Shown here: piece after piece, positions 1-64,000 of the stretch
Position numbering within the stretch: the first letter of the stretch is position 1
Layout of the letters: every line of letters begins with the position of its first letter
Source: Cafeteria roenbergensis
Lineage: Eukaryota; Sar; Bigyra; Bicosoecida; Cafeteriaceae
DNA length: 64,000 nucleotides
NCBI GenBank assembly: GCA_008330645.1
Contig: VLTN01000058.1
Coordinates: 124,001-188,000, forward strand
Reading direction: 5' to 3'
Translations under genes and position numbers: made by a program
Notes under the pieces: generated by a model
The model's input: the letters and a program-made list of their open reading frames with translations, nothing else
Databases searched by the model: none
Told to the model about the DNA's origin: nothing

Positions 1-641
1 ACGAGGGCGCGCAGTCCCATCACCGGGCAGCGCGGGTCGGGAGAGGCAGCCATCACCTCCAGGTGTGATTGCGCGCTCTGCCCGGCGGACCCCCACGCCG
101 CATCGAGCGCGGCGGAGACGGCGAATGCCGCAGAGGCGGAGCTAGTCTGTGCTGCCGCGGTGTAGGCCTCCATCACGCGGTCGGGCGCGGCGAGCTGGCG
201 CAGGTCGGCCGGGAGAAGCTGCACCACGTGCACGTCCTCCGGCCGTTCCACGGCGAACGACTCCCGCACTTGGTAGCGATCGATCAGCCTGGCAACGCGG
301 CCAAGCAGCGAAGAGCTGACCTCGACACACACGTCCCCCGGGTCGTCGCTGGCCCGCCACAGCACGGTCTCGAATCGCACGCGGCCCTTGGGAGACAGCA
401 CAGTTGCAAAGCGGCTTGCGGGCCCGCCGCTCGCCAGGCCAGCCTCGACGTCCTGGGTGCACATTCCCTGCAGGAACGACACGCTGTCGCGGCCGCGCAG
501 CCTGAGCACGCTCCTGTGCGGCAGGCTGACAGCCGGACCCGCGTCAGCGGCTCCAGAGAAGAACCCGCGACCCCTCGCCGCCAGGGCCGTCCGGGCCGCC
601 ATCGCTGCCGCGGCAGCCGCTGACCGGGCGCGCGCCAGCAT
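1..641 (-). CDS. IBA57: IBA57/YgfZ-like mitochondrial iron-sulfur assembly factor (3' end outside window)
   Basis: One open minus-strand frame runs from an ATG at 641 to the window edge, about 213 residues. The first ~30 residues (MLARARSAAAAAAMAART...) are rich in Ala and Arg and lack acids, as in a mitochondrial targeting peptide. Then come LRLRGRDSVSFLQGMCTQDV and, after a loop, LSPKGRVRFETVLW. These match the folate-binding YgfZ/GcvT-fold family (substrate recognition followed by the T-D-V and P-K-G-R segments). Mitochondrial IBA57 works with ISCA1/ISCA2 in building 4Fe-4S clusters for aconitase and lipoyl synthase. The K-G-x-C-Y-x-G-Q signature expected further on lies beyond the window. 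The strongest competing reading is an open + frame with no similarity. It is divergent from the coiled-coil gene, with 181 bp between start codons. Family fairly sure; ortholog choice within the family is inference. Confidence 0.75.
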   Translation of the reverse strand, partial: MLARARSAAAAAAMAARTALAARGRGFFSGAADAGPAVSLPHRSVLRLRGRDSVSFLQGMCTQDVEAGLASGGPASRFATVLSPKGRVRFETVLWRASDDPGDVCVEVSSSLLGRVARLIDRYQVRESFAVERPEDVHVVQLLPADLRQLAAPDRVMEAYTAAAQTSSASAAFAVSAALDAAWGSAGQSAQSHLEVMAASPDPRCPVMGLRAL

Positions 642-822
642 GCCAGCGCAGGTCCCGCGCCGGAGCGCCTGCGTGGGCCCGCCGCGCCGCCGCAGGGGCC
701 ACGGGCGGCCGGCGCTCCGCAGCTCTGCCCGCGCCAATCTATGCGGAACGCCCTCGATTGCGCTGCTGTCCGCGGGCACTTGGCACCGCAACCCCGCGAA
801 CGCAACACTGACAACGAGGCTA
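642..822. promoter_or_regulatory. Short divergent promoter region (IBA57-like / coiled-coil gene)
   Basis: These 181 bp separate the ATG of the minus-strand IBA57-like gene from the ATG of the plus-strand coiled-coil gene, so both upstream elements must lie here or within the 5' ends. I see no TATA box. Confidence 0.45.
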
Positions 823-2456
823 ATGGACGAACCCTCTGGGCGGAACCGCCCTCCGGCTCTCAGACGCACCGCAAGCGCACTGGACAGGCTGGTGGACCAC
901 CTGCGCAGCCAGCTGGAGGACCTGGTGTCGTGAGTTCGCAGAGTTCGACAGGCTTCCGTCGTGTTCCGCGCCCCCCACTGCCGCGCAAATGTCGTGCGGA
1001 CTCCAGACCGCTCTTTCGGCGCGCGCGCGCCACGGCACATGCCGCCCAGCTGCTACCGAGGCCCCACCCCTCCTCTGCGGCGCCGCTTGGTGTGATTTCG
1101 CTGCCGACCACGCGTCGCAGGCGCTCGTACGTGTTGGCATCCCGCGCCCGCGAGCTGCAGGCCGAGCAGGAGGCCCTCCGGGAGGCCCAACGGCGCATCG
1201 TAGAGGAGCTTCGCGACGCGCGCGTCGGCCCAGTGGAGCAGCAGGAGATCGAGGAGGAAGTTCGGTTTCTGGATCGGCGGATCAGCGCCGTCCGCATCAA
1301 GGTGGCTGTTGTGCGCGACAGCGCGCAGAAGGCCGCCTTCCTCAAGGCCGTTGAGCGCATGGAGGAGCTCAGGGCGCGGGCCCGTGCCGCCTGGGAGGCC
1401 GTGCAGGCGAGCCCGGGCGACGAGGAGCTGGCCGCCGAGCTGAGGGCAAGTGCCCGCGCGGTGCGCCAGCACTACGCGGCCACCCAGCCTGAGCCCGACG
1501 GCCCTGCCGACGTGAGGTACGAGACTGTGCTGAGCGGCTGCACTGCCGACGACCGGAGGGACCTGCGTGCGCGCTGGAAGGAGCTTGCGGCGTCTGCGGC
1601 CGAGGCGGAGCGGCGCGCCTCGGGCGACTCGCCGGCCGAGAGGGAGGGAAGCAGCACGCCGGGGGTCCACCTCCACGCGCTCTACGCGCCGCCCGTGTCA
1701 CTGGGCGAAGACAGCGACTCGGAGGACGACGGTGGCCAGATGGCGGACGACGCTGATGGAGAGTCGCCGCCGGACCCGTCCGATGCCGGCAGCTCCCCCC
1801 TCAACGCCGGTCCCTCCCCCTTGCACGCCGGCGGTGTGGGGCGGCCTGCCCAACTGCGCGCGGGCGGGCCACCCGCCGCCTCCTCTTCCTCCTCCTCTGC
1901 GGCGGCAGCTGTCGGTGCCCCTGGCGTCGCTGCTCCGGACAGGGTCTCGGCGCTAGGCGCGTCGGCGATGCCGGCAGCGCGCCGCCCCGTCCATCCGCCC
2001 GCTGTTCCCCCCAGCGTGGCGTCGGACGGCCGCAGGTCCGCCGCTCCCCGCACGTACGACGCGTATGGGCGAGCCTGGCCTCACGCGTCGGAGGAGAGGC
2101 AAGCCCGCTCCAGGCAGCGAGGGGACCGCCACTCGCAGGCAGAGTGGGACCCCCGCAGCGGCAACGGCGTGTACGGGCACGGCTACCCCAGCCGGGAAAT
2201 GCTTCGCAGGGCGCAGGCACAGCGAGCTGCCGAGGAGGAGCTGGAGCGCCGCCGAGCCCAAGTCGCTGCGGCGGAGCGCAGGGCCAGGGCAGAGGCCGCG
2301 CAGCGCGAGGCAGACGCACGCGCGGCGCGACGCCTGCGCCACGCACGCGCTCAGGCCATTGACCCACTGTGGGGCAGCGTGTTCCAGACGGGAAGCAGCG
2401 GGCGCAGAGGAGGCGGTGGCGGCTTGGGTGCCGGCTTCGGCCCTGGCTGGTTCTGA
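823..2456 (+). CDS. Coiled-coil protein of unknown function
   Basis: Exons 823-929 and 1121-2456 give 480 residues. The 191-nt intron (GTGAGT...GCAG) removes a stop and joins a helical N-terminus (ALDRLVDHLRSQLEDLVS) to a long helical region. Residues about 40-170 are charged coiled coil (ARELQAEQEALREAQ, EEVRFLDRRISAVRIKVA). A disordered middle follows with Ser/Asp/Glu patches (DSDSEDD) and Pro/Ala/Ser runs. A second Arg/Glu/Ala helix (MLRRAQAQRAAEEELERRR...) precedes a Gly-rich tail ending GFGPGWF. An open frame extends upstream of the intron but reads as low-quality Arg/Pro sequence; the ATG at 823 gives a better protein and a consistent splice. I do not recognise a family. Confidence 0.65.
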
Positions 2457-2481
2457 GGCGAGAGAGGCAACTGTCCCAGCC

Positions 2482-2495
2482 GGGGGGGGGGGGGG
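2482..2495 (+). repeat. Poly-G tract (14 G)
   Basis: An uninterrupted run of 14 G lies 26 bp after the stop codon of the coiled-coil gene, in the gap before the next same-strand gene. Confidence 0.9.
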
Positions 2496-2699
2496 AAGGG
2501 TGCGCCTGTGCGTTCGTGTCCCGAAGCGCTTGCATCTGCGGCGGGCGCTGCGCTGTCCGCCGCCCCTGCTTGTTTGGCTCGCAAATATTGGACCCGGCCA
2601 CACCAGCGCTCTCGCGCTCGTCGCCGCGCCGGCCCACTCAGCGAAACGCCACACAGTCTGCCGGGCACTGGGCTGTGTGACCGAGTGCCGGCTGCAGCC

Positions 2700-4217
2700 A
2701 TGACGTCAAAGCTGGAGCAGGCGCTGGCAAAGCTCGTTCTGGCAGCCGAGTCCGGGTCCGACCGCCTCGTCGTGCTGTCCCACGACGGGCTGCCCATCGA
2801 GGCTGCAGCTCTCGCTGCCACGATTCTCAGGAGGGTGAGTGGTATGGTAGGGCGGCCCGGATGACGCAGGCCAAGCCCTGGCGAGCTGCGATGGCGCTCC
2901 AGTCGAGCTCGGCCCCGAACACCGCTTTTGCGCTCGCCGGAGCTGCCACGGCCGCAGATTGGCTCGTCTCCACGCTGCGACGAAGTCGTCATTCTTGACA
3001 CCGCCGGCCACCTCTCCAGGGCGGCGCCGCGGTCGCTTCTCGGCGGAGGCAAGGCGCATCGCCACGCGCTTGGACTGCCGCTTGCTGCACCGACGCCCCG
3101 CGAAGTTCGCGAAGCTCTCGCGCCTCATACCCGCTCCAGTGACCCGGGGTCTGTGGCGGCCGCCAGCGCAGCACCCGGAGGCGGCCAGCGCTTCAGCGCT
3201 GTCGCGGTGGACTGGGTTCTTGCCGCGGGCCTGGCCTCGCAGGGAGGAGCCGGGGCCGTGCTCGCTGCCATCGACCCGGCGGAGCCGGTCTTGACCGAGC
3301 CGGGCCTTGTGGACGCCGCGTCGCTGGAGGCGACCTGCGGTGGCGGAGGCGGCTTTGCGCTTCGGGTGGTCTCGGTGGACACGACGCTGCCGGGGGGGTC
3401 GCGGCTGTCTGAGGCGCTGGAGGGGCGGGCATGGCTCTGCTTGCGCCTCCACTCGCGCCTGGAGACGCTGGCGGTGGCCGGGCGGTCGGCAGCGGGGGCG
3501 CTGGGGTCCGCGTCGCTCCGAGCCTCCTTGGCTGCCGCTAAGTCAGCCTCGGCTCTGGAAGCGCCGTCCTCCGCGCAGGCCTGGGCGCGAGTGACGGCCG
3601 TTGAGCGCACGCGATCCGGCAAGGTTCGGCGCTTTCACGAGTCGATCGTCGTGTCGCTTGGCACGCTGTCGGGCGACGGGGGCTGGCTGGCAGAGCTGGC
3701 TGGGCGCAGTGTGGACGTCGACCAGGATTCCGAGAGGACTGCGGCTGCTGGTGCTGCTGCTGCCGCAGCCGCTGAGGGGCAGGTGGGTGCGATGCAGGCC
3801 GCATGGGCGTCTGGAAGGCGGCGCCCTGCGAAGCAAGCAGCTGCTGGGGCTGGCGCAGGGGGCAAGGCCGGCGAGATGACGTCGGGCAGCGTGCGGGCCG
3901 TCCCCAGGACAACAGCGCCGGCAGGGCAGGCTGCGGGCGACCAGGATGCCCAAGGATCGGCCGGGCAGGTCGGCATTCGGGAACGGTCCACCGGCCGTGA
4001 CGCTGTGGTGCTTCCGTTCAAGGCTTCTGCAACGAACGCGGGGCGCATCGGCGCCTTTGGTGGGGGTGCAACACAAGGCATCGGCACTCTCGCGCCGAGG
4101 GCAGCGCCGAGCGGGCTCATCCAGGTCGACCTGGGCGATGATGGCGGCTCGGGGGGCAGCAGTGACGACTCTGACAGCAGCGGGGACGACGACGACGATG
4201 AGGGTATGCTTGTGTGA
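2700..4217 (+). CDS. Probable Elongator complex subunit 5 (Iki1/ELP5-like)
   Basis: Exons 2700-2834 and 2958-4217 (123-nt intron, GTGAGT...GCAG, phase 0) give 464 residues. The N-terminus (RLVVLSHDGLPIEAAAL, then CDEVVILDTAGHL) looks like the strand-helix-strand start of the RecA-like ELP4-5-6 fold without a Walker motif. A middle strand ARVTAVERTRSGKVRRFHES resembles the family's basic S/K-G-K-V segment. The C-terminal third has AVVLPF and ends in an acidic tail (DDSDSSGDDDDDEGMLV), the same order as the V-L-P-F and Asp/Glu-rich tail known from plant and fungal ELP5. A low-complexity insertion (residues about 300-380) is not usual for the family. Elongator ELP4-6 binds tRNA for wobble-uridine modification. 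Assignment is by motif order only; an unrelated acidic-tailed protein is possible. Confidence 0.5.
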
Positions 4218-4449
4218 GGCGCTCCTTTGGGCAGCGGCTGAATCATGATTTGGTCCAGCTTGCAAAGTCCAGCTGCCATAGTTCTGCCGAATGTGCAGAT
4301 TTGTCGCTGAGCAACATGCGGGCGTGCGTTTGTGCGCACTGGCCACCGGTGCCCGCGTGCCGGCGTTGGTGCTGGCCCTTCCCTCGTGACCTGGGTGAAC
4401 CACAAACGGTTCCACCGAGCAATTCCTAGCCTGCGAACTGACCGTCGGG

Positions 4450-7326
4450 ATGGCTGGCCGCCGTCATCTATGGAGCCCTGACCATGCCGTCCGCGGCGGC
4501 TTGCGAACCCGCGAACCACTACTGCCTGGCAAGTCCGGAGCCTCGCGCGCCGACATCGAAGCTATGGATTTTTTCGCTGCTCCAGCACCTGCCCCCTCTG
4601 TCAGGCGCTCCCCGGCTGATGCTGGCGCCTCGGAGTGCGAGTCCGATGCGGCTGCTGCGGCGATGCTTGCATCGGGCAGTCCCAGCGCAGCGCGAGCTGC
4701 ACCTGCGCGCCAGGCAAGCGGGCAGGGCGAGGAAGCCCACGAGAGTCTTGAATGGGCCGTCTACTGGGATGCCCGCTTTGCCTGCCCTTACTTTTTCAAC
4801 AGGGCCAGCGGCGAAACAACGTGGACGCGGCCTGCTTGTGTCAGTCGTAGCGCCGCGCCTCTGAACATTCCGAGCCCAAGCTACCTGGACTCGGAGCCCG
4901 GGGAGCCACTTGGCCTGCGAGGAGGCCAAGCGAGCAACTGGGCGGGGGAGCGTGGTGGCGCAGACCCAACTCCGTCGCGGCCCGTTGCAACATGCACTGC
5001 GGCGCTGGCAAGCAGCGATCGACCGGCAGCGAGTAGCGAGCCGGCATCGCCGCGCCCACAGGCTTTGGCAGCACTCCTGACCCCTCCGGGCGCCACGGGC
5101 GCGCTGCTTGCCTCGAGCCCCACGAGGCCGCCCGTGCTCGGAAGCGTCGATGAGCAACAGCAAGCAGCCCCCCGCTCCCTTGTCGACGCTGTTCTGGCAA
5201 GCTCGGGCGCTTCTCGTTCGCCTCCCGGTCGGCAGCGCTTCGTTTCGTTTCCGACGCCATCGAGAAGCCAGAGCCGCCCCAAGATCGCGCTCCCCGAAAC
5301 AGCAGGCAGACGAGACGCAGCGATTGAAGGGCCCACAGCTGAGGCACCCCATCGGGCGACCACGACCTCTGCCCAAGTGGTTCAGAGGGCGTGGCGAGCC
5401 TCAACGGCCCGCCGGCTGCTGTCGTCGCTGAGGTCAGCAAGAGCGACCCAGGCCCGTGCCAAGGAGGCAGACCGCAGGCGGCAGCAAGAGCGGGCGCGGC
5501 AAGAGCTGGCCCAGGCGCTTGCCATGGAGGAGAAGAAGTGGCGTGACAGCAGCACGCGTCTGGCTCTCCGACACGAGCTGGAAGTTCGGAGGCTTCGACT
5601 CGCGCAGCTGCAGGCGGCGGCTTCTGCGAGGCGCCACCAGCGCACCCTCAACAAGGCCATTGACATGTTCATGTCGCTGCATCGACTGGCGAAGAAGCGG
5701 GTGCTGGAAGCCGCAACGCTTGCCAGAGTGACCGATTCCGCTGCCTGCGTCATCCAGGCGGCGATTCAGGACTGGTGGCAGCGTCGTCGCAGACCGGGGT
5801 TGACGGGGCAAGCAAGCACTTGCCGGAGTTGCCAACCGCATGCTGCAACTCGTGCGCAGACTGCCGATGGGCTCACTCAGGCGCGGGCTGCGCTTGGTCG
5901 AGAGTCGGAGGCCAAGGCAACCTCCGCCAGCGAAGCAGACGACAAGAGCGATGAAGACGATTTCCGCGAGGAGGATGAGGCCGGGGGTGACGAGCGCGAG
6001 GACGAAACCGAGGCCGAGGGTGCTGAATGCGCCAACCACAGCGAACCTGTGGAAGACCGTGTTCCGCACCCAGCAGCGGGACCTGATGTTGCGCGGCCCG
6101 AATTCGATCGCGCAGCGACAAAGATGCAGGCGCTGGTCCGAGGAGTGCGATCTCGCCACTCTGTCAGCGAGATGCGACGGGCGAACTGGAGAGCGCAGCT
6201 CGAGCGCCCCAGCCGCGAGGTGCTGCACCAGTTGTTCGAGTTTCTCGACTGCGAAAAGGCAGGTCGCATCACTCGTCAGCAATGGCTCAGCTTCACTACT
6301 TTGCCACGCGGGCCGGTGCCGTCGGGCGGTTGGGCGACCACGACCGTCGACTCATCCCGGGACATTCTGCGATTGCCGTTCGTGCCGCAAGCTTCGCAGA
6401 TGAGCGAGGCTGAAGCCGGCGCGGGAACGGGTCGCAGGGAGCTTCGGCGCCACTCTTCGATGCCGAGCCAGCAGCGATACCCTCCGCTCCTCCGCTCCAC
6501 CGCGCAGCTACCAAAGCAAGGGCCGGGCGTCTCGGCCAGCCGTGCTCGGCGCAGCGTGTCAGCACTCGTCAAGTCGCAATTCATGAACGCAGACGCTGCT
6601 CCGGCGTTCGACCACCTCGACCCAGACAGTCTGCACCTGGCCCGCCGCTTGACGAGGCTGGACAGCGTCCGGTGCTTTGAGGCGATCGATACAAACAAGG
6701 ACTACTACATTGGTGAAGAGGAGTTTTGCGACTACTTCCTCTCCGAGGCGCCGGACTCTCTCATCAAGGGATGGCTCGTGGGGATGCTGCAGGAGGTTTT
6801 GGAGAGCAGACTCTTTGGGCTCACGGTCAAGCAGCTCGCCGCAAGGGCCTTGCGACGCCGGCAACACGCGGTCGCAGGGGCATCGCTTGCCGTGAGAGTG
6901 TGGCGTGAGGGGGAAAAGACCTCCCGGTTCGTGGAGCTCTGCGACAGCGACCGGGGAGGCACCGTGTCCCTCAAAGAGTTGATCGACTTCTTCAAGTCTG
7001 GCCCCAAGTACTGCACCCTGGCCACCGACGGCGAGCTCCAGGCAGGGCTCTTTCGGCAATTGGACGAAGACGGCGACGGTGAGCTGACCGGAACAGAGTT
7101 CTCCAAGGCCGTGGGGCGCTTATCGCTCCCAGAGTTTCACGAGTGGATGGACTGCTACTTTGCTGAGCGGCCCCCAGAAGCCGCAAGGCTGCTGGATGAA
7201 GTCGTCACCATCTCGACGTCGCCAGCGGAGCGAGGCCCTGGTGCAACGGCTGTGGAGACGGTGTCCAGCTCGGGAGCAGTCGTGTCGTGCTTCGTTGAAA
7301 TGCTCTCTCACGCGTGGGAAGAGTGA
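4450..7326 (+). CDS. WW / IQ-motif / coiled-coil / EF-hand protein
   Basis: A single exon of 958 residues from ATG 4450; an in-frame ATG at 4564 (MDFFAAPAPAPS) is an equally plausible start. Residues ~100-130 form a WW domain (W-A-V-Y-W-D...Y-F-F-N...TTWTRP). Calmodulin-binding IQ-like helices follow: VVQRAWRASTARRLLSSLR (~313-331), VIQAAIQDWWQRRRR (~434) and KMQALVRGVRSRHS (~558). A long coiled coil lies between the first two. After an acidic stretch there is one degenerate EF-hand-like segment (DCEKAGRITRQQ, ~600) and three EF-hands: DTNKDYYIGEEE (~745), DSDRGGTVSLKE (~830) and DEDGDGELTGTE (~870). The last has a full set of calcium ligands. The layout suggests a calcium-regulated scaffold, perhaps cytoskeletal or ciliary; that role is inference. 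Its GC3 is visibly lower than that of its neighbours. Confidence 0.85.
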   Translation: MAGRRHLWSPDHAVRGGLRTREPLLPGKSGASRADIEAMDFFAAPAPAPSVRRSPADAGASECESDAAAAAMLASGSPSAARAAPARQASGQGEEAHESLEWAVYWDARFACPYFFNRASGETTWTRPACVSRSAAPLNIPSPSYLDSEPGEPLGLRGGQASNWAGERGGADPTPSRPVATCTAALASSDRPAASSEPASPRPQALAALLTPPGATGALLASSPTRPPVLGSVDEQQQAAPRSLVDAVLASSGASRSPPGRQRFVSFPTPSRSQSRPKIALPETAGRRDAAIEGPTAEAPHRATTTSAQVVQRAWRASTARRLLSSLRSARATQARAKEADRRRQQERARQELAQALAMEEKKWRDSSTRLALRHELEVRRLRLAQLQAAASARRHQRTLNKAIDMFMSLHRLAKKRVLEAATLARVTDSAACVIQAAIQDWWQRRRRPGLTGQASTCRSCQPHAATRAQTADGLTQARAALGRESEAKATSASEADDKSDEDDFREEDEAGGDEREDETEAEGAECANHSEPVEDRVPHPAAGPDVARPEFDRAATKMQALVRGVRSRHSVSEMRRANWRAQLERPSREVLHQLFEFLDCEKAGRITRQQWLSFTTLPRGPVPSGGWATTTVDSSRDILRLPFVPQASQMSEAEAGAGTGRRELRRHSSMPSQQRYPPLLRSTAQLPKQGPGVSASRARRSVSALVKSQFMNADAAPAFDHLDPDSLHLARRLTRLDSVRCFEAIDTNKDYYIGEEEFCDYFLSEAPDSLIKGWLVGMLQEVLESRLFGLTVKQLAARALRRRQHAVAGASLAVRVWREGEKTSRFVELCDSDRGGTVSLKELIDFFKSGPKYCTLATDGELQAGLFRQLDEDGDGELTGTEFSKAVGRLSLPEFHEWMDCYFAERPPEAARLLDEVVTISTSPAERGPGATAVETVSSSGAVVSCFVEMLSHAWEE

Positions 7327-7720
7327 GCGCGCGGGGGAAGGAAGGGGTCGCACTGAGGGCTTGGCAGTCCCGCTGCCCCCTTCGTGCGGCGGTGTCGTCA
7401 AGTTGTGTGGCAAGCACATGCACTTGTTGCCCGCAGGGTTTGCTGATGCACCAAATCGATGAAACGAACCTCTCTCGCTCACATGCACGTGCAAGCCGGG
7501 AGGCTCCGCCATTCAGTCAAGTGGAACCCGCAAGAGCTGGGGCAAGTCACGCCTTCGGGATGGGAAAAACCAAACGCCCGGGTCCAGCTCGCGTTGAGGG
7601 CAATCAAGGGCTCCGCGAGCCGCGCCTTGCCTGAAAGTGCCAGGCGCCTCACCACGGGCGCCGGCTTCGCACTTGCCGTCGACTCCTGGCTGGCTACTCT
7701 TCTTCGCACTGGCATTGACC
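7327..7720. other. Convergent intergenic region, no gene seen
   Basis: These 394 bp lie between the 3' ends of the WW/IQ/EF-hand gene (+) and the exchanger (-). Only short open frames without family features or splice-supported exons occur; it presumably holds both 3' UTRs. Confidence 0.6.
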
Positions 7721-10313
7721 TCAAGCGATAGGGGGGATTACGCCATACTCGGTGAGCAGACTGTGCGCCACAAACAAGCCATAAAGAAGGAACATGGCGG
7801 CTCCAAGAGAGAGCGACAGCTTCCATCCAGCGACGGCGATGCTGATCACGACAAGAATCAGCATGAGGAACAGCACAAGGACGGAGCTGAACAGGCCGTC
7901 CGAGGCCACGTCGATCGGCTGCCCAAAGGCGATGGTGCCCAGCAACCATGGCAGCGGCAGGCCAACTGTCACGTCGAACACGTTCGAGCCGATGGAGGAA
8001 GACACGGCCATGTCGCCAAACCCTTTTGAGGCGACGATGACGGAAGTCAACAGATCCGGCACACTCGTTCCTGCCGCCAAAAAAGTCAGCCCCATGACCT
8101 CTGGCGGCATGCCGAACACCACGCCAGCAAGCGTTGCCCACCACACCATGAGGTAGGAGAACACTCCGATCCACACGATGGACAAGACAAAAGTAATCAG
8201 GAACATTGGCGATGTCTTCCGCTTCTCCTTCGTCGAAGCAGGAGCTGCAGGTTGCTCGGCGGGGTGGGAGCTGGGAGTCGGTGCGCTCTTGGACCTCGCC
8301 GGGGTGCCACTCCCAGCGTCAGGCTTGCTGCGCGCAGCAGGTGCCTTCGCCGGGCTGCTGTCGGCCGAATCAGGGCCGCACAGAATATCGCATGGGCCTC
8401 TGCTCCAGCACAGGAACACCTTCTCTTTGGGCACGGGGTCGGGCGTGGACACGATGAGAAGCAGGCGAATCGGTGCCACGACCACGAACATGGCTCGCCT
8501 GAGCCAGGCCCTTCCCAGCAGCTCGCCATCCTCATCAGTGTCAGACTCAGAAGGCCAAGTGAAGTAGTCCTCTGGGATTCCTTCGGGCTCGTCAGGCTCG
8601 TCCGCGTCGTTCTTGATCATCGACGACAGCACCTCGACGCGGGTGACCGCCTGCCGGACTTGCTTCCACGAATGGCCGGGCTTGGGGGACCCAGCCGCTT
8701 CACCCTTGCTGACAAGCGCCTCGGTATCGCCAGCTGGCGCCTGGGGAGCAGGGCCGTCGGCGACTGCATGCTTGGCACCGTCGGGCTGGAAGTCTGAAAT
8801 TTCGTCTTTCGAGGGGGCGGGTGCGACTCGGATGGCAGACGCCGAGGCCAGGTTGGAGCGCGGCGGGGCTGAGGCCCCGGGCGCCGTCTGGGGCTGAGCC
8901 TTTGCCGTGGCGGCGAGAGCAGAGCCGCGCCTCCCTTGCTCTCCTCCGCCGCCGGCCAGGGTCCCGAATGCATGGCGAACCCATTTGGTGCGCTTCGCAG
9001 GGTGCCGCGGCCTCAGGCAAGGGCACCGCTGAAGGGCCACCTTCTCGAAGTGGGCGTTCTTCATCATGAACGCCACGTAGCCGACGTAGACGAAGAATTG
9101 CAGCAGCGCCTCCCACCACTCGATTTTTTGGTCGAGAAAGAACAGGACCAGGGTGAGCAGACTCAGGATGTACCACATGGAGTCCCGGAACAGGGGGTAT
9201 GGCGTGAGCTCAAGCGCCATGCGCGAGCCGTCTGCATTCTTGCCGCTGGCCGCGATGGCGCACACGCCAATGACGAATAGCACGTTGAAAACGGCCGAGC
9301 CCACGATCGTCCCGAACCCCACGTTGTTCTTGCTGACAAAAACGCCGAGGAACGATGTGAACAGCTCCGGGGCGGAGCCGCCCGCGGCCATGAACGTCGC
9401 CCCCGCCACGGTCATGTCCATATTGACGGCATCAACGAGAACTTCAAGCGCTGGGACGAAGAAGCTGTCGCACACCTCGTTCAGCGCCACGAACATGTAC
9501 AGGACGCCGATGCAGTGCAGGACTGCGAAGGACAGCAGCGGACTTTGGCGACGCGAGCACCCCGGCCATTGTTGATCACGAGTCACATGGACCTTCGGGC
9601 TGCAGCGGCCTCGAAGGCTGCGGCCTGGCCCTCGAGCGCCTCAGGCGCGGTGGCCCCGGTGCGATGGGCGTGGGTCAAGGCGGTTCCGCCCTGCGTCGGT
9701 TGCGCTGCTGATCGGGCCACTCACCGATCCATCCCTGCTGCCGCTGCTCGGGCGAGAACAAATCGGTCGGGTAGTCGCCCTCGCCAGAGGCTTCAGTCGC
9801 GTCGTGTTCCAGAGCGCGGCCCTGCGGGCGAACATGGTCGCACCAGTGCAAAGCGCAGCAAGGCTGGGAGAGACTGTCAGGCGCAGGATTCGCTGACCGT
9901 GCCGACCGAGCGAAAGTCAAGGCGCCGGGAGGACGCCACGCGAAACCAGAGGGGGCCGACCGCAAGCGATGATTGACGGCCGCTGGCCGAGGCGGCGAGG
10001 AGCGGCACGGCGAACGCGGCGCAGGAGTTGCGGCGAGCACGACGGGGTTACTGGCGCAGCGCCCGCTGCCGGAAGGCGCGAAGCCCCAGCACGCTTGCTT
10101 TCCGCGTGCCAGCGCCGCAAACGGCTTTCTGCAGATACCAGCGCGTTTGTGATCGCCGGGAGGGCTCACCCGCAAGCCCGGGCCGCGGCCTTCGGTGGCT
10201 GACGACCAGAGAAGACCGGCGAACCCGTACGCCACCACCGCGCCCAAAACGAAAATCGCGCGGCGCGTCCACCGGCGGACTTGCGCTCTGGTGCTCCCTG
10301 GGGCTCCGGCCAT
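7721..10313 (-). CDS. K+-dependent Na+/Ca2+ exchanger (SLC24/NCKX family)
   Basis: Three exons, 10313-10170, 9821-9725 and 9522-7721, give 680 residues. Exon 1 encodes a basic start and a signal-anchor helix (AIFVLGAVVAYGFAGLLW). Exon 2 supplies the family's luminal motif DYPTDLFSPEQRQQG, spliced in phase 1 into WIVLHCIGVLYMF. The alpha-1 repeat (residues ~119-160) contains GATFMAAGGSAPELFTS, with the catalytic Glu, then GTIVGSAVFN. A long hydrophilic cytosolic loop (~225-530, Ser/Pro/Asp-rich) separates it from the alpha-2 repeat (~556-600: LTFLAAGTSVPDLLTS, with Asp where alpha-1 has Glu, and SSSIGSNVFDV). Two or three terminal helices end the protein. The Glu in alpha-1 and Asp in alpha-2 are the NCKX cation-site pattern. 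It should extrude Ca2+ with K+ in exchange for Na+ at the plasma membrane or an internal membrane. Introns are 348 and 202 nt. Start codons of this gene and the secreted-protein gene are 202 bp apart, head to head. Confidence 0.92.
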
Positions 10314-10515
10314 GGAACCGAGAAGCTGCTTCTGGCAGTCGGCGGGGGCCACACCGCGGCTTGAATGGCGCGCGCGGGCGCTTGCGTCCGGCAGCTGGCT
10401 GGTGGCCTGGATGGCGGCCCGAAACAAAGAAAAGCCGCAACGGGGCTCCGGCCGCGGCTCTGCCGCGCCCCCGCCTCTGCCCGCCGCACACAAGGCCGGG
10501 CCTGCCCCTGTCGCC
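10314..10515. promoter_or_regulatory. Short divergent promoter region (NCKX / secreted protein)
   Basis: 202 bp lie between two head-to-head start codons. No TATA-like or other recognisable element was found; the bidirectional role is inferred from spacing alone. Confidence 0.45.
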
Positions 10516-11720
10516 ATGAGGGGACTGATCCTGATGGTAGCCGCCCTGGCGGCTGCCGCCCACGGTGAGAGCGCCACTGGCCCGGCTCGCGAGGCGAGGT
10601 GGCCCCTGCGGCCTCGCGGCGAGCTTGCGGCGGCTTCGCTGAGTCGACGGGTTGCATTGCCCCGCCAGCAAGCCTGCTTGACCCGTCGCCCTGGATACCC
10701 TGGCTTCGCCCCGCAGCACGAATCGGATCCGGGCAGGACGGCCCATCCAAGGGCGGCGAGCAGCAGGCCCTCCAGCCGTCTGGGCAGGCTGACGCTCCCG
10801 CGGCACCGTTCGCCGGTGCCTTGGGCCCGGACATCCCAGGCCTTGGCGGGGCGTGCAAGGTCTTGCTTCCCGGGTCTGACGCGGCATCGCCCACCTTGGA
10901 TGCTCCGGCCTGGTTCTCCATGGTGTCCACGGCTGCAGAGGCGGGCGACGCCGGCAAGTTTGTGCCTGCCATGACGCGCCTCTGCGGCGACCGCCTCAAC
11001 GCCGAGGAGGTTCCCTTCCACAAGAGCGTGCCTGCGGACGACAAGAAACCCGCGGTGTCGGCCGCGCTGGGCAAGCTGTCTGCCGCGTGCTCCGCCGCCT
11101 CGGCGGGCGCCACGGACGTCGGCTCCAAGTACGCCTCGGCCTTCGACGAGCTGTGCCCACCGCGCACGGCGCTCGGGCCCTCGATGCCCCAGTCGTGCGC
11201 GGCGACGCTCAGCAGTTCTGTGGACGGCCGCTCCGTCCGCATGCTCCTGTACCTGAGCGAGGTGCGAGAGGCCGCCGCCATCTCCAACGACGGCGTGTTC
11301 GTGGCCGGCATCAGGGGGGTCTGCGGGCCCAGCATCGAGCAGAGCGGAGCTGAGTGGGCCACGCACGCGCCGACCAAGGACTCTCCCGTGCAGGCGCGTG
11401 TGCTCGACCTGCTGGACTCCATGCGCGGCGCCTGCGGCGAGGCGGAGCAGGACCCCTCCCGGTACGCCAAGGCGTGGGCGGAGCTGTGTCCCGCCTCCCC
11501 GGCAGAGGCCGCCAGGGGCGCAGCGTCCAAGCCGGACGAGACGTGCGACGGCACCCTCGCCACCCTGCGGACGCGCACGGCCGAGCTCGTGGCTTCCGGC
11601 AAGCGGGTGGCCGAGCTGGCCACCGCTGCTCTGGGCGACATCAAGGACGACGACGCGCGCACCCACCTGGAGCAGGCCGTGGCCGACTTTTGGACTGCGG
11701 CCGCTGCTGCCCAGGAGTGA
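10516..11720 (+). CDS. Secreted protein with duplicated cysteine-containing module
   Basis: Exons 10516-10564 and 10717-11720 (152-nt intron) give 350 residues. Exon 1 is a complete signal peptide, MRGLILMVAALAAAAH, split from the mature part in phase 1. The mature chain holds two similar copies of a module. Copy 1 (about residues 75-190) has LCG, LGKLSAACSAAS, KYASAFDELCPP and SCAATL. Copy 2 (about 205-320) has VCG, LLDSMRGACGEAE, RYAKAWAELCP and TCDGTL. Cysteine order and the [KR]YA-x-A-[FW]-x-ELCP motif are conserved between copies, which indicates an internal duplication and probably disulfides. Codon use is strongly GC3-biased, as in well-expressed genes here. I do not recognise the family; extracellular or wall-associated location is inference from the signal peptide. 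Confidence 0.8.
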
Positions 11721-12069
11721 GTGGGCCGATCCGGCTCCCGGCTTGCGTTTGGCGCGCGCGTGTGCGCGGTGCTTGGCAGGAAACTGCGATTCCCGTTTGC
11801 CTGCCGCACATGGACCCCCACGCACCAGCAAGCCCCCAGGCACACGCAACAGTCGTCTTCACGTGCTGCGCCAAGCTCACCGCCGGCCTGCCGCGCTATC
11901 GCACGGGAGGGCGCAGGCCGACTCTGCCGCGGGCTCGGAGCCCGCCGTCGGTTCGCGCCTCCACTCGCGCCTGTGCCCTCGCGGCACTCGTTGCCCTGTC
12001 GGACCCCAAACCACAAGCAGAAGGCGCCCCCGTCCCCACCGCTTGGCTTGGTCATTGGCCGCGGGCGCA
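11721..12069. other. Intergenic region, no gene seen
   Basis: 349 bp between two plus-strand genes. No supported exon, RNA or repeat is visible; open frames here are continuations of shadow frames. Confidence 0.55.
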
Positions 12070-15000
12070 ATGGCGGCACCGCTGGGCGAGCTGGACCGCG
12101 CACGCGCCTTGCGGATGGTCAAGGCCGCAAAGGTGAGCGCTCCAGTCAGCAGGACCACCAGCCCGTGCGGGCCCCACCGCCAGGGGTCGCTGAGCCAGGC
12201 GGCCCGCGTCCATCCAGGCAGGAGCCACGAGGGCGGCCGGGTCGCTGTCGGAAGCGGCAGGGCTGACTCCGGAACTTGGCACGTGGTGCTGGCCGCGCAT
12301 CCGTCGAGGCGTTTGCGCTCGACAGGCCGCGCAGCTGCCTCCGGTGGCGCCGTCGCCCTGCTGCAGTAGGCAGAATGGGGTGTGTGCGCGCGAGAGGGTG
12401 CGCGGCGACTGCGGCTGATGGCGCGCTCACGCACGCCGCGCGGGCCTTGTCCGGTTTGCTTTGAGTCATCGCAGCAGGCCCAAGCGCAGCACCGCCTCGC
12501 CTGTCAGGCGCCTGGGTGTTCAGTGAGCGACCCTGCTCGGCTGTGGATAAACCTGAGCGTGAGGAGGCCTTGCTCTTGGGGCCTCGCTTCGCTTCCGGGG
12601 CGAGTTCGAGAGCGAGCGGCTCCACGCCCCCCCACTCCCGCTCCAACCCGCTCACGCGCCGGGCCCCGCCCATTGGCTTGGCGCTGCTGCTGCCTCCGCA
12701 GGACGGTCACGTATTGTGCGGGTTCGAGTCAGGCTCCCACCTGGCTGACCATCTGCTGTCGGACGACGCCGCGGGCGAGTGGATCAGCGCAACCACAGGC
12801 GACGTTCGGGCTGGGCCAGACTTGCGCCGCGTTGCCACTGCCGCTGAGCTGGCCGAGGGCGGTGTCGAGGCTGCCTCTGACACTGTCGCGGTCCATGTTC
12901 GTGCTGTGAGACCCAGATTCTCGCGCCAGACCCGCGCGCGGTCGGACTCTCAAACGACCAAGGTTGTGATTTGCTCGTCGCTTTGCTCGCCGTCAGCGCG
13001 CACGGTACTCCTGCGACTGCGGTTCCCCCCATGCCAAAATTCGCGCTGTGGTTTCCTGTTCACCCCGGACATCGCAGGAGTCGCTGCTCGGAGAGCTCAG
13101 GGCGGCGGCTTGCGCAGCTGGGCCCCCCTCCGACGACGCGGCGGTTGCTGAAGGGCCATCGGAGGAAGGCGACGCGGCGGAAGCCGCGGCTGCCATGCCA
13201 TCCGCAGCGGCTGCTGCCGCAGCGGCGTCGACAAGGTCGGCTCGTGGGGTTCCCCGTCACAGGGAGCGGCTTGCCGGCGACGCCCCCGACGCCATTGCGC
13301 GGCCGCAAGCCGACAACCGCCCCCCGCCGGGCACCGGGCTCACGGGCCTCGTCAATCTCGGCAACACGTGCTTTCTCAACGCCGGTCTGCAGGCGCTCAT
13401 GTGCGTGCCGCACTTCGCCCGGAGCTTCACGGAGCTCTACCAGACCTCCAGCGCGGCTACGCACAGCCACAAGCGCACGATCCTTCGGGCGATGGAGTCG
13501 CTGGTGTGCGCCTGCGCCAGCACTGAGCTCGACACGCAGTCGCCCCGCGACGTCCTCGGCACTCTCCGCAGCGTCAATCAGATGTTTTCGGGCTACCACC
13601 AGCACGACAGCCACGAGGCGATGCGCTTCATCCTGAACGACATCCACGAAACCGCCGCGCAGAGGGAGAACAACTGGGGGGCGAGGCACGAGCACTTCGT
13701 GGGGCCGCCGCCGGCCGAGACCGCCGGCCCCGCCTCCGCCGCGGCTGGAGACGCTGCCGGCGCCGCTGCCGGCGCCGGAGCTGCAAGCGACGACCGTGGT
13801 GACATCGCCACCGTGCCTTCGAGCCGCCGCTCTCCGTTGCTCGCGGCGGCGACCAAGGACGCGGGGGCGGCTGCAACGGCGTCCTCCGTGGTGCCGGGCA
13901 GGGCGGAGCGCGTGGCGGCGGGGCGGGCGGCCTCCCAGGCGCAGCGCTCCGCGGCTGAGCAGCCGGGTGCCGCCTCGCGGATGGACCCTCTCACCGCCGC
14001 GCTCCCAGCGAGCGACGCGGAGTCGCTCATGGACCCCGACGCCCGCGGCCACTGGGCCAACAGGCCAGGCGCCAAGCGTCCCCCGCCCGGAGTCCCGCCT
14101 GTCCCGCTTTGGTGCACGGCTGGCCCCTTCGTCCCGCCCCCGGCCAGCTCGCGCTCCTTGGTGAGCGACGCGTTCGAGGGGGTGATGTGCTCCCGCGTGC
14201 GGTGCCGCACGTGCAAGCACGAGTCCGTCACCTTCGACACCTTCACGGACATGTCGCTCTCCATCCCAGAGTCGCCCCACCCCGCCACGGACCTCGGCGT
14301 CAAGTCCGCCGGGGCCGCGCCCATCGACCAGGTTCGCCGCGGCGGCTTCGCGTCCACGGGGCCGCGCCGCAGCGGCTGGTGCTCCTTCGGGTGGGGCCGC
14401 GCTCTGCGCGTGGAGGACTGCCTTCACGATTTCTGCTCCCCCGACGCGCTCACCGGCGCCGAGAAGTACAGCTGCGAGAAGTGCGCCTGTCTGCGGGAGG
14501 CGGACAAGGCCTTCGCCATCGCCAAGCTGCCCGAGGTGCTCTGCATCCAGCTCAAGCGCTTCAGCCACACCACCATGTGGGGCAAGCTCTCCACCCGCGT
14601 CGACTTTCCCCTCGAGGGCCTAGACATGTCGCCGTTTGTCTGGTCCGACTCGGTGCGCGCCGCCAGGGCCACCGCAGGCGCCCGGGCGGAGCGAGAGCGC
14701 CGCGCAGCTGCAGCGGCGGCGCGCGAGTGGGTGCGGTCTCCAACGTCGCCGACGTCGCCGACGCCGCCAACCACGCCCGCCGCCACTCCCGCCGCCCCGC
14801 CCGCCGCCCCGCCGGTTCTCACGGACACGCCCTTCAGCGACGAGCTCGCCGCCCGCGTCGTCGCGGAGCACGACCGCGCGCAGCACCTGAAGCGCCACGG
14901 CGCAGCCGGGGAGCTGCTTGCATGGGGGGGATCCCCCGCGGAGGGCCCCTTCGAGTACGACCTCGTCTCCTTCGTGCAGCACATGGGAACCATGTCGGGC

Positions 15001-16294
15001 GGACACTACATCGCGTACGGCAAGGAGCCGACCGAGGGCAGGTGGCGGTGCTTCAATGACGAGTACGTCACCGACGCGTCGGCGTCCACCGTGGCCGGCC
15101 AGGAGGCGTACATCCTCTTCTTCACCCGCCGCAGGGTGGCCCCGTCGGCGCCCCTGCCCATGGCCATGCCCCCCGCCGACCCCAGCCGCGACAGCACCGC
15201 CGTCCACTGCTGGGTCTCTGCCCGCTGGTGGCTCAGGTACCGCGTGTTTTCGTGCCCCGGCCCCATCACCAGCTACGACGTGGTCTGCCCTCATGGCCGC
15301 ATCCGCAACAACTTGCTCGAGAACTTCACCGACGCATCCACCGGCCGCCTCTCCATCTTCAGCTTCCTCGTGCCCCTCACGGAGGCGCAGTGGGCCGCAC
15401 TCGTGGCAACCTTTGGCAGGCAGGGCCCGCCCGTCTACGACGCCTCCCCTTGCCCTGCTTGCGCCCTGGAGGCCGAGGCGCTGGCGGCGCGGCGCCGGGC
15501 CGAGGCCACCACCATCTCTCGGGTGGACTCCAAATCGCTTCCCTCGGCCACCGGCGACCTGGCCTCGCCCACGGACAGGGCCGCGGCATACTGGCACCTC
15601 ATTGGCACCGCCTGGGTGCGCAACTGGCACAGCTTCAAGGACAACAGTGAGCGTCTGCCGTGGCTCCCGCCGCCCCCCGCCTGGCGCCGGCCGCCGTCTG
15701 GCGCCGCACCGCGTTCCTGCCGCCCAGCCCCCCCACCAGCCCTGCTGCTTGCGCGCTCTCCGCGAGTGTCGGCTATCGCCGCCTCGTCAGCCCTGCGCAT
15801 CCCGGAGCCACGCTCATGCGCCCTCGCATCCGCCCCGCCCCTGCCTGAATCCCTCCTTTATCGCAGAGAGCTCTGCCGACGACGGGACTTTCCGAGGCTG
15901 CCTGCCGCCTGGCCCCATCGACAACTCGGCCCTGCTCCGTGCCAACGGCTCTCCCAAGGGTCACTTGCAGCCCGTGACGCACTACCGCGGCGTCAACGCC
16001 GCCGTGTGGAACTGCTTCCACGACTTGTATGGCGGAGGGCCGCTCCTCCGGCGGGCTGACAGGATCGACATTTACGCTCCGGCTGTTGACCCAATCCCGC
16101 CCGACTTGCTGGGCACGTTCGTGTCCTCCAGCGGCGAGTCAGCCGCCGACGACATTGTGCTGACCAGCTCCAGCGACGCCCGCAAGGGGCGCGCCGGGGC
16201 CGGCGGCGGCGGCACTCCGGCCACGGCAGGAGAGCCAGTTGCCGTGGCCCCGTGGGCTGGGGACGGAGCTGCCTCGCACCGCGCGCTTCACTGA
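12070..16294 (+). CDS. Ubiquitin-specific protease, USP20/USP33-like (USP-DUSP-DUSP)
   Basis: Four exons, 12070-12132, 12702-12905, 13078-15646 and 15867-16294, give 1,087 residues with every junction in frame. The USP core starts with the Cys box GLVNLGNTCFLNAGLQALMC (nucleophile Cys187). It has two zinc-ribbon CxxC pairs (CRTC, CEKC), LPEVLCIQLKRFSH, and the His box GTMSGGHYIAYG (His732) with WRCFNDEYVT after it. Large low-complexity insertions sit inside the core. Two DUSP domains follow: the first with WWLRYRVFSCPGPI, the second rebuilt across intron 3 as WHSFKDNKSS then LPPGPIDNSALL and WNCFHDLYGGGP. CPHG and CPACALEAEALAARRRAE between them is the arrangement known for USP20/33. The N-terminal ZnF-UBP of those enzymes is not evident in exons 1-2. 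It should remove ubiquitin from protein substrates; the substrates are unknown. Confidence 0.9.
12133..12701 (+). other. Long first intron of the USP gene
   Basis: 569 nt, GTGAGC at the 5' end and CTCCGCAG at the 3' end. It separates a 21-codon first exon from the body of the gene. No nested gene or snoRNA-like box pair was seen in it. Confidence 0.7.
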
Positions 16295-16334
16295 CGGCCG
16301 CTGCCGAGGGCAACCACTTGATCTCGGCGATTTG

Positions 16335-16410
16335 GCCTGCCTGTCTGCCTGACTGGCTGTCTCTGGCTGGCTGGCTGTCTCTGGCTGGATGTGTTTGTCT
16401 GTCTGTGTGG
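16335..16410 (+). repeat. CTGT/CTGG tetranucleotide-like repeat
   Basis: Degenerate tandem CTGC/CTGT/CTGG units occupy most of the gap between the convergent USP (+) and CDK (-) genes, just past the USP stop codon. Confidence 0.75.
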
Positions 16411-16592
16411 TGCTCGGGGGGTTCGCAGTGCGCGCCGCTCTGCTCTTGCACGGCCAAGCCGACTGACGGTTAACCACTCCGAGGACACTCGATTACGCAG
16501 CCCGGGTCACAGCGACACAGCCACTGCACGCCCTGCCAAGGCGGGCACTGACGCGCCCCAGCACTAGGAGCCCTGCAGCACAAGCCAGCAGG

Positions 16593-19500
16593 CTACCAGC
16601 GCCCCCTCCTCTCGCCGCCGTGTCTGTCCCTCCCACCGTGGTGCCGGCGGGGTCCCGAGAAATGGCGGTCGCGGGGGGACCTTGACCGGCCGTGAGGCTC
16701 CCCGGGCGGGGAATCGGGGCGTCGCCTCCGGCCCGTCGAGCGTTGGGGGTACGCCGGCGACCCTGACCGGCTCGTGGAGCGGCGAGGGCGAGGGGGCAAC
16801 CGGGCGGGCGAGCGGGATTGTGGCGGGCCAGTGAAGATCGGGGAGGGGGGCGAGCCTGTGTCGCGGCCCCGAGACCTGGACGAAGTGCCACGGGGCGGCG
16901 AGCGGCTGCGGCGGCTGCTTGAGCGTCGACGCTCTTCCCGAGGCTGGTGGTGCGACCCGTGGCGGTAGTGCCTGTCATCATCGCGAGGAGACCAGCGGGG
17001 GTCGTAGCCGCTCGGAGGTGGGGACGACGCGCGTCCCCGGGGGCGCGGGTCACGCTCGCGGGAGGGAGCCCTGTCGATGTGCCCGAACCTGTGCCGCTGC
17101 TCGAACGGCGGGGAACGACCACGGCCGGGCGGGGAGCGTCCTCCCCGGGGCGGTCCACGTGCGTGGGGCGGCATGCGGTCGCGGAATCCGTCTGGCCCGC
17201 GGTCGCGGAATCCGTCTGGCCCGCGGTCGCGGAATCCGTCTGGCCCGCGGTCGCGGAATCCGTCTGGCCCGCGGTCGCGGAATCCGTCTGGCCCGCGGTC
17301 GCGGAATCCGTCTGGCCCGCGGTCGCGGAATCCGTCTGGCCCCCTTGCCTGCCCTCTCGCTTCCCGCCACGGCTCCGCCCTCGCCGGTGACTGGTCATCT
17401 GGGCGCCAACCGCGCCGGTCGCGGTCCCACTGCTGTGTAGGGGGGGGCGCCCCCGGGCTCCTGCTCCGGCGCGGGTGCAACGGCTGCCCGTGAACATCGC
17501 CCCTGCGGCTTCCTGGCGGCGAAGGGCCACGCTCTTGCGCCCCGCGGTCGCTCCCCCCCCACTGGCCGTGCCCGCCGCGATGACCGCTGGGTTCTGCCGA
17601 GCTCTGGCCTGGTCGACGGGCATCGCGAGCAAAGCCGCCCTGCAAGCGCGTCGGCGCGTGCTGCCACCCCTCACGTCCCGGCAGCGCACCGCCTGCCCCC
17701 GGCCCGGCTGCCCAGGGCCCGGCTGCGAACTGCGGGGCGCCATCCCGGCGCAATCCTGTCGACGCGGGGATCGAAGCCAGCCTTTGCGCAGGGGGCTGGT
17801 GGCCGAGCGCGGTGGAATCGGCCCGCAAGGCGGCGGGAGGCGCGCCAGGGGGTCCGCCGCCGCCCATGTACGGCCCTCGTCCGGCAGGGCCGAGAGGCCG
17901 TGCCTGGGCGCTCTCGCCAGGTCGCGAGGGGATAGCCGCGCTGCCGCCAGCGACGTGAGGCATCTCCCCGTGCAAGCCCGATGCCGGCGCAGGAGCGGTG
18001 CCCACCGGCGGCGCGTTGTCGGGGCGGCTGGAGGGACCAATCGCTGGCCTGACATCCGGACCCGTGACGAGCGCTGGAGGGCGGGCGGTGGCACGGCGCC
18101 CGGTGCCGCTGGAGCGACCAGAGGGCTCCGCGGATGCGCTCGTCGCAGCGGCATTTCCGGCTCTGCCGGAGCTCTGCCGCAGTCGCTGCTTCGTGGCGAA
18201 CTCGTGCCTGTCAACTTCCAGGTCCACGAGCGAGCCCAGAGGCGGCAGGACGCTGCTGGGGCGGGAGCGGGGCACGGCAGGCTCGCGGTTGAACCACGGC
18301 GAGTCCGCTGCCCTGTGAGCTGACAGGCGCTCTGCCGGGTCGAGCGACAGCAGGCCTGCCAGGAGGCGGGACCCTTCGCCGTCGACGTCCTGCAGAGCCG
18401 CGGCAACCTGCGGCTGGGCCAATGTAGCAGCCAGGCGCGCAGGCTGGTCGGCGAAGCTGGCGTCATCCCATCCCGGGAGCCGCCGCAGTGCGTGGCCAGG
18501 GGGCGGAGTGCCGAGCAAGCCGAAGATACGGCCAAGCGTCTCCGGGGCGGAGTTTGACCGCGTGGAGAAGGCTGGCTTGCCCAGCAGCAGCTCGAGCATG
18601 ATGCAGCCGACTGACCAGGTATCCACCTCAGCCCCGTACGCCGTGGCGCCGAGCAGCAGCTCAGGCGGCCGGTACCACAGCGTGATCACCTCAGCTGTCA
18701 TGCGGCCGCGCGTGGCCGAGCCGGCTGGCTCTGCCAGTCGCGTGAGCCCAAAGTCGGCGAGCTTGAGGGTGTTGTCGGCGCAGATGAGGAGGTTGGAGCT
18801 CTTGACGTCGCGGTGAAGGTAGCGGTGGCGGTGCAAGAGGTCGAGGGCTTGCAGGAGTTGTAGCACGTAGGCCTTCACGTGGGCTGTCGACATCGGGACT
18901 TTGCTGGCCACAAGCCCGGCCAGGTCGCAGGGGGCCCACTCCATCACGAGAAAAATCGTGCCTGGCTTGTCGGCTGCGCTGGCTGCGGGGGATGGAGTGG
19001 GCGCGCCCTGCGCCTCCGCGAGGGCCGCGTCCTCCGCCGCGTGCCGGCGGCGTGGAGGGGCCCGCTGTCCCGCACCAACGACGCGGTCGTGGAGCATGAC
19101 GCATTCGCTCTCGGCTGGCACGGCGGCCACGATCTCTCGCAGCCGAACAACGTTTGGCCCGATCAAGTCGCGGTCAGAGAGCGCTCGAATCTCCCGCACG
19201 GTCGTCTTCGGAAACTGCGGAGAGCGCAGGGCGGGGCAGCGGGGCGGCAACGGGCGACCCGTAGCAGAACATGTGCACTGGGGCGGAAGTCGCTTCGCTG
19301 CTCAAGACATGCCGAGCCTAGTTTGCACGGCCGTGCGACGAAGCGGGGTGAAGCTAACACGCCCGCGAGCCAGACCAGAAGCCGGCGCAAGGGAACCCCT
19401 GCGCGGCTCTTCCGATGCGCCCACGGGCTTGGCAGGCTGCCTGCCGCTGTGCCTCGCTCACGCCGTACTTGTCATGGTGGATGATCACCTTCTTGATGGC

Positions 19501-19754
19501 CACCATTTCGCCCGAAGCGCGGTCGCGCGCCTTCCATACTTCTCTGCGCACGAGGTTTGCCGGGGCAGGCAGCACGAGCAGCAGCTTCTGGTCTGCTTCT
19601 GCGGCAGCGCCCAAACTGCTGGAGCAGCAAACCTGCCTTGAGCCTCAGCGCGGCAGTGCGCGAGCCGGCCTCACCCATACGTCCCTTTCCCGATCACCTC
19701 CAGCTTGTCGTACGCATCGATGGTCCGCGTAAGCCCGAAAGGCAGCGCCTCCAT
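16593..19754 (-). CDS. Cyclin-dependent kinase with RS-like tail (CDK9/CDK12-type)
   Basis: Exons 19754-19675, 19543-19462 and 19214-16593 give 927 residues. The kinase is rebuilt across two introns: YDKLEVIGKGTYGEVW (glycine loop, residues ~16-30), VAIKK (Lys44), and PKTTVRE (56-62), a variant of the cyclin-binding PSTAIRE helix. An insertion of about 40 residues lies between beta-4 and beta-5 (~95-137). HRDVKSSN (Asp190), DFG (208-210) and T-A-E-V-I-T-L-W-Y-R-P-P-E with probable activating Thr227 follow. The last two motifs resemble the transcriptional CDK9/12/13 group. From about residue 360 the tail is disordered: Pro/Gly-rich, then seven tandem copies of GPDGFRDR, then Arg/Ser-rich sequence (RSRSPP) as in CDK12/13. 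A role in RNA polymerase II C-terminal-domain phosphorylation and splicing is inferred from this layout. Confidence 0.9.
17175..17342 (-). repeat. 24-bp minisatellite, seven copies, in the CDK coding sequence
   Basis: The plus-strand unit gcggtcgcggaatccgtctg plus gccc repeats seven times with no visible divergence. It keeps frame and encodes seven GPDGF(RDR) units in the disordered CDK tail. The identity of the units implies recent expansion or homogenisation. Confidence 0.92.
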
Positions 19755-20565
19755 CCCCTCCACGGGCTGTGCCAGCACGGCGTGTGCTGGGCTTTCTCGG
19801 CTCTGCCAGCGGGTGCAAGGGCATCGGCATTGATGACACTGCCCCCTCCCCCGCGAGGCCGGCGCATGCTTGACCGTGGAATACAAAAAGCCCATAGCAT
19901 TGCGCGGGGAGCTCCAGCATGCTGAGCGATGGCGCATCCCTGCACGCTGACAGCTGAACATGCGCATCCGCCGCTCCGCCGTCTAGGAGGCTTGCCCAGC
20001 TGCAGCCGGAACCGCAGCGCCGTCGAGAAGGCAGTGCCGATCTATCAGCGCGCCGATCCCAAGCTCGCCTCAAACGTTGTGCTCCGTCGCGCGCAAGTGT
20101 GTGCGCCTGTGTGCGCGCGCGCGTGTGTGTATTTGTCGAAGCCACGCCACGGTCCGTGCACAGAAATCTATACGCCAGGCCTGCGATTCGGCCTGCAGGA
20201 GGAAACTCAAGGCCAAGAGGCCTCAGCCTTTCCATCGGCCAGAGCAGCCTTGCCGCACGGAGCACGCGCCGGCCGAGGATTGGGCCACAGGATCGCGACA
20301 ATGTCACCACAGGGCCGCCAAGCACTCGAGTTCTCGCGCTGCGCTTGGCGGCAACTGCAGCCGACCCAACTCGGAGCAGCCGAGCAGGGCCAGGGTGCGA
20401 ACTGCCGCACCGTGCAACGAAGCGCGATTTCTGATACCAGCAGCTTGTGGTCGCGCAGGCGCTCTGCTGGCAGAGCACTCCTCGCGGGTCCAAGGCGCAG
20501 CTCGATTCGCTGCGCCGAAGGGCTCGTCCGGGACGCCAACACTCTCGGCTGTCGGAAGTCCCAGC
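19755..20565. other. Divergent intergenic region (CDK / phosphate carrier)
   Basis: 811 bp between head-to-head start codons. A GT/GC alternating tract occupies about 20097-20132. No supported exon was seen; promoters of both genes are expected here. Confidence 0.55.
20097..20132 (+). repeat. GT/GC alternating purine-pyrimidine tract
   Basis: A run of alternating g-t and g-c dinucleotides (gtgtgtgcgcctgtgtgcgc and onward to gtgtgtgt), a potential Z-DNA-forming tract in the divergent CDK/carrier promoter region. Confidence 0.75.
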
Positions 20566-22276
20566 ATGTTCAAGACCATGTACTCCGGGGCCGCCCTCGC
20601 TGGCGCGGCCGCCTTCGTGGCCACCCGCAAGGTGAGCGCGCCGCAGGCCTCGCCTGGCTCGCGGCCGACCCGCACCCTTTCGTCGGCCGCCAGCCTTCCC
20701 CTCCCTGCTGCGACGCGGGCCCGGGCGCAGCCGTTGCTGCCCCGTTCCTGTGGGCCCGCGCGGCCTTGCAGCGTCCCCGGGCCCGGGCTGCTGCAGCGGA
20801 GCTCCGCTGGTGCCGCGTGGACGCTGCCGCGCTGCCGCGGCTTTCGGCGCCTTCGCTTTGGCCGCACCTCAACATGCTTGCGGCCAACTTTGCGCCCTCC
20901 GCAAGCCAGCACGCGCCCCCAGGCAGGTGCGAGGCCGCGATCGTGCTTGGCCGCGGCGGGCCCCTGCCGGCGAGAGGCGCCCAACGGCTCCGGAGCGCGC
21001 CCTGCGAAGGCCGGAAGATCGGGGCCGCCCCTTCTCGTCCACGCGGCGAGCGGTGCATCTCGCCAGCCGCCCGAATGGCCGTCGCCGCACCCCCTCCCCT
21101 CTCGCAAGCTGCACCCGTGGCCGCGCGCGTGCCGCTGGCCAGAGCGGGGGGCGCCCGGCCCGGCCGGAGGCGCCGGAGGCCGCGGCGGAGCGTTGCGCGT
21201 CAGCGTCGTGGCGTCCGTCGTTGACATTTTCCCGTCGGCTCTGCCGCCCGCGAATCGCAATGTTCGTCCCGAGCTGGTCTGTGTTTTTCCGCCGCCCGCA
21301 GGAGAGCTCCCCCGTCCAGGCCGTGCCCACCTTCGCGGCCCCGGCCAAGTCTGGCGCCTTCTCCCGCGCCCTTGCTGCCTCGGCTGGCGGTGACGTGCAC
21401 GACGCGACCTACTACGCCAAGTGCATGGCCGGCGGCGTGCTGTCCTGCGGCCTGACCCACACGGCCATGGTGCCCCTTGACATCGTCAAGTGCCGCATGC
21501 AGACCAACCCCGAGGTGTACAAGGGCCTGATCTCCGGCTTCGGCATCATCAGCAAGGGCGGTGCCTCGGCCATGACCGTCGGCTGGCTCCCCACCCTCAT
21601 CGGCTACTCCATGCAGGGCCTGTGCAAGTTCGGCTTCTACGAGATGGGCAAGGACTTCTACTCCAGCCTTGTTGGCGAGGAGAATGCGGTCAAGTACCGC
21701 TCCCTGGTGTACGCCGCCGCTTCCGCCTCGGCCGAGTGCATCGCCGATGCCGCCCTCTGCCCCATGGAGGCCGTGAAGGTGCGCATGCAGACCTCCCTCC
21801 CCGAGGCCAAGTTCCCCACCGAGTTCGGCGCCGCCGTGAGCAAGATCCACGGCGAGGAGGGCATCCGCGGCTTCTACAAGGGCCTGACCCCGCTTTGGGG
21901 CCGCCAGATCCCTTACACCGTGGTCAAGTTCGTCGCCTTCGAGCGCGTGGTTGAGGCCTTCTACAAGAACATCTTCACCAACCCCAAGGACAGCTACGGC
22001 AAGCCCACCCAGCTCGGCATCACCTTCGCCTCCGGCTACATCGCCGGCATCTTCTGCGCCATCATCTCCCACCCCGCCGACACCATCGTGTCCAAGCTCA
22101 ACCAGAACGACTCGGCCACCATCGGCGGCATCGTCAAGGAGATGGGCATGGTCAAGCTCGCCACCAACGGCCTCATGGCCCGCATCATCATGATCGGCAC
22201 CCTCACCGGCCTCCAGTGGTGGATCTACGACAGCTTCAAGACCGCTGTTGGGCTCCAGACTTCCGGCGGCAAGTGA
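20566..22276 (+). CDS. Mitochondrial phosphate carrier (SLC25A3-like)
   Basis: Exons 20566-20631 and 21302-22276 give 346 residues; the 670-nt intron is the longest placed in the window. Exon 1 encodes MFKTMYSGAALAGAAAFVAT, a presequence-like start. Three mitochondrial-carrier repeats follow, marked by PLDIVKCRMQ, PMEAVKVRMQ and HPADTIVSKLN. MAGGVLSCGLTHTAMVPLD and the missing Arg in the third repeat motif are typical of the phosphate carrier rather than of other SLC25 members. It imports phosphate with protons across the inner membrane for ATP synthesis. Third codon positions in exon 2 are almost all C or G, and Lys/Ile/Phe use single codons. That is the strongest codon bias in the window and fits high expression. 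Confidence 0.93.
20632..21301 (+). other. Longest intron (phosphate carrier)
   Basis: 670 nt with GTGAGC and CCGCAG ends, placed right after the presequence-like first exon. Such a position is common for introns that enhance expression, but no element was recognised inside it. Confidence 0.7.
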
Positions 22277-22709
22277 GTAGGCACCCCGCCCTACTGATCA
22301 CTGCCTGGCTTCCGACCAGTTGCTCGCAGCTCGACGAGCAGCGGACTTGGCTGGACCCGTCACGCACTCGCGCGTGCTGGCTCGCGACTCGTGCTGTCGC
22401 CGCCCCACACACTATGCCGACCAAGGCAACACCCCCCTGCTCTGCTCCCTCGTTGCGAGCCGGCCGCTACTTCGCGCGGCCGCGATGCGGCGTGCGGGGC
22501 GAGCTGAATTGTGGAGCGGCTTCGGCCGTTGCGTTGCTCATCGAGATCGAGCGACGCGCATGGCTGAGTGTCTTGGCGCAGAGCCTGCGGCAGCGTGGCT
22601 GCGTGCAGGTCCAATCGAAGCTCTTGCCGAGCACTCTCTTTGCGAGACGCCCGGGCTCACGCACTGCTCAACTCACTGCTTCCTGCACAAGGCACCCCCC
22701 TCAACGACT
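22277..22709. other. Convergent intergenic region, no gene seen
   Basis: 433 bp between the 3' ends of the phosphate carrier (+) and the leucine-rich-repeat gene (-). Less GC-biased than the flanking exons; no supported feature. Confidence 0.55.
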
Positions 22710-23745
22710 TCAAACAAACGACGAGCACTGCCTGCCGGCGACGGGCGGCCCGTCGCCGCTGCCCTCGCTGGCGGCGCCGTCGTCGAGGTCCTCCTCGTCG
22801 GCCCGCCCAGTCGCGATGGGAGACATGTCGAACGGCCAGGCAAGCGGTTCCCACCGGTCCAACCCCTCTGCAGCCGCGTGCGCCTGCTGCCGCCTCAGGC
22901 ACTCGTCCGCAAGCGCCGCCATGGCCGCACGGGGCGCACCTCTGGCGCGATGCACTTCGATTAGACACGCCGCGCCCCCCGCTGGCGCATCGCGCAGCGC
23001 GTGCGTCAGCTCCGCGACGCCCCCTGACTCCAGCGAGCACCCGCTCAACCGCAGGATACGCAACGCCCCTCCCGCCCGCACGGCGTGGGCCAGGCTGGCG
23101 GCGCCAGAGTCCTTGACGGGATTGAACTGAAGGTCCAGCTCCTGCAGAGCCGTCGGCGCCGCCTTGCCGCCGCCGCCCCTGATAGCCCGTGCAATGGCGG
23201 CAGCACCGCCAGCCTTGAAGTCGTTCTTCGCGAGGCGGAGGCCCCTGAGAGCAGGGGCACCGGCGACAATGGCCGCCACGCTGTCGCTGCAGTGCTCAGT
23301 CAGCCCGGTGGTGGACAGGTCCAGCAGGGCGAGGCTCGGGTGGCCGCGGCAGGCGGCCACCAGGTCAGCCATGCCGAGAGCTCCGAACTTGTTTCGTGCC
23401 AGCGACAGGGCCGTGATGGAGCTGTTGCCTCGCAAGGCCGCGAATAGGGACCTCGCGCCGCCGGCCTTGATTCCGTCGAGCGTCAGGTCAAGGACGCGGA
23501 GGGACGTCAGCCCAGCTCCCGCGTCCAACACCATTGCGCCCACGGACGCGGCGCCCGCGTCGGCAAGCTCGCAGCCATCCAAATAGAGTGCCTCCAGGCT
23601 GCCGGCGGCAGAGCTCGAGAGGAATGGCTCCAGAGCACGAACGCCGGCCACCGAGAGAGGGTTTGCGGACAGCCTCAAGGATGTCAGGGGCGGAGCTGCG
23701 CCTGAGGCGGAGCCTGCGGTCGCGCCCGACGCCGCTGCTGCGGAT

Positions 23746-23786
<41 letters not shown>

Positions 23787-25012
23787 AGCTGCCGCACTGG
23801 CAGAGTCCGCTGCGCACACGAGCGCGGCGGCTAGGGTGGCCGCAGCGGTGTAGTTGAGGCCGGAGGACGCCACGTCGAGCGAGGCGAGGCGGGTGCAGTG
23901 GGAGAGCGCGGGGAGAACCGCACCGGTGCCAGCGTTCGAGGAGAGGTCGAGCGCTTGCAAGGTTGCTCTGCGGCAACGCAAGGGGTGCGGCGGCAGAGGA
24001 GCGAGGGAAGGGGGGAGTGAGCAGTGCTGGCAGGCCGGCGGGCGGGCGGGGGGCGGGCCAGCGGGGACGGCGCGGCCTTTGCGAGGCGGTAGCTTTGCCA
24101 GCGAAGGGCCTGCCGCGGTGCGAGGGCATGCCCACACGCACCGGCGGCGCCCCACCGGGAGCGCGCAGCTCACCCGCAAGCCTTGATGCCATCGGCAAGC
24201 GCCTTGGCGCCGTGGTTGCCAATGTCGTTCGAGCGAAGCACCAGCTCAGTGATTCCGCAAGCGGACGCCAGCAGCCGCCCCATGGACGACGCGCCAGCGT
24301 CCCCCATGCCGCAAAAGCCGAGCAAGAGCGATCTAGAGCCGCCGCACACGGCCCCTCCGGTGGGGGCGCCCCAGACCGTCGCCAGCGAAGCCGCAAGGGC
24401 TGCCGAGGCCGCCGGCGAGAGCTTGCATCCCGTCAGGTCGAGACGCTGCAGCGCCGTGAGCTTGCAGATCCCAGCAGCGAGGGCTGCTCCGTCATCAGAC
24501 GCGATGCCCGTGTTGTTCGCGAGGCACAGGCTTTGCACGCCGTCGAGCCTCGTGATGGCGCTCAGGGACGCCGGCGTGAGAATGTTGCGCGCAAGGTCTG
24601 CCGTCAGGACCGAGTCCCCCAAGCCTCCGAGCAGAAGCTTCGCACGCGCATCGCCCAGCCGGGCGCACGGCAGGTGGAGCTCCGAGGGCGCGAGCCGCGC
24701 AAGGGCCGCTCCGCTGGACGCTGCGGGCTGCTCGGCCAGCGTGGGCACTGTTGATCCGGCAGGCGTCGGGACCAGCCTGACGGCTCCCGATGCGTCCGCC
24801 ACCATCGCAGGCACCAGGGACGGGTCCATCATGGCGGCTGCCATGGCCTCGGCTGCTTCCGGCTGCCAGCCCGCGACGGGGGGGCGGAGGGGCGCAGCGT
24901 ATGCTGGAGTGGCAAGAACCTGTGCGGCACGCAAATTTCCGCTCTGCACTCTCTTGGACGCCTTGCAATTGCCCTCGGGTACCCGGCCGCAAGACATTGC
25001 CCCCGCCCACAT
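22710..25012 (-). CDS. Leucine-rich-repeat protein, ribonuclease-inhibitor type
   Basis: Exons 25012-24174 and 23967-22710 (206-nt intron, phase 2) give 698 residues from ATG 25012; ATG 24997 is an alternative. About 12 RI-type LRR units follow a Pro/Ala-rich N-terminus: LQRLDLTGCKLSPAASAALA, ITELVLRSNDIGNHGAKALA, LQALDLSSNAGTG, LTSLRLSANPLSVAGVRAL, LRVLDLTLDGIKAGGARSL, LQELDLQFNPVKDSGAASLA and others. The intron falls inside a repeat and restores it exactly. One repeat is interrupted by a 14-Ser run encoded by a GAGGAC-type hexamer repeat. The acidic C-terminus (ADEEDLDDGAASEG) is free of known domains. RI-type LRRs are protein-binding scaffolds; the partner is unknown, and no NACHT or kinase domain is attached. 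Confidence 0.82.
23744..23785 (-). repeat. GAGGAC hexanucleotide repeat encoding poly-Ser
   Basis: About seven gaggac units on the plus strand. On the coding (minus) strand they read TCC/TCG and give a 14-Ser run inside an LRR unit. A similar hexamer tract recurs in the PHD gene near 44061-44130. Confidence 0.85.
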
Positions 25013-25279
25013 ATTGCCTCGGAGGGAAAGTGTAGCCACCTCGACGTCGGCTGGGCTGGCGCGCCTGCTTGGGCGACGTGGGCGGGCTCCACGCTGGGAC
25101 GCGAGGCGCGAGAGGCCGGTTGCGAATGTGACTGGAAAACGCGTCCCGAGCAGTCAGGCGCGAGTGGTTGCGAAACTGCAAATATCGGCCAGCAAGGACG
25201 CGGCAGGGTGGCCCCACACCGTCGACACGCTCAATCCCGACCCCCAACTGTCCACACAGCAGTCCGCCTGAGAGGGCAG

Positions 25280-28200
25280 TCACTCCCCGTCGGACTCGTC
25301 GTCGGAGCGCACATCGACAGCGGCGCCGCTCAGCCCTACGACAATACCGTCCCGGCCCATCCAGGGCGGCGGGGTCACCGCCGCCGCCCGCGGCGCGCCA
25401 GCGGCTGGGCCGCCCAGGCCGCTGCTCCCCTCCTGCGAGCGGGGTTGCGCCGGCGCGGCCTGAGCAGCCCTCACTCGCCTCCCGAGCGAGCGCACCACCG
25501 CGGGCGGCGTCGTCCCGCCTCCCATGCTGTGCCTGCGCTCCACGCGGCCCGTCACCGCCCGCCGAGCGAACATTCCGGCCCCGGATGCGAGCCAGGCGGG
25601 CGTGTCCGGCACATCGTCGCCCATGTCCGAGGCGTCTGAGTCCTCATCCCGGACTGACAGGTCGAGCGAGGCAAGCAGTCCGCTCGGCGCGCGGACGGAT
25701 CGGCCTCTCTCGGCAGTCAGGTCGCGCCAGCCTCCGACCGGGCGTCTACCGGCCGGGCCTCGCGTCTCGGCGGCCCGGCCCTCCCATTGGCCTGGCGCCG
25801 CTTGCGAGGCCTGCGCCCAGGGTGCGTGCTGCCAGTCACTGGGCGCGTGCGGGGCGGCACGGCTGCTCGCAGCCTCGCCTGACGGTCCGGCGGGGCCGCC
25901 GCGGGCGGCTCCCAAGTCGGGCGGATCCGCGCCAGTCGCTCCGGCAGCATCAGCCACGGGAGCCCTCTCCGAGCCCAGGGCAGCCAGTGCGGCGCCGGCC
26001 CGCTCCCATGCCTCCAAGGCAGCCCGACTCAGCCTGCTAGCCACTCCCAGCGCGCTAGCCGAGCTCGCCGCAGCTGATTCGGATGCAGCGTCAGCACCCG
26101 CAGCTGCCGCCGCGCCGCCGCCCTCGGCCTGACCCGCACCACCACCAGTTGCGCTGGCAGCACCAGCAGGGGGACCGCTTCCCTCGAGCCCGGAGAAGAG
26201 CCATCGGCTCAGAGCATCGGAGTCCGCGCCCGCCCTTCCACCGGCCGGCGCAGCCCCCGACGCTAGGTAGCCCGTCCGCGGGAGTCCCAGCCGCTGCCAC
26301 GCGCCAAGCAGAGCCGCCCGTTCGGCAGGGTGCCCCTCGCCCTGGCCGCCTCCCGCGTCGGGCCCGGGGGGCCACGAGCCGCCAGCGTGCCCCCCGTCAC
26401 CGTGGACCCCACTGGCGATCCCAGGCTGCGGCGCGACCTCGCCTCCTCGCATTGCTGCCCAGGGGGCGGTCTCGTCGCCGCGACCGCCTGCGGCAGCGGC
26501 GGCGGCAGCGGCCTCGTGGATCGCGAAGCCGTGTGCCTCGGCCTCCCCACCCTCCCCCGCTTCAAGATCCTCATCGCTGTCGTCGGACGACATTCCTCCG
26601 CCCAGCATGACCAGCTGCCTCAGCCGAAGCAAGTCCACCCTGTGCGTAAGCAGGCGCAGCAGCGCCGCCTCCTGGTCCGCCAGTGCCTCGCCCCCTGCCA
26701 ACGCCGCCTCCTGCAGCTCTGCCAGGCGCTGCTGGATCCCCTCCACAACCGCGAACCCGTCCTCGCTCAGCCACGCAGCCGCGGCCGACAAGCCCCCTGC
26801 CGCGAACGCGAGAGGCGCCGTCCCAGCCGCCGTGGCGGCAGAGGCAGGGACCACATCAGAGGTCGGCCCAACCTGCCCGCCCACCCCGACGCCTGCCGTG
26901 GTCGAGGCTGAGACTGGCGCGTCAGCGGCCGGCGTCGTGCCAGCGGCCGGCGTGCCAGCGGCCGGCGTGCCAGCGGCCGGCGTCGTGCCAGCGGCCGGCG
27001 TGCCAGCGGCCGGCGTCGTGCCAGCGGCCGGCGTGCCAGCGGCCGGCGTCGTGCCAGCGGCCGGCGTGCCAGCGGCCGGCGCGCCAGCTGCCGCAGCCAC
27101 GGGCACCCCGTCCCGTTCAGTACTCCCCCGGGCGGCTCCGGCCGGCGCGCTCACAGGCGCTGCGCTGGGCTCGGGGGCACGCCCGGGCGTCGCTTCCCAC
27201 GCCCCTCCCCTGGTGCGCTCCGCCTGCGTGGCGAGCATGGCAAGCGCCCTCGCCTCTGCAGCCGCAAGCTGCAGCTGTTCGGCGGGCATCTGGCCACGCC
27301 ACAGGGGCAGCCATGCGTCTCCGGCCGCTGGCCGCAGCCGCCAGCGCAGCCCAAAGCGCCTGCGAGCGGGTCTGCCGTTGCCCGCCGGTGCAGCCCTGCC
27401 CGCAGCAGCGGCGGCGCTGCCGTGCGGCGAGCGGCGGGGCAGCGCTTCCATTGAGCTGGCCGGGCCCAAAGCGGGCCACCGGCCTGACGGCAACGGGTGA
27501 CTGGGCCGGGGCGCTGCGGCGTGGTCCGTCGCCGCTGCGCCCCCGAGCAGCGCCTCCCCCACAACGTCGGATACGCTCCGCCCGTGCCCAGGAGACCAGC
27601 CGAGCGCGGCGGCATGACTGGGTCTCTCTTCCCCCTGTTGCTGGCCCGGCGCTGCAGGCGGGGAGGGCTGAGCCATGCCGGGGCCAGTGGGGACGCGATC
27701 CGCGTCGCCGCCACTCCCAGCACCAGCGCCAGCACCAGCGCCAGCACTCGCTGGTGCGCTTGGCGGCGGGCCGTGCCTGTGCCGCCCGGCGCCGCCGGTC
27801 CGGCCTAACGCCCTCCTCAGGCGGATTCGCACCATGGTGGCCAGCGCCAGCCCTGCCTGAGCGGCGGCCGCGGCATCGGGCGGACACTTGGGCCGAGCAC
27901 TGGTCGAGCCGAGGCTGCTGGCGCGACTGCGAGCGGCAGAGCCAGGGGTCGACGAGCCTGCAGCCGAGAGCTCTGCCCGCCCCAGCACGACTGGGGGGGA
28001 CGACGACGCGGGGGGGCGGTGCCGGGCTGCGGCGGCCCCGGCGCGCGAGGCAGGAGGGACTGCGGCGGGAGGGCGCGGCGAGGGCTGGTCCTGCCGGGCC
28101 GGCTCTGACTTGCTGTTCCACCGTGGGCGGCGCGAGCCCTGAGCGTCCCCGACAGCGGCTGCCTCCGCCCGCGCCTGCCCGCTGGCAGGGCCTGCGGGAG

Positions 28201-29947
28201 CAGGCCTCTGTGTCGCCGCGGAGGCGTCGCTGGCATGAGACACGGCCGCTGCAAGCAGCTGCTCCAGAGACAGCCCCGCCAGGGGCCGCTCGGGCTGCGG
28301 GCAGGGCCCCGCGGGGCTCTGCACGGGGGACCTGTCGGACGTTGAGGCCGATGAGAGCCGGCGGGCGGGAGCAGGCCCGGGCGAGTCGCGGGCCGTCGGG
28401 CGAGCGTTGGGCTGGCGCGAGCTTGCGGCGGTGCCTGCAGACGCTGCGGCCGCAGGCGTGTCCCCAGCTGCAGTGCCGGCAGAGGCCTGCGGCGTGCGGG
28501 GAGGCGGCGCCCAGTGCTGCTGGGAGGCGCTGCGCTGAGGCATCCCCGTCCCACGGGCGCCAGCGCCAGCGCCAGCGCCAGCACCGGCACCGGCACCGGA
28601 TCCCGACGTGTCTGCCGTCGTCTCGTTGGGACTTCGACCTGCTGCCCAGCCTACAATGCTGGGCATGCGGTTTCGCGTCAGGGAGAGGACGACGGGGTGC
28701 GTCGCTGCGTAGGCCTGCCACTGCCGCTGCGCAAAGCGCGCCAGCGGAAACGCGAACGGCTCGCGTGCGTCGGAGCCGAAGTTTACCCGCACGGGTGCCG
28801 GCCCGTCGATGCCCACGACGGGGTGCCAGCGTCTGGCCGCGTCCACAGCCTCAAACGCGTACCCAACCATGCGGCCGTTGAGAGTGAAGAAGATACGGGC
28901 CGCGGACGAGTCGAACCCGCGGCTGTCCGTAGGCAGGCACGGAAGCGTGTCAAGTCCGCAGCCGACGACGTCGCCTGGGCCGAACGCCGGTCCGAAGGGC
29001 GAGCCGTGTCCGGACGAGTGGAACACGAAGCCATCGTCCGAGTGCCAGCCGTAGGAGTGGCGGTCCCAGCCCGGGAGGCACCCTGCCAGGACGAAGCGCC
29101 TGGTGCAGAGCCCCACCGCCACGCAGGAGGATCGGCCTGGCGTCCAGTCCCGGTGCGCGCGGCCGATGGAGACCTCGAAGTAGGCGAGCGCAGCGGGGAG
29201 GAGGCGGACGGGGGGCGCGGGGGCGCCGCCGAGCGCTGCTGCTGGGGCCCGCTGCGGCACGGTGATGACGCCGGGGAGGGTGCGGCGCAAGTGCGCCAAC
29301 CGCGCCCCGCTGCCGTTGAACACGGGAGGGAAGGGCGCGTCGGCCACCACCGCCCGCTCGCCCTCCACATCGGTCACGTGCTGCACGGCGAGGATGCGGC
29401 AGGAGGGGGAGCCGCGGGGTGCGTGCTGGGGAGATCCTCCTGCCGAAGGAGCCGGCGCGGTGGTCGCGGCGGCCTCGGCCAGCGACGACGGCGCGGCCCG
29501 CGACCGGCCCGTATGCCGCGGGGGCGCCGAGGCCTCGCCCGGGCCGAGGGCTTGGATATCAAGCTCGTCAAAGAAGTTGGGCTCCAGCTGCGACGGCCAG
29601 CGACGCGGGATGTGCTGCCAGACCTGCAGCGGGTGAAGCCCGGCCACGAGCTCCCCCAGCTCGCACGAGCCAGCGGCAAGGCGGGCCCGCTTCGCGCAGT
29701 GGCGAAGCCACAAGTCGCGGGCGCTCGCTAAACCGCACACTCGTTTCGAAACGGCCCTGCGGAGGCAACAAGGGCAGGCGCAGCGCCACCAGGTGGCCAG
29801 AACCACACTCGCAGCGCAAGCGGACCGCACGCAGCCGCCGTCGCCCAGGAACGCGCACCCAGGGCGCGCTCACCGGCACCACAGCAGCTCCACCGGCTCT
29901 AGGAAGTCCAGGACGTGCCGGATGACGTAGTCGTCGGCCTTGTCCAT
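25280..29947 (-). CDS. F-box / SPRY-domain protein with a very long disordered tail
   Basis: Exons 29947-29874 and 29756-25280 (117-nt intron) give 1,516 residues. The F-box is completed only by splicing: VIRHVLDFLEPVELLWC then AVSKRVCGLASARDLWLRHC (residues ~8-45). A SPRY/B30.2 domain spans ~150-370, with YFEVSIG, AVGLC, GCLPGWDRHSYGWHSDDGF, FGPGDVVGCGLD, IFFTLNG and WHPVVGIDG. Its motifs resemble those of RanBP9 and SSH4-like proteins. The remaining ~1,100 residues are Ala/Gly/Ser/Pro-rich and include a PAAGT(T) minisatellite. F-box proteins bring substrates to SCF ubiquitin ligases through SKP1; SPRY would bind the substrate. That role is inference from the domains. A 2.2-kb open frame on the opposite strand is a composition artefact. 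Confidence 0.85.
26930..27085 (-). repeat. Minisatellite encoding PAAGT/PAAGTT units
   Basis: Tandem gccagcggccggcgt and gccagcggccggcgtcgt units (15 and 18 bp, mixed) occur about nine times in the F-box/SPRY tail. Unit length always stays a multiple of three. Confidence 0.9.
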
Positions 29948-30698
29948 GCTCCCGGAACTCGCCCGAGGGGCACGCGTGCAGGCTTCGCGGCCCCCGGCCT
30001 CCGCAGCGCCGCTCCTGGCTCCTTTCCCCGCGCGGTCGCTGCGCAGGTCGCCTGCGAGCGCGCGAGCTGTGGCGGCCCCGGCCCTGGGCGAGGCGGACGG
30101 CCACGGGGGCGTCCGCACGCCGGCAGCACTGGCAGAGCCAGCGCGTCGCAGACACTGTCGGAAAGCCGCTTGCGGTGCACGTACCAAAAACCGCAGGCCA
30201 GCAACTCGACCGAGTTGCGTTCGCGGGCTCCCCCCCCCCCCGCTGCTCACCCCGAGGCGCCAAGCCGGCGCTCTGTCGGGCGCGGTCCTGAAGCGCTCAG
30301 CCGCGGGTTGCGGGCCGCACCTGCCACCTTGAACGCCGGCCTCTGCTCGCGGACAGTCGGGGTTGCAAACCGCTCTCTCCGGTCAGGAGCACTTGGCAGC
30401 CGCAGCCTGCTCCCAGGTGTGAGGGGACTGCCAGCGGTACAGCGCGCCTGTCCGCTGACTCCCGTGGCCTGTGCCTGAGTGCAGGCCACACCGGTGCAGG
30501 TGCCCGGACGCGCGAGGGCGAGACTGCAGTCGCGATCGCTCCGCTGCTCCTGGGGGGCGCGCGCTGCGCGAGTCGCCGTCCAGGCGCACAGCAGCCACGG
30601 GCAGGGCCGATTCGTGATAGTGCCGAGTTGCCCGGGCTCGCGGAACCCGGAGCAGGGTCCTAGGCCTCCGCGCGCCGATACTGCACCTGCCGCCTCCG
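29948..30698. other. Divergent intergenic region (F-box/SPRY gene / kinase)
   Basis: 751 bp between head-to-head start codons, with a C12 homopolymer at 30230-30241. No supported coding exon was seen; both promoters are expected here. Confidence 0.55.
30230..30241 (+). repeat. Poly-C tract (12 C)
   Basis: Twelve consecutive C in the divergent promoter region between the F-box/SPRY gene and the kinase. Confidence 0.9.
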
Positions 30699-32531
30699 AT
30701 GGGGTGCACCTCGTCCAAGGCGGACGCGTACACGCTGGTTGTGCTCGCGTCCCCGACGAGCAAGCCGCTGGAAACGCTCCTGAACGACCGCGACGCGGAG
30801 GGCATTCGTGGGCACACGTCCCGCATCGCTGCCGAGTCGGGGCGCTACTATTTTGGCAGGGGGGACTCGGGCCCGGAGAGCATCTTCCTCGACCCCTCGG
30901 AGATCGACATGGACAGCGCCGTGGAGATCGGCGCCGGGGGCTTCGGGGCCGTGTTTGCCAGCCTCCACCTGCCAACTGGCGCCGTTGTGGCCGTCAAGCG
31001 CATCCGCAAGAGCCGCGAGGGGCGCTTCCGGCGAGAGATCGACCAGGAAACCAAGGCCCTGGCCAAGCTGCAAGGCTGCCCTTTCGTGGTGAAGTTCTAC
31101 GGGCGCACGGAGACTCCCACGCACGAGTGTTTCGTGTTGCAGCTTCTTCAGGGCGGGGAGCTCTATTCCCACCTCAGCCGGACGCCGGGCAAGCGGTTCT
31201 CCGAGTCCGTGACGCGATTTTATGCTGCGGAGCTGGTCACTTGCCTTGAAAGCCTGCACGCCAGAGGCATGGCGTACCGCGACCTGAAGCCGGAAAACCT
31301 GTGCCTGGATTCCGACGGACACATCGCGCTGATTGACTTTGGCTTCTGCTGCCCGGTTGACGCGCGCGGGCTTGCGAGGGGATACGTTGGCACGCCGTAC
31401 TTCATGTCGCCGGAAATTCTCGACCCTCGCTCCAAGGACATGGGCTACCCGGCGCAAGCGGTGGATTGGTGGGCGATGGGCTGCGCCTTGTGGGAGATGC
31501 TTGCTGGCAGCCATCCCTTCGGCGGGCCGGAGATGACAAAGCATGAGGTGTTTATCAAGATCACGCACGGGCGGTCGCACCCGCCAATGCGCCTATCCGC
31601 CGAGGCGCGCTCGCTTCTGGCCCTCTTGCTGACAGTGGACTACAAGGCGCGCCTCAAGACCGCGGCTGCCATCAAGCAACACCCCTGGTTCGCTGGCGTG
31701 CCGTGGGAGGCGATTGCGGAGCGTCGCGTGAAGCCGCCTTGGGCCCCGTCCCTATCCGGGGCTGCGGACTGCAAATACTTTCCCCGCGCACGGGGTCGCA
31801 ACCCGCGTGTGCCGGACATGCCGCCCGGTCCCATGTCGGCCCAGTCGCAGGGGTCGGCAGGCACCGCAGCTGGCGGCTCCACGTCGCTATCCACGGGCCG
31901 GACTGGGCAGGCTGCGGGGGCGGGCCTCGCCGTATCTGCACGTGCTGGTGCATCCAGCGCACCGTCGACCACGTCAGCACCGGTCGCGATGACGGTGGAG
32001 GAAACGATGGGCACACACCCGGAGCAGACCGGCAGGTCCCGGCAACAAGCCGCCGCAGCGCGCCGCAGGCACCGGCTTGCCTCGGACGATACCGCTCCCA
32101 CGCCCCCGCTGGTGGCCTCGGGCGCCAGTTCTCGGCGCAGGATCGCATCGAGGCGAGCTCTTCGTGGCATGGGAGCGTCGGAGCGTGGCCAGTCAACCCG
32201 CGCCCTGTCGGGGGGGGCGGGCGGGGCCTCTGGCAGCGGCTTCGTCGTCGGGCCGGCGCGTCCGGGGGCCAACAGCGCGGTGGCGGCTATCGGCAGCGGC
32301 AGCGGCACCAGCCTGGTCTCGGCGTCAAGACGGAACCTCGGCGCCACAGGCCTCTCGAGCTCCAGCAAAGTCTCGCCGTCAGCGCCCGACGGCTTCTCCG
32401 CACAGGGGCAGCTGCGAGTCACGGGGGGGAGCCGGGGCGTGAGGGCCGACGCTGGGGCCATTGCAGCCAGGCGCGATGCTCGAAGGCAGGCCGCCTCACT
32501 GCGCGCCATCACCGCGAAGCGGCGCGACTAG
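30699..32531 (+). CDS. AGC-like Ser/Thr protein kinase with N-terminal lipidation motif
   Basis: A single exon of 610 residues. The start MGCTSSK fits N-myristoylation at Gly2 with palmitoylation at Cys3, so membrane attachment is likely. The kinase domain (~73-335) has GAGGFG (79-83), VAVK (Lys100), an alpha-C Glu near 117, YRDLKPEN with Asp195 (Tyr replaces the usual His of HRD), DFG (213-215), GTPYFMSPE and DWWAMGCALWEML. YRDLKPEN with DFG-F and GTP-x-[YF]-x-[SA]-PE is typical of the AGC group (PKA/PKG). The PKG-like C-terminal stretch HPWFAGVPWEAIAERRVKPP follows, but no cyclic-nucleotide-binding domain is present. The last 250 residues are disordered and Ser/Ala/Arg-rich. It probably acts as a membrane-anchored PKA/PKG-like kinase without its own regulatory domain. 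Confidence 0.9.
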   Translation: MGCTSSKADAYTLVVLASPTSKPLETLLNDRDAEGIRGHTSRIAAESGRYYFGRGDSGPESIFLDPSEIDMDSAVEIGAGGFGAVFASLHLPTGAVVAVKRIRKSREGRFRREIDQETKALAKLQGCPFVVKFYGRTETPTHECFVLQLLQGGELYSHLSRTPGKRFSESVTRFYAAELVTCLESLHARGMAYRDLKPENLCLDSDGHIALIDFGFCCPVDARGLARGYVGTPYFMSPEILDPRSKDMGYPAQAVDWWAMGCALWEMLAGSHPFGGPEMTKHEVFIKITHGRSHPPMRLSAEARSLLALLLTVDYKARLKTAAAIKQHPWFAGVPWEAIAERRVKPPWAPSLSGAADCKYFPRARGRNPRVPDMPPGPMSAQSQGSAGTAAGGSTSLSTGRTGQAAGAGLAVSARAGASSAPSTTSAPVAMTVEETMGTHPEQTGRSRQQAAAARRRHRLASDDTAPTPPLVASGASSRRRIASRRALRGMGASERGQSTRALSGGAGGASGSGFVVGPARPGANSAVAAIGSGSGTSLVSASRRNLGATGLSSSSKVSPSAPDGFSAQGQLRVTGGSRGVRADAGAIAARRDARRQAASLRAITAKRRD

Positions 32532-32879
32532 CCCCCCCGGATCGCACACTGGCCAGCGTTCGCGCGTGCGCCGTTTCGTGGACATTGTTTGTTTCCATCA
32601 GTGTTGTGGATGCACGTGTGCGTGTTGGCTCGACTGAGTAGCGGCTGCTCGTTCGTAGGGCGGGTGAGTGCTCAACGCAAGCCCAACCGACACAATTCCT
32701 GCTGCTGCTGCGGCTGCGCTTGGCCGGGCGCCACACGGGCCGACGCGATGGCGACGATCACAAAAGGGCGAAGACGGTCGCGGAGCCCGGATCCAGCGCT
32801 CCCCGCTCCCCGCCCCCCCCGTCATCACCAGGCGGGCAGCCTCTGGCCAAGAGCACGCAGTGCGGGCTCCCACGGCTGA
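32532..32879. other. Convergent intergenic region, no gene seen
   Basis: 348 bp between the 3' ends of the kinase (+) and the unrecognised large gene (-). No feature beyond probable 3' UTRs. Confidence 0.55.
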
Positions 32880-34275
32880 CTATGCTCTGGCCCGCTTTGG
32901 AGCACGGGTGGGGCCCTGCTCGACAGCCGCAGCCTGCGCAGCACGCGCCCCTGCCAGCGCAGCAAACGACGCCACCGGGTCGGCGCGGCGGGGTGGTGCA
33001 AGCGCGGCCCCCGCCCCCAGGCCCCTGAGGCCGCCGAACGAGCTGAGAGCGCTGCCCGGCTGCTCCCCCCGTGCAGCCACCACGAGGGCGGACCTCGAGT
33101 CACACCAGCTGGCTGGCAGCACGACGCTGCCGCCTGCTCCACGGACCGCAGGGCGGGCGCGAGGCGCGTGCATTTCGAACTTGGGCCCGGTTGTTCCGTG
33201 GCCTGCCAGTGACGGACCGGCGTCGGCTCTGCCAGAGCCTTCGCTCAGTGCCGCGTGGCGGTCGAACATTGAGCCAGCGAGCGTCCGCCTCCGACCGGCG
33301 TCGCGCCCCGGACCGCCCGCAGCTTCGTCGGCGGGCGTGCTGACGAGTGCCTCGCCGCTCGCCGCCCTGTCCGCGCCTATGCGCACCAGCTCCTGCCAGA
33401 GCGACCCGTGAGCGCTGGACGAGAAGCGAAACCGCCCCGCAGCGGCAAGCAGCGCCGCCCACGCATCGGCCGACCGCCTGCTCGAAACCCCAAAGTCCAC
33501 GAGCGCGGCATGCGCTGCTGTGGCAGCTTCGGCAGCCTGCCGCAGCAAGGGGGGGCGCAGCATCGGTGCAGTTATCAGGTCCAGCAGCTCCCGGCCGTGC
33601 TCCGAAAACCGCCGCTGCGCGGCTTCCCAGCCCTGCCAGTCGCTCTCAGCGTCACGCGCCTCGCGCAGCGCGAGCGAGGCGTCGCCTGGCACAGACGCGG
33701 CTCGAGCCCCTACCGCGGCTCCGGAGCTGCTGCTCGTGGCCTGGCCGGACGCCGGCCCAGCGCCGCCCGCCTTGCGGGCCGACTTGTGCTGCTTCCGCAC
33801 GTTCTGCTTGCGCGCCCGCCCCGCTGCGCCCTTGCGCTTCACGGGGGTGCCCGCGCTGCCCGCGGCCTGGCGCCGCTGGCTGGTCCCGTCGTCGCCGTCG
33901 CCATCGTCATCCTCCTCCTCCTCGTCATCATCTTCGTCATCCTCGTCCTCATCATCGTCCTCGTCGTCTTCGTCGTCCTCGTCGTCCTCGTCGAAGGGGT
34001 TGGAGCTTGGCCTCCCGCCACGACGGTGTCGGCCTGCTGCCCACTTTGCTGGGGCGCGCTCTGACATCTGCTCCGCGTCCTCGCCTTCGAGCCGGGCCGC
34101 CCTGGCCACAGCCTCGCGAGACGCAATGGCGGCCTTGCGGCGGGGCCGACGGCCAGGCCTGGCGCCTGGCACTTCCAGCGCAGGAACCGCTATACGATTG
34201 CTCTTGGAAGGCGGAGCGGCGACCAAGCCAACCTCGGCCGCACCGTTGCCCCCAGGGCCACTGCCAGCGCTTGCA

Positions 34276-34308
<33 letters not shown>

Positions 34309-34416
34309 TCGGATTCGCAAAGCCGTCTGCGCCTCCCCGGATCCGCCGCATCGTCAGCCTCCTCCTCGAAGCCACCCGCCGTATCCTTGAGCCCAGCTTC
34401 GCTCGGTGAGCCAGCC

Positions 34417-34448
<32 letters not shown>

Positions 34449-34457
34449 GCCGCCGCC

Positions 34458-34488
<31 letters not shown>

Positions 34489-35970
34489 GTGGCTGTGGTC
34501 TTGTCGTCTCTCTTCTTCCTGGCAGAGGGAGACTGTCTGCCAGCAGGCGAAGGCGCCAGCTGCTTGGAAGCTTTGGATCGACCCGCCTTGGGCGGAGCAG
34601 GAGCCTTGGACCGGTCGGCCCCGATCCGAACCCTCACCCATTCTGCATCCGCGTCCTCATCGTCATCCGTGCCCCTGCCGACACAGTCATCGCTGTCGCT
34701 GCTGCCGCCTTCGGCACTGGCGGGATCCGCGCGGGACGGCCTCGTCGGGCCGGAGGACTTTGGTTGCAAGCTGGGCTCCGCACCGGCGCGGCGTGCGCGC
34801 TTCGCCCCACGGCGAGGCGCCGCATCGCCCCGCACTGGCCCGGTTTCGTCGGCCAGCAGACACGGCGGCCGGCACCAGGCGCCCGCCGCCGCCTGCGCTG
34901 GCTCCGTGGAAGGCGCGGTGCTCGCCGGCGTCCAGCCCAGTCCCAGGCCGGCCAGCGGCGGTCGAGCCAGCCCCCCCGCGGCCACCGCTCGAGTCGCGCG
35001 CTCAAGCTTGCAGGGCATCGGGACCACGTCGCCGCCCGGCGCTGCAACGAGCACAAGCTCGCTTCCGTCACGGGGCAGCACGTGGCGCCCGGCTGCCCCG
35101 GACAGCGCTGCTGCAAGGGTGGCAACGGGCGCATGGGGGCTTGCGCATGCAGCAGCAGCATCGCAAGGCGCGCCGGCGGGGCCGTTGATGGGCCAGCCAG
35201 TGGAAGGAGGCGTCCGGGCGAAGGCAGAGAGTGCCGACGACACACAGCGTGCGCGCCAGCCGGCAACCGCAGTGGGGGCAGCGAACCGCCCCGCCTCGTC
35301 AAGGCAAGACATAGCCCCGGCAGAGGCAGCAAATGCGCGAGAAGTGGCCGGCCGAGCGACTCCGTGGACCGACACACCGTACTGCCGGAACGAGTCGCCA
35401 GCCACCGCGGCGAGCACAGCCGTTCCCGGACCCCGGGCACTGACCGCCGATCCGCCCAGGGGGCAGCCGCCGCAGGCAGCCACGATGCGGCGCATGGCCT
35501 CAGTGAGGTCGGTGTGATCGGCCAGCGGCCGGACAAGCGCGCTTGCCACGAGGGCTGGGGGCAGCGGCCACACCCGAGGGGAGAGCATGTCGGCAGCGAA
35601 GGCAGGTTTGGCAGGAGGGCCGGCCTCCGGCCCGGGGGGGCTCTGCCGCTGTTGATTGGAGGCCTCCTTGCCCCCCTCTCGCGCGGACGCGGCGGGGCCT
35701 GCTGCGCTGCCCGCAGTCGCGGCGGAGCGCTCACGCGTGCTCACGATGTACGCAGGCGTGACCCTGGTCGGTGTGTCGGCGGGCAGACCGGCACGGCTTT
35801 GCGACCCCGCGGTCGACGAGTCACGGGTGGGTAGGGCCTGTCCCCCGCTCCCGTGCGGGCTGTGAGGCGGGGCAGGGGCGGCGCTCGCTACTACCCCGGC
35901 CCCAGCCAGTTCACCGGACGAGGCAGAGACTGACGGCAGGGCCAGCGGCCGCGGCCCCGCGCCGCCACCA

Positions 35971-36022
<52 letters not shown>

Positions 36023-37781
36023 TGCTGCTGCTGCTGCTGCTGTCTGGGCTGGCGCTCGCTCCGCCCCCCTCCCCAGCCTCCCTGCCGCTGGGTGCCTCGG
36101 AGCGGCTCGGTCCCGCTTCGATCGCCCCGGGGGGCTGCGCTGCCGACACCGGCTCTGCTCCGGGAGGCGGTGACCCCATCCTGATTCGCACAATGAGGCC
36201 GCAGGGCGCCACTGGGCTGGAAGACGCGCCGCGCCGGAGGGGCAGGACGATGCGTTGCGTTCGACGCTTAGTCGCCGCCGCTGCGGCGGCCAGGTGGCCG
36301 TTGAGGGTGTCAAAGTGCCAGAGGCAGCGTAGCGAGCCGTCCGCCAGCCGGGCCACTGACACGTCCTGCGGCGCGGAGCTGAGCCCAGCGCGACGGCGCA
36401 GCCCCAGCACTGCGCAGGCAGCTGAGGCGTGGCCGCGGACGCCCTCGCGCTCCACGCGGCGCGCGACGACCAGCCCAGCCGCGGCCGGGGCGGCTGCCTC
36501 AGGGTTGACGAGGCACGCAGGTCGCGCTTCTCGGGCCAGCGGCAGGGCGGCGAACGGGGCGTCTGGGTCCAGCGTCGAGGACGGCTCCATCTCCGTGGAG
36601 CCCGACACCCACAGGCGCAGGCGCGGCAGGAGGAGGGCCATGTACTGGGCCGCCGGCGGGGACGAAGAGGCGTCCTCGGGCGACGAGGGCGTCAGCACCA
36701 GCGGCAGCGCTGAGAGCAGACTGTCGGTGGCAGCCGCCGCCTGAGCGATGTGGCTGAGGGCGCCCTCGACAGAGCCGGCGGCCGCAACAGCCGGCAGGGG
36801 CACACTCGCGCCACCGTCGCGGGCCGGCACCGGACCCACCAAGTACGGGGTGGAGGGGTCGCCCAGCGGCCGCGCCTCCCGCCGGCCCAGCGTTGCGACG
36901 GCCTCGGACGCGGCGACGGCCCCCCGCGCCGCCGCATCGAGGCTCAGCGGCGAGAGGGTGAGCGGGGTCGCTGCCGAGGACCGCACCGCCGGGCCGACGT
37001 ACGCCCACGGGGCTAGCATCGCCATCAGGTCCTGAGCGGCGAGCTCCAGGAGGTGGCGCGGGACCCCCCACAGCGCCACTCCGCCCACTGCGCCTGAGAG
37101 GGGGCGCCTGGCGCCCACGAGCCGCAAAGGGGACTCGACCACGTCGTGGTTGGGCCCTGCAAAGCCCACGTGCGGGTGGGTCCCGAGCGAGGTGACGTCA
37201 GCGCTGGCATCGGGCGCCTCCGCCACCAGCACGTGCAGCGAGGCGCGGGCCACGATGGAGCCTGCCGCCCCACAGTCAACGCCCTCGAGCGTGGCACAGC
37301 CCGGGTCAATGTCTCCAGCTGCCACCACGGCTATGACGCGCTTGCGCCTTGGGGACGCGGCCCAAGCATCCAGCGTCTCGGCTGTGATTGGGCTGGCCGG
37401 GAGCTCGGCCCACGCCCCCTCCCCCCGCCGCCAGTCGTGCACGGCTTGCCCCCGCTCGGCCAAAGAAGCGCCGCTGCTCGGGCTGAGTGGGGTGGCCGAA
37501 ATTGGCGCAGGTGACTCCGCGACTGCACTGCTGCTGCTGCTGCTGCTGCTGCTGCTTCCGCCGCTGCTGCTTCCCCCACAGCCCGCAAGCGCAGCCTCCT
37601 CCACGATGACAGGGTGCGTTTGCGACTCTGGCGCAAGCATCCAGCCGAGCCTTAGAGCGCGGAGCGCCGCAGCTCGCGCGCATGCCGCGAGCGGCGGAAC
37701 CGGGTGCTCGCCGTCCTCTTCCTCGTCCCGCGGCTGCCACAGGGGCGAAATGACAAACGTCACCGACGTGCTGCCCGCCAT
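32880..37781 (-). CDS. Large low-complexity protein, probably nuclear, unrecognised
   Basis: A single exon of 1,633 residues from ATG 37781 (MAGSTSVTFVISPLWQP). Open frame extends 59 codons further upstream but is Arg-rich and weak. Ordered-looking stretches include ALRALRLGWMLAP, RVIAVVAAGDIDPG, ALWGVPRHLLELAAQDLMAM, SLRCLWHFDTLNGHL and, near the C-terminus, WQGWEAAQRRFSEHGRELL. Between them are poly-Ser and poly-Gly runs (two Ser-Gly composite blocks), an Asp/Glu block (about 33892-34002) and several basic clusters (KRKGAAGRARKQ, KRARRAG, terminal PKRARA). The last could be nuclear localisation signals next to acidic patches, as in chromatin-associated proteins. I recognise no domain and assign no function. 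Confidence 0.7.
33892..34002 (-). repeat. Acidic low-complexity block (Asp/Glu)
   Basis: Imperfect tcgtcc/tcatcc repeats on the plus strand encode an almost uninterrupted run of Asp and Glu on the minus strand, directly before basic KRKGAAGRARKQ-type sequence. Confidence 0.85.
34415..34488 (-). repeat. Composite (CCG)n(CTG)n repeat encoding poly-Ser/poly-Gly, copy 1
   Basis: Plus-strand CCG units pass directly into CTG units. On the coding strand this gives Ser then Gly homopolymer runs. Confidence 0.9.
35961..36042 (-). repeat. Composite (CCG)n(CTG)n repeat encoding poly-Ser/poly-Gly, copy 2
   Basis: Same composite order as the block about 1.5 kb away in the same gene, giving Ser-run then Gly-run. 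Flanking sequences differ, so it is not a simple segmental duplication. Confidence 0.9.
37526..37556 (-). repeat. CTG trinucleotide repeat encoding poly-Ser
   Basis: About ten ctg units on the plus strand (agc on the coding strand) near the N-terminus of the large unrecognised protein. Confidence 0.88.
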
Positions 37782-38063
37782 CTCGCCGTCCTGGGCCGCC
37801 CGCTCGCCCCCGGCAGCGCGGCCAGCCCGGCAGAATGGCGGGCACCGCCGGCCCCATGGCCGCGGCAGAGCCCTGCGATCGGCGACGGCTCTGTGGCTGT
37901 GACGGCTCGCACTCCTTCCCCATCCGGAGGAGTCCCGCGGCGACCAGCGCGCCTCCACGCGGCGCGTCCCCGCGCCCAGCCGGCGGGCGGTGCCCTCTAA
38001 GTGACGGGTGACTGGCGCCTGCGCCTCGCCGAAGCCGAACCTTGCGCGGCGAGGCTGCCGGAC
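37782..38063. promoter_or_regulatory. Putative divergent promoter (large nuclear-like gene / candidate snoRNA host)
   Basis: The 282 bp upstream of the minus-strand ATG at 37781 and of the first exon proposed for the plus-strand host locus. The bidirectional role is inferred from the repeated divergent arrangement elsewhere in the window. Confidence 0.3.
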
Positions 38064-38131
38064 ATGGATCAGGGGACCGAAAGTGTGAGACTGCGCCAGT
38101 GCCCTGGCACCATTGGCCTTCCCCAGCTAGC

Positions 38132-38223
38132 GCATGAGCAGTGATGGCTTAATCTTTGAGAACCAAGCTTCGCCCCTCCGGGGGCTTGAGGCGCTGCGGA
38201 CAATTTCTTTGCTGAGCTCATGC
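38132..38223 (+). ncRNA. Candidate C/D-box snoRNA
   Basis: A perfect 8-bp terminal stem, GCATGAGC (38132-38139) and GCTCATGC (38216-38223), brackets a C-box-like GTGATGG two bases inside the 5' stem strand and a D-box CTGA (38212-38215) directly before the 3' strand. Inside, CCCC-tccg-GGGG forms a hairpin closed by a UNCG-type loop. The 92-nt length and box geometry are those of C/D snoRNAs, which guide 2'-O-methylation. The C box differs from RTGATGA at the last base. The sequence upstream of box D (gctgcggacaatttctttg) would be the guide; I could not match it to an rRNA site. Confidence 0.45.
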
Positions 38224-38299
38224 CCTGCTGGCTGCGCGGTCCCCAAGTCCGCCCCCTCCCCGACTCCCGCCACGCCCCGGCCGCTTGGCTTCGGGCGGG

Positions 38300-38420
38300 C
38301 GCTGGTAGCGCCCCGGGCCTGTGACGATTATACTGTTGCTGAAATCGGTATTGGCCAGGCCAGTCCTTACAGACGGCCTTAGCCAGCTGACGATTAACAC
38401 TTTGCCGACGGCCCGGCAAG
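38300..38420 (+). ncRNA. Second structured element in the same candidate intron
   Basis: An AT-richer patch contains GGGCGC-tggta-GCGCCC, a GGCC...GGCC hairpin around agtccttacagac, and TTGCCG-acggcc-CGGCAA. TGACGATTA occurs twice (about 38331 and 38388), each next to a CTGA or TGTGA. This could be another C/D or H/ACA small RNA, but no complete box set is present. Confidence 0.25.
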
Positions 38421-38686
38421 CACCCTTGCGCTGGTCCAGCCGCCGGCCTTGAAGCCTCAGCGCGCTGCCACCCCTGTTTGCTGCCTGTTGACTTGCGCTT
38501 TCCCCGTCCCCGCAGCGCGTCTTGGACCGTCTCGTTCTTCTGGCCACCGTGTGATTTCCACACGGCCACGACACAACGCTGTGCTGCACTCTCACTCAAC
38601 CAACAATGCACGCGCGCCGCCGCGTGCGCACTCGCTACTCGAAACGCGATTGGGCACGAAAGCGGACACACAAACACGCCGACAGC

Positions 38687-41600
38687 TCACGCGTTGCGCC
38701 GGTCCGATGCAGTGCTCGAGTCGAACGGCTTCCCTGTCTCCGGGTGGAAAGGTGGCGGCCCGCTGGCCTGCCGCTCCCACCACACCCACGACCGAGCGAG
38801 GTCCGTCATCTCCCACTCCCCGTCTGCGTAAAGCACCCTGTAGCGCCCTGAAGACGGGTCGAACCCGGTCACGGTCCCGCGGAACCAGCTGGCTTCGCCC
38901 TCCCAGTAGACCCACACCACTGCCCGCTGCGTCGCAGGGCACTGTGCCGCCAGACAGGACGGGCACAGCCACGGCTTGTGCCACAGCCCCTGGTCGTCCA
39001 CCACGCCCTTGAGGAACTCCGGCCGCCGTCCGGCGACGTCGACGGGGTGCTCCTCGCCGGGCACGGCCGCCGTCCGCAAGCCGGGGCGCTCCCCGCCTCG
39101 CTTGGCGATGGGAACAGTACTCTCCGCGGCCTCTTCCGCCGCCTTGTATGGTCCGTAGGCGTGCGGGAGGGGGCGCGGCATCTCGGGCTCAAGCCTCCGA
39201 TTCGCGTGCACTGTGTCGCACCCGAAGCAGCGGCAGTCGAACAGCCCGACCACGGCAGCGTCCGAGGGAGCGCCACGCGCCCGGTCAGCAAGCTCTGGCG
39301 CAGCGGGCCCCACGGCCGAGCGGCTGCCGACTGGGCCGCCCCGCCGAGAGCCTCCTCGGGACCGCGTGCTGCTCGTCGAGGGCCCGCCGGAGGCGGCAGA
39401 TGCCGCGGACCCTCCCGAGCTGGACACCTTTGCCGCCTCTGCCGCTCGCCCCAGCGCCCTGCTGATGACCAGGGCGTCGTGCCAGACGCTCGAGCCCTTG
39501 GCGAAGAAGGCCCGCGCGTTGCGCAGCATCGACTGCATGTCGGACACGCACTCGTCGACGGACTCGTAGAGCTGCCGCTGCACGCGGCGCCGCACCTCGT
39601 CCAAGCAGAGCGGCACCGGAGTCTGCTCCAGGAAGGGAGTCCCCATCGGCGGGAGGGACGCGAACGTCGCGCTGGGGTCAGGGATGGTGGCGGCTGCCTG
39701 CGCGGTGGTGGCAGCGCTTCCTCCCTCCGCCTGAGCCTTGCCGAACGCCGCCACCTCGATGTACGGGCGCGCTGGCAGGTACCCTCCACGGTGGAGGAAG
39801 GCCTCGTCGATGGACGTGGACATGGCCGCGAGCCTGCCCACGGAGCGCGCCTCCCGCACAGCCTCGAACACGGCGCTGAGGCGGGCGTCCAGCTGCAGGC
39901 GGGCGGCGGAGTTGTCCAGCCGGATCGGGCAGGTGGGGTCAGACACGTCCTCGATCACAGGCGGGCACAACGGCTTTCCGTTTCCGGCCGCCAGCGAGGC
40001 CAGCTCGTGGCGGGCGACGCCGCGCTCGGCCACGAACCCGTCGCTGGGGAAACGATGCCGCGATGCAAAGAAACCGGCCCCCGCGGCGGCCTCCACCGCC
40101 ACCTCCAGGGGGTCCCGTGAGTCCATGGCGGCGGGCCCGCACATCTCGGCGAAGAGGGGGGCTGGCGTGAAGGTCGGGAAGGATACGGAGTCGGCCCCGT
40201 GCGGGGCAAGCGCGGGCCAGTGAAGGGATGGAGGGCGCCTGCCGGCCGTGGATGCGGCGAGCAGAGCCTCAGCACCCGCCGCGCGAGCGTGGCCGTCGCC
40301 GGCGGAAGCCGCGCTTGCAGCAGAAGCAGCCGCGGCTCGCGCCGCGCGGGCCCGATGCGCGTGAGACGTGCGCAGCGACAGCTCCTTGAACACCACTCCG
40401 AGTGCGTCGTCGGCCCGCCGGGCGAAGCGGGAGGAGGAGGGGGCTGGCGGCAGGAGCACGGCCGGTGCCATCCAGGGCGGAAAACCCAGCAATTCAGGGG
40501 CGCCCGACCCTCGTGCCGGCGCGCCCCGGGGCACTGCAGCGGCATGCGGTCCGGACACGGAGGGCGCAGCGGAGGACGAGGGTGTCCCCATGGCGAGGGG
40601 GGCGAGTCGGGAGGAGTGAGCGCCAGTCGAAGGGCGCGGCGTCGCCAGCTGCTGCGTCAGCTCTGCCCGGGCCGGCGCGCGACCGGGCTGCCCCTGGTGG
40701 CCAGGGAAGGAGCCGCGCGCCTGCCCATGCTGGGCGTAAGAGGACGGCGGAAAGGCCATGGGACTGGAGCTCCCTGGGCGAGCAACCACGCCCGGCACGC
40801 CGAGGCTGGCGCTGCTGCGGCCGCTGCTCGGGTTGCTCAGCAAAGCAGGGTCGGGCCCTGGCGAAGCCGGGAAGAGCCCCCCAGCAGACCTTGCCGGGGC
40901 AGCGGCAGGCGAGGACCCGGGCCACGGGAGGGCGGAGGCATCAAGCGCCCCGCCCATGGGCGGGTCGGCGCCGTCGCCCGGGCGGGGGCGCTTCGGCGCC
41001 GAGGGGCGAGGTTTGTGCGAGAGCATGCTCAACGTCACGCCGCTGGCTGGCCGCTGCGCCGGGACCAGCGAGCCGGGCCACATGGGCGAGGGGCCGGAGG
41101 ATGACGTCGACGAGGGGGGAAGGCCCTGGCGCCCGCCGTGCTGCGCGGCGGCGCCAGAGAGGCCAGCGCTGTGCGAAGCCATCGCGGGAGGCGCGTCCGG
41201 GGCCGCCATCAGAACGTCCGACCCGTCACTAAACGCCGAGCTGGGACGCGACTCATCGAGAAGCCGCGGTTCCGGCACGGATCCCAGCTGCTGCGCTGGT
41301 GAGAAGCTGTTTGCGGCGTGGCGGGCCGTGCTTCTAGCGCCGGACGCGGCAGCGGCGGCGGCGGCGGCGGCGACCTCTTGCTTGATGACCTGGGCAGCCG
41401 CCTTCTCCGCCGCAGCGACGGTGAACACCGCGGTGCTGAGCCCCACCGGGGCAGCCGCAGCAGCAGAGGCGGCGGCGGAGCCCTTGCCATCTGCCTGCGT
41501 CGCCCCCGCAGCGCGCAGCGCCGCTGCCCGAGCCGACCTCGCCGCTGCGCCCACCAGCTGCCGCGGCCCGCGGGGCACGGTCTTGCCCTTGGCCCTGGCA

Positions 41601-44084
41601 GTGAGGGCAGCTGGCCACGCCGGGTCAGGCCCGCTGGTCTTGCCCGCCCCGTCCGAGGGAGGAGGGCGCGCAACAGTCGCAGGCGTGGCTACCACGTACC
41701 CTGCGCCAGCCGCGCCCCGCGCCATGAGGCGCGCTCGCTTTGCGGTCGGCTGGGCGGGCGTCACACCTTGACCGGGGTCGAGCGCCGCCACCGCCGGAGC
41801 TGCCGCTTGGGGGGCTCGTTCGGCCGGGGCATGCCGCAGCAAGCCCTTGCCGCCCGGGCGCGCAGCCCCGGCCTGACGCGGCGGGACCGGGATCCCGGAG
41901 AGGCCCCGAGAGGGGGCGCTGCACTGAATCCGCGCCAGGAGCGCGTCCATGCTGGGGTTGCGTGCGCGCCGGAGCGCCGCGGCTGGCACCCGCGCCACGC
42001 ACCGGATTTCACCCACAGCCGACGCGTCCCCGGCGTCCAGGCGCTGCCCGAAGAACACCGCGGCGTCTGCAACCAGCGCTTCGCGCTTCAGCGCTTCCCT
42101 CCTGGTGAGGGCGTTGAGCAAGCTCGAGGCCAGGCCCAGCCGATGCCGCACCGTGGCCAGGGCAACCAGCTCGGGGGAGCGCCGGCCTGCCCACCGCAGC
42201 TGCGCCTGGTTCGGCAGGCGGAACCGCCGGCGACTGTCTGCGCTGAAGAGGCCAATCCAGGCCGACCCGCCAGTGGTGGCGCTGCCCGGGGATGCGCCAG
42301 GCGCCGTCCGAGGGCTGGGCGAGTCCCTGCCGCGCTTGCCTCTGTTCCGCCGCGGGTCCTTCGCGTCCGGAGTTGCCAGCGCCGTGTAGCGGGCGCACTC
42401 TGCCTCGGCGTTGAAGCGGCTCAAGGCGCGAGAGAGGTGCCTGTGGCGCAGGCGGAGGGCCCTCTGGAAGCGCGCCGAGCGGCCTCCGGAAGCAACGTCC
42501 CCTCGCCTGGCGGGGCGGCGCGCAACGACCGGCGGGACCTCGCCGTGGGCGGCTGCAATCACCACGTCCACGGACACTCCTCCCGCTCCGAAGACGAAGG
42601 TTTGCAGCGACGCCCCGGACTCGCTTTCGGGTTGCTCTGCCGCGGGGAACGAGGCGATCGCACGCGCCCGTGGGTCTGCAACGGCTCCCGACACCCAGCA
42701 AGCCTGCGGCGCGACTTGCACAAGCGCTTCCCTGCTCAGTCCCCCCGGGGCCGAAATGGTCAGCCCGCCAGAGCGCGATTGCTCTGGGGCGGGAACGCTC
42801 CCCGGCCCGGCACTGGCTTGCAGTTGCGCGCACTCCGCCGCCGCAAGCGTGCCCGCCAGCGCCTCCCGGGCTGCCTTTCCCGGGAGAGCTCGCACGTACC
42901 AGCCGGCGAGCCAGGCGCACATGGGATGCACCGCGAGGCGGGAGCGCTCCACCCTGGAGGCCACGCGGCTGCCGCTGGTCCTGCCGCACACCGCGCACGG
43001 GGCAGCCTCCGAGGCCAGCTCCGACACGGGCCGCAGGCGGTAGCCCATCGGCGGGAACTTGGGCGGCGGGTCGGCGTATGCGGGCACCGCCGGGGCGGAG
43101 GACAGCCAGGCCCTGCTCGACGCCTCGCAGTGCGTCTCCGCCTCGACGGGCCAGGGCTGGCAGGCGGGTTCAGTCGAGGCGGCGTCGCCGTCCTCGTCGT
43201 CGTCGCCGCGCAGTGATGACGCCTTCGGTGGGCGAAACACTGCCGACGCCTGCACTCCCGTGGGGAGGGGGGCGGCCGCGCCTCCCTCCAGCCGGCCGGA
43301 GCCCAGCGACTCGGGGCGCGGGCGGCTCGACGCCGCGAACGGGGGGAGAAGCAGGCCCCTCCTGCGCTCTCGGGTGGCAGAGCGAAGCATGTCGCCAAGC
43401 CGAGCAGCGCTGGCACCCTGCGTGGCGGACGAGCCAGCCGAGAGCGTGAACCGGATGCGGGTCGCGCCCACTGCCCAGGCCCCCGTCTGGCGAAGCAGCA
43501 GGTCGGCATCCCTGTCGGGCGCGCCCCTCGCCACGGTGAGAGTGGCGGGGGTGCGAGACGGCGGGGGCATCGCCACCGGGACTGAGCCGCCGCTGGCCTG
43601 GGAGGCCGAACGCGCAGCCGCAGCGCCAGCCCGCATGGCAGCGTGGCGGGCCCGAGCGGCGTCAATGTCGGCGGCGACTGCGGCCGGCACCACGAAGTCG
43701 ACTCGCAAGGCCGGGGTCGTCCCGCCCGCGGCCTGCCCAGCTCCGGCCTTGGGTCCAACAGACGGTGGGAGGAGCGCGGGGTATCCGGCCGCCAGCGACG
43801 CGGCGGGGTCGAACCGCGGATCGGACACGCGTCGAGGGGACTCCAAGAACGCCGATATGGGGGGATGGGGGTACGGCACGAGGTCCCTGGCCAGACGAGG
43901 GCCCACGCTCGCACTGGGCGACGCGCCGGGCACTGGGGCGGACCGAGACGCGACCAGAGCTGCAGCGAGGGATGCGGCAGACGACTTCGCACTGCCGTCG
44001 GCAGCAGGAGCTGGTGCCGCCGCGCCTGAGTGCGGAGCAGGTGCAGAGCTGGTGCCAGCAGACAAAGCTGATGACGAGGACGAA

Positions 44085-44118
<34 letters not shown>

Positions 44119-47100
44119 GGGACGGGGACGAGAGGTGTGCGGAAAGACCCGAGCTCACGACCGCCGCCGGCTGTGCGGCACTGCTCACTCGTTCCGGTGC
44201 CGAGACCGCCCGGGCCACGGGCGCGTCATGCAGCAGCTTGAGGCGCCCAGGACCAGCCGGACTTGCCTGCCCGTCTGCGCCACCCGCGGCGGCGCTGCCC
44301 TGTCCGAGCATGCGGTTTCGCAGGTAGTCGTCCTCGCTGTCCACCTCGTCGGCGGCTGACGGACCCATCTCCAGCACCTCGCCACCCTCCGGCTTGGCGA
44401 CCACCCGGACGGCGGCCTTGCCGCCCGCGGACATCTTGAGGGAGGCCAGCCCCGGCGCCGGCTCGCGCAGCGCAGCGAGAATCTTTTTGCTCAGGGCGTC
44501 GGCCTTGCCTTCAAGCTCTGCCCGCTCGGCCGCCGCTACGGCACCGAGGAGCCTCCCCAGGCTCGCGGGCCCGCTCTGGCCCTTGCCAAGCCGCAACAGG
44601 GCTCGGAGCTGAGCGTCCGATGCCACAGACGCGAGCGACGCTTCGCGGGCGGACGCGGGGCTGAGGGCCACGCCGCGCATGCGGTGGGCGTCTCCGATCC
44701 AGGTTCCAGGGGTGAGGACGACGCAGAGGACGTGGACCCAGGCGTGGCCCGAGGCTGCCGAGCGGATCAGCGCCCCGCCGCGCACGCCGCAGAGACCGCA
44801 GGCCGCCTGGATCTCCGCCCGGGCGAGGGCTGTGCGGACCGGGCCGGAGAGGTAGGGCGAGAAGGAGGTGCCCCCAGCGGCCTCCTCCAGGCGCCGCATG
44901 CTGCGGCAAGGCTGGCAGAGCCACTCGGACGACGCAAGCTCCTCCGCGGTCACGCCGTAGCAGCGGGCGTGGACGGCAATGTTGCACCTGTCGCAGTAGG
45001 CAATGGGGTCCGCCTCGTCGCTCAGAGCGTCGAAGCAGACCCCGCACAGCCCCTCGTCCTCCGCCGAGGCCGCGGACTCCGCGTCGTCCTCCTTCCCATC
45101 GGAGGCGAGGGCGTCGGCCGCAGGCGCGTCTCCGTGGCACGCCGAGTGGCCGACCGGGGGTGCGGCCCCGTTCGACAGCGCGTGGGGCGGGCGCTTGCCG
45201 GCCACGCCGCGCGACGGGGCGGCCTTGCTGTCCCGGGGCAGGGCAGGCAACGGGCCGCCTGCCACTGCCATGGCCAGCAAGCCCTTGGCTGAATCGGGCA
45301 TTGGGGGCGCTGGCGGTTCGTTTCCGCTCCCAGGCTTGTGTCGCCCTGCCGTGGGAACAACCCAGGACGGCGGAAGGGGCTTGTGCTTGGGCTTGTGAAA
45401 GCCCAGCGCGCGGTCCCGCAAGCCGCGGCGCAGAGCCGACCTGATCCGCCGGCCGGCCTCGCCCCGGGCGTACTCAGCCTCCACCAGCGCCTCCCACGCC
45501 CTGTCGCGAATTGTGCTCCGGCGGAACCCGTCCTCGTCTCGCGGCGCCTCCTCGACGACACCACACCCGCAGGTAGCAGCCACTGCCAGGCTGCCGGGCG
45601 CCGCCGCAGCCTCGGCCGCGCGCCGTGCCATCAGGCTGACGTCACTGGCCCGCTCGGGCAACGCGCCGTCCGACGCAGTCCAGTCGTCCGCCACAGGCCA
45701 GCTGGTGCTGTCGGCGGCGTACACCCACTCCTTCGAAGCCTCCACCTTGGCCAGCAGCCCCGACACGAGCGACTCCGTCTGACGCTCGCGCTCCCTGAGC
45801 CGGGCCTGCGCCGCGGCCAGCTCCAGCCGGACCGACTGCTCGTCCTGGCAGAGCTCTCCAGCCCGGGCCAGCCACGGCAGTTCCCCTCTCAGGGAGGGGT
45901 GGTGCATGTCCGTTGCCATGGCTCCCTCGGGCGGCTCGCCGTCCTCCAGCGGCGGGTCTCCGTTCGGAGGCCGCCCGGCCACGCAGCCCGTGACCGCAAC
46001 GGCAACGTCCTGCTCCCCGTCGAGCGGCTGCCACGCCAGTGCCGCCCCGGTCGCCTCGTCCACGTCCACGAGAGCCTTGCGGCCACGCCGCTGGATCAGC
46101 ACGCGGAGGGAGCCCGGCGCCGGCCCGGCAGAGCCGGCCTTCACCGCGGCCGGGTCTGCGTAGGCGAGCGGCAGGCGCCTGGCGGCCCCACAGTGCGCGG
46201 CCAGGCTGTCCACGTCCCCTGCGTGGGCGGGGCGCGTCCCCTCCGGCGCGTCTCCGGCCTGCCCAAACTCCGCCCTGCTTGCGAAGCGCTCCATGGCCTG
46301 CTGCAGCCTCGCGCTTCGGCCTGTGAGACCGCGGGGGCTCTCCGGCGGCGGCGTGCTCGGCCGGCGCAGCAAGGCGCCGTCGCCGCCTCCCGCGGGCGTC
46401 GCCTCGGTCTCCGCCACGAAGGCTGCCTTGAGCGCCAGCGGCAGGCAGCTTCCGTCGTCGGCCTGGGACCGCACGTCCCGCGTGCACCACCAGTTGTCTG
46501 CGTCGTCCTCCTCGGCCCAGTCGCCGTCAGTCACGAAACCGAAGGGGGCTGCGCAGGCCGCTGTGGCCGACGCGCTGAGACCCCTGCGTTCGTGCTCTCC
46601 GCGCGACGAGCCGGCCTCGTCCGGCGACGCTTGGAACAGTCTCCTTCGCTTCGCCTCCAGGGCGGCCCCCAGTCCAGCAGCTCCCGAAGCAGGCAGTGGG
46701 GCGCCGGTCCTGGCGTCGTCGGCCGCAGCAGCTCCCACGGCGCGGGCGTGCGGGGCCGCCGAAGCTTCGGCGGAGCTGCCGCTATGAGAGGCCCTCCCTC
46801 CAGTGGCCGGCGCTGAGCGCGACGCGGACCACGGCGAGCCGGCGGCCGCGAGAGCCACCGACGGCTGGCCCCGGCGAGCCGTCTCGCCGCCCATCCGGCA
46901 GACGTCGCTCAGCACCGGAGCTCCGACACCTGCGGCCTCGAGCATGGCGGCGCTGCCAAGCGCTTCCTCCGGCTCCCACGCCCGGGTGAACCGGTTGCCA
47001 GTCCCAGTCATCCAGAAGGGCAGCGCCTTGCGCGACCCCGCCGTGGAGTTCCCGGGCCACGGGACCGACGCCGCGGAGGTGGCGCTCTGGCGAAGCTCGG

Positions 47101-50025
47101 CCTGGCCGCTGGCTTCCCGGAGCGGAGGGCCGCACGCCGCCGCGGGGAGTGACGGCGGCACTGCCTGGCGAGGCGGGGGCGCGATCGGCTCCCCGCAGGC
47201 CAGCGCTCGCCCCTGGATCCAGAGGAGCGGCTGCATCGCGGCCTTGGTCACGGGGCGCATGTGTGGCTCCACAATGCGCTGCCAGAAGCGGCGCTGCTCC
47301 TCCGCGCCCTCGTCCTCGGGCTCCTCGGCAGCGCCCTCAAGCTGGGCCGCCTCCGTGGCCGCGTCGTCCGCGTCGAGCCGGTCCAAGAAGCTGCCTGCCT
47401 CGCTGTCCGCAGCGCCAACGCTCGACTGGCGCCTTGATGCGCCCCGGCTGCGGCGACGGTCCCGCGTCTCGCTGGCTGCCACGCTGCCCAACGGCGTCGG
47501 TGGCTCGAGCACGCTGTCTTGTCCAGCGGATTTGCGCCGGCCTCGCCTGGCTGCCGTGTGCTTCTGGCTCCGCTTGCCGGCCTTGCGGCCCCGGCTGCGG
47601 CGCCGCCTGGGCCCGAAAGCGCTGTCGTCCGAGTCTTCGCCAGCCCCTTCGGCAGCCACCGCCTCGTCCAGCGCACGAGCGGCGCCCGCTGCCTCGTCGT
47701 CATCGGAGCTGCGCTCGCCGGCCTCGGACTCCGCCACGGTGCGCAGGGCCGATGCGCCGCTTGCGCCACGGGCGCTGCTGGCTGGCCTGGCGCGCACGTC
47801 CAGCGCCCAGTCGCCGAGCGTGTCCTCGACGGGCCCGGCGTCGACGCTCAGCGCCTCGCGAACGACACGGGCGGCGTCGAGGAGACCTGGCGGGGCAATG
47901 GAACACGCTAGGTCCGCGTCTGCCTCGGCGGCGTTGCCCCCGATGCTGCCGCTGCCCGCTGGCCCGCTTCCGCAGCGCCCCGACTCCGTCGGCGAGCCGA
48001 TGAGGCCGGCGATGTCTGGCTCCTCCGCGAAGGGGGCAGGCAGTACGCGGAGCGCTGGGTCCTCTGCCGCCCAAATGTACTGCATCCGCGATGCGACCGG
48101 GTCACGAGTGACCGAGGCCACCAGCTCCGCAAATGGGTTGCCTCCGTTCTGCGCGCGCCGGGACGACTGGGAAGAGGTGGTTGGCGTTGAGTCCCCCCCG
48201 GATCCCGCCGCGGGCTCGCGCAGCGGAGCCCACAGGCGCTCGAGGATGGGGGCGGGGTGCGGTTTGGGCTTGGGCTCCGCAGCGAACCGTGCCATGGAGG
48301 TCGCTCGAGAGGACGCCACAGACGCGGCATCGCCGGCAGCCTTTGACCCGGCCCGCGAGTGCTTGCGGCCCTTCTTGCCGGACTTCTTGCCTCCCCGAGG
48401 GCGGGGCGTTGACCCGCCCCTGCCGCCCGAGTTGCCCCCCCGCCCTGGGGTGCTGCGGCTGCGGTCCCGCTTGCCGCTGCGGCTCCGCCCGGATGCCCTG
48501 CTGTGCCGCGAAAGCGGGTGAGACTCCCCATCCAACGGGGAGCCGGACATGGCCTCGGTCACCCTCGCACTGGCGCGTGCCTCGGTGCGCCGCCCGGCGG
48601 CGGCGTGCTGGGGACAAAACGTTGCGAACTCGAGGGCGGAACCCCCGCCGCGCCCAGGGAGCACGGTTCGGAATACTTGGGGACTCGACACGGCGCAGGA
48701 TGGGTGGGCGGACCAGGTGCACTTGCCGTGGTAGCACTGGGCGCACGCGCCGCCGGGCGGCAACTCGCAAATCGAGCAGCCAAGCGAGCGGCGCTCCTGG
48801 GGCACAGCTGGCACACCGATGATGACCTCCGCCTTTGTGGAAACGCCGGACGGATCGAGCTCGGTCACAGACGTTTCTGGGATGTACAGCGCGCAGTTGA
48901 CGTGGGCCCAGCCGCCTTCGAGAACCCGCTTCATGCAGCCTCCAGAGCGAAGGCAGATTGCGCAGTTGAGGCTTGCAGGCTGCAGCCCAGCGGCGCAGGT
49001 GTCGCAAAACCACTCGGACTCTGCGGGCGGGAGCGGGTCGAGGTTGATACAATGCTGATGCATGCCCAGGTTGCACCTGTCGCAGAGCACGATTCGGTTT
49101 TCCTCCGACTGCGGTTGACCGGGTCCGCAAAAACGGCAGCACAAGAGAAGAGCATTGCGAGGTGATTGGGCTTGGGCTGCCTGCGGAAGCAACCGTGCCG
49201 GCGCGACGCCGACGGAGCCCGGCCCGTGCGGAGTTGCAGTCAGCCGGCCGCCGCGACTTTCCCGCCACACTCCGTGCCTGCAGGGCTCGAGACCCCCGAA
49301 CGGCTGCTGCCGGCAGCAAGAGCAGGAATCGAGCGCGCTGCAATGCGCCAATCCGCTCCGGAACCCAACCGCTCTTTGCAGGGCGCCATCCTGCTCCGCC
49401 CCGCCGCGCTTCCCCCACGGCGCCGCCAAGCTGCCTGAGATGAGGGTCGGCTTGCGGGCACGTCGCGTTGCGCGCGCGCGCTGTGGCACTCACCCAAGTC
49501 CCATCCCCGCAAACAACGCAGCCATCGTCGTCGTCACCGCTGTCCGTGGCATCGCCTTGAGGCTCCGGCTGCGAGGTGGGCAAAGCGCGAGGGGAGCAAA
49601 GCGGGACAAGACTGGCCTCAGAGCGACCCTCGCCAGCAGGGAACGGGCAGCTCCAGCCGGCACACGCGCGCGTCCACGGACTCCGCCGGAGTCGCTCTGG
49701 TATCTAAACGAGATGCGCAGGGGAGTTCACGCGGCGGGCCGTCCGGGCCGCAGCAGCGTGTCGATCTGCCTCGGCCCAGCAAGCGGCGAGCTCTGGCGCG
49801 AGAAATCAGCCAACCGGGAGCCCAACCGCCGCGGGCTCCGCCTTGCAACTACGCGAGTGTCACTCTTCTCGCTGGTAAGCGCGGGGCGCGGGAGCGAAAG
49901 CACCTGTGGGCCAGCTGGCGGGGCTTGGCTTGCCAAGACGTGGTTGGCAAGCTTGCGGGGCAAAGGCTCACCTCCGCCGCCTCCTTGACCTCCCCAGCGT
50001 GGGGGTCCTGCTCCGGTGGGTCCAT
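38687..50025 (-). CDS. Giant chromatin reader: PHD/extended-PHD modules, bromodomain-like, Tudor-like
   Basis: Exons 50025-49972, 49568-49494 and 49108-38687 give about 3,516 residues; the last exon is 10.4 kb. Exon 1 (MDPPEQDPHAGEVKEAAE) is the least certain. Exon 2 ends in CVVCGDGTW and exon 3 opens with SEENRIVLCDRCNLGMHQHC, so splicing completes a PHD finger (Cys35/38/52/55, His60, Cys63). An extended PHD follows (CAICLRSGGCMKR, WAHVNCALYIPE, CSICELPPGGACAQC, SAHPSCA; ~90-205). A second PHD at ~1395-1445 (CGVCFDAL, YCDRCNIAVHARCYG, WLCQPC) with its own extended half, and a third zinc-binding pair near 2080 (CAVCGRTSG, HPMCAWLAGW), come later. A bromodomain-like helix bundle (~3200-3270, QLYESVDECVSDMQSMLRNA) and a Tudor-like barrel (~3435-3490, VVWVYWEGEASWFRGTVTGF) end the chain. 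PHD-ePHD plus bromodomain recalls BRPF proteins; histone binding is inferred. Confidence 0.85.
44061..44130 (-). repeat. GACGAG/GAAGAC hexamer repeat encoding poly-Ser in the PHD gene
   Basis: Tandem gacgag units on the plus strand, ending in gacggg variants, read as Ser codons on the minus strand. Same unit type as the tract in the LRR gene. Confidence 0.85.
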
Positions 50026-51855
50026 TCGGGCAGGCTGCCCGTGCCGCTGGCGAGTGGCGGGGTCTGGGAGCGCTGCTTGGCGGGGCAGGGGGCCAACGAC
50101 GGCCGGTTGCTAGCAAGTTGCTCCCGACCAGCGGCTCTGCCGGGCTTGCCTTTTTGTTGCCAGCAGGTTTAAACCTGCGTGGCGAGCGCGCTCACGGGCT
50201 CAAACGCCACGGCTGTCGCGTTGCGCGAGCTGGACTTACAGGTCGCGGCGCCTGCAGCGGAGCGTCACGCCGCCCTGCCCGGCTGCGCCTGCCGAGGAGC
50301 TGGGAGCGGCTCCCTCCGCTGGCGTCCGCGACAGGCGGACGACGCAGCAGAGCCCCGCACCACTCCCGACCACTGTCGACTGTCAGCGGCACCAAGGCTC
50401 GACCAGGGCGCACTGGCCCCTCCCCCTGCCTTGCCTGGGGATGCTCCACCCGAGCGGCCGCGCTGGCCGGCGCAGCCGCGGCGCCTCGGTCCCGACGAGG
50501 GCCGCGGGCCCGCGGTTGCAGTGCTTGCCGGCCCGACATCCTCTGACGTGGCGCCCCGCGCCGCCAGGCGAGGCCGGCTGTGGGGGGGAGGGGGGCGGCG
50601 TCCCCCGCGCGCGGGCTTGGCCCCGCTCCCCCACTCCCCCCTTGCGACCGCGCCCTTGGCCTCCGGGGACCCGAGGCCACAATCAGCCACCTGGGTGGGG
50701 CAGAGGCCGCGCAAGGCTGCGCCCGTGCGGCAGGCCCTGCTGCGCAGCTCCAGGGGCTTGGCGGGCCGAGGGGTGCCAGGCGGAGCGGTAGCGCAGCTGG
50801 GAGGCGGACTTGAGCCCGGAGCGGCCCTCAACTCCGGCCGCGCTCCGATCGCGACGGCGCTGGCTCTGCAGTGCACCCCTATCCAGATGCCCGGGGCGCC
50901 GGTGCGGCCAGGCGGCGGTTGCGCACCGGCAGAGCCGCCATCGCCCAGCGGGATTTTTTTGAACCGCAGTTTCTCGAGGTGCAGAGGCCGAAACGAGAGG
51001 CGACGCGTGCGCTGGCCTCGGGGACCCGGCTGCTCGTGTGCAGACGCCCCGCTCCGCTGCCCGCTGCCACATGCCCGGGCTCCAAGTGCAACCTTCTGCG
51101 GCTTCCCTCCCCAGTCCACGCATCGCCAGGCTGCCCTCGTCGGCGCGAGGAGGTGCAACCGGGACGTGCGTGTCGCGACCGCCCCCCGCGGTGTGCGCGG
51201 CCCGGCGCGCAGCCAGAGACTACAGAGCGGGGGAAGTTTGCGCGCCCGCTCGCCAAGGCGGGGATTCGGGCGGGTGCTCGAGTGGCCGGAGTTCGAGAGC
51301 AGGCGCCGCTGCAACCTCGCTGCACCCGGCAATGCGAGCGAGATTGGAGACACCCGCCCAAATGCGACGGCTACGGGGACGCTGGTGGGGCGTGCGCGCG
51401 GCTTGGGTGCATGGGTGTGGCGCTGGGCACATGCGCTCGTTTGAGCTGGCGCGTGCAGCCCGCGCGGGACGCGCCTCAGCAGCAGCCGGTCGCCCGGCCT
51501 GGCCATAGAGTCGAGCGATCCGCCAACGCCAAAGTCGTTGCAGCAACCACGAGGGCGACTTGAGAGCCCGACCTGGCGCCCGGCGGCGGACCTGCAAGGG
51601 GGGCCTCCCCGCGAAGGCGCGCTGGTCGGTGGCTTCGGCCAGCATCGGTGTGCCTGGCGGCGCGCCAGCGCCGCGGGCGAGGATGCTGAGGCTGGGCTTG
51701 CGGGGAGCCTTGCCGGCAGAGGCTTGCGGGCGGCGGCTGCGGCAGTGCTGCAGCCCTATCCATCTGACGCACCCAGCCGGCTCTGTGGCGCCCGGGGACC
51801 CCGAGGCGTGGCAGCTGGCGTGCGCCCACCTCGCTGGCAGCCCGGTACGGAGCCC
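50026..51855. other. Long divergent intergenic region (PHD gene / Rab gene), no confident gene
   Basis: 1.83 kb with long overlapping open frames on both strands but no protein-like composition, no family motif and no plus-strand GTGAG donor. A minus-strand GTGAGC near 50200 could end a short exon (coding AVAFEP), but no reading frame could be completed around it. A 16-bp palindrome lies at 50163-50178. It probably holds both promoters and 5' UTRs. Confidence 0.5.
50163..50178. promoter_or_regulatory. Perfect 16-bp palindrome GCAGGTTTAAACCTGC
   Basis: A perfect inverted repeat with an AT core (TTTAAA), unusual in ~70% GC sequence. It lies 138 bp upstream of the proposed PHD-gene ATG in the divergent gap. 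It could bind a dimeric factor; no function is shown. Confidence 0.35.
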
Positions 51856-53059
51856 ATGTCAGGCGAGCGTCACGGGCGCGGCCGCGCGAGGAGCCGAACG
51901 CTTGAGGGCGACGACCTGCTCGGGCAACTGGATGTTGGGCCAATCGAGGGCACCGCGCCTCGGGCGGGCGCCTCGGCGGCAGGCAGTGCATCCGGCGCAG
52001 CTGCGGCCGCGGCGTCCGCGGGGGCCAAGACGGTGTCCAAGCGGACGCAGCTCACGCTTCAGCGCGGGCTGGAAAGCACGGGCGCTGCGGGCAGGCGCGG
52101 CCCTGCGTTCGCAGGAATGACCGACGATGACGACGAGCGCATGGAGGAGGAGCTGCGCGAGCTCGACGCTGCAAGGCCGGACCGACCGGCCCCTCGGGTG
52201 CTGCCCAAGGCTGGCGCGGCGGCCGACGCGCCGCCGAAACACAGCTTGCTGATCAAGCTCTTGATGCTCGGCGACAGCGGCGTGGGAAAGACAACGCTCC
52301 TCAAGCGCTACGCAGAGGGAAAATTCGATCCCATGATCGCCTCCACTGCTGGGGTGGCGTACGAGACCCAGTACGTGGAGCTGGAGGGGCGCAACATCCG
52401 CGTCGACATTTGGGACACTGCAGGGCAAGAGCGCTTCCACGTGATTACGCAAGCATACTACGCGGGCGCCCACGGAATCGTGCTTGCATACGACGCTAGC
52501 GAGGCTGGAGAGACTTCGTTCAACAGTGAGAAGGAGGTCGGAAGGGGGGGGGGGGGGGGAGACGGGCGCGCGAGTGCCATGCGCCGCGCCTTGCGGCTTC
52601 GTCTGGCCGTCGTTGGCACGCACGTTCATCTGGCTGGCTGCGCCGCTCCTGCGCCAGAGATTGCTCAACATGCAACCCCACCTCTTTCGCCCTTCCCGCG
52701 CCCTCGCGCGTGTGCGTGCGCCTGACGCAGACATCCGCTACTGGATGAACGCCATCCGCGAGCACGCCGACGCCCACTGCGTCAAGGTCCTGCTCGGAAA
52801 CAAGGTCGACAAGGCACCCAAGGCCATTTCCCATGCGCGCGGCAAAGCCGTGGCTGACGAATACGGCGTGGGCTTCTTCGAGACGAGCGCCAAGTCGGGG
52901 GCCAACGTCACCGAGGCATTCCATAGCGTGGCCAGGGAGTGCGTGCTGAAGGCCCTCGCGGAGGAGGGGGTGAGCGTGTCCACCGAGAGCGACGCCGAGG
53001 TCCTGGCGGCGGCAGCGACGGCCAGCAAGGGCAAGGGCAAGCGATGCGCTGTCATGTAG
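51856..53059 (+). CDS. Rab-family small GTPase with N-terminal extension and CaaX tail
   Basis: Exons 51856-52525 and 52731-53059 (205-nt intron, phase 1) give 332 residues from ATG 51856, or 245 from the in-frame ATG 52117 (MTDDDDERMEEELREL). G-boxes are complete: GDSGVGKT (139-146), a switch I Thr (in STAGVAYETQYVEL), WDTAGQERF, NKVD and ETSAK. The effector region and AYYAGAHGIVLAYDAS are Rab-like rather than Ras- or Arf-like. The end, KGKGKRCAVM, is a single-cysteine CaaX box after a basic stretch. Rab8/Rab18/Rab28-type proteins have such a tail, whereas most Rabs end in two cysteines. The Ala-rich N-terminal extension is unusual; acidic residues precede the GTPase fold. The role is vesicle traffic; the exact subfamily is not assigned. 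Confidence 0.88.
52544..52559 (+). repeat. Poly-G tract (16 G) in the Rab intron
   Basis: Sixteen consecutive G begin 18 nt downstream of the intron's GTGAGA donor. G-runs near 5' splice sites can act as intronic splicing enhancers or fold as a G-quadruplex. Confidence 0.9.
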
Positions 53060-53452
53060 AGTGGCAGCGCAGCGCGAGGCGGCGCGGGGCGGCGCAGTCC
53101 CGCCGTCCCCACGCCAGCCCCCCACCGCTATCTCTCCTCCTCGGTGGGTGGCCTCTCGGATCAGGGACCCTCTCCCTCCGAGTCGCTCCGCGGCTCCCGG
53201 TCGCCGAACGCCGTCCCCTTTTGCCGCCTTCCACTGCTTGTCGAGAACGGAAGCACGCGATTTCAATGTATAGCCGTCGTGTGCGTGCGTGTGCCCGTGT
53301 GTGTGTGTGAGCCTCTGCGCCCGACGGAACGAGATTGACCAGCACAGCACTGCACAGCACAGCAGGCGAGACCCAGCGGCGCTCTTGACATCGAGAGCAC
53401 GAGCGCTGTGCACTCGCGCGATACGCGCCCCTCGGCAGCAGCCAGGGCTGGC
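53060..53452. other. Convergent intergenic region with GT-rich tract
   Basis: 393 bp between the 3' ends of the Rab gene (+) and methylmalonyl-CoA mutase (-). A gtgtgcgtgcgtgtgcccgt-type tract spans about 53278-53310, and cacagcac repeats follow. No gene seen. Confidence 0.6.
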
Positions 53453-56154
53453 TCATGCGCGGCCCTTGCGCTCGCGGATGCACTCCACCACCTTGAGCGC
53501 CGCCTGCGTGATGCGGGTGCCGGGGCCGAAGATGGCCTTGGCGCCGGCCTCGTAAAGGAAGTCGTAGTCACGGGGCGGGATGACGCCCCCGCAGACGACG
53601 ATGACGTCCTCGGCGTCCTCGGCCTTGAGCGCTGCCACCAGCTGCGGCACCAGGGTCTTGTGGCCTGCGGCCTGGCTGCTCACGCCAACCACGTGCACGT
53701 CCGCGTCCACGGCCTCGCGAGCCACCTCCTCGGGGGTCTGGAACAGCGGCCCGACGTCCACGTCGAAGCCCATGTCGGCAAAGCCGGAGGCGATCACCTT
53801 GGCGCCGCGGTCGTGGCCGTCCTGGCCCATCTTGGCCACCATGATGCGGGGGCGGCGGCCCTCTTCCTCCACGAACGCGTCGACCACGCGCTGCACGTGG
53901 TTGAGCTCGTCGTCGCCGTCGGCGTTGTACTCCTGCTTGTACGCGCCCTGCACCACGTCGGTGCGAGGGGTGTGCCGGCCCCACACGGACTCGAGGGCGT
54001 CGCTGATCTCGCCCAGGGTGCAGCGGGCGCGGGCGGCGTCGATGGCCAGCTTCATGAGGTTCTGCGGGTGCGACCCGGAGCCGGTCGACTCGGTCAACGC
54101 GGCGCTCTCCGCAAGGGCCGCAAGGGCGGCCTTGGCCGCGGCATCGTCACGGGACGCCTTGATGGCGCGAAGGCGGTCGACCTGCTTGGTGCGCACCGAA
54201 GTGTTGTCGATCGACAGGACGTCGACGCCCTCCTCCTTCTCGAGGCGATACTTGTTAACCCCGACGATGACATCGGCGCTCGCGTCGATGCGGGCCTGCT
54301 TGCGGGCGGCAGCCTCCTCGATGCGGAGCTTGGGCATGCCGCTCTCGATGGCCTTGGCCATGCCGCCGAGCTCCTCGACCTCGTCGATGAGGGCGCGTGC
54401 CGAGTCCACGAGCTCCTTCGTGAGCGACTCCATCATGTACGAGCCGCCCCACGGGTCGACCACCTTGGTGATGCCAGTCTCCTCCTGGAGCACGAGCTGG
54501 GTGTTGCGGGCGATGCGCGCGGAGAACTCGGTGGGGAGGCCGAGCGCCTCGTCGAACGAGTTGGTGTGCAGGGACTGGGTTCCGCCCATGACCGCCGCCA
54601 TGCCCTCCACGGCAGTGCGCACCACGTTGTTGTAGGGGTCCTGCTCCGTGAGGCTCCATCCCGAGGTCTGGCAGTGCGTGCGGAGGAGCCAGCTCTTGGG
54701 GTTGGTGGCCCCCATCCGCTCCTTCATCAGCTCTGCCCAAAGGGTGCGGGCGGCGCGCAGCTTGGCCACCTCCATGTAGAAGTTCATGCCGATGCCGAAG
54801 AAGAAGGAGAGGCGGGGGGCGACGCTGTCCACGCTGAGGCCGGCGGCCTGGGCGCAGCGCGCGTACTCGACGCCGTCGGCGAGCGTGAAGGCGAGCTCGA
54901 GCTTGGCGTCCGCCCCGGCCTCCTGCATGTGGTAGCCGGAGATGGAGATGGAGTTGTACCGCGGCATGTGCTCGGCCGTGTATCCCATGATGTCGCTGAT
55001 GATGCGGAGGGAGGGCTGGGGGGGGTAGATGAAGGTGTTGCGCACCATGAACTCCTTCAGGATGTCGTTCTGGATCGTTCCGGTCAGGAGGGAGGAGTCA
55101 ACGCCCTGCTCCTCGGCGGCCACGACGTACATGGCAAGGATGGGCAGCACGGCGCCGTTCATCGTCATCGAAACGGACATCTTGTCCAGCGGGATGCCGT
55201 CGAAGAGGATCTTCATGTCCTCGACGGTGTCCACCGCCACGCCCGCCATGCCGACGTCGCCGTCCACGCGCGGGTGGTCGGAGTCGTACCCTCGGTGCGT
55301 TGCCAGGTCGAACGCCACGGACAGGCCCTGCTGCCCGGCAGCCACGTTCTTGCGGTAGAAGGCGTTCGACTCCTCCGCGGTGGAGAAACCGGCGTACTGC
55401 CGAATGGTCCACGGCCTGCGGTCGCACAAGCGCTGGCAAGCACGGGCGATTCATGTTGGGAGGGGATGCGCCGCGCAGCGGGGGGGAAGGAGCTTCGCCG
55501 CGCGAACAAGGGCAACATGGGGGGGCGCTCAGTGTGAGCAAAGCCCAATCCCTGCTTTCCGGGCTCACCGGTACGTGTACATGGTGGCACGAGGGCCGCG
55601 GGTGTACGGGTACTCGCCGGGGATCTGGGACGGGGTCGTGCCCTGCGAGGCGGGGTCGGGCGCAGCAACGGAGGGCTCGGGCGGGCGCGTTGGCCGCCTC
55701 GCGAACACTGGCTGCGCGGGGCCACAGACCATCGGCGCCTGGCTCACCTCGACGTCCTCGGCCGTGTACAGCGGCTTGATGCTGATGCCTTCGGGCGTCT
55801 TCCACACGAGGTCCTCAGCCTTGCGCTTGCCGCGAAGCTCCTGCGATGGCATCGGCGGGAGCGCTTGAGCGTGCTGCTTGGCGCGCGGGGAACCGATCGA
55901 CGCTGACGACGCCTCGCCGCCCAGTCGCGGCGTGCGCCTGCCCGCACGCCACGAGCGCGCCTGCAACCGGGGGGAGCAAAGCGCCGCGCCCGCCGAGCGC
56001 TGCGGGCACGCCGGCGCGCCATGGGCCGCGCGGCGAGGCAGCCGATGCCTAGCGCTCTCACCTTCTCGGCAAGCTCAACCCACTGCGCAGGCAGGCCCGC
56101 CATCGCGCGGGTGTGAGCGGGACGCGCGGCACGAGCCACAGCCCGAGCGAGCAT
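53453..56154 (-). CDS. MUT: Methylmalonyl-CoA mutase, mitochondrial, adenosylcobalamin-dependent
   Basis: Exons 56154-56062, 55840-55569 and 55415-53453 give 775 residues, close to the human enzyme (750). Exon 1 is a mitochondrial presequence ([20 protein letters not shown]) plus [11 protein letters not shown]. Exon 2 carries [15 protein letters not shown] and ends [11 protein letters not shown], spliced in phase 2 to [12 protein letters not shown] at the start of exon 3. The substrate TIM barrel follows ([38 protein letters not shown]). The C-terminal B12 domain contains [20 protein letters not shown] with the D-x-H-x-x-G cobalamin-binding motif and [10 protein letters not shown]. It converts (R)-methylmalonyl-CoA to succinyl-CoA in propionate, odd-chain fatty acid and branched amino acid breakdown. 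The organism must therefore obtain or make vitamin B12. No break or missing key residue was seen. Confidence 0.97.
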
Positions 56155-56446
56155 GATTCTGACTCCAGACGCGCGCCAGAGGGGCGGTGTGGCGCGGCTC
56201 CCGCGAGGCTGCGGCGATGACGTGCTTTTCGGGCCACCGGGCTCGCTCTGCTCTGCTCGTCGCGTCAGCCAGCGTGTGGTGGGCACGCCAGTGTCGCTGG
56301 GCTGCGAGTCGGGCTTGACCCGCTGCTGGTGGCGCTCCTCGCCCCGTTCAACCCATGGAAAATGCTTGGTGCAGCCTCAGACGGAGCGCGCGACTCGACC
56401 ACGCCCCAGAGCGAGGCTCCCGCAGGCTTGCAACAAAACACGCCGC

Positions 56447-59006
56447 CTAAAACGCTCGCGTGGCCTCTGCCAACGCCTGCTCCAGGCCCGCCACAGCAGT
56501 CCGCAACGCTGCGATCTCCTCGTCCTGCTGCTGGATGCGGTGCAGAAGCGTGTTGCGGGTCGTGTGTGCCTGCTTCACCGACTCCAAGTGCGCCTGCCTG
56601 ATGGCAGCCAAGACGGAGTCCAGGCGAGCCGCGACAGCGCCATCAACAGCCGCGGTGATGTCCTCAAGAGTCGGCCCGGGCGCCGTGCCGAGCACCTCCC
56701 TGCCCGCGTGGGGCACGCCGGTGACGGCTGGCGCCTGCGCGTGGCTCTGGCTGTCCGCTCGCCCGGTCACCGCCTGCGGTTGGTCTGACAAGCCCCTCCC
56801 TGCGCCCACCAGGCCGGAAACAGCCGCAAACCCGCCGGCGTGCTGCCCGGAGGCGCTGCTTCCGCCGGCAGCCGGCGGGTCAGCCGGGGTCACTGGCGAA
56901 ACCGCAGCTGTCTCGGGCATGCCAAGCGCGAGCGGCCCGGCGACACGGGGCCGGTCCGCAGCTCGCTGGGTGCCGCTATCCGCGGCAGGGGGCCGCCCTC
57001 TGGCTCCGGAGAGCGTGCCGCTGGACGCAGCTGCGCCGTCGCGGGGCCCCAAATCGTCGGCAGCGCGGGGCGCGCCAGCCCGTGCGGCCTCGGCAGCCTG
57101 GGGCGCGCCAGCCCGTGCGGCCTCGGCAGCGCGTGATGAAACCGGCTGCGAGTCAGAGGGTGCCGCCGTCTGCCCGGCAGCAGCGGCCGGCGGCTGCGCC
57201 GCTGACACCGGCCCGGCTCCGCTGGTCTGGCTGGCGGACACAGGTGCCGCGCGAGAGGGCGACCCATCGGAAGCAGCAGCCTTGTGCTTCCCCGGTCCCT
57301 GTGCCAGCCCCGGCGGGCGCCGCGTCGCGCCTTCGTCCGGCCCGTGAGTGCCCGCGCCGGCGCCCAGCCCTGCGTCGTCCGCTGCCGAGGCCCTGCCTGC
57401 CTGGGGCCGAGGCGCTGCGGGCGGCGCTGCGGGCGGCGCTGCGGGCGGCGCTGCGGCCGCGCCGGCCGCGGCCGGGGCAGCGGCGGCAGCCGCGCTGCCT
57501 CGCTCGGAGGCCGCCGTCTCAGCTGGAGCAGCTGGTCGCGGGTCGGTGGCGGGGGCCAGCCAGGCTGCGTCCTTGAGCAAAGCCGGGGCGCTGTCAGGTG
57601 CCACTCGCAAGCCGGTCACCGGGGAGTCTTGGCACTTTGCCGACGCGATCGTAGCCCAATCCTCCATCTCCAGCATCGTGATCGTGCCTGCGTGGGGCGC
57701 GGGTGGGGCAGGGGAGGAGCGCGGAGGCGAAGTGCGGGGGGTGCCGTCGCGCGAGGGGCGGGGGCGGGTCGCAGGCGATGGCCGGGGCTGTCGCGAGGCC
57801 TGCGTGGGAGCGCTGCCACGATGGGGCTGGCGGTCGACCGGCTTGCGATGGAGCCGCGCTCACCTCCAGCGTCACCGAGCACCATCACCCTGGCGCCGAC
57901 GTTCATGGCCACCGCAGTGACCGCCACTCCCAGGTCCACCGTGATGAGGTGGGCCCTGGCGCGCGCGTCGAGCAGGTGCAGCGTGCCTGCGCCGTCCGCG
58001 GACGCGATGAAGAGCGGGCCAGCCTCGCTGAGAGGGGACACCCGCTTCGAGCCCGGCACGCGGGCCGAGGCGGGCCCGTTGTACGGGCAGCACGTGGCCA
58101 GCACGACGTCGTCCCTGGCTGCGTGACGGGCGGTCAGCGGGGCCGCCCACAGCGGCTCCCACGCGCCCTCCTCCCTGGCAGAGCCGACCTCCCTTTCGAT
58201 CACAGCCTCCTCCTCGGCGGTGCCCTGCTTGGGCCGCTTCTGCCGCCGAGGGGCGGGACCCATGTTCCACACCCGCACAGTCCCCGTGACCTCCGCCGTG
58301 ACGATGAGCGGCTCTGCCGTGGGGTGGCCTGTCGCGAAGAATCGCGCCGCTACGAACCCGTCCGCGCCGTCGACCGCCACCGGGCCTGTGCTCGGCGGGG
58401 CCGTGAGATCCCATAGGTAGACCGCCCCGTCCGCCGCGGCCACCGCGAGCCGCGATTGCGACGCGTCGATGTCGGCGTCAAGCGGGCGCGCGGGCATGTC
58501 GAACGCGAAGACCAGCTGCGATGACGGATCCTGCTTCAGATCCCAAAAGCGAACTTGTGCGTCGGAGACAGTGGCCATGAAGCGGGACGTGCAGCTGAAG
58601 CGGACCATGCGCACGGGGGAGCCGTGCGCGACGGGCGTGATGCATCGCCCGCTGCGAAGCCCAACTACGATGGCGCGCCCGTTCGACCCGCCGCAGGCGA
58701 TTGCCGAGCCTGCAAACGCACAGCAGGTGCGGGGGGTTGCTCCACAGGGGCTGACAGTGCGCTGGCTGCGCAACCCTCGACAACCGGACTCCGGCTCGCA
58801 GCCCAACGGCGGCAACCACTCGACGCGCGACACTGCCCGGGCGCTGCAGGCTCACCGTTGTGGCTCCAAGCCGCCCCGACCATACTCGAGAGCGCTCTCA
58901 GCTTTGGTGACAGCCTTGCCTCGCTGACCTCTCCGGAGCTGCCGAAGGACCAGACCTGGGCGCCCGAGGGTGCGCCCTCGGCGACCACCAGCACCTCGTC
59001 AGACAT
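56447..59006 (-). CDS. WD40-repeat protein with C-terminal coiled coil, NEDD1-like
   Basis: Exons 59006-58856, 58709-57864 and 57687-56447 give 745 residues. WD-like repeats fill the first ~340 residues, and both introns fall inside repeats and restore them: VGAAWSHNG/SAIACGGSNGRAIVVG and MVLGDAGG/TITMLEMEDW. Others include MATVSDAQVRFWDLKQDP, LAVAAADGAVYLWDL and VTAEVTGTVRVWNMG. A long Ala/Pro/Gly-rich linker follows (~350-660). The chain ends in a coiled coil, LLHRIQQQDEEIAALRTAVA, with last residue Phe. WD40 beta-propeller, disordered middle and terminal coiled coil is the arrangement of NEDD1, which anchors gamma-tubulin complexes at centrosomes and spindles. Orthology is inferred from layout and could be wrong, since WD proteins are numerous. 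It is head to head with the PDI gene, 211 bp apart. Confidence 0.72.
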
Positions 59007-59217
59007 CTCGCCTGGGCCACGCCCTGTCTCCGCTTTTCAGCGCCGATGTTCCCCCGCGTGAGATGGTGGGGAGGGTTGAACCGGTGGCACAGTCTGCACC
59101 CTCGGCGGGGCCGCGAGTGGCGGCGAAATCGACGCTGCTCGCACGCAGAGCCGGGCTCGACGCGCGCAGCAGTCGGCGGCACCGCTCGCGCACTCCCCAA
59201 CAGCCTCCGCAACGAGC
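59007..59217. promoter_or_regulatory. Short divergent promoter region (NEDD1-like / ER thioredoxin)
   Basis: 211 bp separate two head-to-head start codons; no TATA box. The spacing matches two other divergent gaps in this window. Confidence 0.45.
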
Positions 59218-60150
59218 ATGCTTTCTCGCTCCGCCCTCCTTGCGCTCCTCGTTGCCGCCATCCTGGCCGTCGCCACGGCTGGCCCCATCGAGCTCACGGA
59301 CTCCGAGTTCGACGACAAGATCACCGGTGAGCTCGGGTTTCTTTAGCGCGCAGCCCTGCTCCGCCCGCGCAAGGCCAGGAGGCGGGCCCAGGGGTGGGAG
59401 ACACTGACCTGTGCCCGCGGCGGGCGCGCCGGGGCCGGCTCGTTCGTCCCCGCGCGGGCTGCTGGCGGAGCCCCTCGCTGCGCCACAAGCACTGCTTTTC
59501 CCGCGGCCCCGTGTCCGCCCGCAATGCTGCTCTGGGTGCTCTGCGACCCCTGCCCGCCCGGCGCGCTCCTTTGCAGATGGCAAGGCGTGGTTTGTCAAGT
59601 TCTTCGCCCCGTGAGTCCCAGGCAGCGCGGACCCTTGTTGCAACGTGGCCAAAATGCAGCTGCGTCGCCTCGATCCAGGCTCCACTGCCCGCCCGGCCTG
59701 CTTGCCTCCGCTTCTGAACGCTCGCAGGTGGTGCGGCCACTGCAAGCGCCTTGCCCCCACCTGGGACCAGCTGTCTGGCGAGTTTGCCAGCAACGAGGAC
59801 GTGAACATCGCCACGGTGGACTGCACCGTGCACCGCGATGCCTGCTCCAAGCAGGGCGTGCGCGGCTACCCCACCCTCAAGCTGTGAGCACGTGCACGCT
59901 CGATGCCGAGATGCTTGCGCCAGCGCGCCAGCATTGCCCCCTGCCGCTGCCGCTGCCACCAGCTATGGCCGCTTCGAACTTTGCGACCCGCCGTGGGGAT
60001 GCGCCGCTGCGCGCCTTGTCGCGCCCTCACCGCTCGCCGCGCAGGTTCAAGGACGGGAGCAACACGGGCACCAAGTACGCCGGCAGCCGGGACCTCGGCT
60101 CCCTCGCTGACTACGTGCGCACTCACACCGGGAGCAAGGAAGAGCTCTGA
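59218..60150 (+). CDS. Small single-domain ER thioredoxin / PDI-like protein
   Basis: Four exons, 59218-59326, 59577-59610, 59728-59883 and 60045-60150, give 134 residues. The second exon is only 34 nt. Exon 1 encodes a signal peptide ([20 protein letters not shown]) and [13 protein letters not shown]. Exons 2 and 3 join to give [18 protein letters not shown], so the active site Cys50-Gly-His-Cys53 is completed by splicing. [20 protein letters not shown], the cis-Pro in YPTLKLFKDG, and the C-terminal KEEL, an ER-retention variant, follow. It should form and rearrange disulfides in ER clients. Classical PDIs have several thioredoxin domains and about 500 residues; this one has a single domain. 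Confidence 0.9.
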
Positions 60151-60328
60151 GCGACGCGCGGCTCGCCTGGCGCTCGCTGCGGGCACCCGCGAGGCTTGTG
60201 GTTGAGCACGTGTGCGAGGTGCGCAAACGCAGCCTGCCGCCACCCCGTCCTCTGCGCCCAGGCCCGGTTGCGAGGCCGCATGCACCGCGTCAGGCCTCTG
60301 CCCACGCGCGGCGGTCCGAGCCAGCGGA

Positions 60329-60329
<1 letters not shown>

Positions 60330-60381
<52 letters not shown>
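60330..60381 (+). repeat. (CA)n microsatellite, about 26 units
   Basis: Uninterrupted ca dinucleotides in the 268-bp gap between the convergent PDI-like (+) and membrane-protein (-) genes. Confidence 0.95.
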
Positions 60382-60382
<1 letters not shown>

Positions 60383-60418
60383 GACCACAATAGACAGCCT
60401 GCGGAGCTGCTCTCTGCG

Positions 60419-61659
60419 TCACTCCAGCACCCGCTCCCCCACTCCGGCCGCGCTCGCGTCGGGCCCGGTCTGCCTGCGGCGCGCGGATACCGCCTTGGCG
60501 GGCGCTGGTGCCGCTGGCGTCGCCGGCTTCGCTGCCACCGGAGCGGTCGCACATCGCTCGCACCCGCCCGCGCAGCACGCTGCCGCGATGCGCTGCGCCT
60601 CCCGCAGCGCCGTGGCCGCCATGATAGCCCCGTAGAGCAGAGCCATCACCGCTGCCACCGCCGGACTGGAGAGCATGGGCAGGTGCACCACGTGCGCAGC
60701 GAAGGAGGCGGCGGCTCTGCCGGACGCCTGCGCGCCGGTCCAGGTGGCGAGGGCCGGCCAGACGAGCGCAATGGCGCTGAGCAGGACGAGGCGGCCCAGG
60801 AGGCGCCAGGTGGTCAGGCCGCTGCCGCAGCCGCCGAGGGCGCGACCGGCGGCCGCGTCTGGCGATCGTGGCCGACGAGGACGGCTGCCTGCAGAGCTCG
60901 CGCCCGCGGAGCCGGCGCCGGGCTTGGCTAGGGCGGGCGAGCCCCCGCTGGGGGGCCTGATGCCGCCCGCGGCCGGCTCTGCCATCGCCCACGCGCGCTT
61001 GCACCCGCTGACGAGATGAGCCGAGGCGTCCGCGGCGCCGGCTGCCAGGGCCAAGGCGGAGTCCACGGTGTCCCCGACGATCTGCCTGGCTCTGTCCGCG
61101 CCAAGCAGGAGGAGGGCGGTGGCCAGGAGCAGGCCGGCAAAGTCGGACCAGGCAGCGAGGGGGCGCGGGGCCCAGTCGCCGAAGCGCGGCGCGATTGCCA
61201 AGAGGATGTCGAGAGCGCTCCCTGGCAGCATGAGGCTGCAGAGGACAATACCGGACAGCAGCGCCCTGAGGCCCAGGAGGCCCGCACCGGCCACCACCAC
61301 CCACGCCGCGGTAAGCCGGGCAGCCGTGTGCCCGAGCGAGCGGCAGCGTGATGCGGGGCCGAGGGTGGCTAGGGTGTGCTGCACCGCCTCCAGGAGCGCG
61401 GCGCGGGCCAGCGCGGCGCGGAGCGGGTCGTTGGGGTCGCTCCCTGCGGCGGCCTCGGCGGCGAGTTCCGACTGGAGCAGGCGGCGAAAGCCGCTCGACG
61501 AGGGTCGGCCGGCGCCTGCGCAGCGCGCCCAGGCCCACCAGCAGCACCCGCCTGGTTTGCGCTCGGCGCTGCCTCTGCGCGGGCGGCCGGTGGCAAGCGA
61601 GGGCGCGGCTGCAGCGAGGGTGCCGGCACTGATCGGGTGGTTGGACGCCACACCGCTCG

Positions 61660-61731
<72 letters not shown>

Positions 61732-64000
61732 TCTGGCCGAGGGGCGGGAACCTGGGCACCGACTGCAGCTGCCGGGGCGAGTGCAGGCCGTGCCGCTCAA
61801 GCAGGGCTGCTGCCATGAGCGCCCAGCGAGCCCGGAAGCGAAGGATTGCCTGGGGGCCGCGCGTGTGCGGGGCGGACCGAGAGCGGCTGTGCGCGGCCGA
61901 GCGGGCCAGCGATGGCGCCGGCAGGCCCGTGTGGCGCGCTGGAGACGGGCTCGGTACCGGCTCCGGCAGCCGCGGGGCGAGCGCGTCCCTGCCCCGGTGC
62001 TGTCCCGCGAGTGGGGAGGCGCGCCACGGGTGCGCCGGCACGGCCCCGGAGGAGTCGGCCCGCAGCCGCGCGCGCGGGTCGGGCGCCTCTGTCGACGGGG
62101 AAGCGTCTGCCTCGCCCATGCTGCTTCTGGAGGCGCTGCTGCGGGCCTGCCTGCGGCTCTGCCTGATCTCCTGGATGCGCCGGTTCCGGATGACGCTGCT
62201 GGGCTTGCGCTCGCCGTCGAGCATGGAGTCGTCGACCATGAGCAGCGGCTTGAAGACCACGGTGGTGTCGGCCCAGATGGGGCCGGAGGACCAGCCGCGG
62301 CGACGGCGCAGCCCGCTGCCGCTGCGGGCGGTTCCCTCGCTGTCGTTGGCAGGCAGGGCCATCACGGCGGCGGCCGCCGTGTCCCAGGCCCTGCGGGCCC
62401 CGGGCAAGCTCAGCAGCGATGTGCTGCCCTCGGCAGAGCGCTCTTCCGCGTCCTGGCTACCGTCGCTGAGGTCGTCTGCCAGCAGGGCGCTGCGCAGAGT
62501 CGGCGACCGGCTCTGGGAGGCTAGAATGTCCCACAGCCCGGTGGCGCGCGCGCTCCGCGACAGACAAGGGAAGGACTGGGGGCGGGCAGCCGACCCGGGG
62601 GCAGCGGAGCCGGGGGCAGCGGACCCGGGGTGCGTGCGGCCGGAGGCGTCGGCGCGGCCGGAGGCGTCGGCGGCAGCCTCCCAAACTCCTGGTGAGACAG
62701 GCGGGGCACTGGCAGGGCCGGCGGCGGTAGAGCCGGCGGCGGCGGCGGCGGCGGTGGCGGCGGGTGTCGGCGGCGCCTCCTGGTCAGAGGCCGCGCCACG
62801 CACCCCCTGCTGGTGCTCGTCCGCGGCACCGGCCGCCGCCTGCGGGCCCAGGCCATCGCACGGCGCTGGCAGAGGCGGCACCACGAAGCCGTGAATGTCG
62901 CCGGCCGCCAGGCCGTCCAGCACCGGCGGCAGGCAGAGAGCACCATCGCCAGCCGCGCCCCCGTCCGCTGCCTCGCCCTCCCCCTCGCTCGCGGCTGCGA
63001 TGGCCCCTGCTTCCTCTGAGGCCGCACAGCGCACCGACGCCGGGGAGCTCTGCCGGTCAGAGCGCCCAACCCCCCCCGGCGGCGCGCCCGAAGCCTCCCC
63101 TCCCCACTGCAAGGCCCCGCTGTCTTCAGCGCCTGCAGGGCCGTCGCGCTCCTTCCAGCGGCTCTGCCCCGCTGGCTCGGCCGCGGCCTGCTCGGGGGCG
63201 CTCCCCTCGTCCGCAGAGGCGGTGGAGCTGGCCGAGCTGTCGTGCGAGGCCGCAGCCTCGCTGACGTCGGACAGCACGGATTGAGACCGCGTGCGGCTCT
63301 GCCGGCCTGTGGGGCTCCGGCGCGTGGGCGTGAGCCCGGGGCGGCTCCCGACCTCGGCGCTGGCGCTGACGCTGGCGCCGCGCGCGTCGTCCAGGGCGAG
63401 GGCCGCGCGGACGGGCGCCGCCTCGACCGACAGCCTCGCAGCCCAGGCCCTGTGGTCGTTGTGCGACCGGTGCGGGGCGTCCGTCTGGCTTCGGGCGGCT
63501 GCGTACAGCGCGCTCGCCGCGGAGGCCTGATCGGAGAGAAGCTCCCGGGCGCGTGCGAGCAGCGCCTGGCCCCGCAGCGACTCGCTCTGCTGTGCCGCGT
63601 GGGCCACGACGGACGGGTTTGCCGGGTCCGGGACGCCCGATCGCGCCGAGGCGTGCCCCATTCGCACCGCCGCCGTGAGGCGCACCATGACCATGGTGGC
63701 GAGGAGGGCGTCGATGCGGCGCCGCAGCCGCGCCGAGGCCACGGCCAGCAGGACGCGGGTGGAGGGCAGCCCGCCGAACGGGGAAATGCGGGGGTCGCCG
63801 TCGCCCGCCGGGCGGGCTGCTCCGCGGCGGGGAGGGGGCTGGCCCCCGTGCGGGGCCTCCAGGCAGAGCCTGGCAGCCGCGAGCGCGGCTGCCTCGGGGG
63901 TGCGTGCGTTGATCAGCGCCCTGGCCTGTTCCTTGGCGGGCTGTGACTCGGGGCCGGCCAGGGCGAGGGGCAGGCCGAGGCGGCGCGTGGTCACCGTGGC
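60419..64000 (-). CDS. Multi-pass membrane protein with long disordered, poly-Gln N-terminal region (5' end outside window)
   Basis: Open for 1,193 codons from the window edge to a stop at 60419, with no ATG needed inside the window, so the 5' end is missing. The N-terminal two thirds are Ser/Ala/Pro-rich with basic helices (ASARLRRRIDALLATMVMVR, VIRNRRIQEIRQSRRQARSS) and a run of about 24 Gln at 61661-61731 (coding strand). The last ~340 residues hold hydrophobic segments: AWVVVAGAGLLGLRALLSGI, FAGLLLATALLLLGA, LLGRLVLLSAIALVWPALA and SPAVAAVMALLYGAIMAA. About four to five membrane spans are likely. The cytosolic tail has a Cys cluster (ACCAGGCERC). I do not recognise the family. Confidence 0.7.
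61661..61731 (-). repeat. CTG/TTG trinucleotide repeat encoding poly-Gln
   Basis: About 24 consecutive units; on the coding strand CAG and CAA are interspersed. Interruptions by CAA normally limit slippage. Confidence 0.93.
62590..62670 (-). repeat. Short GC-rich tandem repeats in the membrane-protein gene
   Basis: Three 15-bp-type units (ccgggggcagcggag) encode PGSAA repeats, followed by two 18-bp units (gcggccggaggcgtcggc) encoding ASGR[AT]D repeats. Confidence 0.75.

Follow-up and report, generated by a model that had tools for sequence, protein, structure and literature searches.

Our analysis points to a short locus that probably gives rise to a single-intron non-coding transcript, from which a snoR66-like guide for position C38 of the 18S rRNA and a second C/D RNA would both be released. 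The boxes, the stems, the splice signals, an 18-nt complementarity to the 18S rRNA and the register of that complementarity on C38 are all present in the DNA. The candidate host gene lies on the plus strand, within positions 37782-38686 of the window (the whole stretch of 64,000 nucleotides that was analysed, with a GC content of 71.5%, from a 36.3-Mb assembly made up of 167 contigs), and is flanked by two minus-strand genes:

32880..37781, minus strand: long ORF with its first in-frame ATG at 37781, oriented divergently to the snoRNA locus
38064..38084, plus strand: last bases of putative exon 1, read from sequence only
38085..38515, plus strand: putative spliceosomal intron of 431 nt, GTGAG...CCGCAG, of the same form as the control intron described below
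38516..38686, plus strand: putative exon 2, delimited by the 3′ end of the PHD/bromodomain ORF
38687-49489, minus strand: PHD/bromodomain ORF, 3600 aa in a single frame, convergent with the host

The putative intron and the coding capacity of its host

The original prediction had proposed an intron carrying the splice signature of this genome, and both of its ends are in place, with GTGAG at 38085 and, at 38515, a CAG acceptor preceded by 17 bases of which 14 are pyrimidines. The same GTGAG...CAG form is found in a control intron at 55433-55747 (minus strand) of the methylmalonyl-CoA mutase gene (53456-55747, minus strand), whose excision restores the expected N-terminal reading frame of the mutase, as judged by eye; it is the one that was checked among eight candidates given by an intron scan of the window with loosened thresholds. 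These signals support the reading of 38085..38515 as an intron. Both elements described below are contained in it, on the same strand and with 89 nt between them.

Comparable donor and acceptor pairs around a 285-nt block, defined by a donor at most 50 nt upstream and a CAG with at least 13 pyrimidines out of 17 at most 100 nt downstream, occur at 0.42% of window positions on the plus strand and 0.30% on the minus strand. This frequency bears on the main rival explanation for the production of the RNAs, namely an unspliced dicistronic snoRNA unit with its own transcription, in which the splice sites would be incidental. Plants and algae commonly have polycistronic snoRNA clusters in intergenic positions, no coding host exon was found and the locus does sit between two genes. 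Against such a unit, the two RNAs are closely flanked by a genome-type donor and a pyrimidine-rich acceptor, a configuration present at 0.3-0.4% of positions, and we regard it as unlikely.

If the RNAs are intronic, as we favour, the coding capacity of the host depends on the donor. With the donor at 38085, the ATG at 38064 opens an ORF of 19 codons, seven in exon 1 (38064-38084) and 12 followed by TGA in exon 2 (38516-38554), which is the sole ATG ORF from exon 1 to span the junction; the longer open stretches, of 131 and 189 codons, lack an exon-1 start ATG. An overlapping and weaker GT, 2 nt upstream at 38083, would let the same ATG open 171 codons, in a frame lying mostly antisense to a neighbouring gene. 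We preferred the GTGAG donor since it matches the mutase control intron. With this donor the coding capacity is small and a non-coding host is likely; the alternative donor, with its longer frame, would be compatible with a coding host.

That longer frame, running from an ATG across the junction, could also be taken to mean that the snoRNAs are hosted by an unrecognised protein gene, with the intron in its 5′ UTR or its coding part; hosts of this type are usual in Ostreococcus and animals. In O. tauri, introns of protein-coding genes contain 72 of 131 snoRNAs, and 10 are intergenic (PMC7671301). However, from 38687 on the 171-codon ORF is antisense to the domain-bearing PHD gene on the minus strand, and the GTGAG donor leaves only the 19-codon ATG ORF beside stretches that lack an exon-1 ATG. 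A protein host thus seems quite improbable to us, and on its reading frames the host gene is likely non-coding.

Element 1 and its predicted target

38132..38223, plus strand: element 1, snoR66-like C/D-box RNA
38132-38139 and 38216-38223, plus strand: terminal stem, perfect over 8 bp (GCATGAGC and GCTCATGC)
38141..38147, plus strand: C box GTGATGG, 6/7 to RTGATGA
38144..38161, plus strand: antisense element ATGGCTTAATCTTTGAGA, fully complementary to 18S nt 35-52
38163..38166, plus strand: D′ box position, occupied by a degenerate CCAA, in the register of the D′ CUGA in the Rfam snoR66 alignment
38167..38193, plus strand: internal hairpin between D′ and C′
38194..38200, plus strand: degenerate C′ box CTGCGGA, aligned to the snoR66 UGAUGA
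38212..38215, plus strand: D box CTGA

The predicted C/D-box-like RNA with a perfect 8-bp terminal stem was recovered exactly, at 38132-38223. A strict C/D scan of both strands of the 64 kb (C box of at least 6/7 with TGA fixed, CTGA, stem of at least 8 with G-U allowed) returned this place alone, against 0.03 matches per strand in shuffled sequences (n=30). The fold of element 1 with its flanks (38128-38227) is ordinary, 15 of 200 shuffles being as good (z -1.55), and the element is single-copy in the genome according to a search scoring the best candidates only. Its boxes and stem strongly support a box C/D snoRNA.

Within element 1, the 18 nt at 38144-38161 form a perfect complement of 18S nt 35-52. 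The rRNAs compared with the window were four 18S, one 5.8S and three pieces of 28S, and this is the longest complement that it offers to any of them, the next being 13-14 nt; once these positions were masked, the longest exact complement elsewhere on either strand was 11-14 nt for the same rRNAs. The rRNA targets were those of other eukaryotes, since the 18S of this genome was not retrieved, and came from 14 contigs (L007-L020) representing eukaryotic contamination in bacterial or archaeal assemblies. Rfam recognised eukaryotic rRNA in all eight of these contigs that were scanned. Because the contigs had been selected for containing the 18S stretch, its presence in 14/14 is by construction, and the complement at nt 35-52 in each of the four eukaryotic 18S scanned likewise concerns sequences chosen for holding it.

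Placing the D′ box at 38163 brings the fifth nucleotide upstream of it opposite 18S C38, and none of 150 shuffled guides did as well in this register against each of three 18S. In Arabidopsis, 18S C38 is methylated and the site is assigned to SnoR66 (PMC8053127, in the part available). We found no report of 18S C38 methylation in algae in a literature search, the accessible parts of PMC8522698 and PMC6461891 being silent on it. Judging from the antisense element and its register, element 1 very probably guides 18S rRNA methylation, with C38 as the predicted site. The guide preceding the D box can be aligned manually to 18S nt 1140 (L018, L019) or 1110 (L008), giving 9 Watson-Crick and 2 G-U pairs. 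No target is claimed for it, since 6-10% of shuffled guides pair equally well, the lowest proportion among seven targets being 3.3% (5.8S, L019).

An RNA-family search had been suggested as a check on the original prediction, and among 4227 Rfam families the best match in 37700-38800 was indeed snoR66 (RF00202), but with 21.2 bits (E 0.16) against a cut-off of 43; gathering cut-offs were reached nowhere in the window. Element 1 has the D′ guide for C38 that characterises snoR66, with CCAA at the place of the D′ CUGA and a score below the gathering threshold. Given this score, the CCAA and the degenerate C′ box, we term it snoR66-like rather than a member of RF00202.

The lack of any family at the Rfam cut-off, together with the ordinary fold of element 1 (z -1.55), could suggest that the whole locus is a chance product, its stem merely looking conserved within GC-rich intergenic DNA. 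This explanation is strongly disfavoured and hardly credible, as it would have to account for a perfect 18S complement that exceeds the next longest by 4 nt and sits in the correct place, between the C and D′ boxes, and in the correct register. Four other snoR66-like guide loci, in viral contigs (L002-L005), were rejected as chance matches: they are without an Rfam match at the cut-off and without the 18S stretch, and their surroundings look unrelated by eye. A scan of the viral contigs for 18S gave none.

Element 2, a probable second C/D RNA

38313..38416, plus strand: element 2, probable orphan C/D-box RNA
38313-38319 and 38410-38416, plus strand: GC stem of 7 bp
38321-38327, plus strand: C box GTGACGA, 6/7
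38339-38342, plus strand: D′ box CTGA
38387-38393, plus strand: C′ box CTGACGA
38405-38408, plus strand: D box CCGA

A second structured and AT-richer element had also been predicted in the intron, and this description agrees with a GC content of 0.56 at 38300-38399 and with a fold of 38310-38430 that was equalled or bettered by only 2 of 200 shuffles (z -2.36). The boxes are separated by spacers of 11 nt both from C to D′ and from C′ to D, and a hairpin follows D′ and precedes C′. The C and D boxes of element 2 each have a pyrimidine changed to C, and these two positions would face each other in the C/D core. When CYGA was accepted as D box, a variant admitted after element 2 had been seen, the scan gave three places: two on the plus strand, which are elements 1 and 2, and a minus-strand one within the mutase gene. 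Shuffled sequences gave 0.13 per strand. The two half-motifs of element 2 are alike at 15 of 21 positions, as in 1 of 500 shuffles, yet a repeat of this kind is present in 96 of the 615 blocks of the window.

Neither guide of element 2 has a target above shuffles in the foreign rRNAs, which cover the LSU incompletely. The 13 nt at 38343-38355 can form 11 Watson-Crick and 2 G-U pairs with the 3′ region of the 18S, in L018 alone, and they are not a canonical guide because they lie downstream of D′. Up to an E value of 10, Rfam matched element 2 with snoR77Y (RF01178) alone, at 18 bits and E 2.9 against a cut-off of 52; the match stops inside the internal hairpin and not in the terminal stem, and we rejected it as weak and of the wrong geometry.

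It could therefore be argued that element 1 alone is real and that element 2 is a chance GC-rich fold, an explanation compatible with everything proposed for element 1. The guides that do no better than shuffles, the CCGA at the place of the D box and the frequency of internal repeats in window blocks would all agree with it. Against it stand the two equal 11-nt spacers, the D′-C′ hairpin, the fold of z -2.36 and the place of element 2 among the few matches of the CYGA scan. We hold a chance origin of element 2 to be possible but doubtful; on its boxes and geometry, element 2 is probably a C/D RNA.

Proposed production of the two RNAs and comparison with known systems

In the pathway that we infer, plus-strand transcription would start between the two minus-strand genes and yield a short RNA lacking any useful ORF, which would be spliced once. 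The excised intron would be debranched and trimmed to two C/D RNAs, each shielded by its terminal stem and C/D core. Element 1 would then play the part that snoR66 has in plants: through its D′ guide it would pair with 18S nt 35-52 and direct fibrillarin to 2′-O-methylate C38. Element 2 would be another C/D RNA, whose two guide spacers measure 11 nt each.

Element 1 shares with the plant snoR66 (RF00202) the C box, the antisense element AAUCUUUGAGA, the D′ register on C38 and the terminal stem. It differs by its 18-nt 18S complement, by the hairpin between D′ and C′ and by its degenerate D′ (CCAA) and C′ boxes, and also in being apparently intronic and located beside a second C/D-like RNA.

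Intronic snoRNA clusters were reportedly described in Chlamydomonas reinhardtii by Chen et al. in 2008. In O. tauri, 49 snoRNAs are grouped in 12 clusters, two of them intronic and 10 independent and intergenic, and clusters 3 and 5 also show more than one snoRNA per intron (PMC7671301, in the part available). In contrast to the 72 non-cluster intronic snoRNAs that the same excerpt places in protein-coding genes of O. tauri, the putative host described here shows no notable coding capacity. Non-coding snoRNA hosts are known from vertebrates, while few intronic snoRNAs are known in plants (PMC5122169, available section). The vertebrate hosts of the SNHG type, such as GAS5, are, as far as the accessible text describes them, also spliced and without a useful ORF, with a snoRNA in an intron; the present locus differs in having one intron with two RNAs, and no evolutionary relation is claimed.

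Since algal intronic C/D clusters and vertebrate non-coding hosts are both documented (PMC7671301, PMC5122169, as available in part), this kind of locus is not new. What could be new is a single-intron non-coding host with a C38 guide in an alga outside the green lineage, together with a new, symmetric orphan C/D RNA, and we give this combination a low probability. If it were true, C38 methylation and its guide would be older than land plants, and element 2 would provide a C/D RNA whose two guides share a length of 11 nt and whose C and D boxes both carry C in place of U. Should the host organism be neither a green alga nor a plant, the origin of the snoR66 guide would move back in time. The locus also offers a testable modification site, 18S C38, and a guide for it that the Rfam cut-off missed in a GC-rich eukaryote, and it suggests that intron-based non-coding snoRNA hosts may exist beyond animals.

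Flanking signals and neighbouring genes

A simple promoter-word scan of 37601-38140 gave neither a telo box nor TATAAA, and a single TGGGCY word at 37792. A tRNA/tmRNA scan of the window gave none. The word TGTAA is the poly-A signal of core green algae. It is absent within 1500 nt downstream of seven of eight ORF ends, the eighth being that of the PHD gene, where it occurs about 318 nt on, and on this result we do not assign the species to the core chlorophytes. The 3′ UTR of the PHD gene may overlap the snoRNA intron in antisense. As a side observation, TGTAA is present in three copies in the 64 kb, all on the minus strand, and one of them (38371) falls within element 2.

PHD fingers and a bromodomain were recognised in the ORF 38687-49489 (minus strand) among the 2999 residues scanned, which correspond to the part 38687-47686. 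This ORF also has a PTM/DIR17-like Tudor match below the cut-off, and is without an intron despite its great length. The ORF at 32880..37781 (minus strand) had no match in the Pfam scan; it includes nine CTG triplets in a row, at 37528-37554.
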